A DNA stretch of 64,000 nt from Devriesea agamarum (lineage in GTDB: Bacteria > Actinomycetota > Actinomycetes > Actinomycetales > Dermabacteraceae), in contig NZ_LN849456.1 in assembly GCF_900070355.1 (NCBI RefSeq), forward strand, positions 744,001 through 808,000, in the 5' to 3' direction. Below are positions 1-64,000 of this stretch, one piece after another. The position numbers and the translations under genes were made by a program. Position 1 is the stretch's first letter, and each line of letters opens with the position of its first letter. The notes under the pieces were generated by a model, which saw nothing but the letters and a program-made list of their open reading frames with translations, ran no database searches and was not told the DNA's origin.

Positions 1-278
1 CACTGGTGCCCCAGGCAGTGGCGCAACGCTTGGGCGGGTATCGCACACACGATGAGCTGCGTGTCGCTCAGCGCATCGGCAATTCGGGAGGTGGCCGTCA
101 CCCGCTCGTGTAGCGCAACACCGGGCAGATAAGCCTCGTTGCATCCACGCCGCCTAATCTCCTGAGCGATAGACGTCCTACGGGCCCACAGGGTCACATT
201 TCCCCCGGCGTCTGCGATCACGTTCGCAATCACGGTGCCCCAGGAACCGGCACCGAGAACAGCGACCCGAGGTGACAT
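1..278 (-). CDS. gpsA: Glycerol-3-phosphate dehydrogenase [NAD(P)+], N-terminal part (cut by window edge)
   Basis: Reading leftwards from the ATG at 278 gives a protein starting MSPRVAVLGAGSWGTVIAN, the Rossmann dinucleotide-binding signature of GpsA (GxGxWGT). It continues through a typical NAD-domain region (VTLWARR, then AYLPGV) to the window edge, so about 92 residues are visible. The family reduces dihydroxyacetone phosphate to sn-glycerol 3-phosphate for phospholipid synthesis in the cytoplasm. It lies 13 bp downstream of plsC, which uses the next intermediates of the same pathway, and is probably the distal gene of the leuCD-murA-plsC-gpsA run. Identification is firm; the C-terminal substrate domain is outside the window. 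Confidence 0.93.
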   Translation of the reverse strand, partial: MSPRVAVLGAGSWGTVIANVIADAGGNVTLWARRTSIAQEIRRRGCNEAYLPGVALHERVTATSRIADALSDTQLIVCAIPAQALRHCLGHQ

Positions 279-291
279 AGCCTGCCCTTTC

Positions 292-1062
292 CTAGGCTTT
301 ATTCCTGCGCCGCACCAGGCCTCGCCGTAAACGCCGTCCTACCTCTGGACGGTGAGCGTCGCGCCGGCCGTCGTACACGGTGTCAGGCGGCGTTTGAGAG
401 CGCAGCTGGGCCAGCATCGCAGTCACAGCGTTCATGGCCTCGTCCGTAATTCGGCGGGCGGCCTGGTACTCATCCTCGTGGGGTCGCTGCGTCGCCACAA
501 TAGCGGGGCCCACAATAATCTGTATTCCCCCGCGGGGCCGCAGATGCAGCTTGCAGGTTCGGGTTGGGTTGACCTTGTGGGAACCCCAGCACGCGATGGG
601 AATGAGTGGGGCACCGGTGCGCAGAGCGAGTCGGGCAGCGCCGGTGCGTGCCCTCATGGGCCACAGCCCCGGGTCGCGGGTGTAGGTTCCCTCCGGGTAG
701 ACCGTCAACACCTGACCGGCGCACAGCGCACTTTCAGCGGCGGCCAGGGCATCCTGAGATCGCCCACGCCCGCGGGATACCGGTATCTGGCCGGTACGTC
801 GCAATAACGTTCCCAGCACCGGAATACTAAACAGTGAGTCTTTAGCAAGGAAACGCGGCGGTATCCCCGAATCCACCAGCAGGTGTCCGTACGCGAGAGG
901 ATCGAAGGCACTGGTGTGATTGCCAATCACAATGGCCCCACCCTGGCTCGGAAGATTCTCCTGACCACTCCAGTGGCGGGCTGAAATAGCGACGAGCGCC
1001 GGTCTGAGCCCAAGTGCAGCGATCCGAATCACCCACGGCATCCGGCGATCGGTGGACACCAT
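292..1062 (-). CDS. plsC: 1-acyl-sn-glycerol-3-phosphate acyltransferase
   Basis: A 256-residue protein with the PlsC acyltransferase signatures: the NHTSAFDP box (HX4D catalytic pair) near residue 48, a PVSRGRGRSQDAL block that fits the usual substrate-phosphate site, and the YPEGTYTRD box (EGT motif). It transfers an acyl chain to lysophosphatidic acid to make phosphatidic acid at the inner membrane face. The ATG at 1062 overlaps the stop of the upstream DUF2867 gene by one base (TGATG), so translation is probably coupled; a TTG one codon earlier is less likely. gpsA follows immediately. The basic C-terminal tail (RRGLVRRRNK) may bind membrane. Typical length for the family. Confidence 0.92.
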   Translation of the reverse strand: MVSTDRRMPWVIRIAALGLRPALVAISARHWSGQENLPSQGGAIVIGNHTSAFDPLAYGHLLVDSGIPPRFLAKDSLFSIPVLGTLLRRTGQIPVSRGRGRSQDALAAAESALCAGQVLTVYPEGTYTRDPGLWPMRARTGAARLALRTGAPLIPIACWGSHKVNPTRTCKLHLRPRGGIQIIVGPAIVATQRPHEDEYQAARRITDEAMNAVTAMLAQLRSQTPPDTVYDGRRDAHRPEVGRRLRRGLVRRRNKA

Positions 1063-1625
1063 CAAGAATCCGTATCGCGCGTAGCCTGCGGCAAAACCCG
1101 CTGGTCCGGGGACGGCAGGGCTGGCGGTACGGATTTGCCGTCCAGCTGCCGAGTGTCGCGGGCCTGGATCCGCGCGCGGTGACGCACCGTGACGCCAGCG
1201 CGGCGGGCGAGCGTATTGGTGGTCTGAGCGTGCGTGATCCGGCGCATAGCAAAAATCATCCGGCCTCGCAGCGTTTTGTACTTCACGGCCGTCGTGACCC
1301 GAAGTAAACGCCCGTCCGGTTCGATCCCGACTGCGATCCTGAGCATCAGGTCACGGTCATCTTGAATAATCAGGGCCTCATCGTCGGTGGTTTCGGCCAC
1401 CACCGCACTCTTGGGCAGCGGCGGCACCAAGTCCACCACGCGTAGCAGCTCGTTGCGTACGGCCCGCGCGCCCCGTCGCACCAGTGGCACGTTTTCGGGC
1501 GCGAACATGGCTTCAGCCCACACCTGCGGGTCAGAAACCGCTACGCCTCGGGTGGGAACGATCAAAACGTCGCAGTAGTCCGGGACGGGAATGTCCCTCA
1601 GGGCAAGAGACTCATATCCGTTCAC
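1062..1625 (-). CDS. DUF2867-like protein of unknown function
   Basis: A 187-residue protein without a signal peptide or membrane segment. The pattern YCDVLIVPTRGVAVSDPQVW early on, then VVAETTDDEALIIQDDRDLMLRIAV and a TTAVKYKTLRGRMIFAMRRITH stretch, resembles the actinobacterial DUF2867 family, which has no established activity; the assignment is by remembered pattern only. It sits between murA and plsC with a 4-nt overlap to murA (ATGA) and a 1-nt overlap to plsC, so it is co-translated with envelope genes. That placement hints at a lipid- or envelope-linked role, but this is inference. The last 35 residues are Pro/Arg/Asp-rich and look disordered. Confidence 0.7.
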   Translation of the reverse strand: MNGYESLALRDIPVPDYCDVLIVPTRGVAVSDPQVWAEAMFAPENVPLVRRGARAVRNELLRVVDLVPPLPKSAVVAETTDDEALIIQDDRDLMLRIAVGIEPDGRLLRVTTAVKYKTLRGRMIFAMRRITHAQTTNTLARRAGVTVRHRARIQARDTRQLDGKSVPPALPSPDQRVLPQATRDTDS

Positions 1626-2950
1626 GGCGCATCCTCGTCGCGGAATTCGGCCCCAAGAGCCGTGAGCTTCTCACGGAACAGTTCATAGCCGCGGTCAATC
1701 AGGTCAATTCCGTGGATGCGGGAGACTCCATCAGCGGCAAGCGCTGCAATCAGGTAGGAGAATCCGCCGCGTAGATCGGGGACTTCAATTTCTGCTGCTT
1801 TTAAGGGGGTGGCACCCGAGATAACTGCCGAATGGTTGAAGTTGCGCTGGCCAAAACGGCACCGCGAACCGCCGAGGCACTCGCGGTACACCTGGATTTT
1901 GGCTCCCATGTCATTGAGGGCGCGGGTGAAGCCGAGACGGTTTTCATACACCGTCTCATGCACGATCGATAGGCCTTCCGCCTGAGTGAGAGCGACCACT
2001 AACGGCTGTTGCCAGTCGGTCATGAACCCGGGATGCACGTCGGTTTCAATGGCCGCAGAAGTGAGCGGAACCCCTGGGTGACGGAACCGAATCGAGTCAC
2101 CCTGCAGGAACTCAATGTCGCCGCCGATTTTCCTGAACACGTTCAAAAAGGTCGACATGGTTTTTTGCTGGGCCCCGTGGACGAGCACTGATCCGTGCGT
2201 CGCCAGCGCAGCACATGCCCAACTGGCCGCTTCAATTCGGTCGGGAAGAGCGGTGTGGTCAAAGCCCCCGAGCCGATCCACCCCTTCGATGCGGATGGTG
2301 CGGTCAGTCTCCATGGAGATGATGGCACCCATTTTCTGGAGCACCGCAATCAGGTCCTCAATCTCCGGTTCAACTGCGGCGCCGGACAGCTCGGTGATCC
2401 CTTCGGCGCGCACTGCGGTCAGTAGCACCTGTTCGGTGGCGCCGACACTGGGGTATTCAAGGTGAATCCGGGCGCCGCGCAATCCCTGCGGGGCGGTGAT
2501 ATAGATACCGTGCTCGCGTTTATCGACATCGGCACCGAATTCCCGCAACACCGTGAGGTGATAGTTGATCGGACGATCCCCAATCCGACATCCCCCAAGG
2601 TCCGGGATGATGGCTTCACCGAGGCGATGCAGAAGAGGCCCGCAGAAAAGAATCGGAATGCGTGAGGAGCCCGCATGGGCGTCAATGTCTGTCACATGCG
2701 CCTGCTCGACGTTGGAGGGATCCAGGTGGATCACCCCGGCGTCGAGATCCGCATCGACCTTCACCCCGTGAATGCTGAGCAGCTTTCCCACGATTTGCAC
2801 GTCGCGGATATCCGGCACCGATCGCAGTGTGCTGGGTTCTTCACCGAGCAGTGCCGCAACCATCGCTTTGGAAACGAGGTTTTTGGCACCGCGAACGGTA
2901 ATTTCGCCCTGCAAGGGGCGTCCGCCACGAACGGTGAACGTTGAGCTCAT
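1622..2950 (-). CDS. murA: UDP-N-acetylglucosamine 1-carboxyvinyltransferase
   Basis: A 442-residue enolpyruvyl transferase that commits UDP-GlcNAc to peptidoglycan synthesis in the cytoplasm. The N terminus (GGRPLQGEITVRGAKNLVSKAM) carries the UDP-GlcNAc-binding KN pair, and the catalytic loop reads DLGGCRIGDRP, with the active-site cysteine near residue 121. I chose the ATG at 2950 (MSSTFTVRGG) because AAGGA lies 5 to 6 bases upstream; an in-frame start 10 codons earlier has no comparable site. It follows leuCD after a 126-bp gap and overlaps the DUF2867 gene by 4 nt. The cysteine, rather than the aspartate found in mycobacterial MurA, predicts a fosfomycin-sensitive enzyme. Confidence 0.95.
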   Translation of the reverse strand: MSSTFTVRGGRPLQGEITVRGAKNLVSKAMVAALLGEEPSTLRSVPDIRDVQIVGKLLSIHGVKVDADLDAGVIHLDPSNVEQAHVTDIDAHAGSSRIPILFCGPLLHRLGEAIIPDLGGCRIGDRPINYHLTVLREFGADVDKREHGIYITAPQGLRGARIHLEYPSVGATEQVLLTAVRAEGITELSGAAVEPEIEDLIAVLQKMGAIISMETDRTIRIEGVDRLGGFDHTALPDRIEAASWACAALATHGSVLVHGAQQKTMSTFLNVFRKIGGDIEFLQGDSIRFRHPGVPLTSAAIETDVHPGFMTDWQQPLVVALTQAEGLSIVHETVYENRLGFTRALNDMGAKIQVYRECLGGSRCRFGQRNFNHSAVISGATPLKAAEIEVPDLRGGFSYLIAALAADGVSRIHGIDLIDRGYELFREKLTALGAEFRDEDAP

Positions 2951-2973
2951 GGTGTCCTTCACGTGATGGGAAA

Positions 2974-2988
2974 GGGGCATGAAGCCCC
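2974..2988 (-). terminator. Short GC hairpin between leuD and murA, possible weak terminator
   Basis: On the minus strand GGGGC-TTCAT-GCCCC forms a perfect 5-bp stem followed by TTTCCC. It lies about 90 bp after the leuD stop and 25 bp before the murA start. It could partly terminate leuCD transcription or just be leader structure for murA; the T-run is poor, so this is a weak call. Confidence 0.3.
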
Positions 2989-3076
2989 CGTAGCAACTCT
3001 CCCACTGTAAAGGATGTCGAACGGTCCTTGTGTCCAGATCAGGCCCTCGGCTGACGGCTGTCTTCTCACACTGCGC

Positions 3077-3688
3077 TTAACGCATGTTAGCCGTGCGAAC
3101 AGGAAGGGTTTTAGGCATCCAACTTGGGCGTTTAGCTTCAAATGCATCGATATCCGCTTCGTGGCGCAGGGTGAGGCCAATGTCGTCTAGCCCCTCCATG
3201 AGGCGCCATCGCGTGTAGTCATCGAGGTCAAAACGAAGCGTGAGATCCGCGCACCGAACCTGTCGGTCAACGAGATCGACGGTGATCTCCGTGCCCGGGT
3301 GTTCTTCCAGCATCTTCCACAGCAGTTCAATGTCACCTTGCGCCATCACACCGGCAACCAAGCCTTGTTTTCCGGCATTCCCGCGAAAAATATCGGCGAA
3401 TCGGGAGGACAGCACGGCTCGAAACCCATAGTCACGAAGGGCCCATACCGCGTGCTCGCGAGAGGAGCCCGTGCCGAAGTCGGGCCCAGCCACGAGCACG
3501 CTGCCCTCTCGATATGCGGGCTGGTTCAGCACGAACGATTCATCGCGTCGCCAGGCTGAAAACAGTCCATCCTCAAACCCGGTTTTGGTGACCCTTTTGA
3601 GATAGACAGCGGGAATGATCTGATCGGTGTCGACATTGCTGCGTCGCAGCGGAACCCCGATGCCGGTGTGTGAGGTAAACGAATCCAC
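3077..3688 (-). CDS. leuD: 3-isopropylmalate dehydratase, small subunit
   Basis: A 203-residue swivel-domain subunit of isopropylmalate isomerase, which interconverts 2- and 3-isopropylmalate in leucine synthesis. The signatures are [14 protein letters not shown] near the N terminus and [17 protein letters not shown] at about residues 68 to 85. The start is a GTG with an AAGAAG ribosome site. It lies 52 bp downstream of leuC and pairs with it as a heterodimer. The length is normal and nothing is missing. Expression is probably tied to the IclR-type regulator divergent from leuC. Confidence 0.96.
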
Positions 3689-3740
3689 GATTTTCTTCTT
3701 TCAGGTCTTTGGGAATGTCTGCTGTGTTCCGCATCCGCAC

Positions 3741-5153
3741 TCAGGTCAGCGGAGCGAGATCTGCCGGGCTCGACAGTCGGCCACGCACCGCGGTTGCGGC
3801 GGCCACAGCCGGAGACACCAGGTGGGTTCGCCCGCCTTTGCCTTGACGTCCTTCAAAATTGCGGTTTGAGGTTGAGGCGCTGCGCTCACCGGGTGCGAGC
3901 TGATCTGGGTTCATGCCCAAACACATGGAGCATCCCGCCTGACGCCATTCAGCGCCGAAATCGATAATGTCGCGATGCAGGCCCTCAGCCTCGGCTTGTC
4001 GGCGCACCCGAGCTGATCCCGGCACCACCATGACACGCACCCCGGGGTGCTTTCGGCGTCCCCGGATCAACGATGCGAAGGTGCGCAGATCCTCAATGCG
4101 TCCGTTGGTGCACGACCCCATAAACACGGTGTCCACCGCAATGTCCTTAAGCTGGGTTCCGGGCTCCAAATCCATGTAGCACAGCGCCTTTTCGCAGGCG
4201 GCGCGGGCCACGTCATCGGTGAAGTCCTCGGGGGTGGGGACGCGCCCCGATAGCGGCATTCCCTGCGCCGGGTTAGTTCCCCAGGTGACGAAGGGTTCCA
4301 GCTCATCAGCGTCGATGATCACCTCGTGGTCGAAGACGGCGTCATCATCGCTGCGCAGTGTTCGCCAATACGCCACGGCCTCGTCCCAGTCTGTGCCAGT
4401 GGGGGCGTGGGGACGGTTTTTTACGTACTCGAAGGTGGTCTCATCCGGCGCAATCATCCCGGCCCTGGCTCCAGCTTCGATCGACATGTTGCACACGGTC
4501 ATCCGAGCTTCCATGGACAGTTCCCGGATGGCGTTGCCGCGATATTCGAGCACATACCCTTGGCCGCCGCCGGTGCCGATCCGGGCGATCACAGCCAGGA
4601 TGAGGTCTTTAGCGCTCACCCCGGGCCGCAGGGAGCCATTGACTGTAATAGCCATGGTTTTAAACGGCGTCAGAGGAAGGGTTTGCGTGGCTAGAACGTG
4701 TTCGACTTCGCTGGTTCCGATCCCGAATGCAAGTGCACCAAAGGCGCCGTGCGTTGAGGTGTGAGAATCACCGCACACCACGGTAATTCCGGGCATGGTC
4801 AGCCCGAGCTGCGGTCCCACCACGTGCACGATGCCTTGGTCCGCGTCCCCCAGGGAGTGGATTCGCACCCCGAAATCGTGGGCGTTTTGGCGTAGCGTTT
4901 CAATCTGGGTTCGGCTGACCAGGTCAGCAATCGGCTTGTCGATGTCGACGGTGGGGGTGTTGTGGTCTTCTGTGGCGATGGTTTGATCCACGCGCCGCAG
5001 CGGTCGGCCTGCGAGTCTGAGCCCGTCAAAGGCTTGGGGGCTCGTCACTTCGTGCAGGAGGTGGAGGTCGATGTAGAGAAGATCCGGCTGTCCGTTTTCC
5101 CCGCGTCGGACCACATGGTCCTGCCATACCTTTTCTGCCAGTGTGCCCGCCAT
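3741..5153 (-). CDS. leuC: 3-isopropylmalate dehydratase, large subunit
   Basis: A 470-residue aconitase-family subunit carrying the 4Fe-4S cluster of isopropylmalate isomerase. The three cluster cysteines are visible at about 348 (FMGSCTNGR), 408 and 411 ([11 protein letters not shown]). Other family blocks include the [22 protein letters not shown] region and WGTNPAQ. The ATG has a strong GAGGAGG site upstream. It is the first gene of the leuCD run and is divergent from an IclR-family regulator, the arrangement known for LtbR in Corynebacterium. Full length. Confidence 0.97.
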
Positions 5154-5208
5154 AAGAACCTCCTCGATGCGCTCGGCGGCCTTTTCCCGCCCGTCAGCAC
5201 GGGTCTAT

Positions 5209-5247
5209 CGTGAGATCTGCCCGACACCTCCGCACTTGCGTCTCACG
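5209..5247. promoter_or_regulatory. Inverted repeat in the leuC / iclR divergent promoter region
   Basis: CGTGAGA at 5209-5215 and TCTCACG at 5241-5247 form a perfect inverted repeat with 25 bases between the arms. It sits in the 117-bp region between the divergent leuC (minus) and IclR regulator (plus) starts, upstream of both, where an operator would be expected. A TATCAT hexamer at 5262-5267 could belong to a -10 element for the regulator. Binding is inferred, not shown. Confidence 0.4.
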
Positions 5248-5270
5248 GAATAAGACGTCAGTATCATGCC

Positions 5271-6020
5271 ATGGACAATCCTGGAGTGGATACCGCCGCA
5301 GTGCACGGCGGCAGCGGAGTCGGCGTCCTTGACAAAGCCGCCGTGGTGCTCGGCGCCCTGGAAGCAGGCCCCGCAACCCTTGCCCAACTCGTGCAGGCAA
5401 CCGGCCTCGCACGCCCCACAGCCCACCGTCTCGCGGTCGCACTCGAACACCACCGATTCGTCGCCCGCGACATGCAGGGCCGTTTCATCCTCGGATCGCG
5501 CCTGGGCGAACTTGCCGCAGCCGCCGGAGAAGACCGCCTGCTCGCAGCCGCGGGCCCGGTACTGGCCGCATTGCGCGACCACACCGGCGAATCCGCCCAA
5601 CTGTATCGACGCCAAGGTGATCACCGAATCTGCGTGGCAGCTGCTGAACGCCCAATTGGTCTGCGCGACTCGGTGCCACTTGGCGCCACGCTCACCATGA
5701 AAGCAGGCTCAGCCGCGCAGATCCTGCTCGCCTGGGAAGAACCAGACCGCCTCCACCGCGGACTCCACGGGGCGCGCTTCACCGCCACCATGCTGTCAGC
5801 GGTGCGTCGCCGCGGATGGTCCCAGAGCGTCGGTGAGCGCGAGTCGGGGGTGGGATCCGTCTCAGCGCCGGTACGGGGCCCCAACGGACGGGTTGTGGCC
5901 GCGCTCAGCGTGTCCGGGCCCATCGAACGCATCACCCGGCAGCCAGGGCGCTTACACGCCGCAGCCGTGATCTCCTCAGCGAACCATCTCACCGAGGTAC
6001 TGCGGCGCTCCGCCTCCTAA
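5271..6020 (+). CDS. IclR-family transcriptional regulator (LtbR-like)
   Basis: A 249-residue regulator with an N-terminal winged helix-turn-helix (about residues 20 to 75, LDKAAVVLGALEAGPATLAQLVQATGLARPTAHRLAVALEHHRF) and a C-terminal IclR effector-binding domain (from about 85; MKAGSAAQILLAW, then VGSVSAPVRGPNGRVVAALSVSGP). It is divergent from leuCD. In Corynebacterium glutamicum the regulator in this exact position, LtbR, represses leuCD and leuB; by position I infer a similar role. It converges on the usp gene with a 21-bp gap. The ATG start has no obvious Shine-Dalgarno sequence, so the true start is somewhat uncertain. Confidence 0.88.
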   Translation: MDNPGVDTAAVHGGSGVGVLDKAAVVLGALEAGPATLAQLVQATGLARPTAHRLAVALEHHRFVARDMQGRFILGSRLGELAAAAGEDRLLAAAGPVLAALRDHTGESAQLYRRQGDHRICVAAAERPIGLRDSVPLGATLTMKAGSAAQILLAWEEPDRLHRGLHGARFTATMLSAVRRRGWSQSVGERESGVGSVSAPVRGPNGRVVAALSVSGPIERITRQPGRLHAAAVISSANHLTEVLRRSAS

Positions 6021-6041
6021 GCCCTGTGGCGAGGACCCAGC

Positions 6042-6863
6042 TTAGAGATTGGGCCGGGCCAGCCACACCGGCGTATGCGCGTACCGCAAAATTGCCATAG
6101 TGACCGAGGACATGGCACTGGCGGTCTGAGTACGATCATGCGGAGCTGTGACGAGCATGCGTGCTCCGCTGCTCGCTTTGATGAGGTCCTGCGCGGAACG
6201 CCCGGTCACCGGGGCACCCATAGTGACCTCAACACCGGGGCTCTCCTCGTGGACAACCTGCCGGGCACGCTCAAGCACATGCTCAACACCCGCTTCAGCC
6301 ACCGCTGCCCCGTGAACTACCTGCACACCCACGCCGTGCATCGTGGCCAGGTGCGCCGCTGCGCGCAGGGCGCGTTCCGAGAACGAGGTGCCATCAAAGG
6401 CAGCAGCCACAGGCCCGCTTCCAGTTTCCTCACCGCGGACCACCACCACCGGGCAATGCGCTCCCGAGGCAAGGGCTAAGGAGACCGATCCCACAACCAG
6501 GGACATGAAGCGACCAAGCCCTCGGCCGCCCACCACCAGCAGGTCTGCCGACGCCGACTGCTGTAGCAAAATCTCCGCCGGCCGGCCCACCACCAGCTCT
6601 GAGGTGATCTCATGCTCGGGTACCAGTTGGCGGGCCTGCTCAACCGTCTCTGCAAGCAGCTGCTCAGCCGCCACCCGCAGCCCTGATCCAGCGATTCCCG
6701 GTACCGGATCAATGTCGACATTCATCAATGGCCAGATAAATGCATGCACTAAATGCAACCGACCACCGGTCAACCGGGCGTGGTGAGCAGCGAACTTGAG
6801 CGCTCGCTCAGATCCGTCGGACTCGGTGACTCCAACAACAATGCGCGGGTTGTCCTGAATCAT
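6042..6863 (-). CDS. Tandem-domain universal stress protein
   Basis: A 273-residue protein with two UspA domains. Domain 1 (about 1 to 140) begins RIVVGVTESDGSERALKFA and has an intact nucleotide-binding glycine motif (VVGGRGLGRFMSLVVGSVS). Domain 2 (about 150 to 273) begins GPVAAAFDGTSFSERALRAA, but its equivalent loop reads VTAPHDRTQTASAMSSVT and lacks the glycine pattern, so probably only the first domain binds ATP. The role is stress survival in the cytoplasm, with unknown partners. A GAGGAGG site precedes the ATG. A small TCAC-TAG-GTGA palindrome sits about 75 bp upstream. Confidence 0.9.
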   Translation of the reverse strand: MIQDNPRIVVGVTESDGSERALKFAAHHARLTGGRLHLVHAFIWPLMNVDIDPVPGIAGSGLRVAAEQLLAETVEQARQLVPEHEITSELVVGRPAEILLQQSASADLLVVGGRGLGRFMSLVVGSVSLALASGAHCPVVVVRGEETGSGPVAAAFDGTSFSERALRAAAHLATMHGVGVQVVHGAAVAEAGVEHVLERARQVVHEESPGVEVTMGAPVTGRSAQDLIKASSGARMLVTAPHDRTQTASAMSSVTMAILRYAHTPVWLARPNL

Positions 6864-6983
6864 GGCGGCCTCCTCGATGCGTCATGAACACGGGCCCACC
6901 CTTAGGGCCACAGCCCCATTGTGTCATGTAAATCACCTAGTGACCTGGGCGCATTGACCCGGCTCGGCGCGAGGACACGCGAG

Positions 6984-7763
6984 CTAGCCGAGAGGCATTC
7001 CGCGCAGCCGAACCGAGAGGCATGTCACGCAGCCCTCAAGCTTTATAAACTCAGAGATGTCCACGTCGATGACGTTCAACCCCAGACCCCTGAACTTGCG
7101 GGCTGTCTCGGGTGCATCCGCCGACATCAGCACCGTATGCGCATCCAGCACCACCACATGCGACCCCGATTCTTCGGGCACCGCCATGAAGTTGTCCCAT
7201 ACGGATGGGTCATCGACCAGGGGCTCGTATCCGATCACGGTGCCATCGGGCAGCGCGGTGACGGCTGACTTGAGATGAAGAACTTTCGTCAAAGGCACGG
7301 CAACTACATTGGCACCCTGGTCAGCGAGCAGTTCGCGCAGCTGCCGGATTCCTTCATCATTGGTACGGCCCCCGTGGCCCACCCAAACCGTTCCGCCATA
7401 TTTGAGGACGTCACCGCCATCGAGGGTGCCGGGGGCTTGGATCCGACTCACACGGTATCCGAGCTTGCGTACCATGGCCTCGGCTGCTTCGGCTTCCGCC
7501 CGCCGTTCTTCAGCTCCTGAGCGTGCGATCACTGCCAGGTCGCCATAGACGACCATGGTGTCCTCGACGAAGACCGAGTCTGGGCACGCATCTGCGGGCG
7601 GAACTTCGTGAGTGCTCCAGCCCGCGTCGTGCAGCGCCTGCACATACCCTTCCCATTGGCGCATTGCCAGCTCGCCATCAACGGGCTGACGATCAATATG
7701 AGTGACGATGCCATCGGCCAGACGAGGGGATGGCCTGCGAATAAGAGCATGTTTGCGGTCCAT
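6984..7763 (-). CDS. Dimethylargininase / arginine-deiminase-fold hydrolase
   Basis: A 259-residue amidinotransferase-fold enzyme resembling NG,NG-dimethylarginine dimethylaminohydrolase. Visible landmarks are an N-terminal RRPSPRLADG, the acidic FVEDT loop, GTLDGGDVL, the catalytic His in VLHLKSAVT at about 162, and the C-terminal nucleophile in EGCVTCLSVRLRG, the first Cys at about 246. Substrates could be methylated arginines, arginine or related guanidines; the sequence does not decide. It lies 120 bp upstream of the stress protein on the same strand. An GGGAGGA site precedes the ATG. Single domain, full length. Confidence 0.87.
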   Translation of the reverse strand: MDRKHALIRRPSPRLADGIVTHIDRQPVDGELAMRQWEGYVQALHDAGWSTHEVPPADACPDSVFVEDTMVVYGDLAVIARSGAEERRAEAEAAEAMVRKLGYRVSRIQAPGTLDGGDVLKYGGTVWVGHGGRTNDEGIRQLRELLADQGANVVAVPLTKVLHLKSAVTALPDGTVIGYEPLVDDPSVWDNFMAVPEESGSHVVVLDAHTVLMSADAPETARKFRGLGLNVIDVDISEFIKLEGCVTCLSVRLRGMPLG

Positions 7764-7865
7764 GCACCCAGTATCCTCCCGCCCCTCGCATAATGTCGTA
7801 TACCTAACACCATTGACCGGCCTCTACGGTGTCGCCGCTGCCTCAAAAGCCTGCCGGCAGATACA

Positions 7866-7899
7866 AGAAAACCCGCGATCTAAAGAAAAAGACCACGGG
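7866..7899 (-). terminator. Intrinsic terminator of the tRNA cluster
   Basis: Reading the minus strand just after the last tRNA-Glu, CCCGTGGTCT pairs with AGATCGCGGG (10 bp with two G-T pairs) around an 8-nt T-rich loop, followed directly by TTTTCTT. This is a classical Rho-independent terminator and closes the Gln-Glu-Glu tRNA run. Confidence 0.8.
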
Positions 7900-7907
7900 C
7901 TATTCAT

Positions 7908-7983
7908 TGGTACCCCGTACCGGATTTGAACCGGTGTTACCGCCGTGAGAGGGCGGCGTCCTAGGCCGCTAGACGAACGGGGC
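7908..7983 (-). tRNA. tRNA-Glu(CTC), copy 1
   Basis: The minus strand folds into a complete cloverleaf of 76 nt including an encoded CCA. The acceptor stem is GCCCCGT/ACGGGGT, the anticodon stem CCGCC/GGCGG encloses loop CTCTCAC (anticodon CTC), and the T arm is ACCGG-TTCAAAT-CCGGT. It differs from the neighbouring copy at one D-loop base (GTCTAGCGG here). Confidence 0.96.
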
Positions 7984-8003
7984 GCCGCAGGTTAAAAACC
8001 TGC

Positions 8004-8079
8004 TGGTACCCCGTACCGGATTTGAACCGGTGTTACCGCCGTGAGAGGGCGGCGTCCTAGGCCACTAGACGAACGGGGC
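8004..8079 (-). tRNA. tRNA-Glu(CTC), copy 2
   Basis: A second 76-nt tRNA-Glu gene with encoded CCA and the same arms and CTC anticodon as the first copy; the D loop reads GTCTAGTGG. The 20-bp spacer between copies implies a common transcript. It is a recent tandem duplication, judging by near-identity. Confidence 0.96.
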
Positions 8080-8106
8080 GCCGACGGTTCAGATAGAACC
8101 ATCAAG

Positions 8107-8178
8107 CTGGGGTACCTGGACTCGAACCAAGAACAACTGAACCAGAATCAGCCGTGTTACCGATTACACCATACCCCA
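8107..8178 (-). tRNA. tRNA-Gln(CTG)
   Basis: A 72-nt cloverleaf on the minus strand: acceptor TGGGGTA/TACCCCA, anticodon loop TTCTGGT with anticodon CTG, T arm with GGTTCGAGTCC. No CCA is encoded (GCTT follows), unlike the two tRNA-Glu genes next to it. It is probably first in the Gln-Glu-Glu transcript. Confidence 0.95.
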
Positions 8179-8270
8179 AGGGGGTGTTTATCCTGCTCTT
8201 CTTCCGAAGCGCTGGGATCAGCACCGGTGAATAACAGTACACGACTACAGCCGATGCGTCGAACGGATCC

Positions 8271-8308
8271 GGGCTGCGCAGCCTGTGAACTCTCCCACCC
8301 CGCAGCCC
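8271..8308. repeat. Inverted repeat between gltX and the tRNA genes
   Basis: GGGCTGCG at 8271-8278 and CGCAGCCC at 8301-8308 are perfect inverted arms around a 22-nt loop, downstream of the gltX stop. There is no T-run on either strand, so it may be a factor-dependent stop or processing signal; function is uncertain. The rest of the 156-bp interval shows no gene. Confidence 0.4.
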
Positions 8309-8334
8309 AGATCTCATCCGAAAACTAGAACCCG

Positions 8335-9837
8335 TTACGCCGAGGCAAGGCGTTCACGCAACGCCCGCAAGCGTGCGAGGCTCGAAGTCTTACCCAAAAG
8401 CTCCATGGACTCAAACAGCGGCGGAGAGATACGACGACCTGACACGGCGCTGCGCAGCGGACCAAAGGCCAGCCGAGGCTTAATACCCATGGCATCGACA
8501 ATGGCCGCACGCAGCCGCTCTTCCAAAACAGAGGCGACGAAATCCTCCTCGGCCACGTGATCGACCACATCCACCGCAGCGTCGAGGACCGCCACAGGGT
8601 CATCCCCCAGCTTCGTCAGAGCATCGTCTGCCACCACCAGATCAGCATCCGCAGTAAACAGGAACCGCAGCATGTCCGGGGCTTCTCCCATCAAGTTCAT
8701 GCGCGGCTGAACCAGCGGGGTCGCCTTGACCACTAGGTCGTGCTCGGCCGGGGTGATCGGAGTCGAGACCACCTGAGCGGCTTGCAGATACGGCACCATC
8801 CGCTCGGTGAACTCTGCCTGCGGCAGCATCCGCATGTGATCCGCGTTAATGGCCGCAGCCTTCTTCAGATCAGCGCGCGCCGGATTCGGGTTGACGTTCG
8901 CGGCATCAAAACGCTCAATCATTTGATCAGCGGTAAAAACATCCTGGTCAGCCGAATATCCCCAGCCCAACAACGCCAAATAGTTGACCATGCCCTCAGG
9001 TAAGAAACCCTGGTCGCGGTAGAGGAACAGATTCGACTGCGGATCACGTTTAGACAGCTTCTTATTCCCCTCCCCCATCACATAGGGAAGATGCCCAAAG
9101 ACCGGCATCGCTGACGCCACACCGATCTCAATCAATGCCCGGTATAGAGCAATCTGGCGGGGAGTTGATGACAAAAGATCCTCGCCGCGCAGCACATGCG
9201 TGATCTGCATGAGAGCATCATCAACCGGGTTCACAAAGGTATACAGAGGCTGGCCGTTTGCCCGCACCACCACGTAATCCGGCACCGAACCCGCGGCGAA
9301 CGTAATCTCACCGCGCACCAAGTCAGTGAACGTGATGTCCTCATCGGGCATCCGCAACCGCCACGATGCCTGACGGCCCTCAGCCCTAAAGGCTGCTTTC
9401 TGCTCCTCGGTGAGATCCCGATCAAAACCGTCATAGCCCAGCTTCGGATCCCGGCCAGCTGCGCGATGCCGCTGCTCGATTTCCTCCGGTGTCGAAAAGG
9501 ACTCATACACGTAGCCACCCTGCACGAGCTTGTCGAACACCTCGCGATAGATCTCGCCGCGCTGGGACTGCCGGTACGGACCGTGCGGCCCCCCAACCTC
9601 AATCCCCTCATCCCAGTCCAGCCCCAGCCAGCGCATGGCCTCAATAATCTGCTGGTAGGACTCTTCGCTATCGCGGGCCGCATCGGTGTCTTCAATCCGA
9701 AAGACAAACGTCCCGCCGTGGTGGCGGGCATGCGCCCAGTTAAATAGGGCCGTGCGGACCATGCCGATATGGGGAGTGCCGGTCGGGCTGGGGCAAAAGC
9801 GCACCCGTACCGGGGTGGTGCTGGACGAGGAAGTCAC
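8335..9837 (-). CDS. gltX: Glutamyl-tRNA synthetase
   Basis: A 500-residue class I synthetase charging tRNA-Glu with glutamate. The HIGH-type motif is [13 protein letters not shown] near the N terminus and the KMSKS-type motif is KKLSKRD in the middle; FRIEDTD and [12 protein letters not shown] are further family blocks. The GTG at 9837 is preferred because GGAG lies 9 bases upstream; a TTG 14 codons further up has no site. With gatCAB and no glnS seen here, it is likely non-discriminating and also charges tRNA-Gln. It is neighbour to two tRNA-Glu genes and one tRNA-Gln gene, and follows the FAH gene with a 48-bp gap. Confidence 0.95.
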
Positions 9838-9885
9838 GATGTTGTTCTCCGATTCTGAGGAAATATATATGGCTCTCAAGGAGCG

Positions 9886-10665
9886 CTAACGCCGAACGAC
9901 GGGGTTGGTGAGAACACCAATCCCCTCAATCTCAATGTCGATGCTCTGACCGGGGGTCACACTGCGCACGCCGGCAGGAGTGCCCGTGAGAATAACGTCG
10001 CCGGGGAGCAGAGTCATCACCTTGGAAATCTCCACCACGAGGTCAGTCACCGAATGCAGCATGTCGGCGGTAGTGCCGTCCTGGGCGAGGTCTCCGTCGA
10101 CTCGCGAGGATATCCGCAGACCGTCGTCAACTGTCAGATCCGTTTCAATCCAGGGGCCGAGCGGGCACGACGTATCGAACGCCTTTGCTCGCAGCCATTG
10201 ATTTTCCTGGCGCTGCAGATCCCGTGCGGTGAGGTCATTCGCGCAGGTGTAGCCGAGAATGACATCCGGGACCTGGGAAGGGTCCACAGCCTTGGCAAGG
10301 CGCTTAATAACCACGGCCAGTTCAGCCTCCAGGCTGATGTCATCGCTGTAAGCGGGCAATACGATGGGATCGTGCGGGCCGATCACGGCCGTGTTGGGTT
10401 TGAGGAAGAGCAGCGGAAGATCGGGGACCTGGTGACCAAGTTCAGCGGCATGGTCGGCATAATTGCGGCCGACGCACACCACTTTCGACCGCGGAATGAC
10501 CGGTGCCAGAAGCCGCACATCCTCGCATGGGAGAACGGTTCCCGTGGGGCGAATTTCGGTGTAGAGCGGATCACCGGTAATCGCGTAGATCATCTCGTGT
10601 CCGTCACGCTCTTGAATAATTCCGTATTGGGGATCATCCCCGGTGGTGAAGCGAGCAATACGCAT
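9886..10665 (-). CDS. Fumarylacetoacetate hydrolase family protein
   Basis: A 259-residue FAH-fold metal-dependent hydrolase or isomerase. The N-terminal domain (to about 60) precedes a catalytic domain with VCVGRNYADHAAELG, the metal-ligand region DISLEAELAVVI, GYTCANDLTARDLQ and LLPGDVILTGTPAGV. Such proteins cleave C-C bonds of acylpyruvates or isomerise oxo-acids; the substrate cannot be named from sequence. The pairing with gltX immediately downstream is common in actinobacteria and suggests simple co-transcription. The catalytic region looks intact. Confidence 0.92.
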   Translation of the reverse strand: MRIARFTTGDDPQYGIIQERDGHEMIYAITGDPLYTEIRPTGTVLPCEDVRLLAPVIPRSKVVCVGRNYADHAAELGHQVPDLPLLFLKPNTAVIGPHDPIVLPAYSDDISLEAELAVVIKRLAKAVDPSQVPDVILGYTCANDLTARDLQRQENQWLRAKAFDTSCPLGPWIETDLTVDDGLRISSRVDGDLAQDGTTADMLHSVTDLVVEISKVMTLLPGDVILTGTPAGVRSVTPGQSIDIEIEGIGVLTNPVVRR

Positions 10666-10780
10666 GCGGTCAGTCTACCGAGAGCATCTGGTCGCACCCG
10701 ATGTCGAGATCTCCAACCTGAAGCCCATCACGGATTCTGACCTGGTTATCACCGAGTTCTCCCCGGCCAATTCCCCTGTC

Positions 10781-10792
10781 TAAGCTCATGCT
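10781..10792 (+). promoter_or_regulatory. Possible -10 element for a leaderless start
   Basis: TAAGCT (10781-10786) fits the actinobacterial TANNNT -10 pattern and lies 6 bases before the ATG at 10793. No Shine-Dalgarno sequence is present in between, so transcription may start at the ATG itself. Confidence 0.4.
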
Positions 10793-11803
10793 ATGCACCC
10801 CAACCTGCCCGCACCTGCTCGGATTCTCAGCACCGGTAAGGCGCGCCAAGCCCAGCTAAACCACCAGCAGCGCGCCGATACTCTGACCGAAGGGCATCGG
10901 ATGCGCAAAGCGCGCGGGCTGAAACATCCGGTCGAGGATTTCTTATTTCACTATTACCCCTTTTCGCCCGCCAGGATGCGGCGTTGGCACCCGGGCTGGG
11001 ACACCGCCTATGACGCGCGCGCAGATCTCGGTCCACGCTCGTCGCAGCGCGGTTCGGTCCGGCCTTGCGGGGATCTCACCGAGGATGGACGGAACTGGTA
11101 TGTCGATACACCGGGCGCCGAACTCGGCACGCTCCTGCGCCGCGCCGACGTCCACCGGTTCGTCACCCAACGCGCCGACGCCCTCGCATTTATGTATCGC
11201 CATCTTCAGCGCACCTCTCTCAGCACCCGGACCCCGTCCTTTGGATGTTTCGGATTGCACGAATGGGCAATGGTTTACGCCCTGGCACCGGGCGAAAAGC
11301 GGCACAGCTCGCTTGAGCTACGGCTGGGCCAGGACGGCACCGATGAGGTTGTTCGCCGGGAACGGCTGCAATGCACTCACGTCGATGCGTTCCGTTTCTT
11401 TACCCCCGATGCTGCCCCACGCAACACCGTCACGCCCTCCCGTCACACCCAATCTGATCTCGATAATCCCGCATGTCTGCACGTCGGGATGGACCTGTTC
11501 AAATGGGCGATGAAACTTGCGCCGCTGGTTCCGTCGTCATTGGCATTGGATTGCTTTGAACATGCACTCGCGGCTCGCATCCTCGATATGGAAGCCTCAC
11601 CCTACGATGTGCGGCCACTCGGATACGGGATGGTGCCGATTGAAACCCCCGCCGGAAAAGCAGAATATGTTCGCCGGCAACGGATACTCGCCGAGCAGGC
11701 AGAGACACTGCGTCAGCGGCTCTTGGATTACCTGAAGCCGCTGGCCGACATCATCACCTCCTTGAGCACCCAGACCGAGGCGCAAAACATCGCCTCCCCG
11801 TAA
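10793..11803 (+). CDS. Conserved actinobacterial protein, family often annotated 3-methyladenine DNA glycosylase
   Basis: A 336-residue soluble protein without signal peptide or membrane segment. The segment RKARGLKHPVEDFLFHYYPF followed by RRWHPGWD matches my memory of an actinobacterial family routinely labelled 3-methyladenine DNA glycosylase, but I see no helix-hairpin-helix or known glycosylase catalytic motif, so the label should be treated with care. A conserved LHEWAMVYA and HVGMDLFKWAMKL suggest a mostly helical enzyme. The C terminus is helical and charged. It lies 19 bp upstream of the helicase gene on the same strand, so it may share its transcript. A repair role is a guess. Confidence 0.7.
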   Translation: MHPNLPAPARILSTGKARQAQLNHQQRADTLTEGHRMRKARGLKHPVEDFLFHYYPFSPARMRRWHPGWDTAYDARADLGPRSSQRGSVRPCGDLTEDGRNWYVDTPGAELGTLLRRADVHRFVTQRADALAFMYRHLQRTSLSTRTPSFGCFGLHEWAMVYALAPGEKRHSSLELRLGQDGTDEVVRRERLQCTHVDAFRFFTPDAAPRNTVTPSRHTQSDLDNPACLHVGMDLFKWAMKLAPLVPSSLALDCFEHALAARILDMEASPYDVRPLGYGMVPIETPAGKAEYVRRQRILAEQAETLRQRLLDYLKPLADIITSLSTQTEAQNIASP

Positions 11804-11822
11804 GCGTGACAAACTAAGAATC

Positions 11823-14423
11823 ATGCCGCTGCTAGCCGACCATCTTCCGTCCTACCCGCATGCCCGTCCCAGCGACGGAATCGCCTCTGCTGACAGCATT
11901 GTCGAGGCTTTCACTCGCGCACAGGAGGAGACCGGGCGCACGCTGTACGACCACCAGGCCGAAGCACTGCTTGCGCTGGCTTCTGGGGACCACGTGATTG
12001 CGGCAACCCCCACTGGCTCGGGGAAGTCAACCGTCGGTTACGCTGCACTCTTCACAGCTCTTGCCACCGGCCGCCGAGCCTTTTACACGGCACCGATTAA
12101 AGCTCTGGTGAGTGAGAAGTTTTTTGAACTCGTTCACCTTTTCGGAGCTGCCGCTGTCGGGATGACTACAGGCGATTCTTCGGTTAACCGGGATGCACCG
12201 ATCATCGTGTGCACCGCAGAAATTCTCGCGAGCCACGTGTTGCGAGATGGTCCAGCCAGCGATATTGAACTCGTGGTGATGGACGAGTTCCACTATTACG
12301 GAGACCCGCAACGAGGCTGGGCGTGGCAAATACCGCTGCTCGATCTTCCCCGCTGCCAATTTGTGCTGATGTCCGCAACGCTCGGCGACGTCTCATTCCT
12401 GGTCGATGACTTAAAGCAGCGCACCCGCCGCGAGGTGAGCGTGATCGACAATGCAATTCGTCCGGTGCCTCTCGACTTCCGCTGGTCAACCTCGGATATT
12501 GACGAGACCATTACCCAGATCCTCACTGAACGCGATGCGCCGGTGTACGTCGTACATTTCACCCAGGCTGCTGCGGTTGAGCAGGCCCAGGCCCTGCGGG
12601 GAACCGACATGCTCACCCGGGACGAAAAACAGCGGCTTCGCGACCTGATCGGAGACTTCCGGTTTTCCAAAGGATTCGGTTCCATCCTCTCCTCCCTGGT
12701 GCGACAAGGTATCGGCATTCATCACGCTGGGATGTTGCCTAAGTACCGCCGCCTGGTTGAGAAACTAGCGCAATCAGGTCTGCTGAAGGTTATTTGCGGA
12801 ACGGATACCCTCGGGGTCGGTATTAACGTCCCCATACGGACGGTTCTGCTGACAGGCTTGGTGAAGTTCGATGGTCGGCGTAAACGGCTGATTAATTCCC
12901 GCGAGTTCCACCAGATCGCAGGACGAGCGGGCCGAGCCGGATACGACACCGTCGGCCACGTGGTAGTGCAGGCACCCGAGTGGACAATTCAAGCACTCAA
13001 AGAGGAAAAGCGCCGGGCCGAACGAACCCACAATGGGTCCACCCCGAATAGCGCCAAGAAGCACAAGAAGAAAGCAAAAGCCTCCGGCCCCAAAATCCCC
13101 GAAGGCGAGGTCAACTGGACAGAAAAGAATCTGGACAAGCTGGTGGAGAATCCACCCGAGCCGCTGCGTCCGGTCATGAGGATCAGCTCGTCGATGATTC
13201 TCAGCGTGATCGCACGGCCCGGGGATGCGGTGTTGTCAATGCGGCATCTTTTGCACGACGGGCACCAGACTCGCACCCAGATCGCCCGGTTATCCCGGCA
13301 AGCAATTCAGCATTTCCGCGGACTGCTGGATGCCGATATCATGCGGATCCTCCCTCAACCAGATCACCTGGGCCGCCGCATTGCCTTGGTCGAGGACCTC
13401 CAAGACGACTTCACCTTAACGCAGCCCCTGGCACCGTTTGCGATTGCCGCTCTCGATGCGATGGAGGAAGAGTCCGAAAACCTCACCTTGGACTCACTGT
13501 CAATTATTGAAGCCATTTTGGATGATCCAACCCCCATTTTGCTGGCACAGCAGCACGTGGCTAAAGGTGCCCTGCTGGCCGAACTTAAAGAGGAAGGAGT
13601 GGAGTACTCAGAGCGCATGGCGCTGCTGGATGAGGTCACCTGGCCCAAACCCCTAGAGGATGAGCTCACCGCACAGCTAGAGGTGTATCGCCGCGCCCAC
13701 CCCTGGGTCAGCATGTATGACCTCTCCCCCAAGTCGATCGTGCGGGAGATGTATGAGACGGGTCAGACTTTCAGCGAGTTTATCTCCAGGTATCAGCTAG
13801 CTCGCGCCGAAGGGGTACTTCTGCGCTACCTATCGGATGCCTACCGGGCCCTGTCTCGCACCATCCCACAAGAATTGCGCACCGATGAGCTAGAGGACGT
13901 CATCGAATGGCTCGGGGTACTGGTACGCGGCATCGATTCGTCGCTCCTGGACGAATGGGAGGCGCTGGCCCACCCTGAGGATGAGGACGATGCAGCATCG
14001 AGTGTGCGTTCCACCTCACCCCGAGCGTTGTCAGCCCAAACCAAAGTCCTCACCACGATGGTGCGTGCCGCGATGTGGCAGCGAGTTGAGCACTTTGCCT
14101 TTGAACGGGAGGAGCGCCTAGCGGCCCTCGATGGCTGGAGCGGCTGGGATCAGGCACGGTGGGCGCAAGCTATGGACGACTACTACGACACCTATGACCA
14201 CGTGAGTGTCGACGGCTCTGCTCGTCGCCCAGAGCTGCTTCATATTGAGCGTGAACGCGATCTGTGGCGGGTGCGTCAGGTGATTGATGATCCTGATGGA
14301 AACCATGACTGGGCACTCGCCGCCGAGGTTGACCTGGCGGCTACCGACGAGTCCGGGGAACTGGTGCTACGGATGGTCGGCGCCGGGGATATTGGCAGCT
14401 ACCGCGATATGGGTGGGCATTAA
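11823..14423 (+). CDS. Ski2-like superfamily 2 helicase with actinobacterial C-terminal region (DUF3516 type)
   Basis: An 866-residue ATP-dependent helicase. The Walker A is ATPTGSGKST (about 61 to 70), the Walker B variant is MDEFHYYG (DEFH at about 154), motif III is SATLGD, and motif VI is QIAGRAGRAGYD, followed by a lysine-rich insert (KKHKKKAK). The latter half resembles the DUF3516 region fused to such helicases in actinobacteria. The substrate is unknown, but the Ski2-like core suggests RNA unwinding or turnover. Its TAA overlaps the convergent cimA stop by 4 bases. Confidence 0.9.
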   Translation: MPLLADHLPSYPHARPSDGIASADSIVEAFTRAQEETGRTLYDHQAEALLALASGDHVIAATPTGSGKSTVGYAALFTALATGRRAFYTAPIKALVSEKFFELVHLFGAAAVGMTTGDSSVNRDAPIIVCTAEILASHVLRDGPASDIELVVMDEFHYYGDPQRGWAWQIPLLDLPRCQFVLMSATLGDVSFLVDDLKQRTRREVSVIDNAIRPVPLDFRWSTSDIDETITQILTERDAPVYVVHFTQAAAVEQAQALRGTDMLTRDEKQRLRDLIGDFRFSKGFGSILSSLVRQGIGIHHAGMLPKYRRLVEKLAQSGLLKVICGTDTLGVGINVPIRTVLLTGLVKFDGRRKRLINSREFHQIAGRAGRAGYDTVGHVVVQAPEWTIQALKEEKRRAERTHNGSTPNSAKKHKKKAKASGPKIPEGEVNWTEKNLDKLVENPPEPLRPVMRISSSMILSVIARPGDAVLSMRHLLHDGHQTRTQIARLSRQAIQHFRGLLDADIMRILPQPDHLGRRIALVEDLQDDFTLTQPLAPFAIAALDAMEEESENLTLDSLSIIEAILDDPTPILLAQQHVAKGALLAELKEEGVEYSERMALLDEVTWPKPLEDELTAQLEVYRRAHPWVSMYDLSPKSIVREMYETGQTFSEFISRYQLARAEGVLLRYLSDAYRALSRTIPQELRTDELEDVIEWLGVLVRGIDSSLLDEWEALAHPEDEDDAASSVRSTSPRALSAQTKVLTTMVRAAMWQRVEHFAFEREERLAALDGWSGWDQARWAQAMDDYYDTYDHVSVDGSARRPELLHIERERDLWRVRQVIDDPDGNHDWALAAEVDLAATDESGELVLRMVGAGDIGSYRDMGGH

Positions 14424-16069
14424 CTGGCGTGGGAACCGACAATTCCGCGCGGGGCGATACCGACCTTTAGGAATCCGTAGGTGTAGGCATCGGTGACCGC
14501 CTCCCAGGAGGCCTCGACAATATTGGGGCCGATGCCCACTGTCGAAAAGGTTAAACCCATACCTGAGGTCCGAACGAGAACCCGGGTGGTGGCGTTCGTG
14601 CCGCGATCAGCATCGAGGATACGGACCTTGAAGTCCTGTAGCTCAAACGCATCGATCTCGGGATACGCGGGTCGCAGCGCCGCACGCAGAGCCTCGTCGA
14701 GCGCGTTCACGGGACCATTACCTTCGGCCAGGGCAACGCTTTTACCGGTCACGGTGGCAGAACCACCATCCGTAGCAGGGCGCACGATTTTTACGATCGC
14801 CTCAGACTCCAAGAAGCCATCGCGCAATTGCTGGGTGAGCGCCCGCCACGTCTCGACGGTGTAATACGTGGGAAGCTTCCCCAGCCTGTCCAAAACCAAC
14901 AGCTCAAAGGAGGCATCCGCCGCTTCGTAACTGTAGCCGCGGGCTTCGCGCTCTTTGACCGTCGCGGTGAGCTCTGTGAGCGTGTCTTGATCCGAGCCAA
15001 GGTCGAGCCCCAGCTCTCGGCCTTTCAATTCAATCGACGCCCGGCCTGCCATATCGGAAATGATCATGCGCATGTCATTGCCGACCGTATGCGGATCGAT
15101 ATGTTGGTAGAGATCGGCATCTACGCGGATAGCTGACGCGTGCAAACCAGCTTTATGCGCGAAAGCACTTCCCCCGACGTAGGGAGAACGCGGTGGCGTG
15201 GGAAGGTTGGCGATCTCTCCGATGGCGTGGGCAATGCGAGTCATCTCGGCGAGTCTGTCATCCGGAAGAATCTCAAAGCCCTCCTTGAGCTGAAGGTTCG
15301 CCACCACCGTCAGCAAATCAGCGTTGCCAGTGCGCTCACCGTAGCCGTTAATACAGCCCTGAAGGTGCACGGCGCCCGCCCGAATCGCGGCAATGGAGTT
15401 CGCGACCGCACAACCGGAGTCATTGTGGGCGTGAATCCCCAGCCGTCCCTCCAGGCTGAGCCCCATGCCGGCGACCTGGCGCGTCAGCTGTTCGATCACC
15501 TCGGTAATGCGATGGGGAAGCATCCCTCCGTTGGTATCGCACAGTGCAACGATCTGTGCCCCAGCCTCCAGTGCGCAGTGCACAACAGCCGCGGCGTATT
15601 CGGGGTGATACACAAACCCATCGAAGAAGTGTTCCGCGTCGAGATAGACCTCGCGTCCTTCAGCTCGAAGGTAGCCCACGGTCTCTCGAACCATCGCCAG
15701 ATTCTCCTCCGGGGTGGTCCTCAACGCCGCGATGACCTGCCGCAGATCCGACTTAGCCACCAGGGTGATCACCGGGGCCTTCGACGCAAGCAGAGCGGCC
15801 ACCTGGGGATCGTTGCGCACGTCCATTCCGGCTTTGCGGGTCGCTCCGAAAGCGGCCAGACGGGCACTGCGCAGGTTGAGTTCACTCTGGGCGCGGGCGA
15901 AGAACTCCGTGTCTTTCGGAACAGCCCCAGGCCATCCCCCTTCGATATGGGTCACGCCGAGTCCGTCGAGCAATTTCGCGACGGCGATTTTGTCCCCAAC
16001 GGAAAGCGTGAGGCCCTCCTGCTGGGAACCGTCGCGCAGTGTCGTGTCATAGACGTGTATGGCCGGCAT
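14420..16069 (-). CDS. cimA: Citramalate synthase
   Basis: A 549-residue HMGL-like enzyme of the CimA family, condensing acetyl-CoA with pyruvate to citramalate, an entry to 2-oxobutyrate and isoleucine that bypasses threonine. The N terminus has the catalytic YDTTLRDGSQQEGLTLS and IEGGWPGAVPKDTEFF blocks; metal-binding IHAHNDSGCAVANS and NGYGERTGNADL follow. The C-terminal 130 residues form the LeuA-type regulatory domain, consistent with feedback control. The GWPG(A/S) signature and length separate it from LeuA, though a 2-isopropylmalate side activity is not excluded. It is the last gene of the ilv/leu block. Confidence 0.92.
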   Translation of the reverse strand: MPAIHVYDTTLRDGSQQEGLTLSVGDKIAVAKLLDGLGVTHIEGGWPGAVPKDTEFFARAQSELNLRSARLAAFGATRKAGMDVRNDPQVAALLASKAPVITLVAKSDLRQVIAALRTTPEENLAMVRETVGYLRAEGREVYLDAEHFFDGFVYHPEYAAAVVHCALEAGAQIVALCDTNGGMLPHRITEVIEQLTRQVAGMGLSLEGRLGIHAHNDSGCAVANSIAAIRAGAVHLQGCINGYGERTGNADLLTVVANLQLKEGFEILPDDRLAEMTRIAHAIGEIANLPTPPRSPYVGGSAFAHKAGLHASAIRVDADLYQHIDPHTVGNDMRMIISDMAGRASIELKGRELGLDLGSDQDTLTELTATVKEREARGYSYEAADASFELLVLDRLGKLPTYYTVETWRALTQQLRDGFLESEAIVKIVRPATDGGSATVTGKSVALAEGNGPVNALDEALRAALRPAYPEIDAFELQDFKVRILDADRGTNATTRVLVRTSGMGLTFSTVGIGPNIVEASWEAVTDAYTYGFLKVGIAPRGIVGSHAS

Positions 16070-16107
16070 GGTGAGTGTCCATATCTGTGGCTAAACCCTG
16101 TCAGCAG

Positions 16108-16181
16108 GCCCGCTCAGGACGCGTCGGCGGTCTCGGCAAGCACTGGCCTTAGCCGGTAAGCCTAACGCGTCCTGGGCGAGC
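16108..16181. promoter_or_regulatory. Large imperfect hairpin in the ilvE-cimA gap
   Basis: CAGGACGCGT at 16115-16124 and ACGCGTCCTG at 16165-16174 are perfect inverted arms; on the transcript strand pairing extends outward to about 16 pairs with one mismatch and one G-U, around a 40-nt loop that itself contains short complementary segments. It occupies most of the leader between ilvE and cimA. No T-run follows. It could be an RNA control element or a processing site. Confidence 0.45.
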
Positions 16182-16186
16182 TGAGG

Positions 16187-17275
16187 TCATACGAGTCGCG
16201 TCATCCACCCTCGAGTGTCGTCAGCGCGCCCGTACTGGATGTCGCATAGTGCTTTCCGGATCGCGAGTGTGGTCTCGCCTGATCCTCCGTCGCCGATTGT
16301 CCAGGCACTGTCCTCGGAGCGGAACTCACCAATGGGGTTGACTACGGCAGCGGTGCCACACGCAAACGCTTCGCGCACTCGACCAGCGGCGATATCGTCC
16401 ATGAGGTCCGATGCCACCAAGTTTTCTTCCGTCGGCGTGAGGCCGAGATCCGCGGCAAGCATGAGAATCGACTCGCGGGTAATGCCTTCGAGGATGGAAC
16501 CGCTCAGCACCGGGGTGCGCAGGGTGCCGTCCGCGTACACCGCGAACACATTCATGCCGGACAGCTCATCAATGGTGGTGCGGGTCTGCGCGTCCAAGAA
16601 GAGCACTTCATCGCAGCCGTGACTGGCCGCCTCTGTTTTACCGATGAGTGAGGAGGCATAGTTACCGCCGCATTTGGCCGCGCCAGTACCGCCGCGCCCG
16701 GCCCGCGAATACTCACGGCTGATCCACACTTTTAGCGGCTGCACGCCGCGGGGGAAATAGGCTCCAGCCGGTGAAGCCAGGCAGTAATAGTCCACCGCGC
16801 GGGAGGGACGTACCCCGAGGAATTCCTCGGAGGCGAACATGAATGGCCGTAGGTAGAGAGAGGTTTCTCCGCCGCTGGGGACCCAGTCTCGGTCGGCGGC
16901 GACGAGTTCTCTCACCGACGCCATGAACATGTCTTCGTCCAGCTCGGGAAGCGCCAGCCTGCGCGCCGAACTGGCGAACCGGGCGGCATTGCGTTCGGGC
17001 CTGAAACCCCATATGGATCCGTCCTCGTGGCGGAATGCCTTCATCCCTTCAAAGATTTCCTGCGCGTAATGCAAAACCGCAGCCGCCGGAGACAGGATGA
17101 TCGGGCCAAAGGGAATGATGCCGCCCCCGTGCCAGCCTTCATCGTGCGTCCACCGAATGTGGGCCATGTGATCTGTGAAGTGCGTTCCAAATCCGGGGTT
17201 CTCGAGAATGCGCTTGCGCTCGGCCTCGCCAGTGGGCGACGGATGTTCGGCGATGGGGAACGCAGACGCGTTCAT
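16187..17275 (-). CDS. ilvE: Branched-chain-amino-acid aminotransferase
   Basis: A 362-residue fold-type IV PLP enzyme performing the last step of valine, leucine and isoleucine synthesis. Visible blocks are LHYAQEIFEGMKAFRHEDG, LYLRPFMFA, KCGGNYASSLIGKTEAASHGCDEVLFLDA (PLP lysine region) and GMNVFAVYADGTL; EAFACGTAAVVNPIG lies near the end. A good GGAGG site precedes the ATG. A small CTGCG-TCCGG-CGCAG hairpin lies about 25 bp before the start. It sits between leuB and cimA. Confidence 0.96.
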   Translation of the reverse strand: MNASAFPIAEHPSPTGEAERKRILENPGFGTHFTDHMAHIRWTHDEGWHGGGIIPFGPIILSPAAAVLHYAQEIFEGMKAFRHEDGSIWGFRPERNAARFASSARRLALPELDEDMFMASVRELVAADRDWVPSGGETSLYLRPFMFASEEFLGVRPSRAVDYYCLASPAGAYFPRGVQPLKVWISREYSRAGRGGTGAAKCGGNYASSLIGKTEAASHGCDEVLFLDAQTRTTIDELSGMNVFAVYADGTLRTPVLSGSILEGITRESILMLAADLGLTPTEENLVASDLMDDIAAGRVREAFACGTAAVVNPIGEFRSEDSAWTIGDGGSGETTLAIRKALCDIQYGRADDTRGWMTRLV

Positions 17276-17343
17276 GGGTTACCTCCACAGTGGTACATAG
17301 GCTGCGCCGGACGCAGCACGGATCATCAACGGTCATGAGGTTT

Positions 17344-17377
17344 CCGGTGCCTGTTGCGCTTTGACATGCGGCACCGG
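17344..17377. repeat. Perfect 8-bp inverted repeat between leuB and ilvE
   Basis: CCGGTGCC at 17344-17351 and GGCACCGG at 17370-17377 with an 18-nt loop, shortly after the leuB stop. There is no T-tract; it may slow or stop transcription or stabilise the leuB mRNA 3' end. Confidence 0.4.
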
Positions 17378-17395
17378 CGGTGAGATGGGTTTGTC

Positions 17396-18436
17396 TCAGT
17401 ACGAGCGTACTGCGGCGACTAGGGAATCTCCGATGTCCTGGGTCCCTCGCCGTTGCTGTCCACGGGTGGCCACATCCTGGGCTACAGCACGGTGCACGCG
17501 TTCGGCGGCGTCATCGTGGCCGAGGTGTTCTAGTAGCATCGCCACCGACAAAACGGTTGCGGTGGGATCAGCTACCCCCGTCCCCGCGATATCTGGGGCG
17601 CTGCCGTGGACCGGTTCAAACATGGATGGGAACGTGCGGTCGGGGTTGATATTCCCGGATGCGGCCAGTCCGATCCCACCGGTGACGGCGGCGGCCAGGT
17701 CCGTCACGATATCGCCGAATAAATTGTCGGTGACGATGACGTCGAACTTCGCGGGATCGGTGACTAGATAGATGGTGGCGGCGTCGACGTGGGCGTAGTC
17801 CACCGTCACCTCGGGATACTCAGCGCCGACCCGTTCTACTGTTCGTCTCCAGAGGTCTCCCGCGTGGACCAGCACATTGTGTTTATGGACGAGGGTAAGG
17901 TGGCGGCGGCGTTTCATCGCCTGATCGAACGCAAAACGCACGGTGCGTTCAGCGCCGTGGGCAGTGTTCACGCTCACCTCCGTTGCGATCTCATATTCGG
18001 TGCCCTGCCGGAGGACGCCACCGTTGCCTGCGTAGGGTCCTTCGGTGCCTTCTCTGACTACGACAAAATCAATGTCGCCGGCCTTAGCCAGCACTGAGTT
18101 CACACCGGGAAACAGGCGAGCTGGGCGCAGGTTGACGTAGTGGTCGAAAGCGAAGCGCAAACGCAGAAGTAGGCCTCGTTCGAGCACCCCGGAGGGCACA
18201 CTTGGATCGCCCACTGCGCCGAGCAAAATCGCGTCGTGACCCGCGAGAGCTTTAATCTCCTCATCGGTGATGACCTCGCCGGTGGCATGCCAGCGACGTG
18301 CGCCGAGGTCGTACGGGGTGGTGCGCACTGCAATGCCACTGGGCTCTAGCGCAGCGCTCAGCACGCGCAGTCCTTGCGGTACCACCTCACGACCGATTCC
18401 ATCGCCTTCAATAACAGCTAGGTCGATACTGTTCAC
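17396..18436 (-). CDS. leuB: 3-isopropylmalate dehydrogenase
   Basis: A 346-residue NAD-dependent decarboxylating dehydrogenase of leucine synthesis. It begins with [15 protein letters not shown]; the substrate-binding [17 protein letters not shown] helix, the [14 protein letters not shown] loop, VHKHNVL and the metal-binding [20 protein letters not shown] are present, with the NAD site [15 protein letters not shown]. The GTG at 18436 is preferred because AAGGA lies seven bases upstream; an ATG 20 codons earlier would add a charged, unconserved tail. It lies 81 bp downstream of serA on the same strand. Confidence 0.95.
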
Positions 18437-18517
18437 GTCCGCGTCCTTCTTCCTTACACCTTCGTCTCTGTGCGCTGCGTTGTGCACGATGCGCATGATT
18501 AGCGTGATGGTGATTGA

Positions 18518-20122
18518 TTAATAGCTGATGGTGACCGCATAGCAGCGGTTCGCGTTGATCTGGTCCCTGATCTGTTCTGCCAGCTCCGCGGGTACCGGCT
18601 GATCGAGATTGAGCACCACTAGGGCATCTCCCCCGCTGGCGCCGTCTCGCGAAACTTGCATTCCCGCGATATTGATATTCGCCTCACCGAGCATCATTCC
18701 GTAGCGACCGATCATGCCGGGCCGGTCGGGGTAGGAAATAAACAGCATGTTTTCGGTCAGCGGAACATCCAGGGCGTGTCCGCGCACTTCGACGAGCTTA
18801 TGCGTTTGCTGCACCCCGGCCAGGGTGGCTCCAACGGTCAGCACATCACCGGATCCAAGGGTTCCTCGGACCGCGATTTCATTGCGGAAGGTCTCCGCCC
18901 GCTCATCGGTCACCAGCTCAACCTCAATGCCGCGTTCCCGGGCAAGGACCGGCGCGTTGACATAGGAGACCTGGTCGGTGCTGATGGGGCGGAAGATTCC
19001 CCGCAAGGCGGACAGTTTGAGAGCGGTCACGTCCTTAGCGGCAATATCTCCGCGCACAATCACCTGGAGGTGCACAGGGATTTCGTCGGCCAAGGCAATA
19101 AATACCTGGCCGAGACGGTCGGCGAGCGCCACACCTGGGCGTACCAGTTCATCAATGGCTCCGCCTGCCACATTGACCGCGTCGGGGACCAGTTCACCGG
19201 CCAAGGCGAGCCGCACCGACTGCGCCACCGCTATCCCAGCTTTTTCCTGGGCTTCGACGGTGGATGCGCCCAGATGTGGGGTGAGGGTGAGGCCAGGAAG
19301 TTCCAGCAAACGGCGCGAGCTGTCACCGGTGGACGGCGGCTCCGAGGAATAGACATCGAGGGCCGCCCCCGCAATGGCGCCGGACGATAGTGCATCGGCC
19401 AGCGCGTCTTCATCGATCAGGCCGCCGCGGGCGGCGTTGACGATGTGCAGTGTGGGTTTTGCTACCGCAAATTGTTCGGCCCCGATCAGACCCACCGTCT
19501 CGGGGGTTTTCGGCATGTGGACGGTGACCACGTCGCTCAATCGCATCAGCTCATCCAGATCCACGATCCGCACGCCCTGTTCGGCAGCGCGCGCGGGGGT
19601 GACGTAGGGATCGTAGGCAATGAGTTCGACTCCGAAGGGACGCAGTCGGTCAGCAACCAGTTGTCCGATCCGCCCGAATCCGACGATGCCCACGGTTTTC
19701 CCGAGCAGTTCGGTTCCGGTGAGTGCTTTGCGTTCCCAGCGACCAGCTTTCACGCTCGCATCGGCCCGGCCAATTCCGCGCAGGGACGTCAGGATGAGAG
19801 CGACGGCGAGTTCGGCGGCTGAGACAATATTTGAGGTGGGGGCGTTAATGACCATCACCCCAGCCCGGGTGGCGGCCTCAACATCGATATTGTCGAGGCC
19901 GACCCCGGCGCGGGCGACTACTTCTAGGTTGGGAGCTGCGGAAAATACCTCCGCATCGACCCGAGTTGCTGACCGCACCAGCAGCGCATTGGCTTTGGCG
20001 ACTTCCCGCAGCAAAGCAGATCGGTCGGTGCCATCCACGTGGCGGATCTCCACCTCATCTCCTAGGACGGCGACGGTAGCGGGCGAGAGTTCCTCAGCTA
20101 GGAGGATGACGGGCTTGCTCAC
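18518..20122 (-). CDS. serA: D-3-phosphoglycerate dehydrogenase
   Basis: A 534-residue long-form SerA that starts phosphoserine synthesis by oxidising 3-phosphoglycerate with NAD. The order is substrate domain, Rossmann domain (TVGIVGFGRIGQLVADRL), catalytic His in TPHLGASTVEAQEKAG, an intervening allosteric-type domain (about 320 to 450), and a C-terminal ACT domain (LFISYPDRPGMIGRYGMMLGEANINIAGMQVSR) for serine feedback. Full length. A GAGGAGAG site precedes the GTG start. Its position between ilvC and leuB is a common actinobacterial arrangement. Confidence 0.96.
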   Translation of the reverse strand: MSKPVILLAEELSPATVAVLGDEVEIRHVDGTDRSALLREVAKANALLVRSATRVDAEVFSAAPNLEVVARAGVGLDNIDVEAATRAGVMVINAPTSNIVSAAELAVALILTSLRGIGRADASVKAGRWERKALTGTELLGKTVGIVGFGRIGQLVADRLRPFGVELIAYDPYVTPARAAEQGVRIVDLDELMRLSDVVTVHMPKTPETVGLIGAEQFAVAKPTLHIVNAARGGLIDEDALADALSSGAIAGAALDVYSSEPPSTGDSSRRLLELPGLTLTPHLGASTVEAQEKAGIAVAQSVRLALAGELVPDAVNVAGGAIDELVRPGVALADRLGQVFIALADEIPVHLQVIVRGDIAAKDVTALKLSALRGIFRPISTDQVSYVNAPVLARERGIEVELVTDERAETFRNEIAVRGTLGSGDVLTVGATLAGVQQTHKLVEVRGHALDVPLTENMLFISYPDRPGMIGRYGMMLGEANINIAGMQVSRDGASGGDALVVLNLDQPVPAELAEQIRDQINANRCYAVTISY

Positions 20123-20177
20123 GGGCTCTCCTCGGAAGGTGATGGGCGATCCGGCAGATCAGATCATGGGGATGGGA

Positions 20178-21257
<1,080 letters not shown>

Positions 21258-21324
21258 TCAGTAACCGTCACACAATCTTATTTTTTGAGACTTTAAGTCC
21301 GCTATTTGGATGGCTCGAGGGCGG

Positions 21325-21840
21325 TCAGGACCGCACCACCCGGTCTGTAATCGATCGTCCGCCCCGGGCAATCGCCACCGCACCGGATTGCACGATTTCT
21401 CGCACTCCAAACGGCGACAGCATGGTTAAAAGTGCTTCCAACTTGTCTGAGACCCCCGTGGCCTCGATAGTCACCGCATCAGGAGCGGCATCAACCACCT
21501 TCGCCCGGAACATCTGAACAATTTCGAGCACCGAGGTGCGGCTTGCGTTATCCGCCCGAACTTTCACCAGGAGCAATTCCCGTTGGACCGTCTGCTGCGG
21601 TTCCAGCTGAACGATTTTGAGAACGTTCACGAGTTTGTTCAACTGCTTGGTGATCTGCTCCAGAGGCGCTTGGTCAACATCTACCACCACGGTGATGCGA
21701 GAGACCTCTGGATCCTCCGTCTCCCCCACCGCCAACGACGCAATGTTGTAACCGCGCCGCGCAAATAGCGCCGAAACCCGGGTGAGAACACCCGGCTTAT
21801 TTTCCACGAGCACGGACAGTGTGTGCTGGTTAGGCCTCAT
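21325..21840 (-). CDS. ilvN: Acetolactate synthase, small (regulatory) subunit
   Basis: A 171-residue regulatory subunit with an N-terminal ACT domain (HTLSVLVENKPGVLTRVSALFARRGYNIASLAVG) that binds valine and a C-terminal AHAS small-subunit domain (about 80 to 171). It activates and confers feedback inhibition on IlvB. The ATG at 21840 is chosen because GGAGG lies nine bases upstream; a GTG five codons earlier lacks one. It follows ilvB after 151 bp and precedes ilvC, the ilvBNC order typical of actinobacteria. Confidence 0.95.
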   Translation of the reverse strand: MRPNQHTLSVLVENKPGVLTRVSALFARRGYNIASLAVGETEDPEVSRITVVVDVDQAPLEQITKQLNKLVNVLKIVQLEPQQTVQRELLLVKVRADNASRTSVLEIVQMFRAKVVDAAPDAVTIEATGVSDKLEALLTMLSPFGVREIVQSGAVAIARGGRSITDRVVRS

Positions 21841-21991
21841 CTCGTTGTCCTCCACTCATCGCAACCAGCGATCTGTTCGGATAGTCCACCTCGGTTACTC
21901 AAAGCCCGGACCGCCATCCCCGACCCGCTCGCGCAGCAGGCGGTGGCCACGTCGAGAATCTTACGATTCGCCGGGCACGCATCTTGGAGGC

Positions 21992-23749
21992 TCAAATGTC
22001 GCGCTCCCATTCCGGAGTCATGCCCTGAGCGATCTGGATCTCGTCATTAGAGACCCCGGATGGAACCATGGGCCACACCATCGCATCTGCACTCACCCGG
22101 AAGTCCACCACAACCGGACGATCATTAATCTCCATCGCCCGCTCAATCGTGGCATCCAGATCTTCATCGCGCTCACAGCGAAGACCCGCACAGCCGTAGG
22201 CTTCAGCGAGCTTCACGAAGTCGGGAATGGACACCGTTCCATGACCGGTATTCAAATCCGTGTGGGAATACCGCTTGTCGTAAAACAGGTTTTGCCATTG
22301 GCGCACCATTCCCAGCGATGAGTTATTGATGATCCCGACCTTAATCGGAATATTGTTTAACGCACAGGTCGCGAGATCTTGATTCGTCATCTGGAAACAT
22401 CCGTCACCGTCAATCGACCAGACCGTGCGCTCAGGACACCCCACTTTCGCCCCCATCGCCGCCGGCACCGAATATCCCATCGTCCCTAGTCCACCGGAAT
22501 TGATCCAGCTGTACGGGCGCTCGTATTTGATGAACTGACTCGCCCACATCTGGTGCTGTCCCACGCCTGATACGAAAATCGAGTCTGGCCCAGATATCTC
22601 GCCAATGCGGGAAATCACCTTCTGCGGAGCGGTGTGTCCGTCTGCTGTTGTCGTCCAGCCCATCGGGTAGGTATCACGCAGCCTCGACAGTGTTTGCCAC
22701 CACGCCTCGTAGTCGCGCGGATCCTCTGCCGCGAGCACGGCGCGCAGCTCGGAGGTCATCGACGTGATGACATCCTTTGCATCTCCCACAATCGGAACGT
22801 CTGCGTGACGATTCTTGGAAATCTCTGCCGCATCGACGTCTGCGTGCACCACCGTGGCGTGGGGGGCGAAGGAATCGAGTCGGCCCGTGACGCGGTCGTC
22901 AAAACGAGTTCCGAGCGCAATGATCAAATCTGCGCGCTGTAACGCTGCTACCGCGGCCACGGTGCCATGCATCCCCGGCATGCCCAGGTGATATGGGTGG
23001 GAGTCGGGCAGAGCTCCGCGGGCCATCAAGGTGGTCACAAACGGTGCGCCCGCGAGGTCAACAAGCGCCCTAAGCTGCTCGGTTGCACGTGCTCTGAGCA
23101 CCCCGCCTCCCACATAAAACACTGGGCGCCGAGCATGTGCGAGCAGGCGCACCGCTTCCCGGATCTGTTTGTGGTGGGGGCGTGGAGCAGGTCGGTATCC
23201 GGGAAGATCCAGATCCTCCGGCCATTCAAAGGTGGTGTGCGCCTGTTGCGCGTCCTTCGTGACGTCCACCAAAACCACCCCGGGGCGTCCCGTTGATGCG
23301 ATGTGGAACGCCTGTTTGACCACGGTGGGAATCTGTGCTGGATCACGCACGAGGAAATTATGTTTGGTGACCGGCATCGTCATCCCAACGATGTCGGCCT
23401 CCTGGAAAGCATCGGTGCCAATAAAGGAGGATCCGACCTGACCCGTAATAGCCACCATCGGGATGGAGTCCATCTGCGCGTCGGCAATCGGCGTGATCAG
23501 GTTGGTTGCCCCGGGTCCGGAGGTTGCCAAACACACCCCGACCCGACCGGTGGCATGTGCGTAGCCACTAGCTGCGTGTCCCGCTGCTTGTTCATGGCGG
23601 ACCAGGATATGGCGCAGATGCCTGGCGTCTAAAAGGGGGTCGTAGGTCGGCAGAATTGCACCACCGGGCAGACCGAAGACAACATCGGCACCGGCGTGTT
23701 CGAGAGAAAGGATGAGGCTCTCGGCACCGCTGACGTTGTGGGTCGGCAT
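21992..23749 (-). CDS. ilvB: Acetolactate synthase, large (catalytic) subunit
   Basis: A 585-residue ThDP enzyme joining two pyruvates, or pyruvate and 2-oxobutyrate. The catalytic Glu lies in [15 protein letters not shown]; the ThDP/Mg motif is [30 protein letters not shown]. The start is set at the ATG 23749 ([11 protein letters not shown]), which has an AAGGAG site seven bases upstream; longer readings would run into the attenuator hairpin. The 166-nt leader encodes a Leu/Val/Ile-rich peptide and mutually exclusive hairpins, so transcription is controlled by branched-chain aminoacyl-tRNA supply. Confidence 0.96.
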
Positions 23750-23797
23750 CGGCGTTCTCCTTCGCATACTGGCGGACCCGACTGCTGCCGGGTATGC

Positions 23798-23830
23798 AAA
23801 AGCCCCTCTTCCGGAGATCCGGTGGAGGGG
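23798..23830 (-). terminator. ilvB attenuator: intrinsic terminator hairpin
   Basis: On the minus strand CCCCTC (23830-23825) pairs with GAGGGG (23808-23803), with an inner CCGGA/TCCGG stem inside the loop, and is followed by CTTTTG. It lies about 30 bp after the leader-peptide stop and 50 bp before the ilvB start, as expected for an attenuator. Confidence 0.85.
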
Positions 23831-23873
23831 CGCGGTATAACGTCGTCGCAACGACCAGGCGTTAACCGCGCCC
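23828..23873 (-). promoter_or_regulatory. ilvB attenuator: antiterminator pairing
   Basis: GGGCGCGGT (23873-23865, over the last leader codons) is perfectly complementary to ACCGCGCCC (23836-23828), which shares three bases with the terminator's left arm. A GTCGT-TGCG-ACGAC hairpin (23842-23855) lies inside the loop and would bring the arms together. A ribosome stalled at the Leu/Val codons would leave GGGCGCGGT free and block termination; a ribosome reaching the stop codon would cover it and allow termination. Confidence 0.75.
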
Positions 23874-23915
23874 GGTAATAACAACGACGAGAAGCTTGTG
23901 CATGGTCTTCATCAT
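23862..23915 (-). CDS. ilvB leader peptide (attenuation peptide)
   Basis: A 17-codon open frame reading [17 protein letters not shown] then TAA, with six consecutive branched-chain codons (Leu-Leu-Val-Val-Val-Ile). There are three in-frame ATGs. A TATGAT hexamer overlapping the first two would fit a -10 for a transcript starting near the third ATG at 23903 (a 13-residue [13 protein letters not shown], leaderless). The layout parallels the leader peptide of the C. glutamicum ilvBNC operon. The peptide itself probably has no function beyond sensing tRNA charging. Confidence 0.82.
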
Positions 23916-24030
23916 ACGGAGCACAGCACATCACAGTGAAGGTGTCTCACAATACGAACCAGTGTCCGCAAATTGAACACACCGAGGGGCGTCGAGACAT
24001 CCCGCAGTCACTATGAAGCATCCGGCTCCA

Positions 24031-25862
24031 TCAATCCAGCGGCCTGCGCGTGGCCCCATACGTCGCCGAACGCACCAGCGAGGCATACACCTTCAGCGCT
24101 TGGCTCACCGTCCGATCCCGAGCCACCGGTTTCCACGGCAAAGGCCCCTTGGCCGCACGCCGACGCTCCAGTTCCTCCTGCGGCACATTCAACCGCAGCG
24201 TTCGCGTATCCACATGTATTTCGATTTCGTCGCCATCTTCAACCAAGCCGATCAGGCCCCCGCCCGCCGCCTCCGGAGAAATGTGACCCACGCTGATCCC
24301 GCTAGTTCCACCCGAAAACCGACCGTCGGTGATCAGCGCACACGTGGCACCCAGCCCTCGCCCCTTAAGGAAGGACGTCGGATACAACATCTCCTGCATT
24401 CCCGGCCCCCCTTGGGCCCTTCAAACCGGATCACCACCACATCGCCATCGCGCACAGTTTTATCCAAGATTTTCTGCACCGCTTCTTCCTGCGACTCACA
24501 CACCACCGCTCGGCCGATGAAATGGAACAGATCTTCGCTGATCCCAGCTGTTTTGATGACGCACCCGTCCTCAGCCAGGTTCCCGCGCAACACACACAAC
24601 CCGCCGTCTTTGGTGTGAGCGTGCGGCACCGCCCTAATAACCCCAGCCTCCGCGTCGAGATCGAGGCTCTCCCACCGATGCGACGTCGAAAACGCCTTGG
24701 TGGTGCGCACCCCACCCGGCGCGGCATGGAAAAGCTCCACCGCCTCCGGCGACGGAGAATCCCCGCGAACATCCCAGGCCCGCAACCAACTCGCCAAATC
24801 CGGTGAATGCACAGAATGCACCGAGTGATCGAGCAAACCCGCACGATCTAATTCACCGAGAATCGCGGGGATACCCCCAGCTCGGTGAACATCCTCGATA
24901 TGCGCGGTTCCATTCGGGGCCACCTTCGTTAAGCACGGAACATTGCGCGAAATGCGGTCAATATCCTCAAGGGTGAAATCAATATCCCCTTCGAGCGCAG
25001 CCGCCAAAATGTGCAGAACCGTATTGGTTGAGCCACCCATTGCCACATCCAGGCTCATCGCATTGGAAAAAGCAGCCTTATTCGCAATGGACCGCGGCAG
25101 CGCCTGATCATCGTCCTGCCCGTAATATCGCTTCGCGAGCTCCACCACGGTGCGACCAGCCCGCAAAAAAAGCTCACGTCGAAAAGCATGGGTGGCCAGT
25201 GTCGTCCCGTTCCCCGGAAGTGATAGACCCAAAGCCTCTGTCAAGCAATTCATCGAGTTGGCAGTGAACATGCCCGAACAAGACCCGCAGGTCGGACACG
25301 CGCTCGCCTCTAGCTCAGCGAGCTGAGCATCGCTGACCCGCTCATCAGCAGAAACCGAAATAGCATCGACAAGGTCTGTGCGATGCTCAACCACCCCGGT
25401 CAGTTCCTTCCCCGATTCCATCGGGCCACCCGAGACGAAAACTACCGGGATATTCAGGCGCATCGCCGCCATCAACATCCCCGGGGTGATCTTGTCGCAG
25501 TTAGAAATACACACCAGCGCGTCAGCACAGTGAGCATTAACCATATATTCGACACTGTCGGCAATAATGTCGCGGCTCGGCAGTGAGTACAGCATGCCGC
25601 CATGCCCCATCGCAATCCCGTCATCAACCGCAATCGTGTTGAATTCCCGAGCAATTCCGCCAGCCTCACGAACCGCCGAGGCCACCAGATCTCCCATGTC
25701 CTTTAAGTGGACATGACCCGGAACGAACTGGGTGTACGAGTTCGCGATCGCGATCATGGGCTTACCAAAATCGGAATCAGTCAAACCTGTTGCGCGCCAT
25801 AGAGCGCGGGCCCCAGCCATATTCCGACCATGTGTTGACGTGCGAGAGCGCAGATGCGGCAT
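24031..25862 (-). pseudogene. ilvD: Dihydroxy-acid dehydratase with an apparent single-base frameshift
   Basis: The enzyme dehydrates dihydroxy-acids in valine, leucine and isoleucine synthesis. From the ATG at 25862 ([26 protein letters not shown]) the frame runs through the Fe-S cysteines ([31 protein letters not shown]) and [13 protein letters not shown]. It then leaves the family at a run of six G (minus strand; C at 24406-24411). The expected continuation [31 protein letters not shown] and the rest to 24031 is intact in the next frame. One missing base restores the full protein. No other damage is seen, so a homopolymer sequencing error or a very recent mutation is likely. It follows the symporter gene. 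Confidence 0.85.
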
Positions 25863-25984
25863 GCCCACATCGTATGCCTCGCTCTGTACAAACACGCAGA
25901 TCTCCGCCATGCGGACGGCCTGCGGGCCCGCTCTCAACGCGCAAGACCACCCCACGCACTGCCCGCCGCACGGGAACATCGGGG

Positions 25985-27682
25985 TTAGTTGTCCTTCACG
26001 GGGCTTTCTTGAGCCAAGTCCTCGTGAGCCTGCCCCTCTTTGGCACGGCCATCTCTCACTGAGGCCCCATCAGCCACGTCATCGCCAGCCGGAGGCACCG
26101 GAAAATCCGGGTCAGCTTCCAATGCGGCTTTTACCTCGTCAACGTGATCAGCGAACTCGCGCTCTTCGCGCTCAGCGGCCCGCACCTGGGCATCGGTCGG
26201 CTCATGATCGCCCATCCCGACCGCTAACTCGCTAGGAACCTGCTCGATTGTCCCGACCTCAACCCGTTTACGGTGCCGCAAAATTTCCAATCGCAAGATC
26301 TTCGACAGCGCATACAAACCGATCAGGTTGGGGATGGTCATGAGGAAGAACATCGCATCGGAAAAAGCAATCACCGAATCCAATGAAATCGCGGCCCCGA
26401 CGACCACAGCCACAATCCAGCAGATCTGGAATACCTTCTCGACTACGCGCCCCCGCCCGAAAAGATAGGCCGCCGCAAGCTGCCCGTAATAGGCGTAGGA
26501 CAGCACCGTCGAAAACGCGAACAGGGCCACCGCCACCGTGAGCACAATCGGAAACCATGACGCGACAGTGCCAAATGCCGCCGACGTCATCGCAATACCG
26601 TCGCTACCAGCGCCCCCACCCTGGTACGCACCGGTCACGGTAATCGCGAGCGCGGTGAGCGTGCATACGATAATCGAATCGACCAGCGGCTCCCACATCG
26701 CGGTAAATCCCTCGGTGGCCGGGTCTTTCGTCTTCACAGCTGAGTGAGCCATTCCAGCCGTTCCCACACCCGCAGCATTCGAGAACAAAGCCCGTTGAAT
26801 ACCGACCACAGCCACGCCGATAGCGCCCCCTGCCACCCCGTCGGCCGTTAACGCACCCGTGAAGATCGTGACCACCGCATGCGGAAGGTGGCTTATGTTT
26901 GCTACCAACACCGCAAGCACACACCCGATGTACACCACAGCCATGAGCGGGGTGATCTTCGAGGTCCACTTGGCGATCGATGTAATACCACCGAGGATCA
27001 CTACCGCAGCAAACACGGCCATCACCACGCCGATAATCCAGCGGTTATCTATCAAAAATGTGGAACCGGTCTGATCGGCAATGATGGTCGCCGCCTGGTT
27101 CCCCTGGAAGAGGTTCCCTGCACCGAATACCCCGACCAAGGTGAACACCGCATACAGCCCAGCCAGCACAGCGCCGGTCCGTTTGCGCCCAATCTCAGCA
27201 AGACCGTTCTTCAGGTAGTACATAGGACCACCAGCGGTGCGACCGTCCTCGTCAACTTCCCGGTATTTCACCCCGAGAGTCGCTTCAGCCATCTTCATAC
27301 TCATCGCAAAGAACCCGAAGATGATGATCCATAAAGCAGCACCGGGACCTCCGACCGAGATCGCGACCGCCACACCGGCAATATTGCCCAGCCCCACTGT
27401 TCCCGATAACTCGGTAGCCAGCGCCTGAAACGAGCTCACCTCACCGGGATCTGTTTTCCGTGTAAAACGCCCCCGGATCACGTGCAGCGAATGAATCAAC
27501 CCTGTGATCGGCTGAAATCGCAGCCACACCGTGAGGAAGATGGCGCCGATCATGAGCCAGACGACAATCAGCGGAATCTCGACGCCGCCAATCTTCGGCG
27601 CGAAGAACACGATATTGGATAGCACCGTTGCCACTGGGCCGAAGACGTTCTCTATGATCTGGTCGATGGATCCTGTAGGCAC
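25985..27682 (-). CDS. Alanine/glycine:cation symporter family protein
   Basis: A 565-residue polytopic membrane transporter of the AGCS family, importing alanine or glycine with Na+ or H+. Many hydrophobic helices are evident, along with the family blocks [35 protein letters not shown] and [28 protein letters not shown]. The last 80 or so residues are acidic and hydrophilic, probably cytoplasmic. The GTG start has a CAGGAG site that lies within two competing small hairpins. It precedes ilvD on the same strand by 122 bp, which may link amino acid import with synthesis. Confidence 0.93.
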
Positions 27683-27694
27683 AGGAAACTCCTG
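27672..27694 (-). promoter_or_regulatory. Competing hairpins around the symporter ribosome site
   Basis: On the minus strand CAGGA-GTT-TCCTG encloses the ribosome site, and CCTGT-GCCT-ACAGG encloses the GTG start; they share bases, so only one can form. Stems are just 5 bp, so an effect on translation is speculative. Confidence 0.3.
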
Positions 27695-27854
27695 AATGTT
27701 CGAGGTAGAAATAGGCCAAATTCGACCTTACTCGTCTTGGCCTCGATTGCAAGCATGTGACCAGCGATGATGTATTTGCCACTGTTCATCATGGGTCCGG
27801 TTTCACGGCCCAAAGCCGACCGAAAGCCACCGCTAAAGACCTGGTCAGCAGGCT

Positions 27855-27883
27855 GCCATAGCAAGATCAAGGGCTCTCATCAA
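27855..27883 (-). promoter_or_regulatory. Candidate promoter for the symporter gene
   Basis: On the minus strand TTGATG (27883-27878) and TATGGC (27860-27855) are separated by 17 bases, an acceptable sigma-70-like spacing with four matches in each box. It lies between the gatB terminator and the symporter start. Confidence 0.4.
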
Positions 27884-27926
27884 ATAACAGGGGCTGCCAG
27901 GGGTTATCGTGCCGAGCTGTGCGCAC

Positions 27927-27966
27927 AGAAAAGACGGCTGGCACCTCACCTGGCACCAGCCGTCTT
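27927..27966 (-). terminator. Intrinsic terminator downstream of gatB
   Basis: On the minus strand AAGACGGCTGG (27966-27956) pairs perfectly with CCAGCCGTCTT (27941-27931) around a 14-nt loop, and the downstream arm runs into TTTTCTG. An 11-bp perfect stem with a T-run is a strong Rho-independent terminator. Confidence 0.85.
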
Positions 27967-28022
27967 CCACACACATCACCTCAGCACTGTGTGCAGCACA
28001 CCCGTGGACCTAGCGCTGCGGG

Positions 28023-29531
28023 TTAGCCCTGAATGCCGAGCCGGTCCAGGATGATTTCCCGAACGCGTCCGCCATCAGCCTGACCGCGAGTGGCCTTCAT
28101 AATCGGGCCAATTAGCGCCCCGACCGCCTGCATCTTTCCACCGCGGATATTCTCGACCACCGCCGGGTTAGCGGCAATCGCCTCGTCAACCGCACTGATC
28201 AGCACCGAATCATCAGAGATGACCGCGAGACCTTCGCGATCAACGATCACCACCGGATCCTCGCCCTCGGTCAACACCATGCCGAGGACCTTTTTCGCGA
28301 TTTTGTCGTTGATCTTCTTCTCGTCGATCAACCCCTGCAACTGTGCGATCTGGCTCGGAACAATCGGAAGCGCATCCAGGTCGCGATCCGTTTCCTTCGC
28401 GGTGCGGGCCAGTTCGCCCATCCACCACTTACGGGCCGCCTGCGGGGCACAGCCCGCCGACACCGTCTGTTCAATCAAATCGAGTGCTCCGGCGTTAATC
28501 ACATCGCGCATTTCAAGGTCACTAAAACCCCACTCACGAAGCAGCCGACGCCGCCGATCCGCAGGTAGCTCGGGTAGAGCTGCACGGATCTGCTCAACCC
28601 ATTCCCGACTCGGTGCCACCGGCACCAAATCGGGCTCCGGGAAATAACGGTAATCCTCGGCATCCGACTTCACACGGCCAGAAGAGGTGGATCCCGTGTC
28701 TTCGTGGAAATGCCGGGTTTCCTGAATAACCGTCTCCCCGGCATCGAGAATCCCCGCTTGCCGGGAAATCTCAAACCGGACGGTGCGCTCAATCGAGCGG
28801 AACGAGTTCACATTCTTGGTTTCCGTGCGCGTGCCCAAAGGTGCCTCAGGCGACGGACGCAAAGACACGTTCACATCGGCGCGAACATTGCCTCGTTCCA
28901 TACGCGCTTCGGACACATCCAGCGCCCGGAAAATATCCCGCAAGGTGCGCACATACGCGGCGGCAACTTCGGGAGCACGCGCGCCGACCCCGGTAATGGG
29001 GCGCGTCACAATCTCAACCAGGGGAACCCCGGCACGGTTGTAGTCCACGAGCGAATGAGTAGCGCCTTGGATGCGTCCGGTCGCGCCACCGATATGGGTG
29101 TTCTTACCAGCGTCTTCTTCCATGTGGGCGCGTTCGATCTCCACCCGGACGATTTCGCCGTCACTCAGTTCAACATCCACGTAACCGTCAAAGGCAATGG
29201 GCTCGTCATACTGAGAAGTTTGGAAATTCTTCGTCAGATCCGGGTAAAAATACTGCTTGCGCGCGAAACGGCAGGTCTCAGCGATCTGACAGTTCAAGGC
29301 CAAGCCAATCCGGATCGCATACTCCACTGCGGCCCGGTTGACCACCGGAAGAGTTCCAGGAAGGCCAAGCGAGACCGGAGTGATCGCCGTGTTCGGCTCC
29401 GCAGCGAATATATTCGGAGCGCCATCGAACATTTTGGTTGCTGTACCGAGCTCAACATGCACTTCAATTCCGAGCACCGGGTCATAGCGCGTGGTGGCAT
29501 CGTCGTAATCGACCAGAGTCGTCGTGTTCAT
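28023..29531 (-). CDS. gatB: Aspartyl/glutamyl-tRNA amidotransferase subunit B
   Basis: A 502-residue subunit of GatCAB, which converts Glu-tRNA(Gln) (and possibly Asp-tRNA(Asn)) to the amide form. It binds the mischarged tRNA and activates the acyl group with ATP. Signatures are [62 protein letters not shown] and [14 protein letters not shown]; the C terminus is the helical GatB/YqeY domain (about 355 to 502). The ATG at 29531 overlaps the gatA stop by 4 nt (ATGA). Last gene of gatCAB, followed by a strong terminator. Confidence 0.96.
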
Positions 29532-31066
29532 TTCGCGTCTCCTGCGGGGGTAACGTCCGTCGCGGTCGGGATGGCAGGGGCCTGAGACAGCAGCGGGCCA
29601 CCCCATGTATCCTCCAGCAATGCCTCCAGCGCACCGCCCACGCTGTATAGACGCTCATCGGCCATAGCCGGGGCGAGGAACTGGATTCCGACCGGGAGAC
29701 CGTCAGAGGCCAGCCCCGAGGGCAAAGACAGCCCCGGCACCCCGGCGAGGTTCGCGGGGATTGTGGCAATGTCATTCATATACATAGCCAGCGGGTCCGA
29801 CAGTTTTTCTCCGAGCTTGAAAGCGGTGGTAGGCGCTGTGGGCGATGCCAGGACATCGACATTCTCAAATGCCGACGCAAAATCACGCTGAATCAAAGTG
29901 CGTACCTTCTGGGCGCTGCCGTAATACGCGTCGTAATAACCCGCAGACAGCGCATAGGTGCCCAGCAAGATACGGCGCTTAACCTCAGCCCCGAATCCTG
30001 CCCCGCGCGTGGCGGCCATAACTCGCTCAGCGATCGGGTGATCCTCCGGAACGACGCGCAAGCCGTAACGCATGCCGTCAAACTTTGCGAGATTGCTCGA
30101 TGCTTCCGACGGCATGATCAGGTAGTAGGCGCCCAGCGCGTACTTAAAGTGTGGGCAGGACACCCGGGTGATCTGCGCACCCGCGTCTTCAAGCATGGCG
30201 ATTGCTTCGCTAAACCGGGTTTGAACGTCGGGCTGGAAACCTTCGCCCTCCATATCCTCGATCACCCCGATCCGCAGACCCTTCACATCACGGCGCTGGG
30301 CAGCCTCAGTAAAGGACGCCCAGGGGGAGGAAATCGAGGTCGAATCCAAGGGGTCGTGGCCGCCGATGAGATCGTGCAGGGCAGCAGCGTCGGCGACCGT
30401 ACGGGTGCAGGGACCTGCCTGATCCAAGGACGAAGCCATAGCGATCAACCCGTAACGGGACACCCCGCCGTAGGTAGGCTTCACGCCCACCGTTCCGGTG
30501 ACCGCAGCGGGCTGCCGGATAGAGCCTCCGGTATCTGTTCCAATCGCCAGCGGAGCCAAGAAACCCGCGACAGCCGCAGACGAACCGCCGCCGGAACCTC
30601 CCGGGATGCGTTCGATATCCCACGGATTTCGGGTCGGGCCATAGGCGCTGGTCTCCGTGGAGGAACCCATGGCAAATTCATCCATATTGGTTTTGCCGAG
30701 AATGGGTAGCTTCGCCTGCCGGATCTTGGTGACCAAGGTGGCGTCATACGGCGGCATCCAGCCTTCGAGGATCTTTGACCCCGCGGTAGTGGGCATACCT
30801 TTGGTCACCACCACGTCCTTAATGGCGATGGGCACCCCCGCAAGCGGCGCGAGATCTTCCCCCGCACTGCGACGAGCATCCACATCCTTTGCGGTGGCCC
30901 GAGCATCATCGGCGTTGACGTGGAGAAACGCATTCAATGTACCGTCAAGGGCGGCAATGCGCTCCAAGTGTGCATCGGTAACCTCCAACGCACTGACCTC
31001 GCCGGCACGCAGTGCCTGCGCCGTGTCACACGCGCTGAGACGGGTGAGTTCCTGTGATGCAGCCAT
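29528..31066 (-). CDS. gatA: Aspartyl/glutamyl-tRNA amidotransferase subunit A
   Basis: A 512-residue amidase-signature subunit that releases ammonia from glutamine or asparagine for GatCAB. The Ser-cisSer-Lys triad is visible: Lys83 ([10 protein letters not shown]), Ser158 ([11 protein letters not shown]) and Ser182 ([12 protein letters not shown]), with the family's spacing of 75 and 24. It starts two bases after the gatC stop codon and overlaps gatB by 4 nt. Length is normal. Confidence 0.97.
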
Positions 31067-31068
31067 GT

Positions 31069-31365
31069 CTACTCCTCCCCCAAGATCTGCGGTACGGCAA
31101 AGCGTCCGTCAACCACTTCAGGTGCCCCGGACAGGGCCTCCTCCTGAGTCAAGGTTTGGGTCACGACGTCTTCACGCATCACATTGGTCAGCGGAATTGG
31201 GTGGCTAGTGGCGGGAACGTCGGCGGTGGCAACCTCAGACACAGACGCAACAGCATTCATGATGGCGTCAAACTCACCCGCGTAGCGGGCAATCTCGTCA
31301 TCAGTGAGCTGAATCCGTGCCAGGTCTGCCAAACGCGCGACGGCGTCTCGATCAATCGCAGGCAT
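31069..31365 (-). CDS. gatC: Aspartyl/glutamyl-tRNA amidotransferase subunit C
   Basis: A 98-residue subunit that wraps around and stabilises GatA-GatB. It begins [36 protein letters not shown], the standard GatC pattern, and ends with the [23 protein letters not shown] blocks. The ATG at 31365 is chosen over upstream starts, which would prepend unrelated residues. A TAGAAT hexamer seven bases before the ATG suggests a leaderless transcript. It is divergent from the rhomboid-like gene, only 48 bp away. Confidence 0.93.
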
Positions 31366-31372
31366 GGGAACC

Positions 31373-31378
31373 ATTCTA
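31373..31378 (-). promoter_or_regulatory. Candidate -10 element for gatCAB
   Basis: TAGAAT on the minus strand lies seven bases upstream of the gatC ATG with no ribosome site in between. This is the spacing expected if transcription starts at the ATG. The -35 region is not recognisable. Confidence 0.45.
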
Positions 31379-31413
31379 GGGGCCCACATAGCTGGCCGTG
31401 CCATGATGAGCCC

Positions 31414-34491
<3,078 letters not shown>

Positions 34492-34617
34492 TCACCAAGG
34501 TGATGGACATTTGGCAAGACCGCGACGAGACTCACCCCACCGTTCAGCTGAGCGTGCTGAGCACCAACGGGCTGAGCTGCATAGGTACCGATCGCCGACC
34601 CTAAGCGGCGACAATTT

Positions 34618-34649
34618 CCCCATATAGCAATGATTGCTCTATATAGGGG
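34618..34649. repeat. AT-rich imperfect palindrome upstream of ligA
   Basis: CCCCATATAGCAAT and its near-complement ATTGCTCTATATAGGGG lie head to head around a 1- to 2-base centre, giving an imperfect palindrome of 32 bp. ATTGCTCTAT recurs as a direct repeat at 34688-34697. It lies about 130 bp upstream of ligA and after the MetE-like gene, so it could be an operator or a terminator. Confidence 0.5.
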
Positions 34650-34674
34650 CCATTACGCCACTTAATAACGATTA

Positions 34675-34684
34675 CCCGTACGGG
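34675..34684. repeat. Perfect 10-bp palindrome CCCGTACGGG
   Basis: A perfect palindrome in the 255-bp gap between the MetE-like gene and ligA, close to the 34618-34649 palindrome. No gene is present in the gap. A protein-binding role is conceivable. Confidence 0.4.
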
Positions 34685-34743
34685 CCGATTGCTCTATTTC
34701 GGGAGGATTATCGTCCGAACCAGATTCAGCCCGTTACCGCCTT

Positions 34744-35904
34744 TTAAGGGGCGACTCGCTCCGCCCAGGCAGGTGCCGTTCTGAGTAAGCGCTCCACGTC
34801 CTGTTCTCTCAGCAAACGCCGGGAAACTAGAGGCATCGCCGGATCTGGCATCGTCTGTATGGTCGCGGGTACGTCAGCACAAGAGCCACGGGATGAGACC
34901 TGGCTCCCGCGCCGGTGAGCGACCAAGGTGAAACCTCCGCATTCACGGGCGGAATACCCCAGTTCGCGCCAGGTCATAAAGAGGCTGTCTAAGTCACGTT
35001 CAAGACAGCGGGGATCGACTAAAAACCATAGGTCAATGCCCCGACCACGTAGCTCCGCCAACATTTCCCAGGTCGCTCGGCCCGGCTGGGACGCTAAGGA
35101 TCCGCACCGCACCGGGTCAACCGCAACCGCGGATAGACCGGCGTCAATAGCCGCGCGCACAGAATCAGCATCTTCGCAGCCAGCGAGAACCACGTCAGCC
35201 GCTGAGCTCGCTCGGATCTCGGTGAGCACCTGGGCCCACAGCTGGCCTGCATCCGGCGCGGGGAGCGGCGGATACATTCGGTACCCAGATGCGGTCGGGA
35301 TCTGCCCGCATCGAACCCGAGTTAAACCGTCCTCCCACAAGAAAATGGTCGGACGTAGCCCCGGTACTCGCAGCTGAAGGTCTGAGCAATGGCCTGCCAC
35401 GCCGTCCGCTAAGAGGTACGGAAGGTCTCGCAGAGCCCCACAGTCAGACAGCGTTCGTTCACCGGAGGCGAGATAAGTGCTTGCTCCCAGGGCTACCGGG
35501 CCCAAGGCCATCACGCTCGCTCGTCCTTCGTACCCGAACCAGGCGATCTGAGCGGCGTCAAGGAGCTCCGTCCGGGCGGCTCGCGCACGTTCCCAATCTC
35601 GACCCTGGCCAGTTCCGATGCGCCATCCGTAGGAGGTGAGGTCACCGGTGGTTCCCAACAGGGCCAGGGTCGCCACCAGCGGACTGTCGGTGGGAAGGAA
35701 CGGAATGGCACCAATTTGCGACTCCGGATCGGATCCGAGTAAGGCCCTCACCCGCGTCAGGCTCGCTCCTACGCCCGACAGCATGCCGTCATCCTTAGTC
35801 CCGCTGCCACAGGTCAACCAGGTGCCATCCCCGGTTACTGTCACCAGCCGTGGTGGCTCCGGAGTAGGGCCACCGGCTGCGGGTCCGAGCTGGTTACCAG
35901 TCAT
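34744..35904 (-). CDS. MetE-like C-terminal-domain protein, divergent
   Basis: A 386-residue protein at the place where actinobacteria (for example Mycobacterium, between ligA and mnmA) carry a short cobalamin-independent methionine synthase homologue. Shared marks are [42 protein letters not shown] and the [11 protein letters not shown] plus DLWFLVDP blocks. The usual His-x-Cys zinc site region reads VLAGCED, so a His ligand seems missing; enzymatic methionine synthesis is doubtful. The ATG at 35904 overlaps the mnmA stop by 4 nt. The role is unknown, possibly tRNA thiolation- or sulfur-linked by context. Confidence 0.65.
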
Positions 35905-37001
35905 GAGCGGCTCTCCCGTCCGCAAATGGTGCCGCAAGCTAGCACCCGATCACCGACGTCATCGACGCCGTAGAGAACCAAGGTTTGACCAGCGGCGACT
36001 GCCCGTAGCGGAGTGTCAAGATCCACGGTGAGCTGGTGGGTATCGCAGCGGGATACCCGCGCGGGAACCGTGCTGCCATGGGCCCGGATTTGCACGGTGA
36101 CGTGCTGACCCTCGTGAAGCGGTTCAAATAAGATCGGCGCCTCCGCGGTGATCTGGCGGGTGCTGAGCAATTCTGATGGCCCGACGATAATCTGACGGGT
36201 TTCCGGTCGAATATCCAGGACATACCTCGGACGACCATCCTGAGCTGGACGGTTTAACCCCAGGCCTTTGCGCTGGCCCACCGTGAACTCGTGGGTACCT
36301 CGGTGTTCTCCGAGCAGCCCGCCATCGGCATCGAGAATCTCACCGGGCTGTTCACCAAGACGCGAGCGAAGGAAACCTTGGGTGTCGCCATCCGGGATAA
36401 AGCAAATGTCATAGCTGTCGGGCTTGGTGGACACACCGAGTTTCCGGGCCCTCGCTTCGTCACGCACCGCTTGCTTATCCGGGGCATCTCCGAGCGGGAA
36501 GAGCGCATGAGCTAGGGCATCCGGTCCCATCACTGCAAGCACATAGGACTGGTCTTTGGGCAGGTTTTTCGCGCGGTGCAGCGACGGACGACCATCGGGT
36601 CCCCGGGTATCGAGGTGGGCATAATGACCTGTTGCCACAGCGTCAAATCCGAGGATCTGAGCTCGTTCGAGCAGTGATGCGAATTTGATCCGTTCATTGC
36701 AGCGTACGCAGGGGTTGGGAGTCCGGCCAGCCTGATATTCGGAGAGGAAGTCGGTGATCACGGTCTGTTCAAAGTCCTCGGATAGATCCCAGACGTGAAA
36801 AGGAATGCCGATCCGGTCGCAAGCGCGCCGTGCATCCGCGGCGTCTTCTACTGTGCAGCATCCGCGCGAACCAGTTCGACGTTCATCGCGGGTGCGGGAT
36901 AAAGCCATATGGACACCGACCACGTCGTGCCCTAACTCAACCGCCCGCGCTGCGGCCACCGCGGAGTCCACTCCGCCACTCATCGCTGCCAATACCTTCA
37001 C
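35901..37001 (-). CDS. mnmA: tRNA-specific 2-thiouridylase
   Basis: A 366-residue enzyme that thiolates U34 of tRNA-Lys, Glu and Gln using ATP and persulfide sulfur. The PP-loop is [12 protein letters not shown] at the N terminus; catalytic Cys101 ([12 protein letters not shown]) and persulfide Cys200 ([10 protein letters not shown]) are both present. The tRNA-binding region and C-terminal beta barrel (GLNRPAQ to the end) are intact. The cysteine desulfurase that supplies sulfur is encoded 11 bp upstream, and the MetE-like gene overlaps by 4 nt. Confidence 0.96.
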
Positions 37002-37012
37002 GGCGAGTCAGT

Positions 37013-38227
37013 CTAGCCTCGGGCACCGACCCGCCGAGCTGCCGCGAGCGCGCTGGGAAGTTCCTTAAGGAACGCATCTACATCCGACATCGTGCTCGAC
37101 CACCCCAGTGAAATCCTCAGAGCTCCCGCTATGTGGTCAGCGGGAAGGCCCATTGCTTCGAGCACCCGGCTGGGCTGGGATACCCCGGCCCTGCACGCCG
37201 ACCCGACACTCGCGTCAATACCGGCATGATCCAGCACAAATAATAGGGTGTCGCGATTAACCCCGGGGAAGGTGGCGTGCACTATGTGGGGGCTGCGCGG
37301 GGCCCCCTGTGCTGTCACCATCGCCGTGGGGTCAATGTGCTGGATTCCTCGCTGAATATGCGCAGCCAACACAGGGTATTGATGCCGCCCCGGATCATCC
37401 ACACAGTCGCGCACGGCTGTTGCCAGTGCCGCCGCCCCAGCGACATCGAGCGTTCCCGAACGCACATTCCGTTGCTGTCCGCCGCCGGTGGATACCGTGC
37501 GCAATGGGCATGTAGATGGCGCGATCAGCAGTCCGGAGCCTACGGGGGCACCAATTTTGTGTCCGCTCAAGCTGACCGCATCGAACTGGTCGAGCCGGAG
37601 AGGAATATGCCCTAAAGCCTGGACTGCATCCGTATGAAAGAGTGCTCCGTGGCGGCGTGCAACAGCTGCGAGTTCATCGATTGGCTGGATTACCCCGGTC
37701 TCGTTGTTGACCGCGTGGATGCTCACGAGCTCAGCTGGTTGCTGATGGAGCATCTGGTCGAGCTCTGCTGGGCTGCACAGTCCGTTGTTATCGACGGGAA
37801 GCACACGCAGACGCGTGGCCGTATCGGTCTCAGTTCCTGCGAGGTCACGCGCCGTTTCCAACACGGCCGGATGTTCGGTGGCTGAGACCACTAGGCGCGC
37901 CGCATTGCTGTTGGAGTTGTTGTTGAAGTTGCGGGTAGCGATACCGCGAAGCGCAATATTGTCTGCTTCGGTGCCACCCGAGGTCAGAATCACCCAGGAT
38001 GCGGGGACATCTAGTGCCTGCGCAATGTCGTCCACCGCATCATCGAAAATCCTTCGCGCTGCCCGTCCGCTGGTGTGGGTCGCTGATGCGTTGCCGACTA
38101 CGTCAAGGGCTGTCAGCAGCGCTTCGCGGGCTGATGGTCGCAGAATTGAGGTGGCGGCGTGGTCGAGGTAGACCCGCCTGTTTGTTGACCTGGCGCAATC
38201 CGGCTTTTTCCCGATCGGTATGGTCAC
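37013..38227 (-). CDS. iscS: Cysteine desulfurase (NifS/IscS type)
   Basis: A 404-residue fold-type I PLP enzyme giving alanine and enzyme-bound persulfide from cysteine. It begins with VYLDHAATSILRPSAREAL, has HPAVLET for PLP stacking, the PLP lysine Lys224 (SLSGHKIGAPVG) and the active cysteine Cys345 (SVGSACRAG). It lies directly upstream of mnmA, so it probably feeds sulfur to tRNA thiolation, and perhaps Fe-S assembly. An asparagine-rich FNNNSNSNAA loop at about 101 to 110 is unusual. The symbol is by neighbourhood and could equally be nifS. Confidence 0.92.
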   Translation of the reverse strand: MTIPIGKKPDCARSTNRRVYLDHAATSILRPSAREALLTALDVVGNASATHTSGRAARRIFDDAVDDIAQALDVPASWVILTSGGTEADNIALRGIATRNFNNNSNSNAARLVVSATEHPAVLETARDLAGTETDTATRLRVLPVDNNGLCSPAELDQMLHQQPAELVSIHAVNNETGVIQPIDELAAVARRHGALFHTDAVQALGHIPLRLDQFDAVSLSGHKIGAPVGSGLLIAPSTCPLRTVSTGGGQQRNVRSGTLDVAGAAALATAVRDCVDDPGRHQYPVLAAHIQRGIQHIDPTAMVTAQGAPRSPHIVHATFPGVNRDTLLFVLDHAGIDASVGSACRAGVSQPSRVLEAMGLPADHIAGALRISLGWSSTMSDVDAFLKELPSALAAARRVGARG

Positions 38228-38291
38228 CTGCTGCCTCCTTCTTTCTCTGCCCCGCCCTCAGCTGCACGTCGCGGTTTTGGCACCCGAAGAA

Positions 38292-39446
38292 TCACCAGGG
38301 CTTATCTTGCCGATTTGAATCTCCGCTGTCACTTCGTTCGCCGCGCCCTCGATTTGCTTGCCGGTTACGTTCGTCGAGCCTATCTCGCTGTTCCTTGCTT
38401 TCACTAGGCCCTGGGGTCGGCGCTATACCAGGTTTACCGGTGCCGTTAGGGTCATTTTTCCTCGGCGTATGATTCGGATCTTCTAGCGGTTTAATTCTCC
38501 CATTTTCTTGATTATTTTCATTCGATCCTGAATCTTCTTGAGATTTTTTCTTGTCAGCTTCAGATTGTTTATTGTCTTCAGATTTTTCCCTATCCTTGGG
38601 CTGCTCCTTATTATTCGGATCGTCTTTAGGATTCTCAGGGGTTTTGCCCGCCTGCCGATCAGCTTGTTCTTTCTTGTCGCGCAGCCGACCAGCAGTGCCA
38701 CTCGATTTACTCTTATCGTCAGAGTTATCGCGACCGCCACCGGATTCGCAGTGTGCAAGCGCAGCTTGCGCCTCTTTCAGCCGCGCGGCTCTGGCCGCAG
38801 GATCTTGCACAATATCGGCTTGGCGTTCAATAGAAATGGCGAGATTGGTACGAATTTTACATTCAGCATAATGAGGTTTGTTAAGGTCCCAGCCGCCATT
38901 CCAGGTAGATAGCGCGGTCCGCAGCAATTGCTCCGCCTCGACGTTTTTACCTTCAGCGAGGGCGGCTGTGCCCTTATTAAAGTAAATTAGGTATGGTTCA
39001 AACCAATTTGCCGGCTCCAACAGGTCGAGCCGATGCGCGGCATCACTATAGTTTCCGTTGTAGTATGCGAACGACGAATACGCTTCAACTATCGGCATTG
39101 TGAGGAACTTTGCCGATAGGCCGAACATGCCTAGCAGCGGAACTGCCAGAATGCCAAAAAATCTCATTCTTCTGCGACGCAGTTTAGAACGGTCTATTCC
39201 TCGGCGCCTGAGTCTGGCGACTGCACGTCGATGGCGAAGTATTTCGCGAAGATTGGCAATGTCACCAGACATCGTGGAGGTGATACCAGCGCGACGCACT
39301 CGGCGTCGTGCACGTCGGGGCCTTTTGGCCTCATGAGAGCGCACCGGCTTGGTCTCGTGTGAGCGCACCAGCGCGTCATCTAGATCCAAGGTATCTGCCG
39401 CGGAATGCTCTTGCAGGAGGCGCAACCTGTGCGTGGACATACTCAT
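38292..39446 (-). CDS. Membrane-anchored TPR-like protein with long charged tail (BatC-like position)
   Basis: A 384-residue protein. An Arg-rich N-terminal region (RRARRRVRRAG) precedes one membrane helix (about 92 to 110, FFGILAVPLLGMFGLSAKFL), then a short TPR-like helical region (about 118 to 230, YYNGNYSDAAHRLDLLEPAN; YFNKGTAALAEGKNVEAEQLL). The last 150 residues are low-complexity and highly charged (Lys, Glu, Asp, Asn, Gln). In Bat operons the equivalent BatC is also a TPR protein that binds the VWA proteins. The gene is clearly AT-rich compared with neighbours. Its ATG overlaps the VWA stop by one base. Confidence 0.7.
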   Translation of the reverse strand: MSMSTHRLRLLQEHSAADTLDLDDALVRSHETKPVRSHEAKRPRRARRRVRRAGITSTMSGDIANLREILRHRRAVARLRRRGIDRSKLRRRRMRFFGILAVPLLGMFGLSAKFLTMPIVEAYSSFAYYNGNYSDAAHRLDLLEPANWFEPYLIYFNKGTAALAEGKNVEAEQLLRTALSTWNGGWDLNKPHYAECKIRTNLAISIERQADIVQDPAARAARLKEAQAALAHCESGGGRDNSDDKSKSSGTAGRLRDKKEQADRQAGKTPENPKDDPNNKEQPKDREKSEDNKQSEADKKKSQEDSGSNENNQENGRIKPLEDPNHTPRKNDPNGTGKPGIAPTPGPSESKEQRDRLDERNRQANRGRGERSDSGDSNRQDKPW

Positions 39447-40477
39447 CAGGCACCTCCCCCGCGCGGCGGATCACCCTGAGATGTGGTCGAACGCTTCCTC
39501 ATGGACTTCAGGGTATAAATCGGAAGCCGGTAGGTGAGGACCCCGATCTCCCAAATGATCAAACCTGACGCAATGACCGCGGCCATCCAATACCACTCGA
39601 AATATATTGGAAGGATGGTTGGATCTGGAGCAAGAATCTCATTAAACTTCACACCGTTGAGATTATCTTTCAAATCACCCCCGGGAGCCACCCGGTGATA
39701 ATAGCGAACACCCAATTCCGTCGATACATTTTCAAGTTGTCGCGAATTCAAACGTGACAGCGCATCCGAACCGTCACTGTCACGAATATATTTTCCATCC
39801 TCTTGAAAACCGCTGGCTTTCATACGACCACCCTGAGCAGTCCCATATCCGAGCACGGCTCCGCCGGATATAAATTTTTTATCCGTCACAAACGAATTCG
39901 ATGCCCGGCCGTCTGTGTTTTCGCCATCCGTGAACACGTACACCAGTATTTTTGACGAAGGATCCTCCTCGTGTGCGGATGCAATTGCCGACTTCAACAG
40001 TGGGATAGGGCGGTCAATGTTGGACCCTTTGGAGTACCTTGTAGGTTCCGTCGACATGGTACTAATCCAGGTATCAACTGCCTCGGCATCAGTGGTGAGC
40101 GGGAGCTGTTGGGTCGCTGACGAATCAAAACCAATAATGCTGTATCGAGAACCTTGAGTCATCGCCATAATGGTGCGCATATCCACCTTGACGCCTTCTA
40201 ATCTTGGCTTAGATCCATCCCAGTCTTCGGCGACCATAGATCCTGTGAGGTCAACAATGAAAAAGACATTAGCGTCCAGTCTCTTATGCTGTTCATAATT
40301 TAGTTGACTTACTGGCCTGAGCCCCACGGCCAGCAGGGCGAGCACAAGGAATAGGCGTCGCATCCAGTCAACCCGAAACCCGCGCCGCGACCCAATAAAC
40401 GATAGGCAAACCAGTATCATGAATCCGAAAATTGGAATGATTGCCTCTAGCGGCAGCAGTGGCAGAAAAGTAGTCAT
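39446..40477 (-). CDS. VWA-domain membrane protein (BatB-like)
   Basis: A 343-residue membrane protein: two N-terminal hydrophobic helices (EAIIPIFGFMILVCLSFIG; LFLVLALLAVGL), a von Willebrand factor A domain (about 70 to 300) with MIDAS residues in IVDLTGSMVAED and VFTDGENTDG, and a C-terminal helix (WYWMAAVIASGLIIWEIGVL). The MIDAS looks able to bind metal and hence a protein partner. The ATG at 40477 overlaps the upstream VWA stop by 4 nt. It is AT-rich. Probably acts with the MoxR ATPase as a chaperone-like complex at the membrane; targets unknown. Confidence 0.83.
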   Translation of the reverse strand: MTTFLPLLPLEAIIPIFGFMILVCLSFIGSRRGFRVDWMRRLFLVLALLAVGLRPVSQLNYEQHKRLDANVFFIVDLTGSMVAEDWDGSKPRLEGVKVDMRTIMAMTQGSRYSIIGFDSSATQQLPLTTDAEAVDTWISTMSTEPTRYSKGSNIDRPIPLLKSAIASAHEEDPSSKILVYVFTDGENTDGRASNSFVTDKKFISGGAVLGYGTAQGGRMKASGFQEDGKYIRDSDGSDALSRLNSRQLENVSTELGVRYYHRVAPGGDLKDNLNGVKFNEILAPDPTILPIYFEWYWMAAVIASGLIIWEIGVLTYRLPIYTLKSMRKRSTTSQGDPPRGGGA

Positions 40478-41499
40478 GAGTGGGTCTTTCCAGCAATGAT
40501 GAGCAGCATCGCAACTGCCAGAACCGCGGCGATCCACGGCCACAGCGGCTGATCTATCGGACGAAGTTGCGGGTTCGCCCCACCCGCACTAGCCTGCGTT
40601 TTCTCAACTTTTTCCAGAAACTTAGGCACCGCGTCCGGGTTGCTCGAGGAGTAAAAATCTCCACCGCGCCGCAGCGTAACGGTTCGCAACTCTCCTGCGC
40701 ACGTAGCACCACACTGGTTAGGGCCAGGATAAAACGAGAACAGCGTAATATTTCTATTTCCTACAAAGTCGGCAGCTTGATCTAAATTATAGATAGACTT
40801 TCCATTGACCTCATTATCAGTCACAAGTATTATTGATCGACTACGTTTTTTATCCGTATGATCAAAAAGAGTTGCGCACGTTGCCAGTCCATCGGGAACA
40901 ATCGAAGCCTGATTTGGAACCCCTTGCGTCCCATTTACAAATTCCGCATATCTGCGAACTTTCTGGGGACTATATATAACCCTGCCTTTGCGATAGGCAC
41001 CCTCATCAAAATCAATTGCCGAGGCGCCAGCACTTAATTCTCTTTTCGCTAGCTTATAATCGGTCGTCAAAGGGAAGATAATACGGGAGGTCGAGTTAAA
41101 AATCGATAGGGCGATCCGTTCACCATGAAAATCCTCGACCATACTGGAAAACGCCTTCAGCGTCTCACTGTCATAACCGGACATGGAACCCGACACATCG
41201 AGACATATTACAATGTCTCGGTGTGGAAAAGTATCCGAACTAATATGCTCGGTCGCTAGCCGTCCCGCAAGCAGAGAAATACTCAACACAGCAATTCCGG
41301 CAACAATAACCCGGATCATCCCCAAAGCCCTGGCCCCCATCCTGGCCACCCGATAAGAACTAAGCTCTTCAAGGAACTCGGTGTTTGCCACCACAATGGA
41401 CGGGGTTGGATGAATTATTCTGCTTATATACGCTAAGACCCATATTGCGAGCGCAACCACAATAATCGTGATGGTGACGTTCATCATTGCCAAGACCAT
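40474..41499 (-). CDS. VWA-domain membrane protein (BatA-like)
   Basis: A 341-residue protein with two N-terminal membrane helices, a VWA domain with a complete MIDAS DxSxS motif (ICLDVSGSMSGYDS) and ILVTDNEVNGK, a cysteine pair (NQCGATCAGEL) and a C-terminal helix (PWIAAVLAVAMLLIIAG). The first helices (IIVVALAIWVLAYI; IRVIVAGIAVLSISLL) match the Aerotolerance/Bat layout. The gene is AT-rich. Upstream and downstream overlaps (16 and 4 nt) place it in a tightly packed operon with MoxR, DUF58 and the second VWA protein. Confidence 0.84.
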   Translation of the reverse strand: MVLAMMNVTITIIVVALAIWVLAYISRIIHPTPSIVVANTEFLEELSSYRVARMGARALGMIRVIVAGIAVLSISLLAGRLATEHISSDTFPHRDIVICLDVSGSMSGYDSETLKAFSSMVEDFHGERIALSIFNSTSRIIFPLTTDYKLAKRELSAGASAIDFDEGAYRKGRVIYSPQKVRRYAEFVNGTQGVPNQASIVPDGLATCATLFDHTDKKRSRSIILVTDNEVNGKSIYNLDQAADFVGNRNITLFSFYPGPNQCGATCAGELRTVTLRRGGDFYSSSNPDAVPKFLEKVEKTQASAGGANPQLRPIDQPLWPWIAAVLAVAMLLIIAGKTHS

Positions 41500-41966
41500 T
41501 GACGAATCACCTCTCTCACGCGACGTAACGAATTAGCTAGTTCCACGTCACTGTCGATAGCAAATCCGGGTTCGTAGAGACTTTCCATCACTGCACAGAT
41601 ATCTTTCATCCGCGCATCCTGTTTAATATCTTCAAGTTCTTTAACGTTCGTATTTTTGCCGCTGGTAAGCGTGACGAATCGTCGGAGCATCGCTATGAGC
41701 TCATAATGGGCCTGATCCGCCGCAAGCTCTTGACGATAGTGACGCACCCCAATATCGTTGGTCGCTCTTAAAAACTCAGCGATCAGCGCTTCATATTCAT
41801 TGGGGGCGGCGTGATACACGTGTGCCTCAGCGATCATCCGCGTCCGCCACAGGACCAAAAAGACGATGAACGAGGCAATCATTCCAATCGCTAACCCCAG
41901 TATGATCCAGACCGGTGAATACTGAGCAGGCCCCACAATCTGGGAGATATTCTCAGCGTCTCCCAC
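41484..41966 (-). CDS. Small membrane protein of the MoxR/VWA operon
   Basis: A 160-residue protein with one N-terminal helix (VWIILGLAIGMIASFIVFLVLWRT) and a helical cytoplasmic domain (AEAHVYHAAPNEYEALIAEFL to the end). I do not recognise a specific family; the position is where Bat operons often carry a DUF4381-like partner. The GTG at 41966 is chosen for its AAGGGGA site six bases upstream. It overlaps the DUF58 stop by 14 nt and the VWA start by 16 nt. Confidence 0.65.
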   Translation of the reverse strand: MGDAENISQIVGPAQYSPVWIILGLAIGMIASFIVFLVLWRTRMIAEAHVYHAAPNEYEALIAEFLRATNDIGVRHYRQELAADQAHYELIAMLRRFVTLTSGKNTNVKELEDIKQDARMKDICAVMESLYEPGFAIDSDVELANSLRRVREVIRQWSWQ

Positions 41967-42846
41967 GGCGTCCCCTTCGACCGAGTATTTTGATGATCGC
42001 GGGCACAACGTCCGACTCCCCCGAAACCAACACGTCGTCAATCCCTAATCGAACGAGCATCCCGTCGATCTGCTGCCGGCGCCGCTTTTTCCACTTTCGG
42101 ACTTCGTTCTGCACCGTCAGAGAGGAGCGCGCAAACGATGGGATATGACGTGGCAAATCAATATCCGTGACCTGACGGCGCATCGATTTAGGTTGCAAGG
42201 GATCAGCGTCGCGAACCCTAATGGTGAGCACATCGTGTCTAAATCTGAGCTTCCGTAACCGGTCATAGTCAGAAGGATGAGGATGCGCATCGTCCGTGAG
42301 AAGCACCAAAAGACTTGGTTGAGAGATGCAATAGCGGGCTTGGTCGAGGAGCCATGCGATATCTGCAGGCGGGGAACTCCACGTTGTGCTCCGCTGCACT
42401 GTTTGCAGCACCCGTTCCAGATGAGCTGTCGCCGAGCGAGCTGGCAGTGTCACCGGCGCACCGCGGTGACCAGCCACAAGGCCCACCAAATCCCCATGCC
42501 GCGAGGCCGCATAGCATATGAGGCCGGCTGCGGTCAGCATCGCATTCGATTTGACAGTGCCATCAGCCGCGGTCGCTGACATACCACTGGAGGTATCAAC
42601 TAGCAGGCAGATGTGCCTGACCCGTTGCTCGGTAAACTGCCGAATCAGCGGTTCATTCGAGCGAGCGGTGGCTTTCCAGTCGATGTCGGAAATTCGATCG
42701 CCTTGCTGATACGTACGCAGGTCATCGAAATCCTCACCGCTCCCCTTAAACAGAGACCGCCCTCGGCCCTGGATGATTCCTCGGGCGCGATAGGACGTGT
42801 GGAAATCAATTTTGGCTCGTACCCGGGTCAGCAGAGAAGTCGCCAT
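41953..42846 (-). CDS. DUF58 domain protein of the MoxR/VWA operon
   Basis: A 297-residue soluble protein. The diagnostic DUF58 block FKGSGEDFDDLRTYQQGDRISDIDWKATARSNEPLIRQF is at about 34 to 72, followed by a VWA-like fold with LLVDTSSGMSA in place of a perfect MIDAS. Such proteins sit next to MoxR ATPases in most bacteria and probably bridge the ATPase to membrane VWA proteins; the function is not settled. Ends in an Arg/Gly run (RRGRRGRR). Start lies 14 bp after the moxR stop. Composition is normal for the genome, unlike the VWA genes downstream. Confidence 0.85.
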   Translation of the reverse strand: MATSLLTRVRAKIDFHTSYRARGIIQGRGRSLFKGSGEDFDDLRTYQQGDRISDIDWKATARSNEPLIRQFTEQRVRHICLLVDTSSGMSATAADGTVKSNAMLTAAGLICYAASRHGDLVGLVAGHRGAPVTLPARSATAHLERVLQTVQRSTTWSSPPADIAWLLDQARYCISQPSLLVLLTDDAHPHPSDYDRLRKLRFRHDVLTIRVRDADPLQPKSMRRQVTDIDLPRHIPSFARSSLTVQNEVRKWKKRRRQQIDGMLVRLGIDDVLVSGESDVVPAIIKILGRRGRRGRR

Positions 42847-42860
42847 GTCACAGACTCGCC

Positions 42861-44012
42861 TCAGGGCGCCGGAACGGTGGTAAAGACGGTGTCGATAATA
42901 TCCTCGGTTGTTTGTCCCGCCGCTAGGGCATCGAAAGTCAGGACCAACCGATGGCGCAGCACACTGTGCCGCATTGCCCGTATGTCATCGGGAACGACAT
43001 AATCTCGTCCGCACAACAGGGCATATGCCTGCCCGATTCGCATCAGAGCGAGCGATCCACGAGGGGATGCACCCACCCGCACAGACTGGTCAATGTTTCG
43101 CACCGGACGCGGGCCCGATCCGCGGGTAGTGAAAATCAGGTCCACCACGTACCGCTTAATCTCCGGGTGCACATACACAGCATTGACGGTTCTTTGAAGA
43201 AACAAGACATCGTCCATCGTCACGGAATCAACCGCCTGTTCAGGCGCCTGGAGCCGGCCCTCCGTGGATCGATCGAGGATCTCATGCTCTTCAGCAGGCT
43301 GAGGGTAGGTGAGCACTTCCTTGATCAAAAATCGGTCCATCTGCGCTTCAGGAAGAACATACGTGCCTTCCTCTTCAATCGGGTTTTGCGTAGCCAACAC
43401 CATAAAAGGATCGGGAAGCCGATAGATCTCTCCGCCGATAGAGGTTTGTTTCTCCTGCATGGCTTCGAGCATCGCCGACTGAGTTTTAGCGCTAGAACGG
43501 TTGATCTCGTCGAGCAGCACCACATTGGCGTGCACCGGACCGAGCTGAGTCGTAAAATTTCCGGTCCGATAATTGAAAATCTGGGTGCCGATAATGTCGT
43601 TCGGCATTAAGTCAGGCGTGCACTGGATCCGATGAAAGGTCCCCCCGATGGCAGTTGCTAGGGCCTGAGCAGCTGTCGTTTTCGCAAGGCCAGGCACAGA
43701 CTCCATCAAAACGTGACCTTTAGCTGCCAAGGTGGTCAACAGAGCAACGCGCAAGTTTTCCTGTCCGACCACCCGAGATGCGAACACCCGAGAAATTGTG
43801 CGCGTAATCTCAACGGCTCGTTCCAGGTCCTCCGGCGGCACCGCGTGATGGCGAGTGATCTTTGCTGGCTTCGGCAGGACGATATCCACGCGAGACGGCC
43901 TGGTTTTCCCCTCGCGAAGTGCCCGATTATCCTCCTGAGACACCCCGCGGCCATCGCGGGCGGGTTCCTTGCCCGAACTCGTCGACGAATCGCCGACAAC
44001 CACCGAATCCAT
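42861..44012 (-). CDS. MoxR-family AAA+ ATPase
   Basis: A 383-residue AAA+ ATPase. A hydrophilic N-terminal extension of about 55 residues precedes the core: Walker A ESVPGLAKTTAAQ, Walker B VVLLDEINRSSAKTQSAMLEAM, sensor 1 VLATQNPIEEEG, and GASPRGSLALMRI in the lid. MoxR proteins act as chaperones with VWA proteins, for example assembling metalloenzymes or responding to stress. It is first in the operon with DUF58, two VWA genes and a TPR gene, and divergent from glgX by 76 bp. Confidence 0.92.
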   Translation of the reverse strand: MDSVVVGDSSTSSGKEPARDGRGVSQEDNRALREGKTRPSRVDIVLPKPAKITRHHAVPPEDLERAVEITRTISRVFASRVVGQENLRVALLTTLAAKGHVLMESVPGLAKTTAAQALATAIGGTFHRIQCTPDLMPNDIIGTQIFNYRTGNFTTQLGPVHANVVLLDEINRSSAKTQSAMLEAMQEKQTSIGGEIYRLPDPFMVLATQNPIEEEGTYVLPEAQMDRFLIKEVLTYPQPAEEHEILDRSTEGRLQAPEQAVDSVTMDDVLFLQRTVNAVYVHPEIKRYVVDLIFTTRGSGPRPVRNIDQSVRVGASPRGSLALMRIGQAYALLCGRDYVVPDDIRAMRHSVLRHRLVLTFDALAAGQTTEDIIDTVFTTVPAP

Positions 44013-44088
44013 AGGTAATGACTCTCCCGTTTGGTCGGGTTCTTATGACTGGTCCTGATCCTAACCCGCCCAATGCAATGATGTTCCG

Positions 44089-46329
44089 GTGTCATCATGC
44101 GCGAGTAGCTCTCCTCTCCATCCACCGCTGGGGCTCACCATCGATTCCGCTGGCCGGGGGACATTCGCAGTAGCGGCCCCGCGAGCCCAAGCAGTTGACC
44201 TGTGCATTATGAGGTCAGGCACCGAGCATAGAGTTCGGTTGCAGCAGTACTGGGACGGTGTGTGGTGGGACGAGGTCGAAGGCATGTCTCCCGGCACCCA
44301 TTACGGAATTCGAGCGCATGGCCGCTGGGATCCATCCGCGGGTTTTTGGTACAACCCACATAAATTGCTCGTTGATCCGTATACCCGCGGGGTCTCTCAC
44401 GTCTCAACATTGCTGGCCTCCATGTTTTCTACCCCAGTCGACTCCATGTTGCGACCGAGCTCCTGGGATCCAGATCCCGTCGATAACGGCGATCACATGG
44501 TGCACTCGGTCGTCGTGAGCAACACGTTTGATTGGAACGGGGACGCTCCTGTGCGCATTCCCTGGCGGGACACCGTGATTTATGAGCTACATGTTCGCGG
44601 TTTCACCCGTCAGTTACAGGCGCTTCCCGCCGCGCTACGAGGCACCTACGCAGGCTTAGGGCACGAGGCAGTGACCTCGTATCTCCGAGACCTCGGAGTG
44701 ACCACCGTCGAGTTATTGCCGATGCACGCCATGATGGACGAAGCGCATCTGGTCCGATGCGGCCTCACCAACTACTGGGGATACAACACCCTGGGGTTTT
44801 TCGCTCCCAACCCGCAGTACGCAACTCAAGCGGCTCAACGCGGCGGGGCCCAAGCTGTGGTCCACGAGTTCAAAACCATGGTGGCGTCCCTGCACGCCGC
44901 GGGTATTGAAGTGGTGCTGGACGTAGTCTACAACCACACCGCAGAAGCGGGCGCGCAGGGACCGACGCTATCTTTGCGGGGGTTGGATACCCTCGAGTAT
45001 TACCGCGTGAACGGTGGCAATTTCGATGACGTCACCGGAGTCGGAAACACCGTGAATGTTCAGTCGCATCATGTGCGGCGATTGATTTTGGACTCTTTGC
45101 GGTACTGGGTGGAGCAATGTCATATCGACGGGTTCCGATTTGACCTCGCAACAGCGCTCGGCCGCGGGGAGCGCGACTTCCGTCCCGATCACCCGCTGCT
45201 AGCTGCTATCCAAACGGATCCTGTGCTCAGTCAGGTCAAACTGATCGCTGAACCGTGGGATATCGGCTGGGATGGCTGGCAAACAGGACGATTCCCAACA
45301 CCGTTTGCCCAATGGAACGACCATTTCCGTGACGATACCCGCACCTTCTGGCTCGAGCGGCCTGCTGCGCGACAACGCGGAGAAGACGATGGGTTCGGCG
45401 GAGTGCGTGACCTCGCGACGCGCCTGGCCGGCTCAGCTGATTTGTTTACGTGCGGCGATCCGGCTGGCCTGCCGTCAGGACGCCATATGCGCACCCCCTA
45501 TGCGTCGGTCAATTTCGTGACCGCGCACGACGGCTTCACCCTGTATGACTTAACGGCGTACGAGCGCAAACATAACGAAGCGAACGGGGAAGACAACCGG
45601 GACGGTAGCAGCTCCAACCGGTCCTACAATCACGGCGTCGAAGGGGAGCCTTCCGATCTGTCCGATGAGGTAAGGCATGACCTCATGCGGCGCCGGTCTC
45701 GATCAGCTCGAAACCTCATGGCTACTCTGCTGCTGAGTGCAGGCACACCGATGCTGACGGCGGGCGACGAAGTGCTGCGCACACAGCGCGGGAACAATAA
45801 CGCGTACTGTCTCGATAACGAGACCACCTGGGTTGCCTGGGACCATACTGAGCTGCAAAAAGATTTCAGGGCTACGGTGCGTGAGCTTCTGGCTATCCGT
45901 CGTCGATACCCGCAGTTACGGCCTGAAACGTTCCTGAGGGACGCGCGCAATGGGTCGGACGGTCCGCGATCCGTAGCTTGGTTTGATGAACGTGGAGATC
46001 GGATGAGCCATGAGTCCTGGGCCGATCCCCGTCGCAACACACTGATTGCGCTGCTTCCTGGCATGCCACTGCCCATTTCCACAGTTTCAGCACCCCGAGT
46101 AGATAGGGACGGGTTTGCAGAGATTCCCTACCGCAGTCTTCTGCTGATCATGCACGGAGGTCATGAACCATGCCGCGTGATTCTGCCACCGGCTCCGTGG
46201 ACCGATAGCGTCGCTCGGGTTGTTTTTGCATCCGAACCTACTGGGCAGTTAACAAACGGTCGCATTATCGAATCGGCGATCGATATGCCCGGGCCCAGCA
46301 TCGTTGTTCTTGAGCTGCCGGGCACCTGA
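44089..46329 (+). CDS. glgX: Glycogen debranching enzyme (GlgX type)
   Basis: A 746-residue GH13 isoamylase-type enzyme that cuts alpha-1,6 branches from glycogen limit dextrins. It has an N-terminal CBM48 domain (to about 150), and the GH13 barrel with DVVYNHTAE, the nucleophile Asp in GFRFDLATALGR, the acid Glu in LIAEPWDIG and the VTAHDGFTLYDL block, then a C-terminal beta domain. The GTG at 44089 has no Shine-Dalgarno site; AATGAT six bases upstream may be a -10 for a leaderless mRNA. It heads a glgX-glgE-glgB run on the plus strand. Confidence 0.93.
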   Translation: MSSCASSSPLHPPLGLTIDSAGRGTFAVAAPRAQAVDLCIMRSGTEHRVRLQQYWDGVWWDEVEGMSPGTHYGIRAHGRWDPSAGFWYNPHKLLVDPYTRGVSHVSTLLASMFSTPVDSMLRPSSWDPDPVDNGDHMVHSVVVSNTFDWNGDAPVRIPWRDTVIYELHVRGFTRQLQALPAALRGTYAGLGHEAVTSYLRDLGVTTVELLPMHAMMDEAHLVRCGLTNYWGYNTLGFFAPNPQYATQAAQRGGAQAVVHEFKTMVASLHAAGIEVVLDVVYNHTAEAGAQGPTLSLRGLDTLEYYRVNGGNFDDVTGVGNTVNVQSHHVRRLILDSLRYWVEQCHIDGFRFDLATALGRGERDFRPDHPLLAAIQTDPVLSQVKLIAEPWDIGWDGWQTGRFPTPFAQWNDHFRDDTRTFWLERPAARQRGEDDGFGGVRDLATRLAGSADLFTCGDPAGLPSGRHMRTPYASVNFVTAHDGFTLYDLTAYERKHNEANGEDNRDGSSSNRSYNHGVEGEPSDLSDEVRHDLMRRRSRSARNLMATLLLSAGTPMLTAGDEVLRTQRGNNNAYCLDNETTWVAWDHTELQKDFRATVRELLAIRRRYPQLRPETFLRDARNGSDGPRSVAWFDERGDRMSHESWADPRRNTLIALLPGMPLPISTVSAPRVDRDGFAEIPYRSLLLIMHGGHEPCRVILPPAPWTDSVARVVFASEPTGQLTNGRIIESAIDMPGPSIVVLELPGT

Positions 46330-46374
46330 TCTGATCGCCGCCCTGGCCTCACCGCACCCTGATCTGATCGCCGC
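46325..46374 (+). repeat. 17-bp direct repeat after glgX
   Basis: CCTGATCTGATCGCCGC occurs at 46325-46341 and again at 46358-46374, 33 bp apart. The first copy overlaps the glgX stop codon. It looks like a local duplication of the gene end. The rest of the 242-bp gap before glgE shows no gene. Confidence 0.7.
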
Positions 46375-46571
46375 AGAGAACAGCAACAATCACAGAGAAC
46401 ATCGGGAAGAACAGGACTGCATACCCGTAGTCCCTTCGCCGGAGGTATCAACCCAGTAGGCTTAAAGCACTGCTGCTAAAGGCCCCGCTGAGGTAGGCCA
46501 GATGCTGCAGTTCGGTGGTGCGAGCCAAGGTCGATCACCGGCGGGACAACGTAGCCGAGGGGCTCATACCG

Positions 46572-48707
46572 ATGAGAGGCAACATGATGAACCGAGCTGT
46601 TCACGGCATTGCGGTCGGTACCGAGCCGGATAATGGGGTCAACTCGAATAGCGGCAAAGAGTTGAAGAGTGCCAGCAGCTTAAACAGCGGCATCGGACGA
46701 ATTCCGATTGTCAAGCATTCCCCGTGGGTTGATCACGGTCGCTTTCCCGCCTCGTGTGTCGCGGGGGAAACTATCCCCGTCACAGCAACTGTGTTCCGAG
46801 AAGGCCACGACGCTCTCGGAGTGCAGGTCGTTTTGTCTGACCCCGACGGCAAGGAACACTCTCGCCTCCCCTTGACCTGTTCCAATCCTGGCCTGGATTA
46901 TTGGGAAGGGCACGCGCGCCCTGACCGCGAAGGCCATTGGACACTCACGATTGAGTCCTTCAGCTCCCCCTACGACACCTGGCGACATGACGCGCCAATC
47001 AAGGTGTCCGCAGGCCAAGACGTCGAGTTGATGTTGCTTGAGGGGGTGCGGCTGCTACAGCGAGTTGTCGATGAACACCACCGTGGCCTGCGCCCCCAAC
47101 AAGACCGGGTACTCGCACAGGCCGCTATCGACTGCCTACGCAGCACTTCGCTCCCGCCCGAAGCACGCCTGGCCCCCGCAATCGCCGCCGATATGGCCGC
47201 CGCAATGCGCCAACGCCCGCTGCGCGATGGAGTGACCTACTCTGAGCCGACCCACCTCATCGTCCATCGTCAGCGCGCCCTGTTCGGCTCCTGGTACGAG
47301 ATTTTCCCGCGCTCGATCGGGGCCCGGTTTTCCCCCGACGACGGGGGCTGGGTATCGGGAACGCTGCGCACCGCAGCCAACGATCTGCCTCGAATCGCCG
47401 ATATGGGCTTTGACGTGGTCTACCTGACGCCCATCCATCCGATCGGCACGACGTTTCGCAAAGGACGCAACAACACTTTAGAAGCCGTCGATGGTGACCC
47501 GGGTTCGCCATATGCGATCGGCTCCCCCGACGGCGGTCACGATGCGATCCACCCCGATCTTGGGACGATGGAAGACTTTCGGTTTTTTGTCTCCCGGGCC
47601 CGCGAACTCGGTCTCGAAGTCGCGCTCGATCTCGCCTTGCAGTGTTCGCCAGATCATCCGTGGGTGCAGGAGCATCCCGAGTGGTTTACCGTGCGGGCTG
47701 ATGGCACTATCGCCTACGCCGAAAACCCGCCCAAAAAGTATCAAGACATCTACCCCTTGAGTTTCGACACGGACTATGAGGGGCTGTATTGCGCTATCCG
47801 CGATGTTCTGGACATGTGGGTTGAGGCTGGGGTAACGGCGTTCCGCGTCGATAATCCGCATACCAAACCGGTCCGTTTTTGGGAGCAGCTGCTGGCGGAG
47901 TTCGATGAGCGACATCCGCAGGTGCTGTTCCTCGCCGAAGCATTCACCCGCCCCGCCATGATGCATACCCTGGGTAAGGTCGGATTCCACCAGTCCTACA
48001 CTTACTTCACATGGCGGCACACCCCGTCTGAACTGCGTGAATACTTAGAAGAACTGGTTGCCGCCGCCCCGTATATGCGGCCCAGCTTCTGGCCCACCAC
48101 GCACGACATTCTCACGCCCTTTATGTCGTACGGCGGAATGAATGCTTTCCGCCTGCGCGCTGTGCTTGCTGCAACCCTGGTCCCTACCTGGGGTGTGTAC
48201 AGCGGCTACGAGCTCATCGAATCTGTTCCTCGGCCCGGTGTGGAGGAACAGATCGATAACGAAAAGTACGAATACAAACCGCGAGATTTCGAGAGCGCGT
48301 TGCGCACGGGACGTTCCTTGCAACCGCTGATCACGCAGCTCAATCACATCCGGCGAGCCCACCCGGCGCTCCAAACCCTCACCACGATCAGATTCCATCG
48401 GGCAGACCATCCAGGACTCATCGTGTTCTCCAAGCACCTAGATGCCCAGGCCTCGCCGTCAGGCCACAGCGACACCGTCCTTGTTGTATGCATGACGGAG
48501 CACCATGGCGAGGCCTACAGCTCGCTACACCTCGACCTGGATTCACTCGGCCTTCCTCCGGGCGCCGACTTTGACGTGGAGGACCTGCTCACCGGCGAAC
48601 GATTCCACTGGACCGCTGACCCCTTTGTCATTTTGTCCGCCGACCACCGACCAGCACATATTCTGCGCATCGTACGAATCGAGGAGGATTCCCATGACGA
48701 ACGATGA
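46572..48707 (+). CDS. glgE: Alpha-1,4-glucan:maltose-1-phosphate maltosyltransferase
   Basis: A 711-residue GH13 enzyme extending alpha-1,4-glucan with maltosyl units from maltose 1-phosphate. The N-terminal beta domain and helical insert (about 140 to 230, [15 protein letters not shown]) are typical of GlgE. The barrel has [13 protein letters not shown], the nucleophile Asp in [12 protein letters not shown], acid Glu in FLAEAFTRP and [10 protein letters not shown]. The start is uncertain: the ATG at 46572 (used here), the ATG pair at 46584, or a GTG at 46515. The C terminus overlaps the glgB start by 14 nt. treS and pep2, which make maltose 1-phosphate, are not in the window. Confidence 0.92.
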
Positions 48708-50988
48708 CACCCGCCATACGGCGTCAAAGGCCGAGCAGAGAATCGAAGCCGGGGCCCCCATCATGCCCGCCAGCCAGCATGTGCTCGGTTCCGTCGCCAC
48801 GGGTTCCTATCACGATCCGCATTCCGTGCTCGGTGTCCACCGCTACAAAACCGGCGTGACATTGCGGGTGCTCGCGCCCTTGGCACACGCAGTCGAGGTG
48901 GTTCTACCCGGGTCCGTTGAGAACAGCACCCAGGGAATATCGGATGGCCCTGGGGACAGAGTTATCCCGCTGGAGCACGAATACGACGGTATTTGGGTGG
49001 TTGCGCTCACCTCCGATTGGATTGATCAGTACCGCGTGAGAATCACCTGGGCACCCGGGCACGATCCGGTCTTGATCGAGGACCCCTACCGTTTCTTACC
49101 CACCGTCGGAGAACTGGATCTGCACCTGATCGCGGAAGGCCGCCATGAGGAACTCTGGCGCGCGCTCGGTGCCCGCACCATGCGTCACGGCGGTGTCGAG
49201 GGCACCTCATTTACCGTGTGGGCTCCTAATGCTCAAGCGGTGCAGGTGATTGGCTCATTTAACGGCTGGGACGGGCGACGCCATTGCATGCGCACCTTGG
49301 GCTCCAGCGGGGTGTGGGAGCTTTTCATCCCGGGTGTTGGCAACGGCACCGTCTACAAACTGCGCATCCTGGGACCGGATGGGACCTGGCGCGACAAAGC
49401 CGATCCCATGGCGCGGCACACCGAGGTCCCTCCGGCGACCGGCAGTGTTGTGGTGACGTCCGAGTTCACCTGGAATGACAACGAGTATTTGATCGCCCGG
49501 GCGGACCGCGACCCCCACACGTCACGGATGTCGGTTTATGAGGTGCACCTCGGTTCCTGGCGACCCGGTCTGGATTACCGGCAGCTTGCCGACGAGCTGG
49601 TGGAGTATGTGACCGATCTTGGTTTCACTCATGTCGAGTTTCTCCCGGTCGCTGAGCATCCGTTCGGTGGTTCCTGGGGCTACCAGGTGACCTCCTACTA
49701 CGCACCAACGTCCCGTTTTGGTTCCCCAGATGACTTCCGCTACCTCATTGATGCGCTGCATCGCGCTAATATCGGCGTCATTTTGGACTGGGTCCCAGCC
49801 CATTTCCCGAAGGACGAATGGGCCCTAGCCCGTTTTGACGGCACCTGTCTATACGAGCATCCAGATCCTCGCCGCGGTGAACACCCGGATTGGGGAACTC
49901 TGATCTTCGATGTCGGCCGCCGCGAAGTGCGCAACTTCCTGGTTGCTAACGCCTGTTACTGGCTCGAAGAGTTCCACATTGACGGCCTGCGCGTCGATGC
50001 CGTGGCCTCCATGCTGTATCTCGACTATTCGCGGGCCGATGGCCAGTGGCTACCAAATATTCACGGCGGCCGAGAGAACCTTGAAGCCATTGACTTCCTC
50101 CAGGAAGTCAACGCGACCGTGTATAAACGCGTTCCAGGCGTAGTGATGATCGCCGAGGAGTCCACCTCGTTCCCAGGCGTTACTAAACCTACGGATGCGG
50201 GCGGTCTCGGCTTTGGCTTGAAGTGGAACATGGGATGGATGCACGACACGCTCAGTTACATCGGAACGGACCCGGTGCATCGCCAGTACCATCACAATGA
50301 GCTGACTTTCTCCATGGTCTACCAGTACTCGGAGAACTTCATCCTGCCGATTAGTCACGACGAAGTGGTGCACGGCAAAGCCTCACTTTTGCGTAAAACT
50401 CCCGGCGATGAGTGGCAGCAACACGCCACACTGCGCGCTTACCTCGCCTTCATGTGGACTCACCCCGGCAAGCAGTTGCTGTTTATGGGCTCTGAGTTCG
50501 CACAGGGAACCGAGTGGTCAGAAACCCTCGGCCTGCAATGGTGGCTCTTGGATTACCCCCTTCACCGCGGGGCACAGCAGCTGGTTCGCGATTTGAATCG
50601 ACTTGAACGCGAGCAGCCCGCCCTGTGGGCGCTTGATCATGATCCCGCCGGTTTTGAATGGTTAATTTCCGACGACTCCGGTCAAAATGTACTGGTGTTT
50701 TTGCGTAAAGACGATGATGGCAACTGCGCCCTGGTCGCGGTGAACTTCTCGTCGGTCCCCTGGCATGATTACCACGTTCCCCTGCCCGAAGGCGGGGAAT
50801 GGGTTGAAGTGCTCAACACCGATGCTCCCGTGTATGGCGGAGGCGGCGTAGGGAATCTGGGACGTATTCACGCCGAGGGCATGGGGATGTATGGTCGTCC
50901 CTGCTCAGCACGGCTTAGCCTGCCCCCGCTCGGGGCCGTGGTGTTCGTTCCAGCCCGACAGAGCAACTCCTCGCAGAGCACGTTGTAA
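48694..50988 (+). CDS. glgB: 1,4-alpha-glucan branching enzyme
   Basis: A 764-residue branching enzyme adding alpha-1,6 links. N-terminal CBM48-type domains ([37 protein letters not shown]) precede the GH13 barrel with [10 protein letters not shown], nucleophile Asp in [17 protein letters not shown], acid Glu in [14 protein letters not shown] and [16 protein letters not shown], then a C-terminal beta domain. The ATG at 48694 is fixed by a GAGGAGG site. It overlaps glgE, so the two are translated together, consistent with joint alpha-glucan synthesis. Confidence 0.97.
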
Positions 50989-51027
50989 CACCCCACCAAC
51001 TGCGCTCAACCTCAAAAGATCGCAGAA

Positions 51028-51069
51028 CATGACGGCCCGTCTCAGCACTACGCGAGACGGGCCGTCATG
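51028..51069. terminator. 16-bp perfect hairpin between convergent glgB and the TPR/thioredoxin gene
   Basis: CATGACGGCCCGTCTC (51028-51043) and its exact complement (51054-51069) form a 16-bp perfect stem with a 10-nt loop, 40 bp after glgB. There is no strong T-run on the plus strand; on the minus strand a TTTTGA lies further on. Most likely it is a two-way terminator. Confidence 0.65.
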
Positions 51070-51153
51070 CTATAGGTAGGTTGTGGCGTTATAGATACGG
51101 GGAAATCCGGGGTCGCGATCTACCCTCACCAACTACCTGACCTCAGCATGAGC

Positions 51154-52047
51154 TCAGAATAAAAGCGACCCGAGCTTACGGCGTGCAGCAGCCACCCGAG
51201 GATCCTGGGCACCGGTGATCTCGAAGTAATCCAAAAGGCGTGTCTTCACCTCATCGCGGCGGTCCGTATCACCTGCACGCACCGCATCGCGAGTTAGATC
51301 CAGCAGCCGAGCGAAGGCGTCCTCAACATGCCCACCCAACAGGTCAAGATCTGCCACCGTCAGCTGCGCATCGAGATCAAGAGGATTCTCCGCAGCTGCC
51401 TGGCGCGCCGACGCCGCATCCAATTCCTCCGTACGCTGCATGAGGCGGACACTGGCAAGACCAGCCTTCGCTTCGCTATCCGCCGGATTTTCCGCAAGTG
51501 CTTCCTCATACGCGGCAATGGCAGCCGGAATATCCGAGCGTTCAATTGCATCGACAGCCGCCTGATGCAGCGGCGGTAATTCAGGCTCTGCGTCCTGCGG
51601 AACACCAGACGTATCCAGGCCCTGTTCGGCAGCAAGCCGTACCACTTCGTCAATAACCGGGGCGAGCTGATCCCGTCCGTGTGCCCCCTGGAACAGCGGT
51701 TGCACCTGACCTGCGGTAATCAGCATGGTGGTCGGCAGCTGTTGCGGCCTCAAAGCAGCGGCGACACGCGGATCCTTATCGGCATCCACCACTCCAAGCG
51801 TGATCGCCCCGTTTTTCGCTGCCACCAGGTCACGCATGGTAGCCAGAAAATCATCGTTGCCCGGGACACGCGAGGACGTCACCACGACCAGCAGGGCACG
51901 ACGCTTAGTTTCTTCCACCACCTTTGGCAGCGTGGTTTCGTTGATCTCCACCTCGTAGGAACTGGACGACGCTAACGAACTTGCGCCCTCCGCGTTTGCA
52001 GGATTCTTCAGCGAGGCAAGGTCAATAAGGCCGTACGGATCGGTCAT
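51154..52047 (-). CDS. Thioredoxin-fold protein with TPR region (YbbN/CnoX-like)
   Basis: A 297-residue cytoplasmic protein. The thioredoxin-like domain (about 35 to 140) keeps LLVVVTSSRVPGNDDFLATMRDLVA and GVVDADKDPRVAAALRPQQLPTTMLI, but the active-site CxxC is replaced (SSRVPG), so it has no redox centre. The C-terminal half carries TPR-like helices (ERSDIPAAIAAYEEALAENPADSEAKAGLASVRLM). In E. coli CnoX (YbbN) acts as a holdase and hands clients to chaperones; a related role is likely. The ATG at 52047 has GGAG seven bases upstream. Followed by the glgB-side hairpin. Confidence 0.85.
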   Translation of the reverse strand: MTDPYGLIDLASLKNPANAEGASSLASSSSYEVEINETTLPKVVEETKRRALLVVVTSSRVPGNDDFLATMRDLVAAKNGAITLGVVDADKDPRVAAALRPQQLPTTMLITAGQVQPLFQGAHGRDQLAPVIDEVVRLAAEQGLDTSGVPQDAEPELPPLHQAAVDAIERSDIPAAIAAYEEALAENPADSEAKAGLASVRLMQRTEELDAASARQAAAENPLDLDAQLTVADLDLLGGHVEDAFARLLDLTRDAVRAGDTDRRDEVKTRLLDYFEITGAQDPRVAAARRKLGSLLF

Positions 52048-52158
52048 GGCACACTCCGGATAATCGTCGGACACTGGTGGTTCAAGCCTAAGGGCATCCA
52101 GAAAGATCCGAGGGGACTGCTCTGGATAACCTGCGCCGGGACAGGGCAAAGATTCCGT

Positions 52159-53196
52159 TTAGGTGCCGGAAGCCGACAGCAAAACCTTGGAGCCGCCGAT
52201 CCCCTGCATCTTTGCTCCACCTTCCTTAGGTGGAACATACAGGACCACAATCTCGCCGCTATTGATCTCCAGCTTGGTCCTAAACTCCTGCTTCCCAGCC
52301 AGCACAGTGATCGGGTTGGGGTTCCTATAGAAAATCTTGGCGCCCCGATTCACCGTGAAGGTGCGGGTCGAACGCAGCGCCCCAGCGATCAGAGCCCCGC
52401 CATTTTCGGTTCTAATACCGGCATATTCACCCGGATGCACGGTGTACTTTTCGATCACCGTGGCGACTTCATCCGCGCCGTCTCCCTCTTCGGTGCTGAT
52501 CGTTTTCCGATCTTCCCAAATATCCCGCCACTGCCGGGAGATATAGGTGTCCTCGATCATCACCGCCCGGGTTTGATCGGTTAAACCTGAACCCAGTACC
52601 TCGGCATAGGTCGATAGTGCATCCTGCGGGCTGAGCACCAGATCTTTCGCATCAATCGGAACTTCTGCAGCGCCGACCGCTGGGTTCGGGATACCCACTT
52701 TAGGAACCTTGGCTCCCTGTGGCGCCCAGCCCCAGGTCGTGTAGGGAGATCGTGCATCCTTCTGCTGAAAGATCACAATGTAGACCGGAAGCTTAGGATC
52801 CTGTGCGTTGAGGAACGCGAACACGGTTCGTGGGAATGTCCCGTCAGAGGTGGGTACCCGCAAAGCTGAGGTGGTTGAAAACCGCTGCAGTTCCTTGGCC
52901 CATTTATCGAATTTACTAATGATCCCGTAGGTGGCGGTGCGAAACTCCGCTGCCGACCCCACGATGCGGGGCGCGAGCAGTGCGGCGTCGCGTTTCTCAT
53001 CGGCAGCGTTGAGCGCCTGAACCGTCTGCGCTACCACCTTGGTGTACTGCTGCTCATCAACCACCGGGGTGGGAACAGGTTTCGGTCCCGGATTAACCGC
53101 GGGGGGTCCGTCTTTTCCGCCGCATCCAGCGAGCACAAGAGCAGATGCGGAAATCGCGCCGATCCCGAGGGCACGGCGGCTTGGTCGGGCTGTCAT
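52159..53196 (-). CDS. Predicted lipoprotein of unknown function
   Basis: A 345-residue protein with a lipoprotein signal peptide: basic start, hydrophobic core and lipobox LAGC with the acylated cysteine at about residue 25, then a Pro-rich linker (PAVNPGPKPVPTPVV). The mature domain begins QQYTKVVAQTVQALNAADEKRDA and is otherwise unlike families I recognise; it holds a mixed alpha/beta part (KLPVYIVIFQQKDARSPYTTWGWAPQ) and a beta-rich end. It is probably anchored on the outer face of the membrane. Its ATG overlaps the stop of the membrane-protein gene by 4 nt, so the two likely form a pair. Confidence 0.75.
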   Translation of the reverse strand: MTARPSRRALGIGAISASALVLAGCGGKDGPPAVNPGPKPVPTPVVDEQQYTKVVAQTVQALNAADEKRDAALLAPRIVGSAAEFRTATYGIISKFDKWAKELQRFSTTSALRVPTSDGTFPRTVFAFLNAQDPKLPVYIVIFQQKDARSPYTTWGWAPQGAKVPKVGIPNPAVGAAEVPIDAKDLVLSPQDALSTYAEVLGSGLTDQTRAVMIEDTYISRQWRDIWEDRKTISTEEGDGADEVATVIEKYTVHPGEYAGIRTENGGALIAGALRSTRTFTVNRGAKIFYRNPNPITVLAGKQEFRTKLEINSGEIVVLYVPPKEGGAKMQGIGGSKVLLSASGT

Positions 53197-54389
53197 CGAT
53201 GTCTTCCTCTGTTCTCGTCACCGTTGGGTTTTTCGTCCGGGAGGCTCGTCAAAGCGTCAGTATGGTTTTCCGAGGCCGTAGGTTTCGTGCCCTCGCGCCG
53301 TCCGCGCCTGGTCGCGCTGTCTGCCGCATTCAGACCCGTCATGCCACCGGTGGACGTCATCCCGGGACGTTGCGTCGTAGGAGTCCGCTGACCATCACCC
53401 GAATGGTCATCGTCCAATCCGAAAGTCGGCACTGCCGCCGGACTCGTCCCAGGCAGGCTCGATGCTGCTGAGGCCGACGGGCCGGAGCTAGATGGCGTCA
53501 ATGAGGAGCTAGATGTCGTCAGCGCGGAGCTGGACGGCGTCAGTTTCGCCCCAGACTCAGGCCGCGAGCCATCCGCCGGTTTATCCCGCTCGGTATCCGT
53601 GCCCTCCTCAAGGGAGGGGGCAACAGCCTTATCCGATCCGTCAGAAGACTCATCGGAAGCATCAGAATCAGAATCCGCACCGGAATCAGCATCATCCCCG
53701 TTCGGTCCCGTCGCCCCGGACTTGTCATCCTTGGACCCATCCTCGCCCCGACGAGCCTTACGAATCTCGATCACTAAAACCGCGATCCCGCCGACGATGA
53801 GTAATGCTCCGATCACGTAGGCAAACGGCACCCACGAATTGCTCGCATTGCTCTTCCACGAAATAGTGATCGTGCCCGGGGCAGGCTGTTTACCATCGGT
53901 CGTGAGCAAAACTGACCTAAACGGCTGCTTGAGTTTGCCTGACCCGTAGCCTTCCTCCTGTGCGAATTCCGCGATTGAAACATTCAGCGTTCCCTTGCGG
54001 ACGACCTGGTGCCGCCACAGATCAGAAGCCTTGGGGTCGGGAAGTTCGTTCGATCCTTTCGGATGCTCCGTGACTGTCGAGAGCGTCTCCCACGTCGGGA
54101 CCCCACTGACCCGGGTATAACGGGTCTCGCCCAGCCACTGGGTAATATCGCCGTTCGCCGCGGTTGTCATCACCACATCGCGTCCGTCGGGTGCCGTAAC
54201 CGTCAATGTGCCAGCGGCTCCCCCCACATACAGCACACCGGGATCGATCAGGACCGCTGGGCCCGGGTCTTTAATAGTGACGCTCGCGCGATGTTCACGC
54301 GGCGGCGCCCAGACGGTTTGCCCGCCCACGCCGATAGCGATACCGATCAGGCCGATGACGATGGCAACGGCCGCCAGAACTTTTCGCAC
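53193..54389 (-). CDS. Membrane protein of unknown function with Ser/Asp-rich cytoplasmic tail
   Basis: A 398-residue protein. One helix is at the N terminus (VLAAVAIVIGLIGIAIGVGG), a beta-rich extracellular domain follows (about 30 to 190, with VTAPDGRDVVMTTAANGDITQWLG), then a second helix (PFAYVIGALLIVGGIAVLVIEI) and a cytoplasmic tail of about 170 residues rich in Ser, Asp, Pro and Thr. The tail has DADSGADSDSDASDESSDGSD and strings of SSS. The GTG at 54389 has a GGGAG site. No family is recognised. It overlaps the lipoprotein gene by 4 nt. The tail could be phosphorylated, which is speculation. Confidence 0.7.
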   Translation of the reverse strand: MRKVLAAVAIVIGLIGIAIGVGGQTVWAPPREHRASVTIKDPGPAVLIDPGVLYVGGAAGTLTVTAPDGRDVVMTTAANGDITQWLGETRYTRVSGVPTWETLSTVTEHPKGSNELPDPKASDLWRHQVVRKGTLNVSIAEFAQEEGYGSGKLKQPFRSVLLTTDGKQPAPGTITISWKSNASNSWVPFAYVIGALLIVGGIAVLVIEIRKARRGEDGSKDDKSGATGPNGDDADSGADSDSDASDESSDGSDKAVAPSLEEGTDTERDKPADGSRPESGAKLTPSSSALTTSSSSLTPSSSGPSASAASSLPGTSPAAVPTFGLDDDHSGDGQRTPTTQRPGMTSTGGMTGLNAADSATRRGRREGTKPTASENHTDALTSLPDEKPNGDENRGRHR

Positions 54390-54624
54390 GTGTCGATCTC
54401 CCGTTCGTGTCCTTGAGGCTAATGTCGAAGGAACAGAGCTGCTACAGCGATACCTACCAAGCACAAGACTGTGGCTCATCTGCCCCTGGGTAGTCATTGC
54501 ACGCTGTCTATCTACGATACGGGCAGTGATAGAGGTTGAGGCAATGAATCTGAAGCTCTCTTGAACATCCGGGAGAGCATTATCACGCGGTTGAGCAAGG
54601 ATCGCGATCCACTAGGCTGTCAGA
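54390..54624. other. Divergent intergenic region before nucS
   Basis: This 235-bp region separates the divergent membrane-protein gene and nucS. It contains the nucS promoter candidate at its right end and no gene that I can support. Confidence 0.5.
54591..54618 (+). promoter_or_regulatory. Promoter for a leaderless nucS mRNA
   Basis: TTGAGC (54591-54596) and TAGGCT (54613-54618), 16 bases apart, precede the GTG at 54625 by only six bases. No Shine-Dalgarno sequence is present, so the transcript probably begins at the GTG. Confidence 0.5.
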
Positions 54625-55311
54625 GTGCGACTTGTTGTAGCTTCCTGCGCCGTTGATTACACCGGCCGTCTCCAAGCCCATCTTCCACTCGCTGACCGCG
54701 TCATCATGGTCAAAGCGGACGGAAGCGTCCTCATACATTCTGACGGCGGCAGCTACAAACCGCTGAATTGGATGTCTCCGCCCTGCACCCTGCGGGTCGA
54801 GCAACCCAGCCCCGACGATCCGTGGTTAGAACGCTGGGTGGTGACCCACACTAAAACCGGCGACAGTCTTCATATTTCCCTTCATGCCATTCACCAAGAC
54901 ACTCAGCACGACCTCGGTGTCGATCCAGGACTAGTCAAAGACGGCGTCGAAGCCCATTTACAACAGCTGCTGGCTGACAATATTGAAACCCTGGGTAACG
55001 GGTACGCACTGGTACGCCGTGAATACCCAACCGCTGTCGGCCCGGTAGATATCCTCGCCCGCGACGCCACCGGCACTAGTGTCGCGGTCGAAATCAAACG
55101 ACGGGGAGAGATCGACGGGGTTGAACAGCTCACCCGTTATCTGGAACTACTCAACAGAGATCCCCTGCTCGCCCCGGTTCACGGTGTTTTCGCGGCCCAA
55201 GTCATTAAGCCCCAAGCACGTGTCCTCGCAACCGACCGAGGAATCCGGTGCGTCACCCTGGATTACGACGCCCTACGCGGAATCGACGACGCCGACTCTC
55301 GCCTCTTTTGA
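54625..55311 (+). CDS. nucS: Mismatch-specific endonuclease NucS (EndoMS)
   Basis: A 228-residue nuclease that makes double-strand cuts at mismatches and replaces MutS/MutL repair in most actinobacteria. An N-terminal dimerisation domain (to about 110) precedes the catalytic domain with Asp142 (GPVDILARD), Glu156 and Lys158 ([13 protein letters not shown]) and Gln168. The final residues DSRLF resemble the C-terminal clamp-binding sequence of corynebacterial NucS. GTG start, probably leaderless. nagA lies 41 bp downstream. Confidence 0.95.
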
Positions 55312-55352
55312 TCCTGTTTCACAAAGCACACCATCGCCCCGGGAAGAACATC

Positions 55353-56603
55353 ATGAACAGCATCGATACCCATTCCACCCCACACGATCAGCAAGTTCAC
55401 AGCAACCACCCCACCCGCCGGGCGTTTCGCGGCACCGCAGTGCTTCCCGATCGGGTTCTGCCCGACGCTTTAGTTCTCATCGAGGATCAGCACATTTCCT
55501 GGGTAGGGCCGCATGAACAGGCCCCCGAAGATGCCCGCGATGTCCCGGTCGAAGTCCATGACGGCCTGATCCTGCCGGGGCTGGTTGATATCCACTGTCA
55601 CGGCGGCGGTGGCGCCTCATTCCCTGATGCCACTGATGAAGACAGTGTGCGCACCGCCATTCACGCTCACCGCAGCCAGGGCACCACCTCGCTGGTGGCT
55701 TCGCTCGTGACCGCATCACCCGACACCCTGCGCACGAGGGTAGACCTGCTCACTCCTTTTGTACACAGCGGCGAACTCGCCGGGATCCACCTCGAAGGCC
55801 CTTTTATTTCCCCGCACCGCTGCGGAGCTCAAAACCCGGCGCAGGTTCAAGACCCCGACCCCGGCCTCACAGCGGACCTCTGCGCTCGGTCCGGGGGCGC
55901 AATCCGCACCATGACCATTGCCCCTGAACAACCCGGGGCCCGCGAAGCCATCGAGGCGCTAGCCCAAGGCGGAGCAATCCCTTCACTCGGCCACACCGAC
56001 GCGCACGCTAATGCGATGGAAGCAGGACTGGAATGGTCACTCGCAGCCCTTGCCTCAGGGACCGCACCGTTCCCCCTTCCCACGGCAACCCACCTGTTCA
56101 ATGGCATGCGGCCCATCCATCACCGCGATTCAGGCCCGGTTTTCACCTGCCTGGATGCTGCTGCTCTTGGGAAAATGGTGGTCGAACTAATTGCCGACGG
56201 GGTCCACACCTCTGCTGAAACCATCCGTTACGTTTTTGACATCGCTGCGCCAGGGCATGTCGCCTTGATTACTGATGCGATGGCAGCGGCTGGAATGCCC
56301 GATGGCCAGTACGAACTCGGTTCTCTTGCAGTCACCGTTGAGCAGGGCGTTGCTACGCTCACCGACGGTGGCGCGATTGCGGGTGGGACCGCGCGGCTCC
56401 TCGACGTCGTTCGCTTCGCCGTACGCACAGCGCGGGTCGAACTGTCCGCAGCGGTCAGGGCCGCATCGCTAACACCAGCCACAGTGTTGGGCCTCAGCGA
56501 TCAGGTTGGTGCGTTGCGCCCAGGTCTGCGGGCAGATCTTTTATTGACCGGTCATGACCTGTCGCTGCACACTGTGCTTCGGGCAGGCACTGACATCGAA
56601 TGA
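55353..56603 (+). CDS. nagA: N-acetylglucosamine-6-phosphate deacetylase
   Basis: A 416-residue amidohydrolase-fold enzyme that deacetylates GlcNAc-6-phosphate in amino-sugar recycling. Metal and substrate motifs are LVDIHCHGGGGASF, IHLEGPFISPHRCGAQNPAQ, LGHTDAHANAMEAGL, THLFNGMRPIHHRDSG and the catalytic Asp in ALITDAMAAAGMPDG. The ATG at 55353 is preferred because GGAAGA lies about six bases upstream; it adds an N-terminal 25-residue hydrophilic stretch. It may be co-transcribed with nucS, whose stop lies 41 bp upstream, with no functional link evident. Confidence 0.94.
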   Translation: MNSIDTHSTPHDQQVHSNHPTRRAFRGTAVLPDRVLPDALVLIEDQHISWVGPHEQAPEDARDVPVEVHDGLILPGLVDIHCHGGGGASFPDATDEDSVRTAIHAHRSQGTTSLVASLVTASPDTLRTRVDLLTPFVHSGELAGIHLEGPFISPHRCGAQNPAQVQDPDPGLTADLCARSGGAIRTMTIAPEQPGAREAIEALAQGGAIPSLGHTDAHANAMEAGLEWSLAALASGTAPFPLPTATHLFNGMRPIHHRDSGPVFTCLDAAALGKMVVELIADGVHTSAETIRYVFDIAAPGHVALITDAMAAAGMPDGQYELGSLAVTVEQGVATLTDGGAIAGGTARLLDVVRFAVRTARVELSAAVRAASLTPATVLGLSDQVGALRPGLRADLLLTGHDLSLHTVLRAGTDIE

Positions 56604-56610
56604 TGATGCG

Positions 56611-56644
56611 AGGCGGGCCTAGCTCACAATGCCAAGACCCGCCT
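56611..56644. terminator. Hairpin between convergent nagA and DUF2550 genes
   Basis: AGGCGGG (56611-56617) and CCCGCCT (56638-56644) form a perfect 7-bp GC stem with a 20-nt loop, in the 60-bp gap where both genes end. There is no T-run. Likely a shared terminator. Confidence 0.5.
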
Positions 56645-56663
56645 TACCGCTGACCGTCATCGG

Positions 56664-57086
56664 TTACCGGCGCCAGTCTTCCCCGGCTGGCGCCGCTTCC
56701 ATCCATGCGGCGAGCCCGTTATAGGCAGGGCGGGACATCAGCAATCGCAAGGTGCGGCCATCGAATCGAGTGAGTTCAACAAAACAATGCGGCTCGATCC
56801 CGGGGTGCCCGCTATCGACGAGCCTGCGCGTCATATCTTGAATATCGTTGCGCCGAATCACAACGGACGGCCACGGGCGCAGAGAAAAAGCCCGGTACCA
56901 GCGCAGAGACAACGTGCCGTAACGCATGAGGCCAAACTGCCATCCGTGTTTCCATGCGCTGCGACGCCAAATCGCGCATTCCAGTGATCCGCGCTGTCTC
57001 GAAATCCAAAATTGCCGGACAACATACACGCCGGCAAGAAGGCAGAGTAATGCCCCGACCACAACGAGAGCAGTCGGGGCATTCAA
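56664..57086 (-). CDS. DUF2550 membrane protein
   Basis: A 140-residue protein with one N-terminal helix (TALVVVGALLCLLAGVYVV) and a cytoplasmic domain (RGSLECAIWRRSAWKHGWQFGLMRYG, then LSLRWYRAFSLRPWPSVVIRR). This fits DUF2550, always found just after atpC in actinobacteria (Rv1312 in M. tuberculosis). The start is set at a TTG, 10 bases after the atpC stop with GAGG between; a longer reading overlapping atpC is less likely. The role is unknown. Confidence 0.8.
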   Translation of the reverse strand: MNAPTALVVVGALLCLLAGVYVVRQFWISRQRGSLECAIWRRSAWKHGWQFGLMRYGTLSLRWYRAFSLRPWPSVVIRRNDIQDMTRRLVDSGHPGIEPHCFVELTRFDGRTLRLLMSRPAYNGLAAWMEAAPAGEDWRR

Positions 57087-57096
57087 CTCAATATCC

Positions 57097-58910
<1,814 letters not shown>

Positions 58911-59837
58911 TCAACGTTCTTTTCTACCCGAGCCGGCCAGCGCGTCAGCGCCGCCCACGATCTCGGTAATTTCCTGGGTAATCTCTGCCTGGCGCGCGGT
59001 GTTCGCAAGGCGGACGAACTTGCGAATTTGTGTCTCCGCGTTATCGGCGGCGGTGCTCATCGCGCGCTGACGCGCCGCATGTTCCGAAGCAACCGACTGC
59101 ATCAAGATGTTGATGATGCGCGATTCGACGTACCGCGGCAACAGGGCATCGAGCACGGTGTGGGGGTCCGGTGCGAACTCATACAGCGGGTAGAGCGGCG
59201 GAGGGGTGCCGTCATCTGACGCTGGATCCGCATCGACAATTTCCAGCGGCACCAACCGTGCCGTTCGCGCTTCCTGAGTGAACCTGCTCAGAAACCGGGT
59301 CCCGACGATGAACAGCTCATCAATGTGGACTTCGGGATCCTCGCTCAGCAGATCGTGCTGTACGCGCTGAGAAACTTCGCGACCGAGCGCTACCAGCTCA
59401 TCCTCGGCATATGGCGCCCAAGCCTGTTCCACGGGGTGCTCGCGGAAGGTGAAGTACGACAGCCCTTTGCGTCCAACCGTGTAGAGAACAACCTCTTTAC
59501 CCTTATCAATGGTGAGGGTGTTAATGAGACGTTCGGCCTCGCGGATCACATTTGAGGAATATGAACCGGCCATTCCTCGATCTGAGGTAATGAGCAGAAT
59601 CCCAGCTCTGCCCGTGACCTGCCGACTGCTCAAAAACGGGTGTCCGGCATCGCGCGAGTGAGTGGCCACCGCCGCCACGGCCTGGGTGATGGCCTGGGCG
59701 TACGGGGTGGTTGCTTCCACCCGGGCATGCGCTTTGGAGATGCGCGCCGCAGAAATCATCTCCATAGCCTTGAAGATCTTCTGCATGCCTTGAGCGGACC
59801 GGATCCGCTTCTTATAAACCCTTTGCTGGGCTCCCAT
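58911..59837 (-). CDS. atpG: ATP synthase gamma subunit
   Basis: A 308-residue central-stalk subunit. The N-terminal coiled-coil helix (MGAQQRVYKKRIRSAQGMQKIFKAMEMISAARISKAH) and the C-terminal one (YVESRIINILMQSVASEHAARQRAMSTAADNAETQIRK) frame a Rossmann-like middle. A loop DADPASDDGTPPPLYPLYEF is an insert, as I recall usual in this group. GAGGGAGAT precedes the ATG. Located between atpA and atpD. Confidence 0.96.
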   Translation of the reverse strand: MGAQQRVYKKRIRSAQGMQKIFKAMEMISAARISKAHARVEATTPYAQAITQAVAAVATHSRDAGHPFLSSRQVTGRAGILLITSDRGMAGSYSSNVIREAERLINTLTIDKGKEVVLYTVGRKGLSYFTFREHPVEQAWAPYAEDELVALGREVSQRVQHDLLSEDPEVHIDELFIVGTRFLSRFTQEARTARLVPLEIVDADPASDDGTPPPLYPLYEFAPDPHTVLDALLPRYVESRIINILMQSVASEHAARQRAMSTAADNAETQIRKFVRLANTARQAEITQEITEIVGGADALAGSGRKER

Positions 59838-59881
59838 ATCTCTCCCTCGTCAACTCACCGGCGTGCCGTTGCCGACGGGCC

Positions 59882-61516
59882 TCAGCGCTGACCCCGGACA
59901 ATGCGGTCCTGATCCACCTCGTCTTCGCTGAGGCGACCTTGTTCGCTCTCACCCACCGCAGCATCGCTCGTGCGGCCGGCTAGGAATTCCCGCTTGGCCT
60001 CATCGAGGATGGCGGTCAGCTCAGCTTCGGTGTCGGAGTCAAATTTCTCTGTGTCGCGAATCCGGCTCAGAACGGTGCCGTTGCGACGCAGAAGATCGAG
60101 AAGATACGCCTCAAACGCCAGCACCTCTTCGACTTCAATATCGTCGAACTTACCCGTGCTACCTGCCCAGATGGAGACAACCTGTTCCTCAACCGGGTAC
60201 GGCGAGTACTGATTCTGCTTGAGCAGTTCCATTAATCGAGCGCCACGCTGAAGCTGATGCTTGGAGGCCGCGTCGAGGTCGGAGGCGAACATGGCGAAGG
60301 ATTCCAGGTCGCGATACTGCGCCAGTGAAATTTTCAGGGTGCCCGACACCGACTTCATAGCCTTGATCTGGGCGCTACCACCCACGCGGGACACTGAAAT
60401 ACCGACGTCCACGGCGGGGCGCTGATTTGCGTTGAAAAGGTCGGATTGCAGGAAGCATTGACCGTCCGTAATCGAAATAACGTTGGTCGGAATATAGGCA
60501 GAGACGTCATTCGCTTTGGTTTCGATGATCGGGAGCCCGGTCATCGATCCCCCGCCCATATCGTCGGACAGCTTCGCACAGCGTTCGAGCAAACGAGAGT
60601 GCAGGTAGAACACGTCACCCGGGTAGGCTTCACGGCCCGGCGGACGACGCAAAAGCAGGGACACGGCTCGGTATGCTTCGGCCTGCTTGGACAGGTCATC
60701 AAACACGATCAGAACGTGCTTGCCTTCGTACATCCAGTGCTGGCCGATAGCCGAACCGGTGTACGGAGCAATGTACTTAAAGCCTGCGGGGTCGGAAGCA
60801 GGCGCAGCCACGATGGTGGTGTACTCCATGGCGCCGGCCTCTTCGAGCGCGCTGCGCACAGAGGCGATGGTCGAGCCCTTCTGACCAATTGCGACGTAGA
60901 TGCAACGCACCTGCTTCGACGGGTCCCCGGACTCCCAGTTGGACTTCTGGTTAATGATGGTGTCGGTTGCAATGGCGGTTTTACCGGTCTGGCGGTCGCC
61001 GATGATGAGCTGGCGCTGTCCACGACCGATCGGGGTCATGGCGTCGATCGCCTTGATCCCCGTCTGCAGCGGTTCCTTAACGCTCTTGCGCTGCATCACG
61101 GTGGGAGCCTGAAGTTCCAGAGCACGCCGACCAGTCGACTTGATCTCGCCGAGGCCGTCGATCGGGGACCCCATCGCGTCGACTACGCGGCCGAGGTATC
61201 CGTCGCCAACGGGGACAGACAGCACTTCTCCGGTCCGGTGCACTTCCTGACCCTCTTCGATCCCGGTGAATTCACCGAGCACAACGCAGCCGATTTCGCG
61301 AAGTTCAAGGTTCAAGGCGAGGCCCAGGGTGCCGTCCTGGAAATGAACGAGTTCGTTGGCCATCACGCCTGGCAGGCCCTCAACGCGGGCGATACCATCG
61401 GCCGACTCGGTGACGTGCCCGACCTCGTCCTTCGTGGTGGAGCCAATCTGATAGGAGGAGACTGCTGTATCCAGGGCGTCCCGGATCTCCTCGGGACGAA
61501 TCGTGAGCTCGGCCAT
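59882..61516 (-). CDS. atpA: ATP synthase alpha subunit
   Basis: A 544-residue non-catalytic nucleotide-binding F1 subunit. The P-loop is [64 protein letters not shown] and [14 protein letters not shown] follow. The ATG at 61516 ([15 protein letters not shown]) is chosen because GGAG lies eight bases upstream; an earlier start would add 18 unconserved residues. The C-terminal acidic tail is typical of this group. Between atpH and atpG. Confidence 0.97.
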
Positions 61517-61599
61517 GTCGCTGCTCCGGTTCCTTTCCTCGACCCGGCCGGACCGGGACAGTTGCTTCATATGGGGTCTTCGGTGATGCTGTCAGGTGG

Positions 61600-62415
61600 T
61601 TAGGAGGACAAACTCCGACGGGCTGTGTGCAGCCGCGACAGCACGGTGGCGTCGTAGAGGTCATTGCCGACCTGGATGCGCAGGCCCCCGATGACATCGG
61701 GTGACAATTCGAGGCTCATATGCACCTCACGCCCGTAGATACCGCCCAGGATCTTTCCAAGACGTTCCTGCTGAGCCGTAGTCAGCGGGGTTGCACTGGT
61801 CACAAGAGCGACCAACCGCTGCCGGCGTTCGGCAGCGATGGCGAGCATGTCCAACACTCGGCGGGATGCCTTGCGGTCCGTTCCGTACGTGACTGCCTGC
61901 TGAACCAGCAGCTGAGTCACCTCGTGTGCGCGTCCGGCGAGCAGACTCTTGACAATGCTCAGCCGTACCTCGGGGCGGTCACGGGTTTCATCGAACGCCG
62001 CACTGAGTTCCGGGCTTGAATCAATCGTCCGCGACACGCGGAACAGTTCATCCTCGACCGTGCCCAGCGCATCCTCGCGTTCTGCTTTGAGTAACAGGCA
62101 GGTGGCGCCGACGCATTCCAGCGCGTCGAGTAGGTCATCCTGCTGTGACCACCGCCGACGCACGAGCGCCAGGGTGAGGTCGAGAGCGACCGGGCAGACG
62201 CGTCCTTCAAGGAGTTTTTGGGCTACGGATGCCTTGAGATCACCGTCGCGTCCGGAGTCGCTGAGCAGCCTCAGGAGGCGATTGGTGGAGTCGATCAGAC
62301 TCGCAATCTCGAAAAGTTCCCGTCCGCAGGTGATCAGATCCGTGTCTGGTGCCGAAAGCACGGCATCGGCTTGGGACATCACCTGGTGGAGGGAATCAGC
62401 GGATACTCCGCGCAT
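61600..62415 (-). CDS. atpH: ATP synthase delta subunit
   Basis: A 271-residue peripheral-stalk subunit. As in other actinobacteria it is longer than the 177-residue E. coli form because of an extended N-terminal helical part (MRGVSADSLHQVMSQADAVLSAPDTDL). The OSCP signature is near the C terminus: RQRLVALVTSATPLTTAQQERLGKILGGIYGREVHMSLELSPDVIGGLRIQVGNDLYDATV. The ATG at 62415 follows a GTG one codon earlier, with GAGGAG upstream. It couples F1 to the b subunit dimer. Confidence 0.95.
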   Translation of the reverse strand: MRGVSADSLHQVMSQADAVLSAPDTDLITCGRELFEIASLIDSTNRLLRLLSDSGRDGDLKASVAQKLLEGRVCPVALDLTLALVRRRWSQQDDLLDALECVGATCLLLKAEREDALGTVEDELFRVSRTIDSSPELSAAFDETRDRPEVRLSIVKSLLAGRAHEVTQLLVQQAVTYGTDRKASRRVLDMLAIAAERRQRLVALVTSATPLTTAQQERLGKILGGIYGREVHMSLELSPDVIGGLRIQVGNDLYDATVLSRLHTARRSLSS

Positions 62416-62425
62416 CACAAACTCC

Positions 62426-63291
<866 letters not shown>

Positions 63292-63294
63292 CTA

Positions 63295-64000
63295 TCAGTG
63301 CTCGTCGGAGGTGGCCATCTGAATGTAGACCGCTGAGAGCATGGCAAAGATAAAGGCCTGGAGGATGGCAACGAAAATTTCAAAGCCGTAGATCCCCAGA
63401 GAAAGACCGAACGATAACGGTGACATAGCCTTCATCCACCAGGCTCCGAGTAAAAGCGCCTGGGACATTGAGACGAACACGGCGAGCATCATGTGCCCGG
63501 CAACCATGTTCGCAAGCAGACGGATAGTCAAAGATCCCCAACGGATCAACACAACCTGGAGAAATTCGATCGGGACCAGCAGCAGATAGATCGGCTTCGG
63601 CAGACCCGGGGGCATGGTCTCATGCTTGAGATAACCGGCCAGACCGTGCTTGCGCACACCGAAGTACACGTAGGTCACAAAGGTCCATAGAGCCAGGGCT
63701 AGCGGCATTCCGACTACAGATGTGCCCGCGATATTTAGGCCCGGCACCGCGCCGGACAGGTTCATCGCGAGGACCACAATGAAAATGGTGGTCAGCATGG
63801 GTGCGAAACGCTTACCCTCGCGGATACCGAGCACACCGACCACGATATTGCGGTCGACGAAATCCATCACGAGTTCCAGGGCGCTCTGTGCTTTACCGGG
63901 CACGAGCTTTGCTCTGGATGCGATGAGGCACAGCGTCACACATACCACGACCACTACGACGAGGCGGACGAGCTGGATCCGGTTGAACTCGAAGAAGGTT
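63295..64000 (-). CDS. atpB: ATP synthase subunit a, C-terminal part (cut by window edge)
   Basis: The frame runs from the stop at 63295 to the right edge of the window without an upstream stop; the first visible residues are TFFEFNRIQLVRLVVVVV. The conserved Arg of the proton path is in LTIRLLANMVAGHMML, followed by YGFEIFVAILQAFIFAMLSAVYIQMA. About 234 residues are visible and the N-terminal part lies outside. It forms the stator proton channel facing the c ring. Confidence 0.96.
   Translation of the reverse strand, partial: TFFEFNRIQLVRLVVVVVVCVTLCLIASRAKLVPGKAQSALELVMDFVDRNIVVGVLGIREGKRFAPMLTTIFIVVLAMNLSGAVPGLNIAGTSVVGMPLALALWTFVTYVYFGVRKHGLAGYLKHETMPPGLPKPIYLLLVPIEFLQVVLIRWGSLTIRLLANMVAGHMMLAVFVSMSQALLLGAWWMKAMSPLSFGLSLGIYGFEIFVAILQAFIFAMLSAVYIQMATSDEH

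Follow-up and report, generated by a model that had tools for sequence, protein, structure and literature searches.

AT-rich VWA and TPR genes in a Bat-type MoxR operon of Devriesea agamarum: probable in-place drift of resident genes

Four genes within a MoxR operon of Devriesea agamarum are much richer in A+T than their neighbours, which raises the question of whether they were acquired or changed composition where they stand. The segment they occupy, positions 38292-41966 of the window (the whole 64,000-nucleotide stretch of DNA analysed), has a GC content of 50.6%, compared with 59.5% in 20 sampled stretches of the host genome (400 kb of 2.96 Mb, with mechanical ORFs as background genes), and 1.8% of the sampled host windows of 3675 bases are equally low in GC. 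The operon and the two sulfur genes that follow it are arranged as listed here.

42861..44012, minus strand: moxR, MoxR-family AAA+ ATPase with AAA_3 and AAA_lid_2 (Pfam AAA_3, E 1e-58; GC3 0.622)
41953..42846, minus strand: DUF58 protein (Pfam DUF58, E 1e-27; GC3 0.604)
41484..41966, minus strand: p160, 160 residues with one N-terminal hydrophobic segment predicted from sequence (order-level matches, no family; GC3 0.559)
40474..41499, minus strand: VWA1, BatA-like membrane VWA protein (VWA_2, E 7e-10; GC3 0.485)
39446..40489, minus strand: VWA2, BatB-like membrane VWA protein (VWA_2, E 8e-9; start at 40489 assumed, longest ORF beginning at 40543; GC3 0.522)
38292..39446, minus strand: TPR, BatC-like protein with a charged C-terminal tail ending in ...KPW (weak Pfam TPR match, E 0.008, under the curated cut-off; GC3 0.486)
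37013..38227, minus strand: iscS, cysteine desulfurase, IscS-like (Aminotran_5, E 9e-52; GC3 0.644)
35901..37001, minus strand: mnmA, tRNA 2-thiouridylase (tRNA_Me_trans, E 1e-67; GC3 0.619)

The earlier note had judged p160, VWA1, VWA2, and TPR to be richer in A+T than moxR and DUF58 on one side and the sulfur genes on the other, and both GC and GC3 bear this out. GC is 0.571 across moxR and DUF58 (41967-44012) and 0.611 across iscS and mnmA (35901-38227), its two example patches have values of 0.374 (38450-38620) and 0.425 (40720-41070), and pooled GC3 is 0.498 in VWA1, VWA2, and TPR versus 0.624 in the four flanking genes (z = -6.3). In a ranking of 250 sampled ORFs by synonymous GC residual, VWA1, TPR, VWA2, and p160 fall at the 0.8, 1.2, 3.2, and 4.4 percent positions, and moxR, DUF58, iscS, mnmA, ligA, and a 397-residue gene between 9.6 and 40.8. 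Amino acid composition contributes as well: the AT-richest patch of TPR is its charged, Lys/Asn-rich C-terminal part, so AT-richness there stems partly from the protein itself. The AT-richness is thus in part a matter of amino acid composition and in part synonymous, and amino acids are ruled out as its sole cause, since the residuals at synonymous positions are reduced as well.

The best segment of synonymous AT-richness extends from 41801, within p160, to 38306, at the end of TPR, with its start ranging over 42498-41606 and its end over 38426-38170. The latter range corresponds to the border between TPR and iscS, a gap of 64 bases at which the segment ends sharply. Since moxR and DUF58 are themselves lowish in GC3 (ranks of 18.7% and 10.9%), composition shifts by degrees towards moxR, and the compositional mosaic proposed earlier is therefore real and sharp at the TPR/iscS border but gradual at the other end.

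Codon usage is also unusual. AGA/AGG, ATA, CTA, and CAA lie above the host average in VWA1, VWA2, and TPR, with no rise in TTA, ACA, or TCA, and a one-parameter AT tilt accounts for the pooled codons only in part (98.4th percentile of 257 random triples). Pure one-parameter drift is hence insufficient, the pooled profile not being one uniform tilt, and the raised rare codons and non-uniform tilt fit weak codon selection. This codon comparison was run on full ORFs without G016, G029, and G030, ORF ends being wrongly assigned in a few loci (e.g. IscS of G016, G029, and G017, and TPR of G030). Trimmed matches were used to compare GC3 across loci, and also for AGA/AGG across relatives, whose enrichment was not significant (19/32 loci, CMH p = 0.13). 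The earlier suggestion of unusual codon selection holds in the weak sense that rare codons are raised, which falls short of selection in favor of such codons.

Atypical composition is one mark of a horizontally acquired segment, and it is present here. Among ten other low-GC3 ORFs of the host, five lack a Pfam family and one resembles AbiEii, indicating that a low GC3 is frequently a sign of accessory genes in the host. Other signs of mobility were sought around the segment. No mobility families occur among the ten proteins scanned (34744-46329), and the longest repeats in 36000-45000, a direct pair of 24 bases and an inverted one of 28 bases (79%), both lie within TPR. In a separate scan of 34000-46500, no structured RNA reached the gathering threshold. 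A defense function was considered and rejected, the one PADLOC match among six proteins being a weak one of MoxR to DolB.

The gene set at this locus recurs in the relatives. Of 35 family genomes, 34 have a match to VWA1 and one (G003) has none anywhere; larger loci were taken from 32, leaving out G013 and G033, and all 32 keep the order moxR-DUF58-VWA1-VWA2-TPR-iscS-mnmA on one strand. The position of p160, which was located in relatives by ORF and by order-wide search, recurs, as does its 14-base overlap with DUF58 (26/32 loci). Searches across the order place the closest homologs in the host family throughout: for VWA1 the 21 best matches other than itself (297 genomes), and for VWA2, TPR, and p160 the 10 best of each (149 genomes each). 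Neither a relative lacking the segment at this locus nor closest relatives outside the family were found in the 32 loci and these searches. Reading frames of the AT-rich genes are intact, and the MIDAS residues of VWA1 and VWA2 are intact in 33/33 family rows.

Phylogenies agree with this picture as far as they resolve. The VWA1+VWA2 tree groups the family, host included, at 100/100, and the tree of moxR, DUF58, iscS, and mnmA joins the host and lineage g3 as sisters at 97/100, a signal that stems from iscS and mnmA; moxR and DUF58 alone leave the host's place open to both g3 (p = 0.39) and Brachybacterium (p = 0.23). The VWA/TPR proteins have long branches in host and g3, and their resolution is weak. 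The earlier note had named two outcomes that would count against its reading: codon adaptation equal to that of the neighbours, from which the AT-rich genes in fact differ, and trees congruent with the species tree, which is what we obtained within the limits of resolution.

The sister lineage also shares the compositional anomaly. In g3, GC3 dips in the same genes (z = -5.0 and -3.7), and its per-gene GC3 profiles correlate with that of the host at rho = 0.60 and 0.80, the two highest values among 32. Divergence of the proteins does not by itself account for the dip, as iscS and the 397-residue gene are about as diverged as the AT-rich genes yet are not AT-rich, and Helcobacillus has long VWA/TPR branches without a clear GC3 dip; relaxed protein constraint alone thus does not predict it.

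Because relatives carry the same genes at the same place, AT drift in place is the most likely explanation, and we consider it probable that these are native, vertically inherited genes of a Bat-type operon. On this account, moxR-DUF58-p160-VWA1-VWA2-TPR, followed by iscS-mnmA, would have descended vertically within the Dermabacteraceae to a host lineage whose GC content is below that of most other members of the family. The VWA/TPR membrane genes, presumably under weaker codon and protein constraint, would have gone furthest in this AT drift, through synonymous change, uptake of rare codons, and an altered amino acid content. Weak codon selection would be the cause of the dip.

An unlikely alternative, though one with several observations in its favor, is that a close relative outside the sample, more AT-rich and of the host's genus or family, supplied its allele of p160-TPR by homologous replacement, with no effect on synteny. 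The fairly sharp TPR/iscS edge would suit such an exchange, as would a codon profile that goes beyond a plain AT tilt, and our searches brought up no further genome from the host's genus. The VWA tree also prefers Brachybacterium as the host's neighbour (89/88), against g3 for iscS and mnmA. This conflict is not significant, however: AU tests do not reject host+g3 for VWA1+VWA2 (p = 0.30), VWA1 (p = 0.70), or VWA2 (p = 0.23), and the grouping is part of the best tree for TPR and for p160. The other edge of the segment is gradual, and the dip is common to host and g3.

An advantage of AT-rich or rare codons under selection, such as slower translation of membrane proteins or lower expression, seems improbable: the selective rise of AGA/AGG, ATA, CTA, and CAA without TTA, ACA, and TCA speaks for it, but most Brachybacterium loci lack the pattern (11/25 lower in GC3; mean log-odds -0.03), and amino acids have shifted as well, which codon selection does not predict. 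We give a similarly low probability to locally reduced recombination, and hence less GC-biased gene conversion in the segment, a reading for which the host genus offers a single genome. The earlier note's proposal that new VWA partners were acquired, taken here as import of VWA/TPR genes from a remote AT-rich donor, is very improbable despite the atypical composition and codon usage. AU tests do not formally reject a position of the host's VWA genes beyond the family (p = 0.15; together with g3, p = 0.28), nor such a position of the host in the tree of the flanking genes (p = 0.11, one outgroup). The proposal is largely contradicted, and was set aside, on the strength of synteny in 32/32 loci, the recurrent DUF58/p160 overlap, same-family best matches, family support of 100/100, and a host+g3 grouping that no AU test on VWA1, VWA2, TPR, or p160 rejects.

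The resident genes resemble the Bat (Bacteroides aerotolerance) operon, in which moxR, DUF58, a further gene, two VWA genes, and a TPR gene follow one another in Prevotella, Cetobacterium, and Bacteroides records (the gene at the TPR position being annotated as hypothetical in Cetobacterium). The host has this order, with a TPR match under the Pfam cut-off, and two membrane VWA proteins with MIDAS, whose hydrophobic segments were read from sequence; VWA2 matches the BatB model weakly (E 6.5e-12, far under its cut-off). In each of the three records, in contrast to the host, the TPR gene is followed by one for BatD. BatD (PF13584) has no match in the host genome, and a control search found it in 2/14 genomes; we therefore speak of a Bat-type rather than a full Bat operon. 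The third position in the host is held by p160, which matches no Pfam or NCBIfam family, and iscS-mnmA follow. Identity of p160 with DUF4381 (PF14316) is not supported: none of 19 genomes has a match at the p160 position, the single match in the host, under the cut-off, sits elsewhere, at 427775, and hhalign against two DUF4381 proteins, a weak test, gave a probability of 2.5%.

Related systems suggest what the operon may do. The mycobacterial moxR1 operon (moxR1-DUF58-VWA), placed in the MRP subfamily in passages of PMC12067865, likewise couples MoxR with DUF58 and a downstream membrane VWA gene, whereas the host has two VWA genes and a TPR gene, and no ripAB among the neighbours scanned. In the NorQ/NorD pair, as described in passages of PMC13036017, a MoxR-type AAA+ protein works with a MIDAS-bearing VWA partner, and the last two residues of NorD are required for co-purification with NorQ; the host differs in its pair of VWA proteins, which have hydrophobic segments, and in the presence of DUF58, p160, and TPR. 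Judging from the families, MoxR hexamers would use ATP for remodelling by way of VWA partners anchored in the membrane, the TPR protein would be a scaffold or adaptor, and the operon may thus serve as a membrane chaperone. We drew no reading from a single-sequence structure prediction of VWA1 (mean pLDDT 44.9).

A by-product of the analysis is of more interest than the composition itself. The exact C-terminal residue of the TPR protein is Trp in all 77 profile-confirmed Actinomycetales loci, a count from which three loci repeating family genomes were removed and in which 13 of 58 loci outside the family, lacking a profile match, are uncounted, some of the remaining 45 being of the same genome or species. 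With the profile filter off, Trp ends at least 42 of 51 picked ORFs. Stand-alone TPR homologs from Bacteroidota and Fusobacteriota (Prevotella, Cetobacterium, and Bacteroides) share it (3/3), and fused VWA-TPR proteins do not (0/2). In 15 distant loci taken from a phylum-wide VWA2 search, no TPR gene was recognised downstream, so the count within the phylum covers Actinomycetales only. Among the matches listed by a keyword literature search, none concerned a terminal Trp in Bat or MoxR systems, which is no proof that it is unreported.

We tentatively propose that the Bat-type TPR protein has a long disordered tail capped by this invariant Trp in Actinomycetota, Bacteroidota, and Fusobacteriota alike. 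The tail would serve as a flexible hook, and its final residue may dock on the MoxR ring, by analogy with the C-terminus of NorD on NorQ, or else on the MIDAS of a VWA protein, which would connect the scaffold with the motor; AT drift in the host would have changed the tail and spared the Trp. The locus offers a worked example of composition that hints at acquisition where gene order, best matches, and the sister lineage indicate resident genes, and the invariant terminal Trp of the stand-alone TPR partner gives a testable handle on the assembly of Bat-type MoxR/VWA systems.

The operon of Devriesea agamarum (the host; Dermabacteraceae) comprises the first six of the following genes, and iscS and mnmA follow it:

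42861-44012, reverse strand, moxR
41953-42846, reverse strand, DUF58 gene
41484-41966, reverse strand, p160, encoding a 160-residue protein
40474-41499, reverse strand, VWA1, BatA-like
39446-40489, reverse strand, VWA2, BatB-like
38292-39446, reverse strand, TPR gene, BatC-like
37013-38227, reverse strand, iscS
35901-37001, reverse strand, mnmA

The AT-richness that the earlier note had described for the VWA, TPR and p160 genes was confirmed by GC, GC3 and synonymous ranks. GC over 38292-41966 was 0.506, compared to a mean of 0.595 in 20 sampled stretches of the host genome (a single 2.96 Mb contig), where 1.8% of equal-sized windows were as low. GC3 was 0.485–0.559 across TPR, VWA2, VWA1 and p160 and 0.604–0.644 across DUF58, moxR, iscS and mnmA. 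With amino-acid composition removed, synonymous GC ranked at 0.8% (VWA1), 1.2% (TPR), 3.2% (VWA2) and 4.4% (p160) among 250 sampled ORFs, and in a segment model the synonymous shift extended from p160 as far as the TPR end, with a gradual edge towards moxR and a sharper one towards iscS. Amino-acid content accounts for a real share of the low GC in these four genes; back-translation of the host proteins with the host's own codon usage gave 0.556 (VWA1), 0.556 (VWA2), 0.583 (TPR) and 0.557 (p160) vs relatives' means of 0.578, 0.602, 0.618 and 0.621. Elsewhere in the host, several adjoining low-GC3 ORFs, one AbiEii nucleotidyltransferase-like, form a candidate island (L079:2869-6536, a locus fetched from genome positions 900001-920000). 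A perfect 17-base inverted repeat (40431-40447/41872-41888), possibly due to chance, is shared between the N-terminal hydrophobic segments of VWA2 and p160.

Unusual codon selection, one of two explanations offered previously, was borne out only weakly. VWA1, VWA2 and TPR together use AGA/AGG for 24 of 91 Arg codons (host 8.8%), ATA for 16/67 Ile (6.5%), CAA for 19/31 Gln (27.5%) and CTA for 13/94 Leu (6.8%); AAT, TTT and TAT are likewise elevated, and TTA, ACA and TCA are not. Under a one-parameter AT tilt each gene fits within the host-ORF range, but the pooled three do not fit fully (residual at percentile 98.4 among 257 triples drawn at random). The rare-codon tendency among relatives is weak: in 19 of the 32 family loci AGR is commoner than in the flanks (CMH p 0.13), with nominal p of 0.012 and 0.024 in two genera when full ORFs are pooled.

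The relatives compared were Brachybacterium, Dermabacter, Helcobacillus massiliensis and g3, a lineage represented by the ‘Dermabacteraceae bacterium’ strains TAE3-ERU27 and TAE3-ERU5; no second genome of the host genus was among the matches listed. The other explanation, acquisition of new VWA partners, finds no support in synteny, best matches or trees. The one-strand order moxR-DUF58-VWA1-VWA2-TPR-iscS-mnmA recurs in 32/32 family loci examined, picked by VWA1 match (34 of 35 family genomes; G003 had none), moxR-DUF58-VWA1-VWA2 in 40/40 loci, and the host's 14-base DUF58/p160 overlap in 26 of the 32. The best 21 non-self matches of VWA1 (297 order genomes) and the best 10 each of VWA2, TPR and p160 (149 each) all fall within the family, which is united, host included, at 100/100 in a VWA1+VWA2 tree that included eight genera as outgroups; placing the host outside was not rejected (AU p 0.15). 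The moxR+DUF58+iscS+mnmA tree joins host and g3 (97/100) and rejects host+Brachybacterium (p 1e-7), a signal that comes from iscS (99) and mnmA (100), since moxR and DUF58 by themselves leave the host's place open. Host+g3 was within the best tree or not rejected for VWA1, VWA2, TPR and p160. The VWA-only tree preferred Brachybacterium as the host's neighbor (89/88), hinting at a conflict that the AU test did not confirm (p 0.30). The segment is best explained by vertical inheritance, accompanied by AT drift of the region and weak selection on codons; the main rival to this view is replacement by an allele of an unsampled close relative.

The GC3 dip of VWA1+VWA2+TPR against the four flank genes is shared by the host (0.498/0.624, z −6.3) and g3 (0.752/0.839, z −5.0; 0.765/0.830, z −3.7), and is smaller at fourfold sites (z −3.1; −3.4 and −1.8). 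Brachybacterium falls below its flanks in 11/25 loci (mean log-odds −0.03) and Dermabacter in 3/4 (−0.10). The g3 genomes also correlate best of 32 with the host's nine-gene GC3 profile (0.80 and 0.60), and therefore either the dip is ancestral to both or the same genes responded in parallel. Less recombination, and hence less GC-biased conversion, could contribute (PMC4450053). Branches for VWA1+VWA2+TPR are long in host and g3 (1.59 and 2.39; flanks 0.63 and 0.56), but protein speed does not suffice as sole cause, since Helcobacillus is fast (1.86 vs 0.32) without a clear dip.

MoxR (AAA_3) and DUF58 have clear Pfam assignments, and the operon genes look functional because their frames, and the MIDAS residues of the VWA domains in VWA1 and VWA2 (retained in 33/33 rows), are intact. 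BatD had no match in the host genome and p160 none among families tried; we therefore term the operon Bat-type. Prevotella, Bacteroides and Cetobacterium records share its gene order, as do Rhizobium and Agrobacterium plasmids, but with one long VWA-TPR gene. By analogy with NorQ/NorD (PMC13036017), MoxR would remodel clients via its VWA partners, with DUF58, p160 and TPR as possible adaptors. A 64-base gap (38228-38291) separates TPR from iscS, where 20/32 family loci have a 4–10 base overlap; a 397-residue ORF (34744-35937) without Pfam or NCBIfam match adjoins mnmA, also in relatives.

The host TPR protein ends exactly in Trp (codon 38292-38294; tail to about 38726), as do those of all 77 profile-confirmed loci (32/32 in the family and 45/45 in other Actinomycetales), in tails otherwise Trp-poor (0.08% of residues). 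Terminal Trp recurs in 3/3 stand-alone homologues from two other phyla (fetched loci L199:5769-6446, L200:5719-6408 and L202:5792-6514), with endings KNW in Prevotella, NRW in Cetobacterium and KDW in Bacteroides; it is absent from the fused Rhizobium and Agrobacterium proteins (0/2) and from the product of the second TPR gene in the Bacteroides operon. In NorD, deleting the last residue weakened NorQ co-purification and deleting the last two abolished it (PMC13036017). We hypothesize that the terminal Trp has a docking role. Of the two findings, the invariant terminal Trp is the one to follow up; the AT-rich composition is of little interest in its own right.
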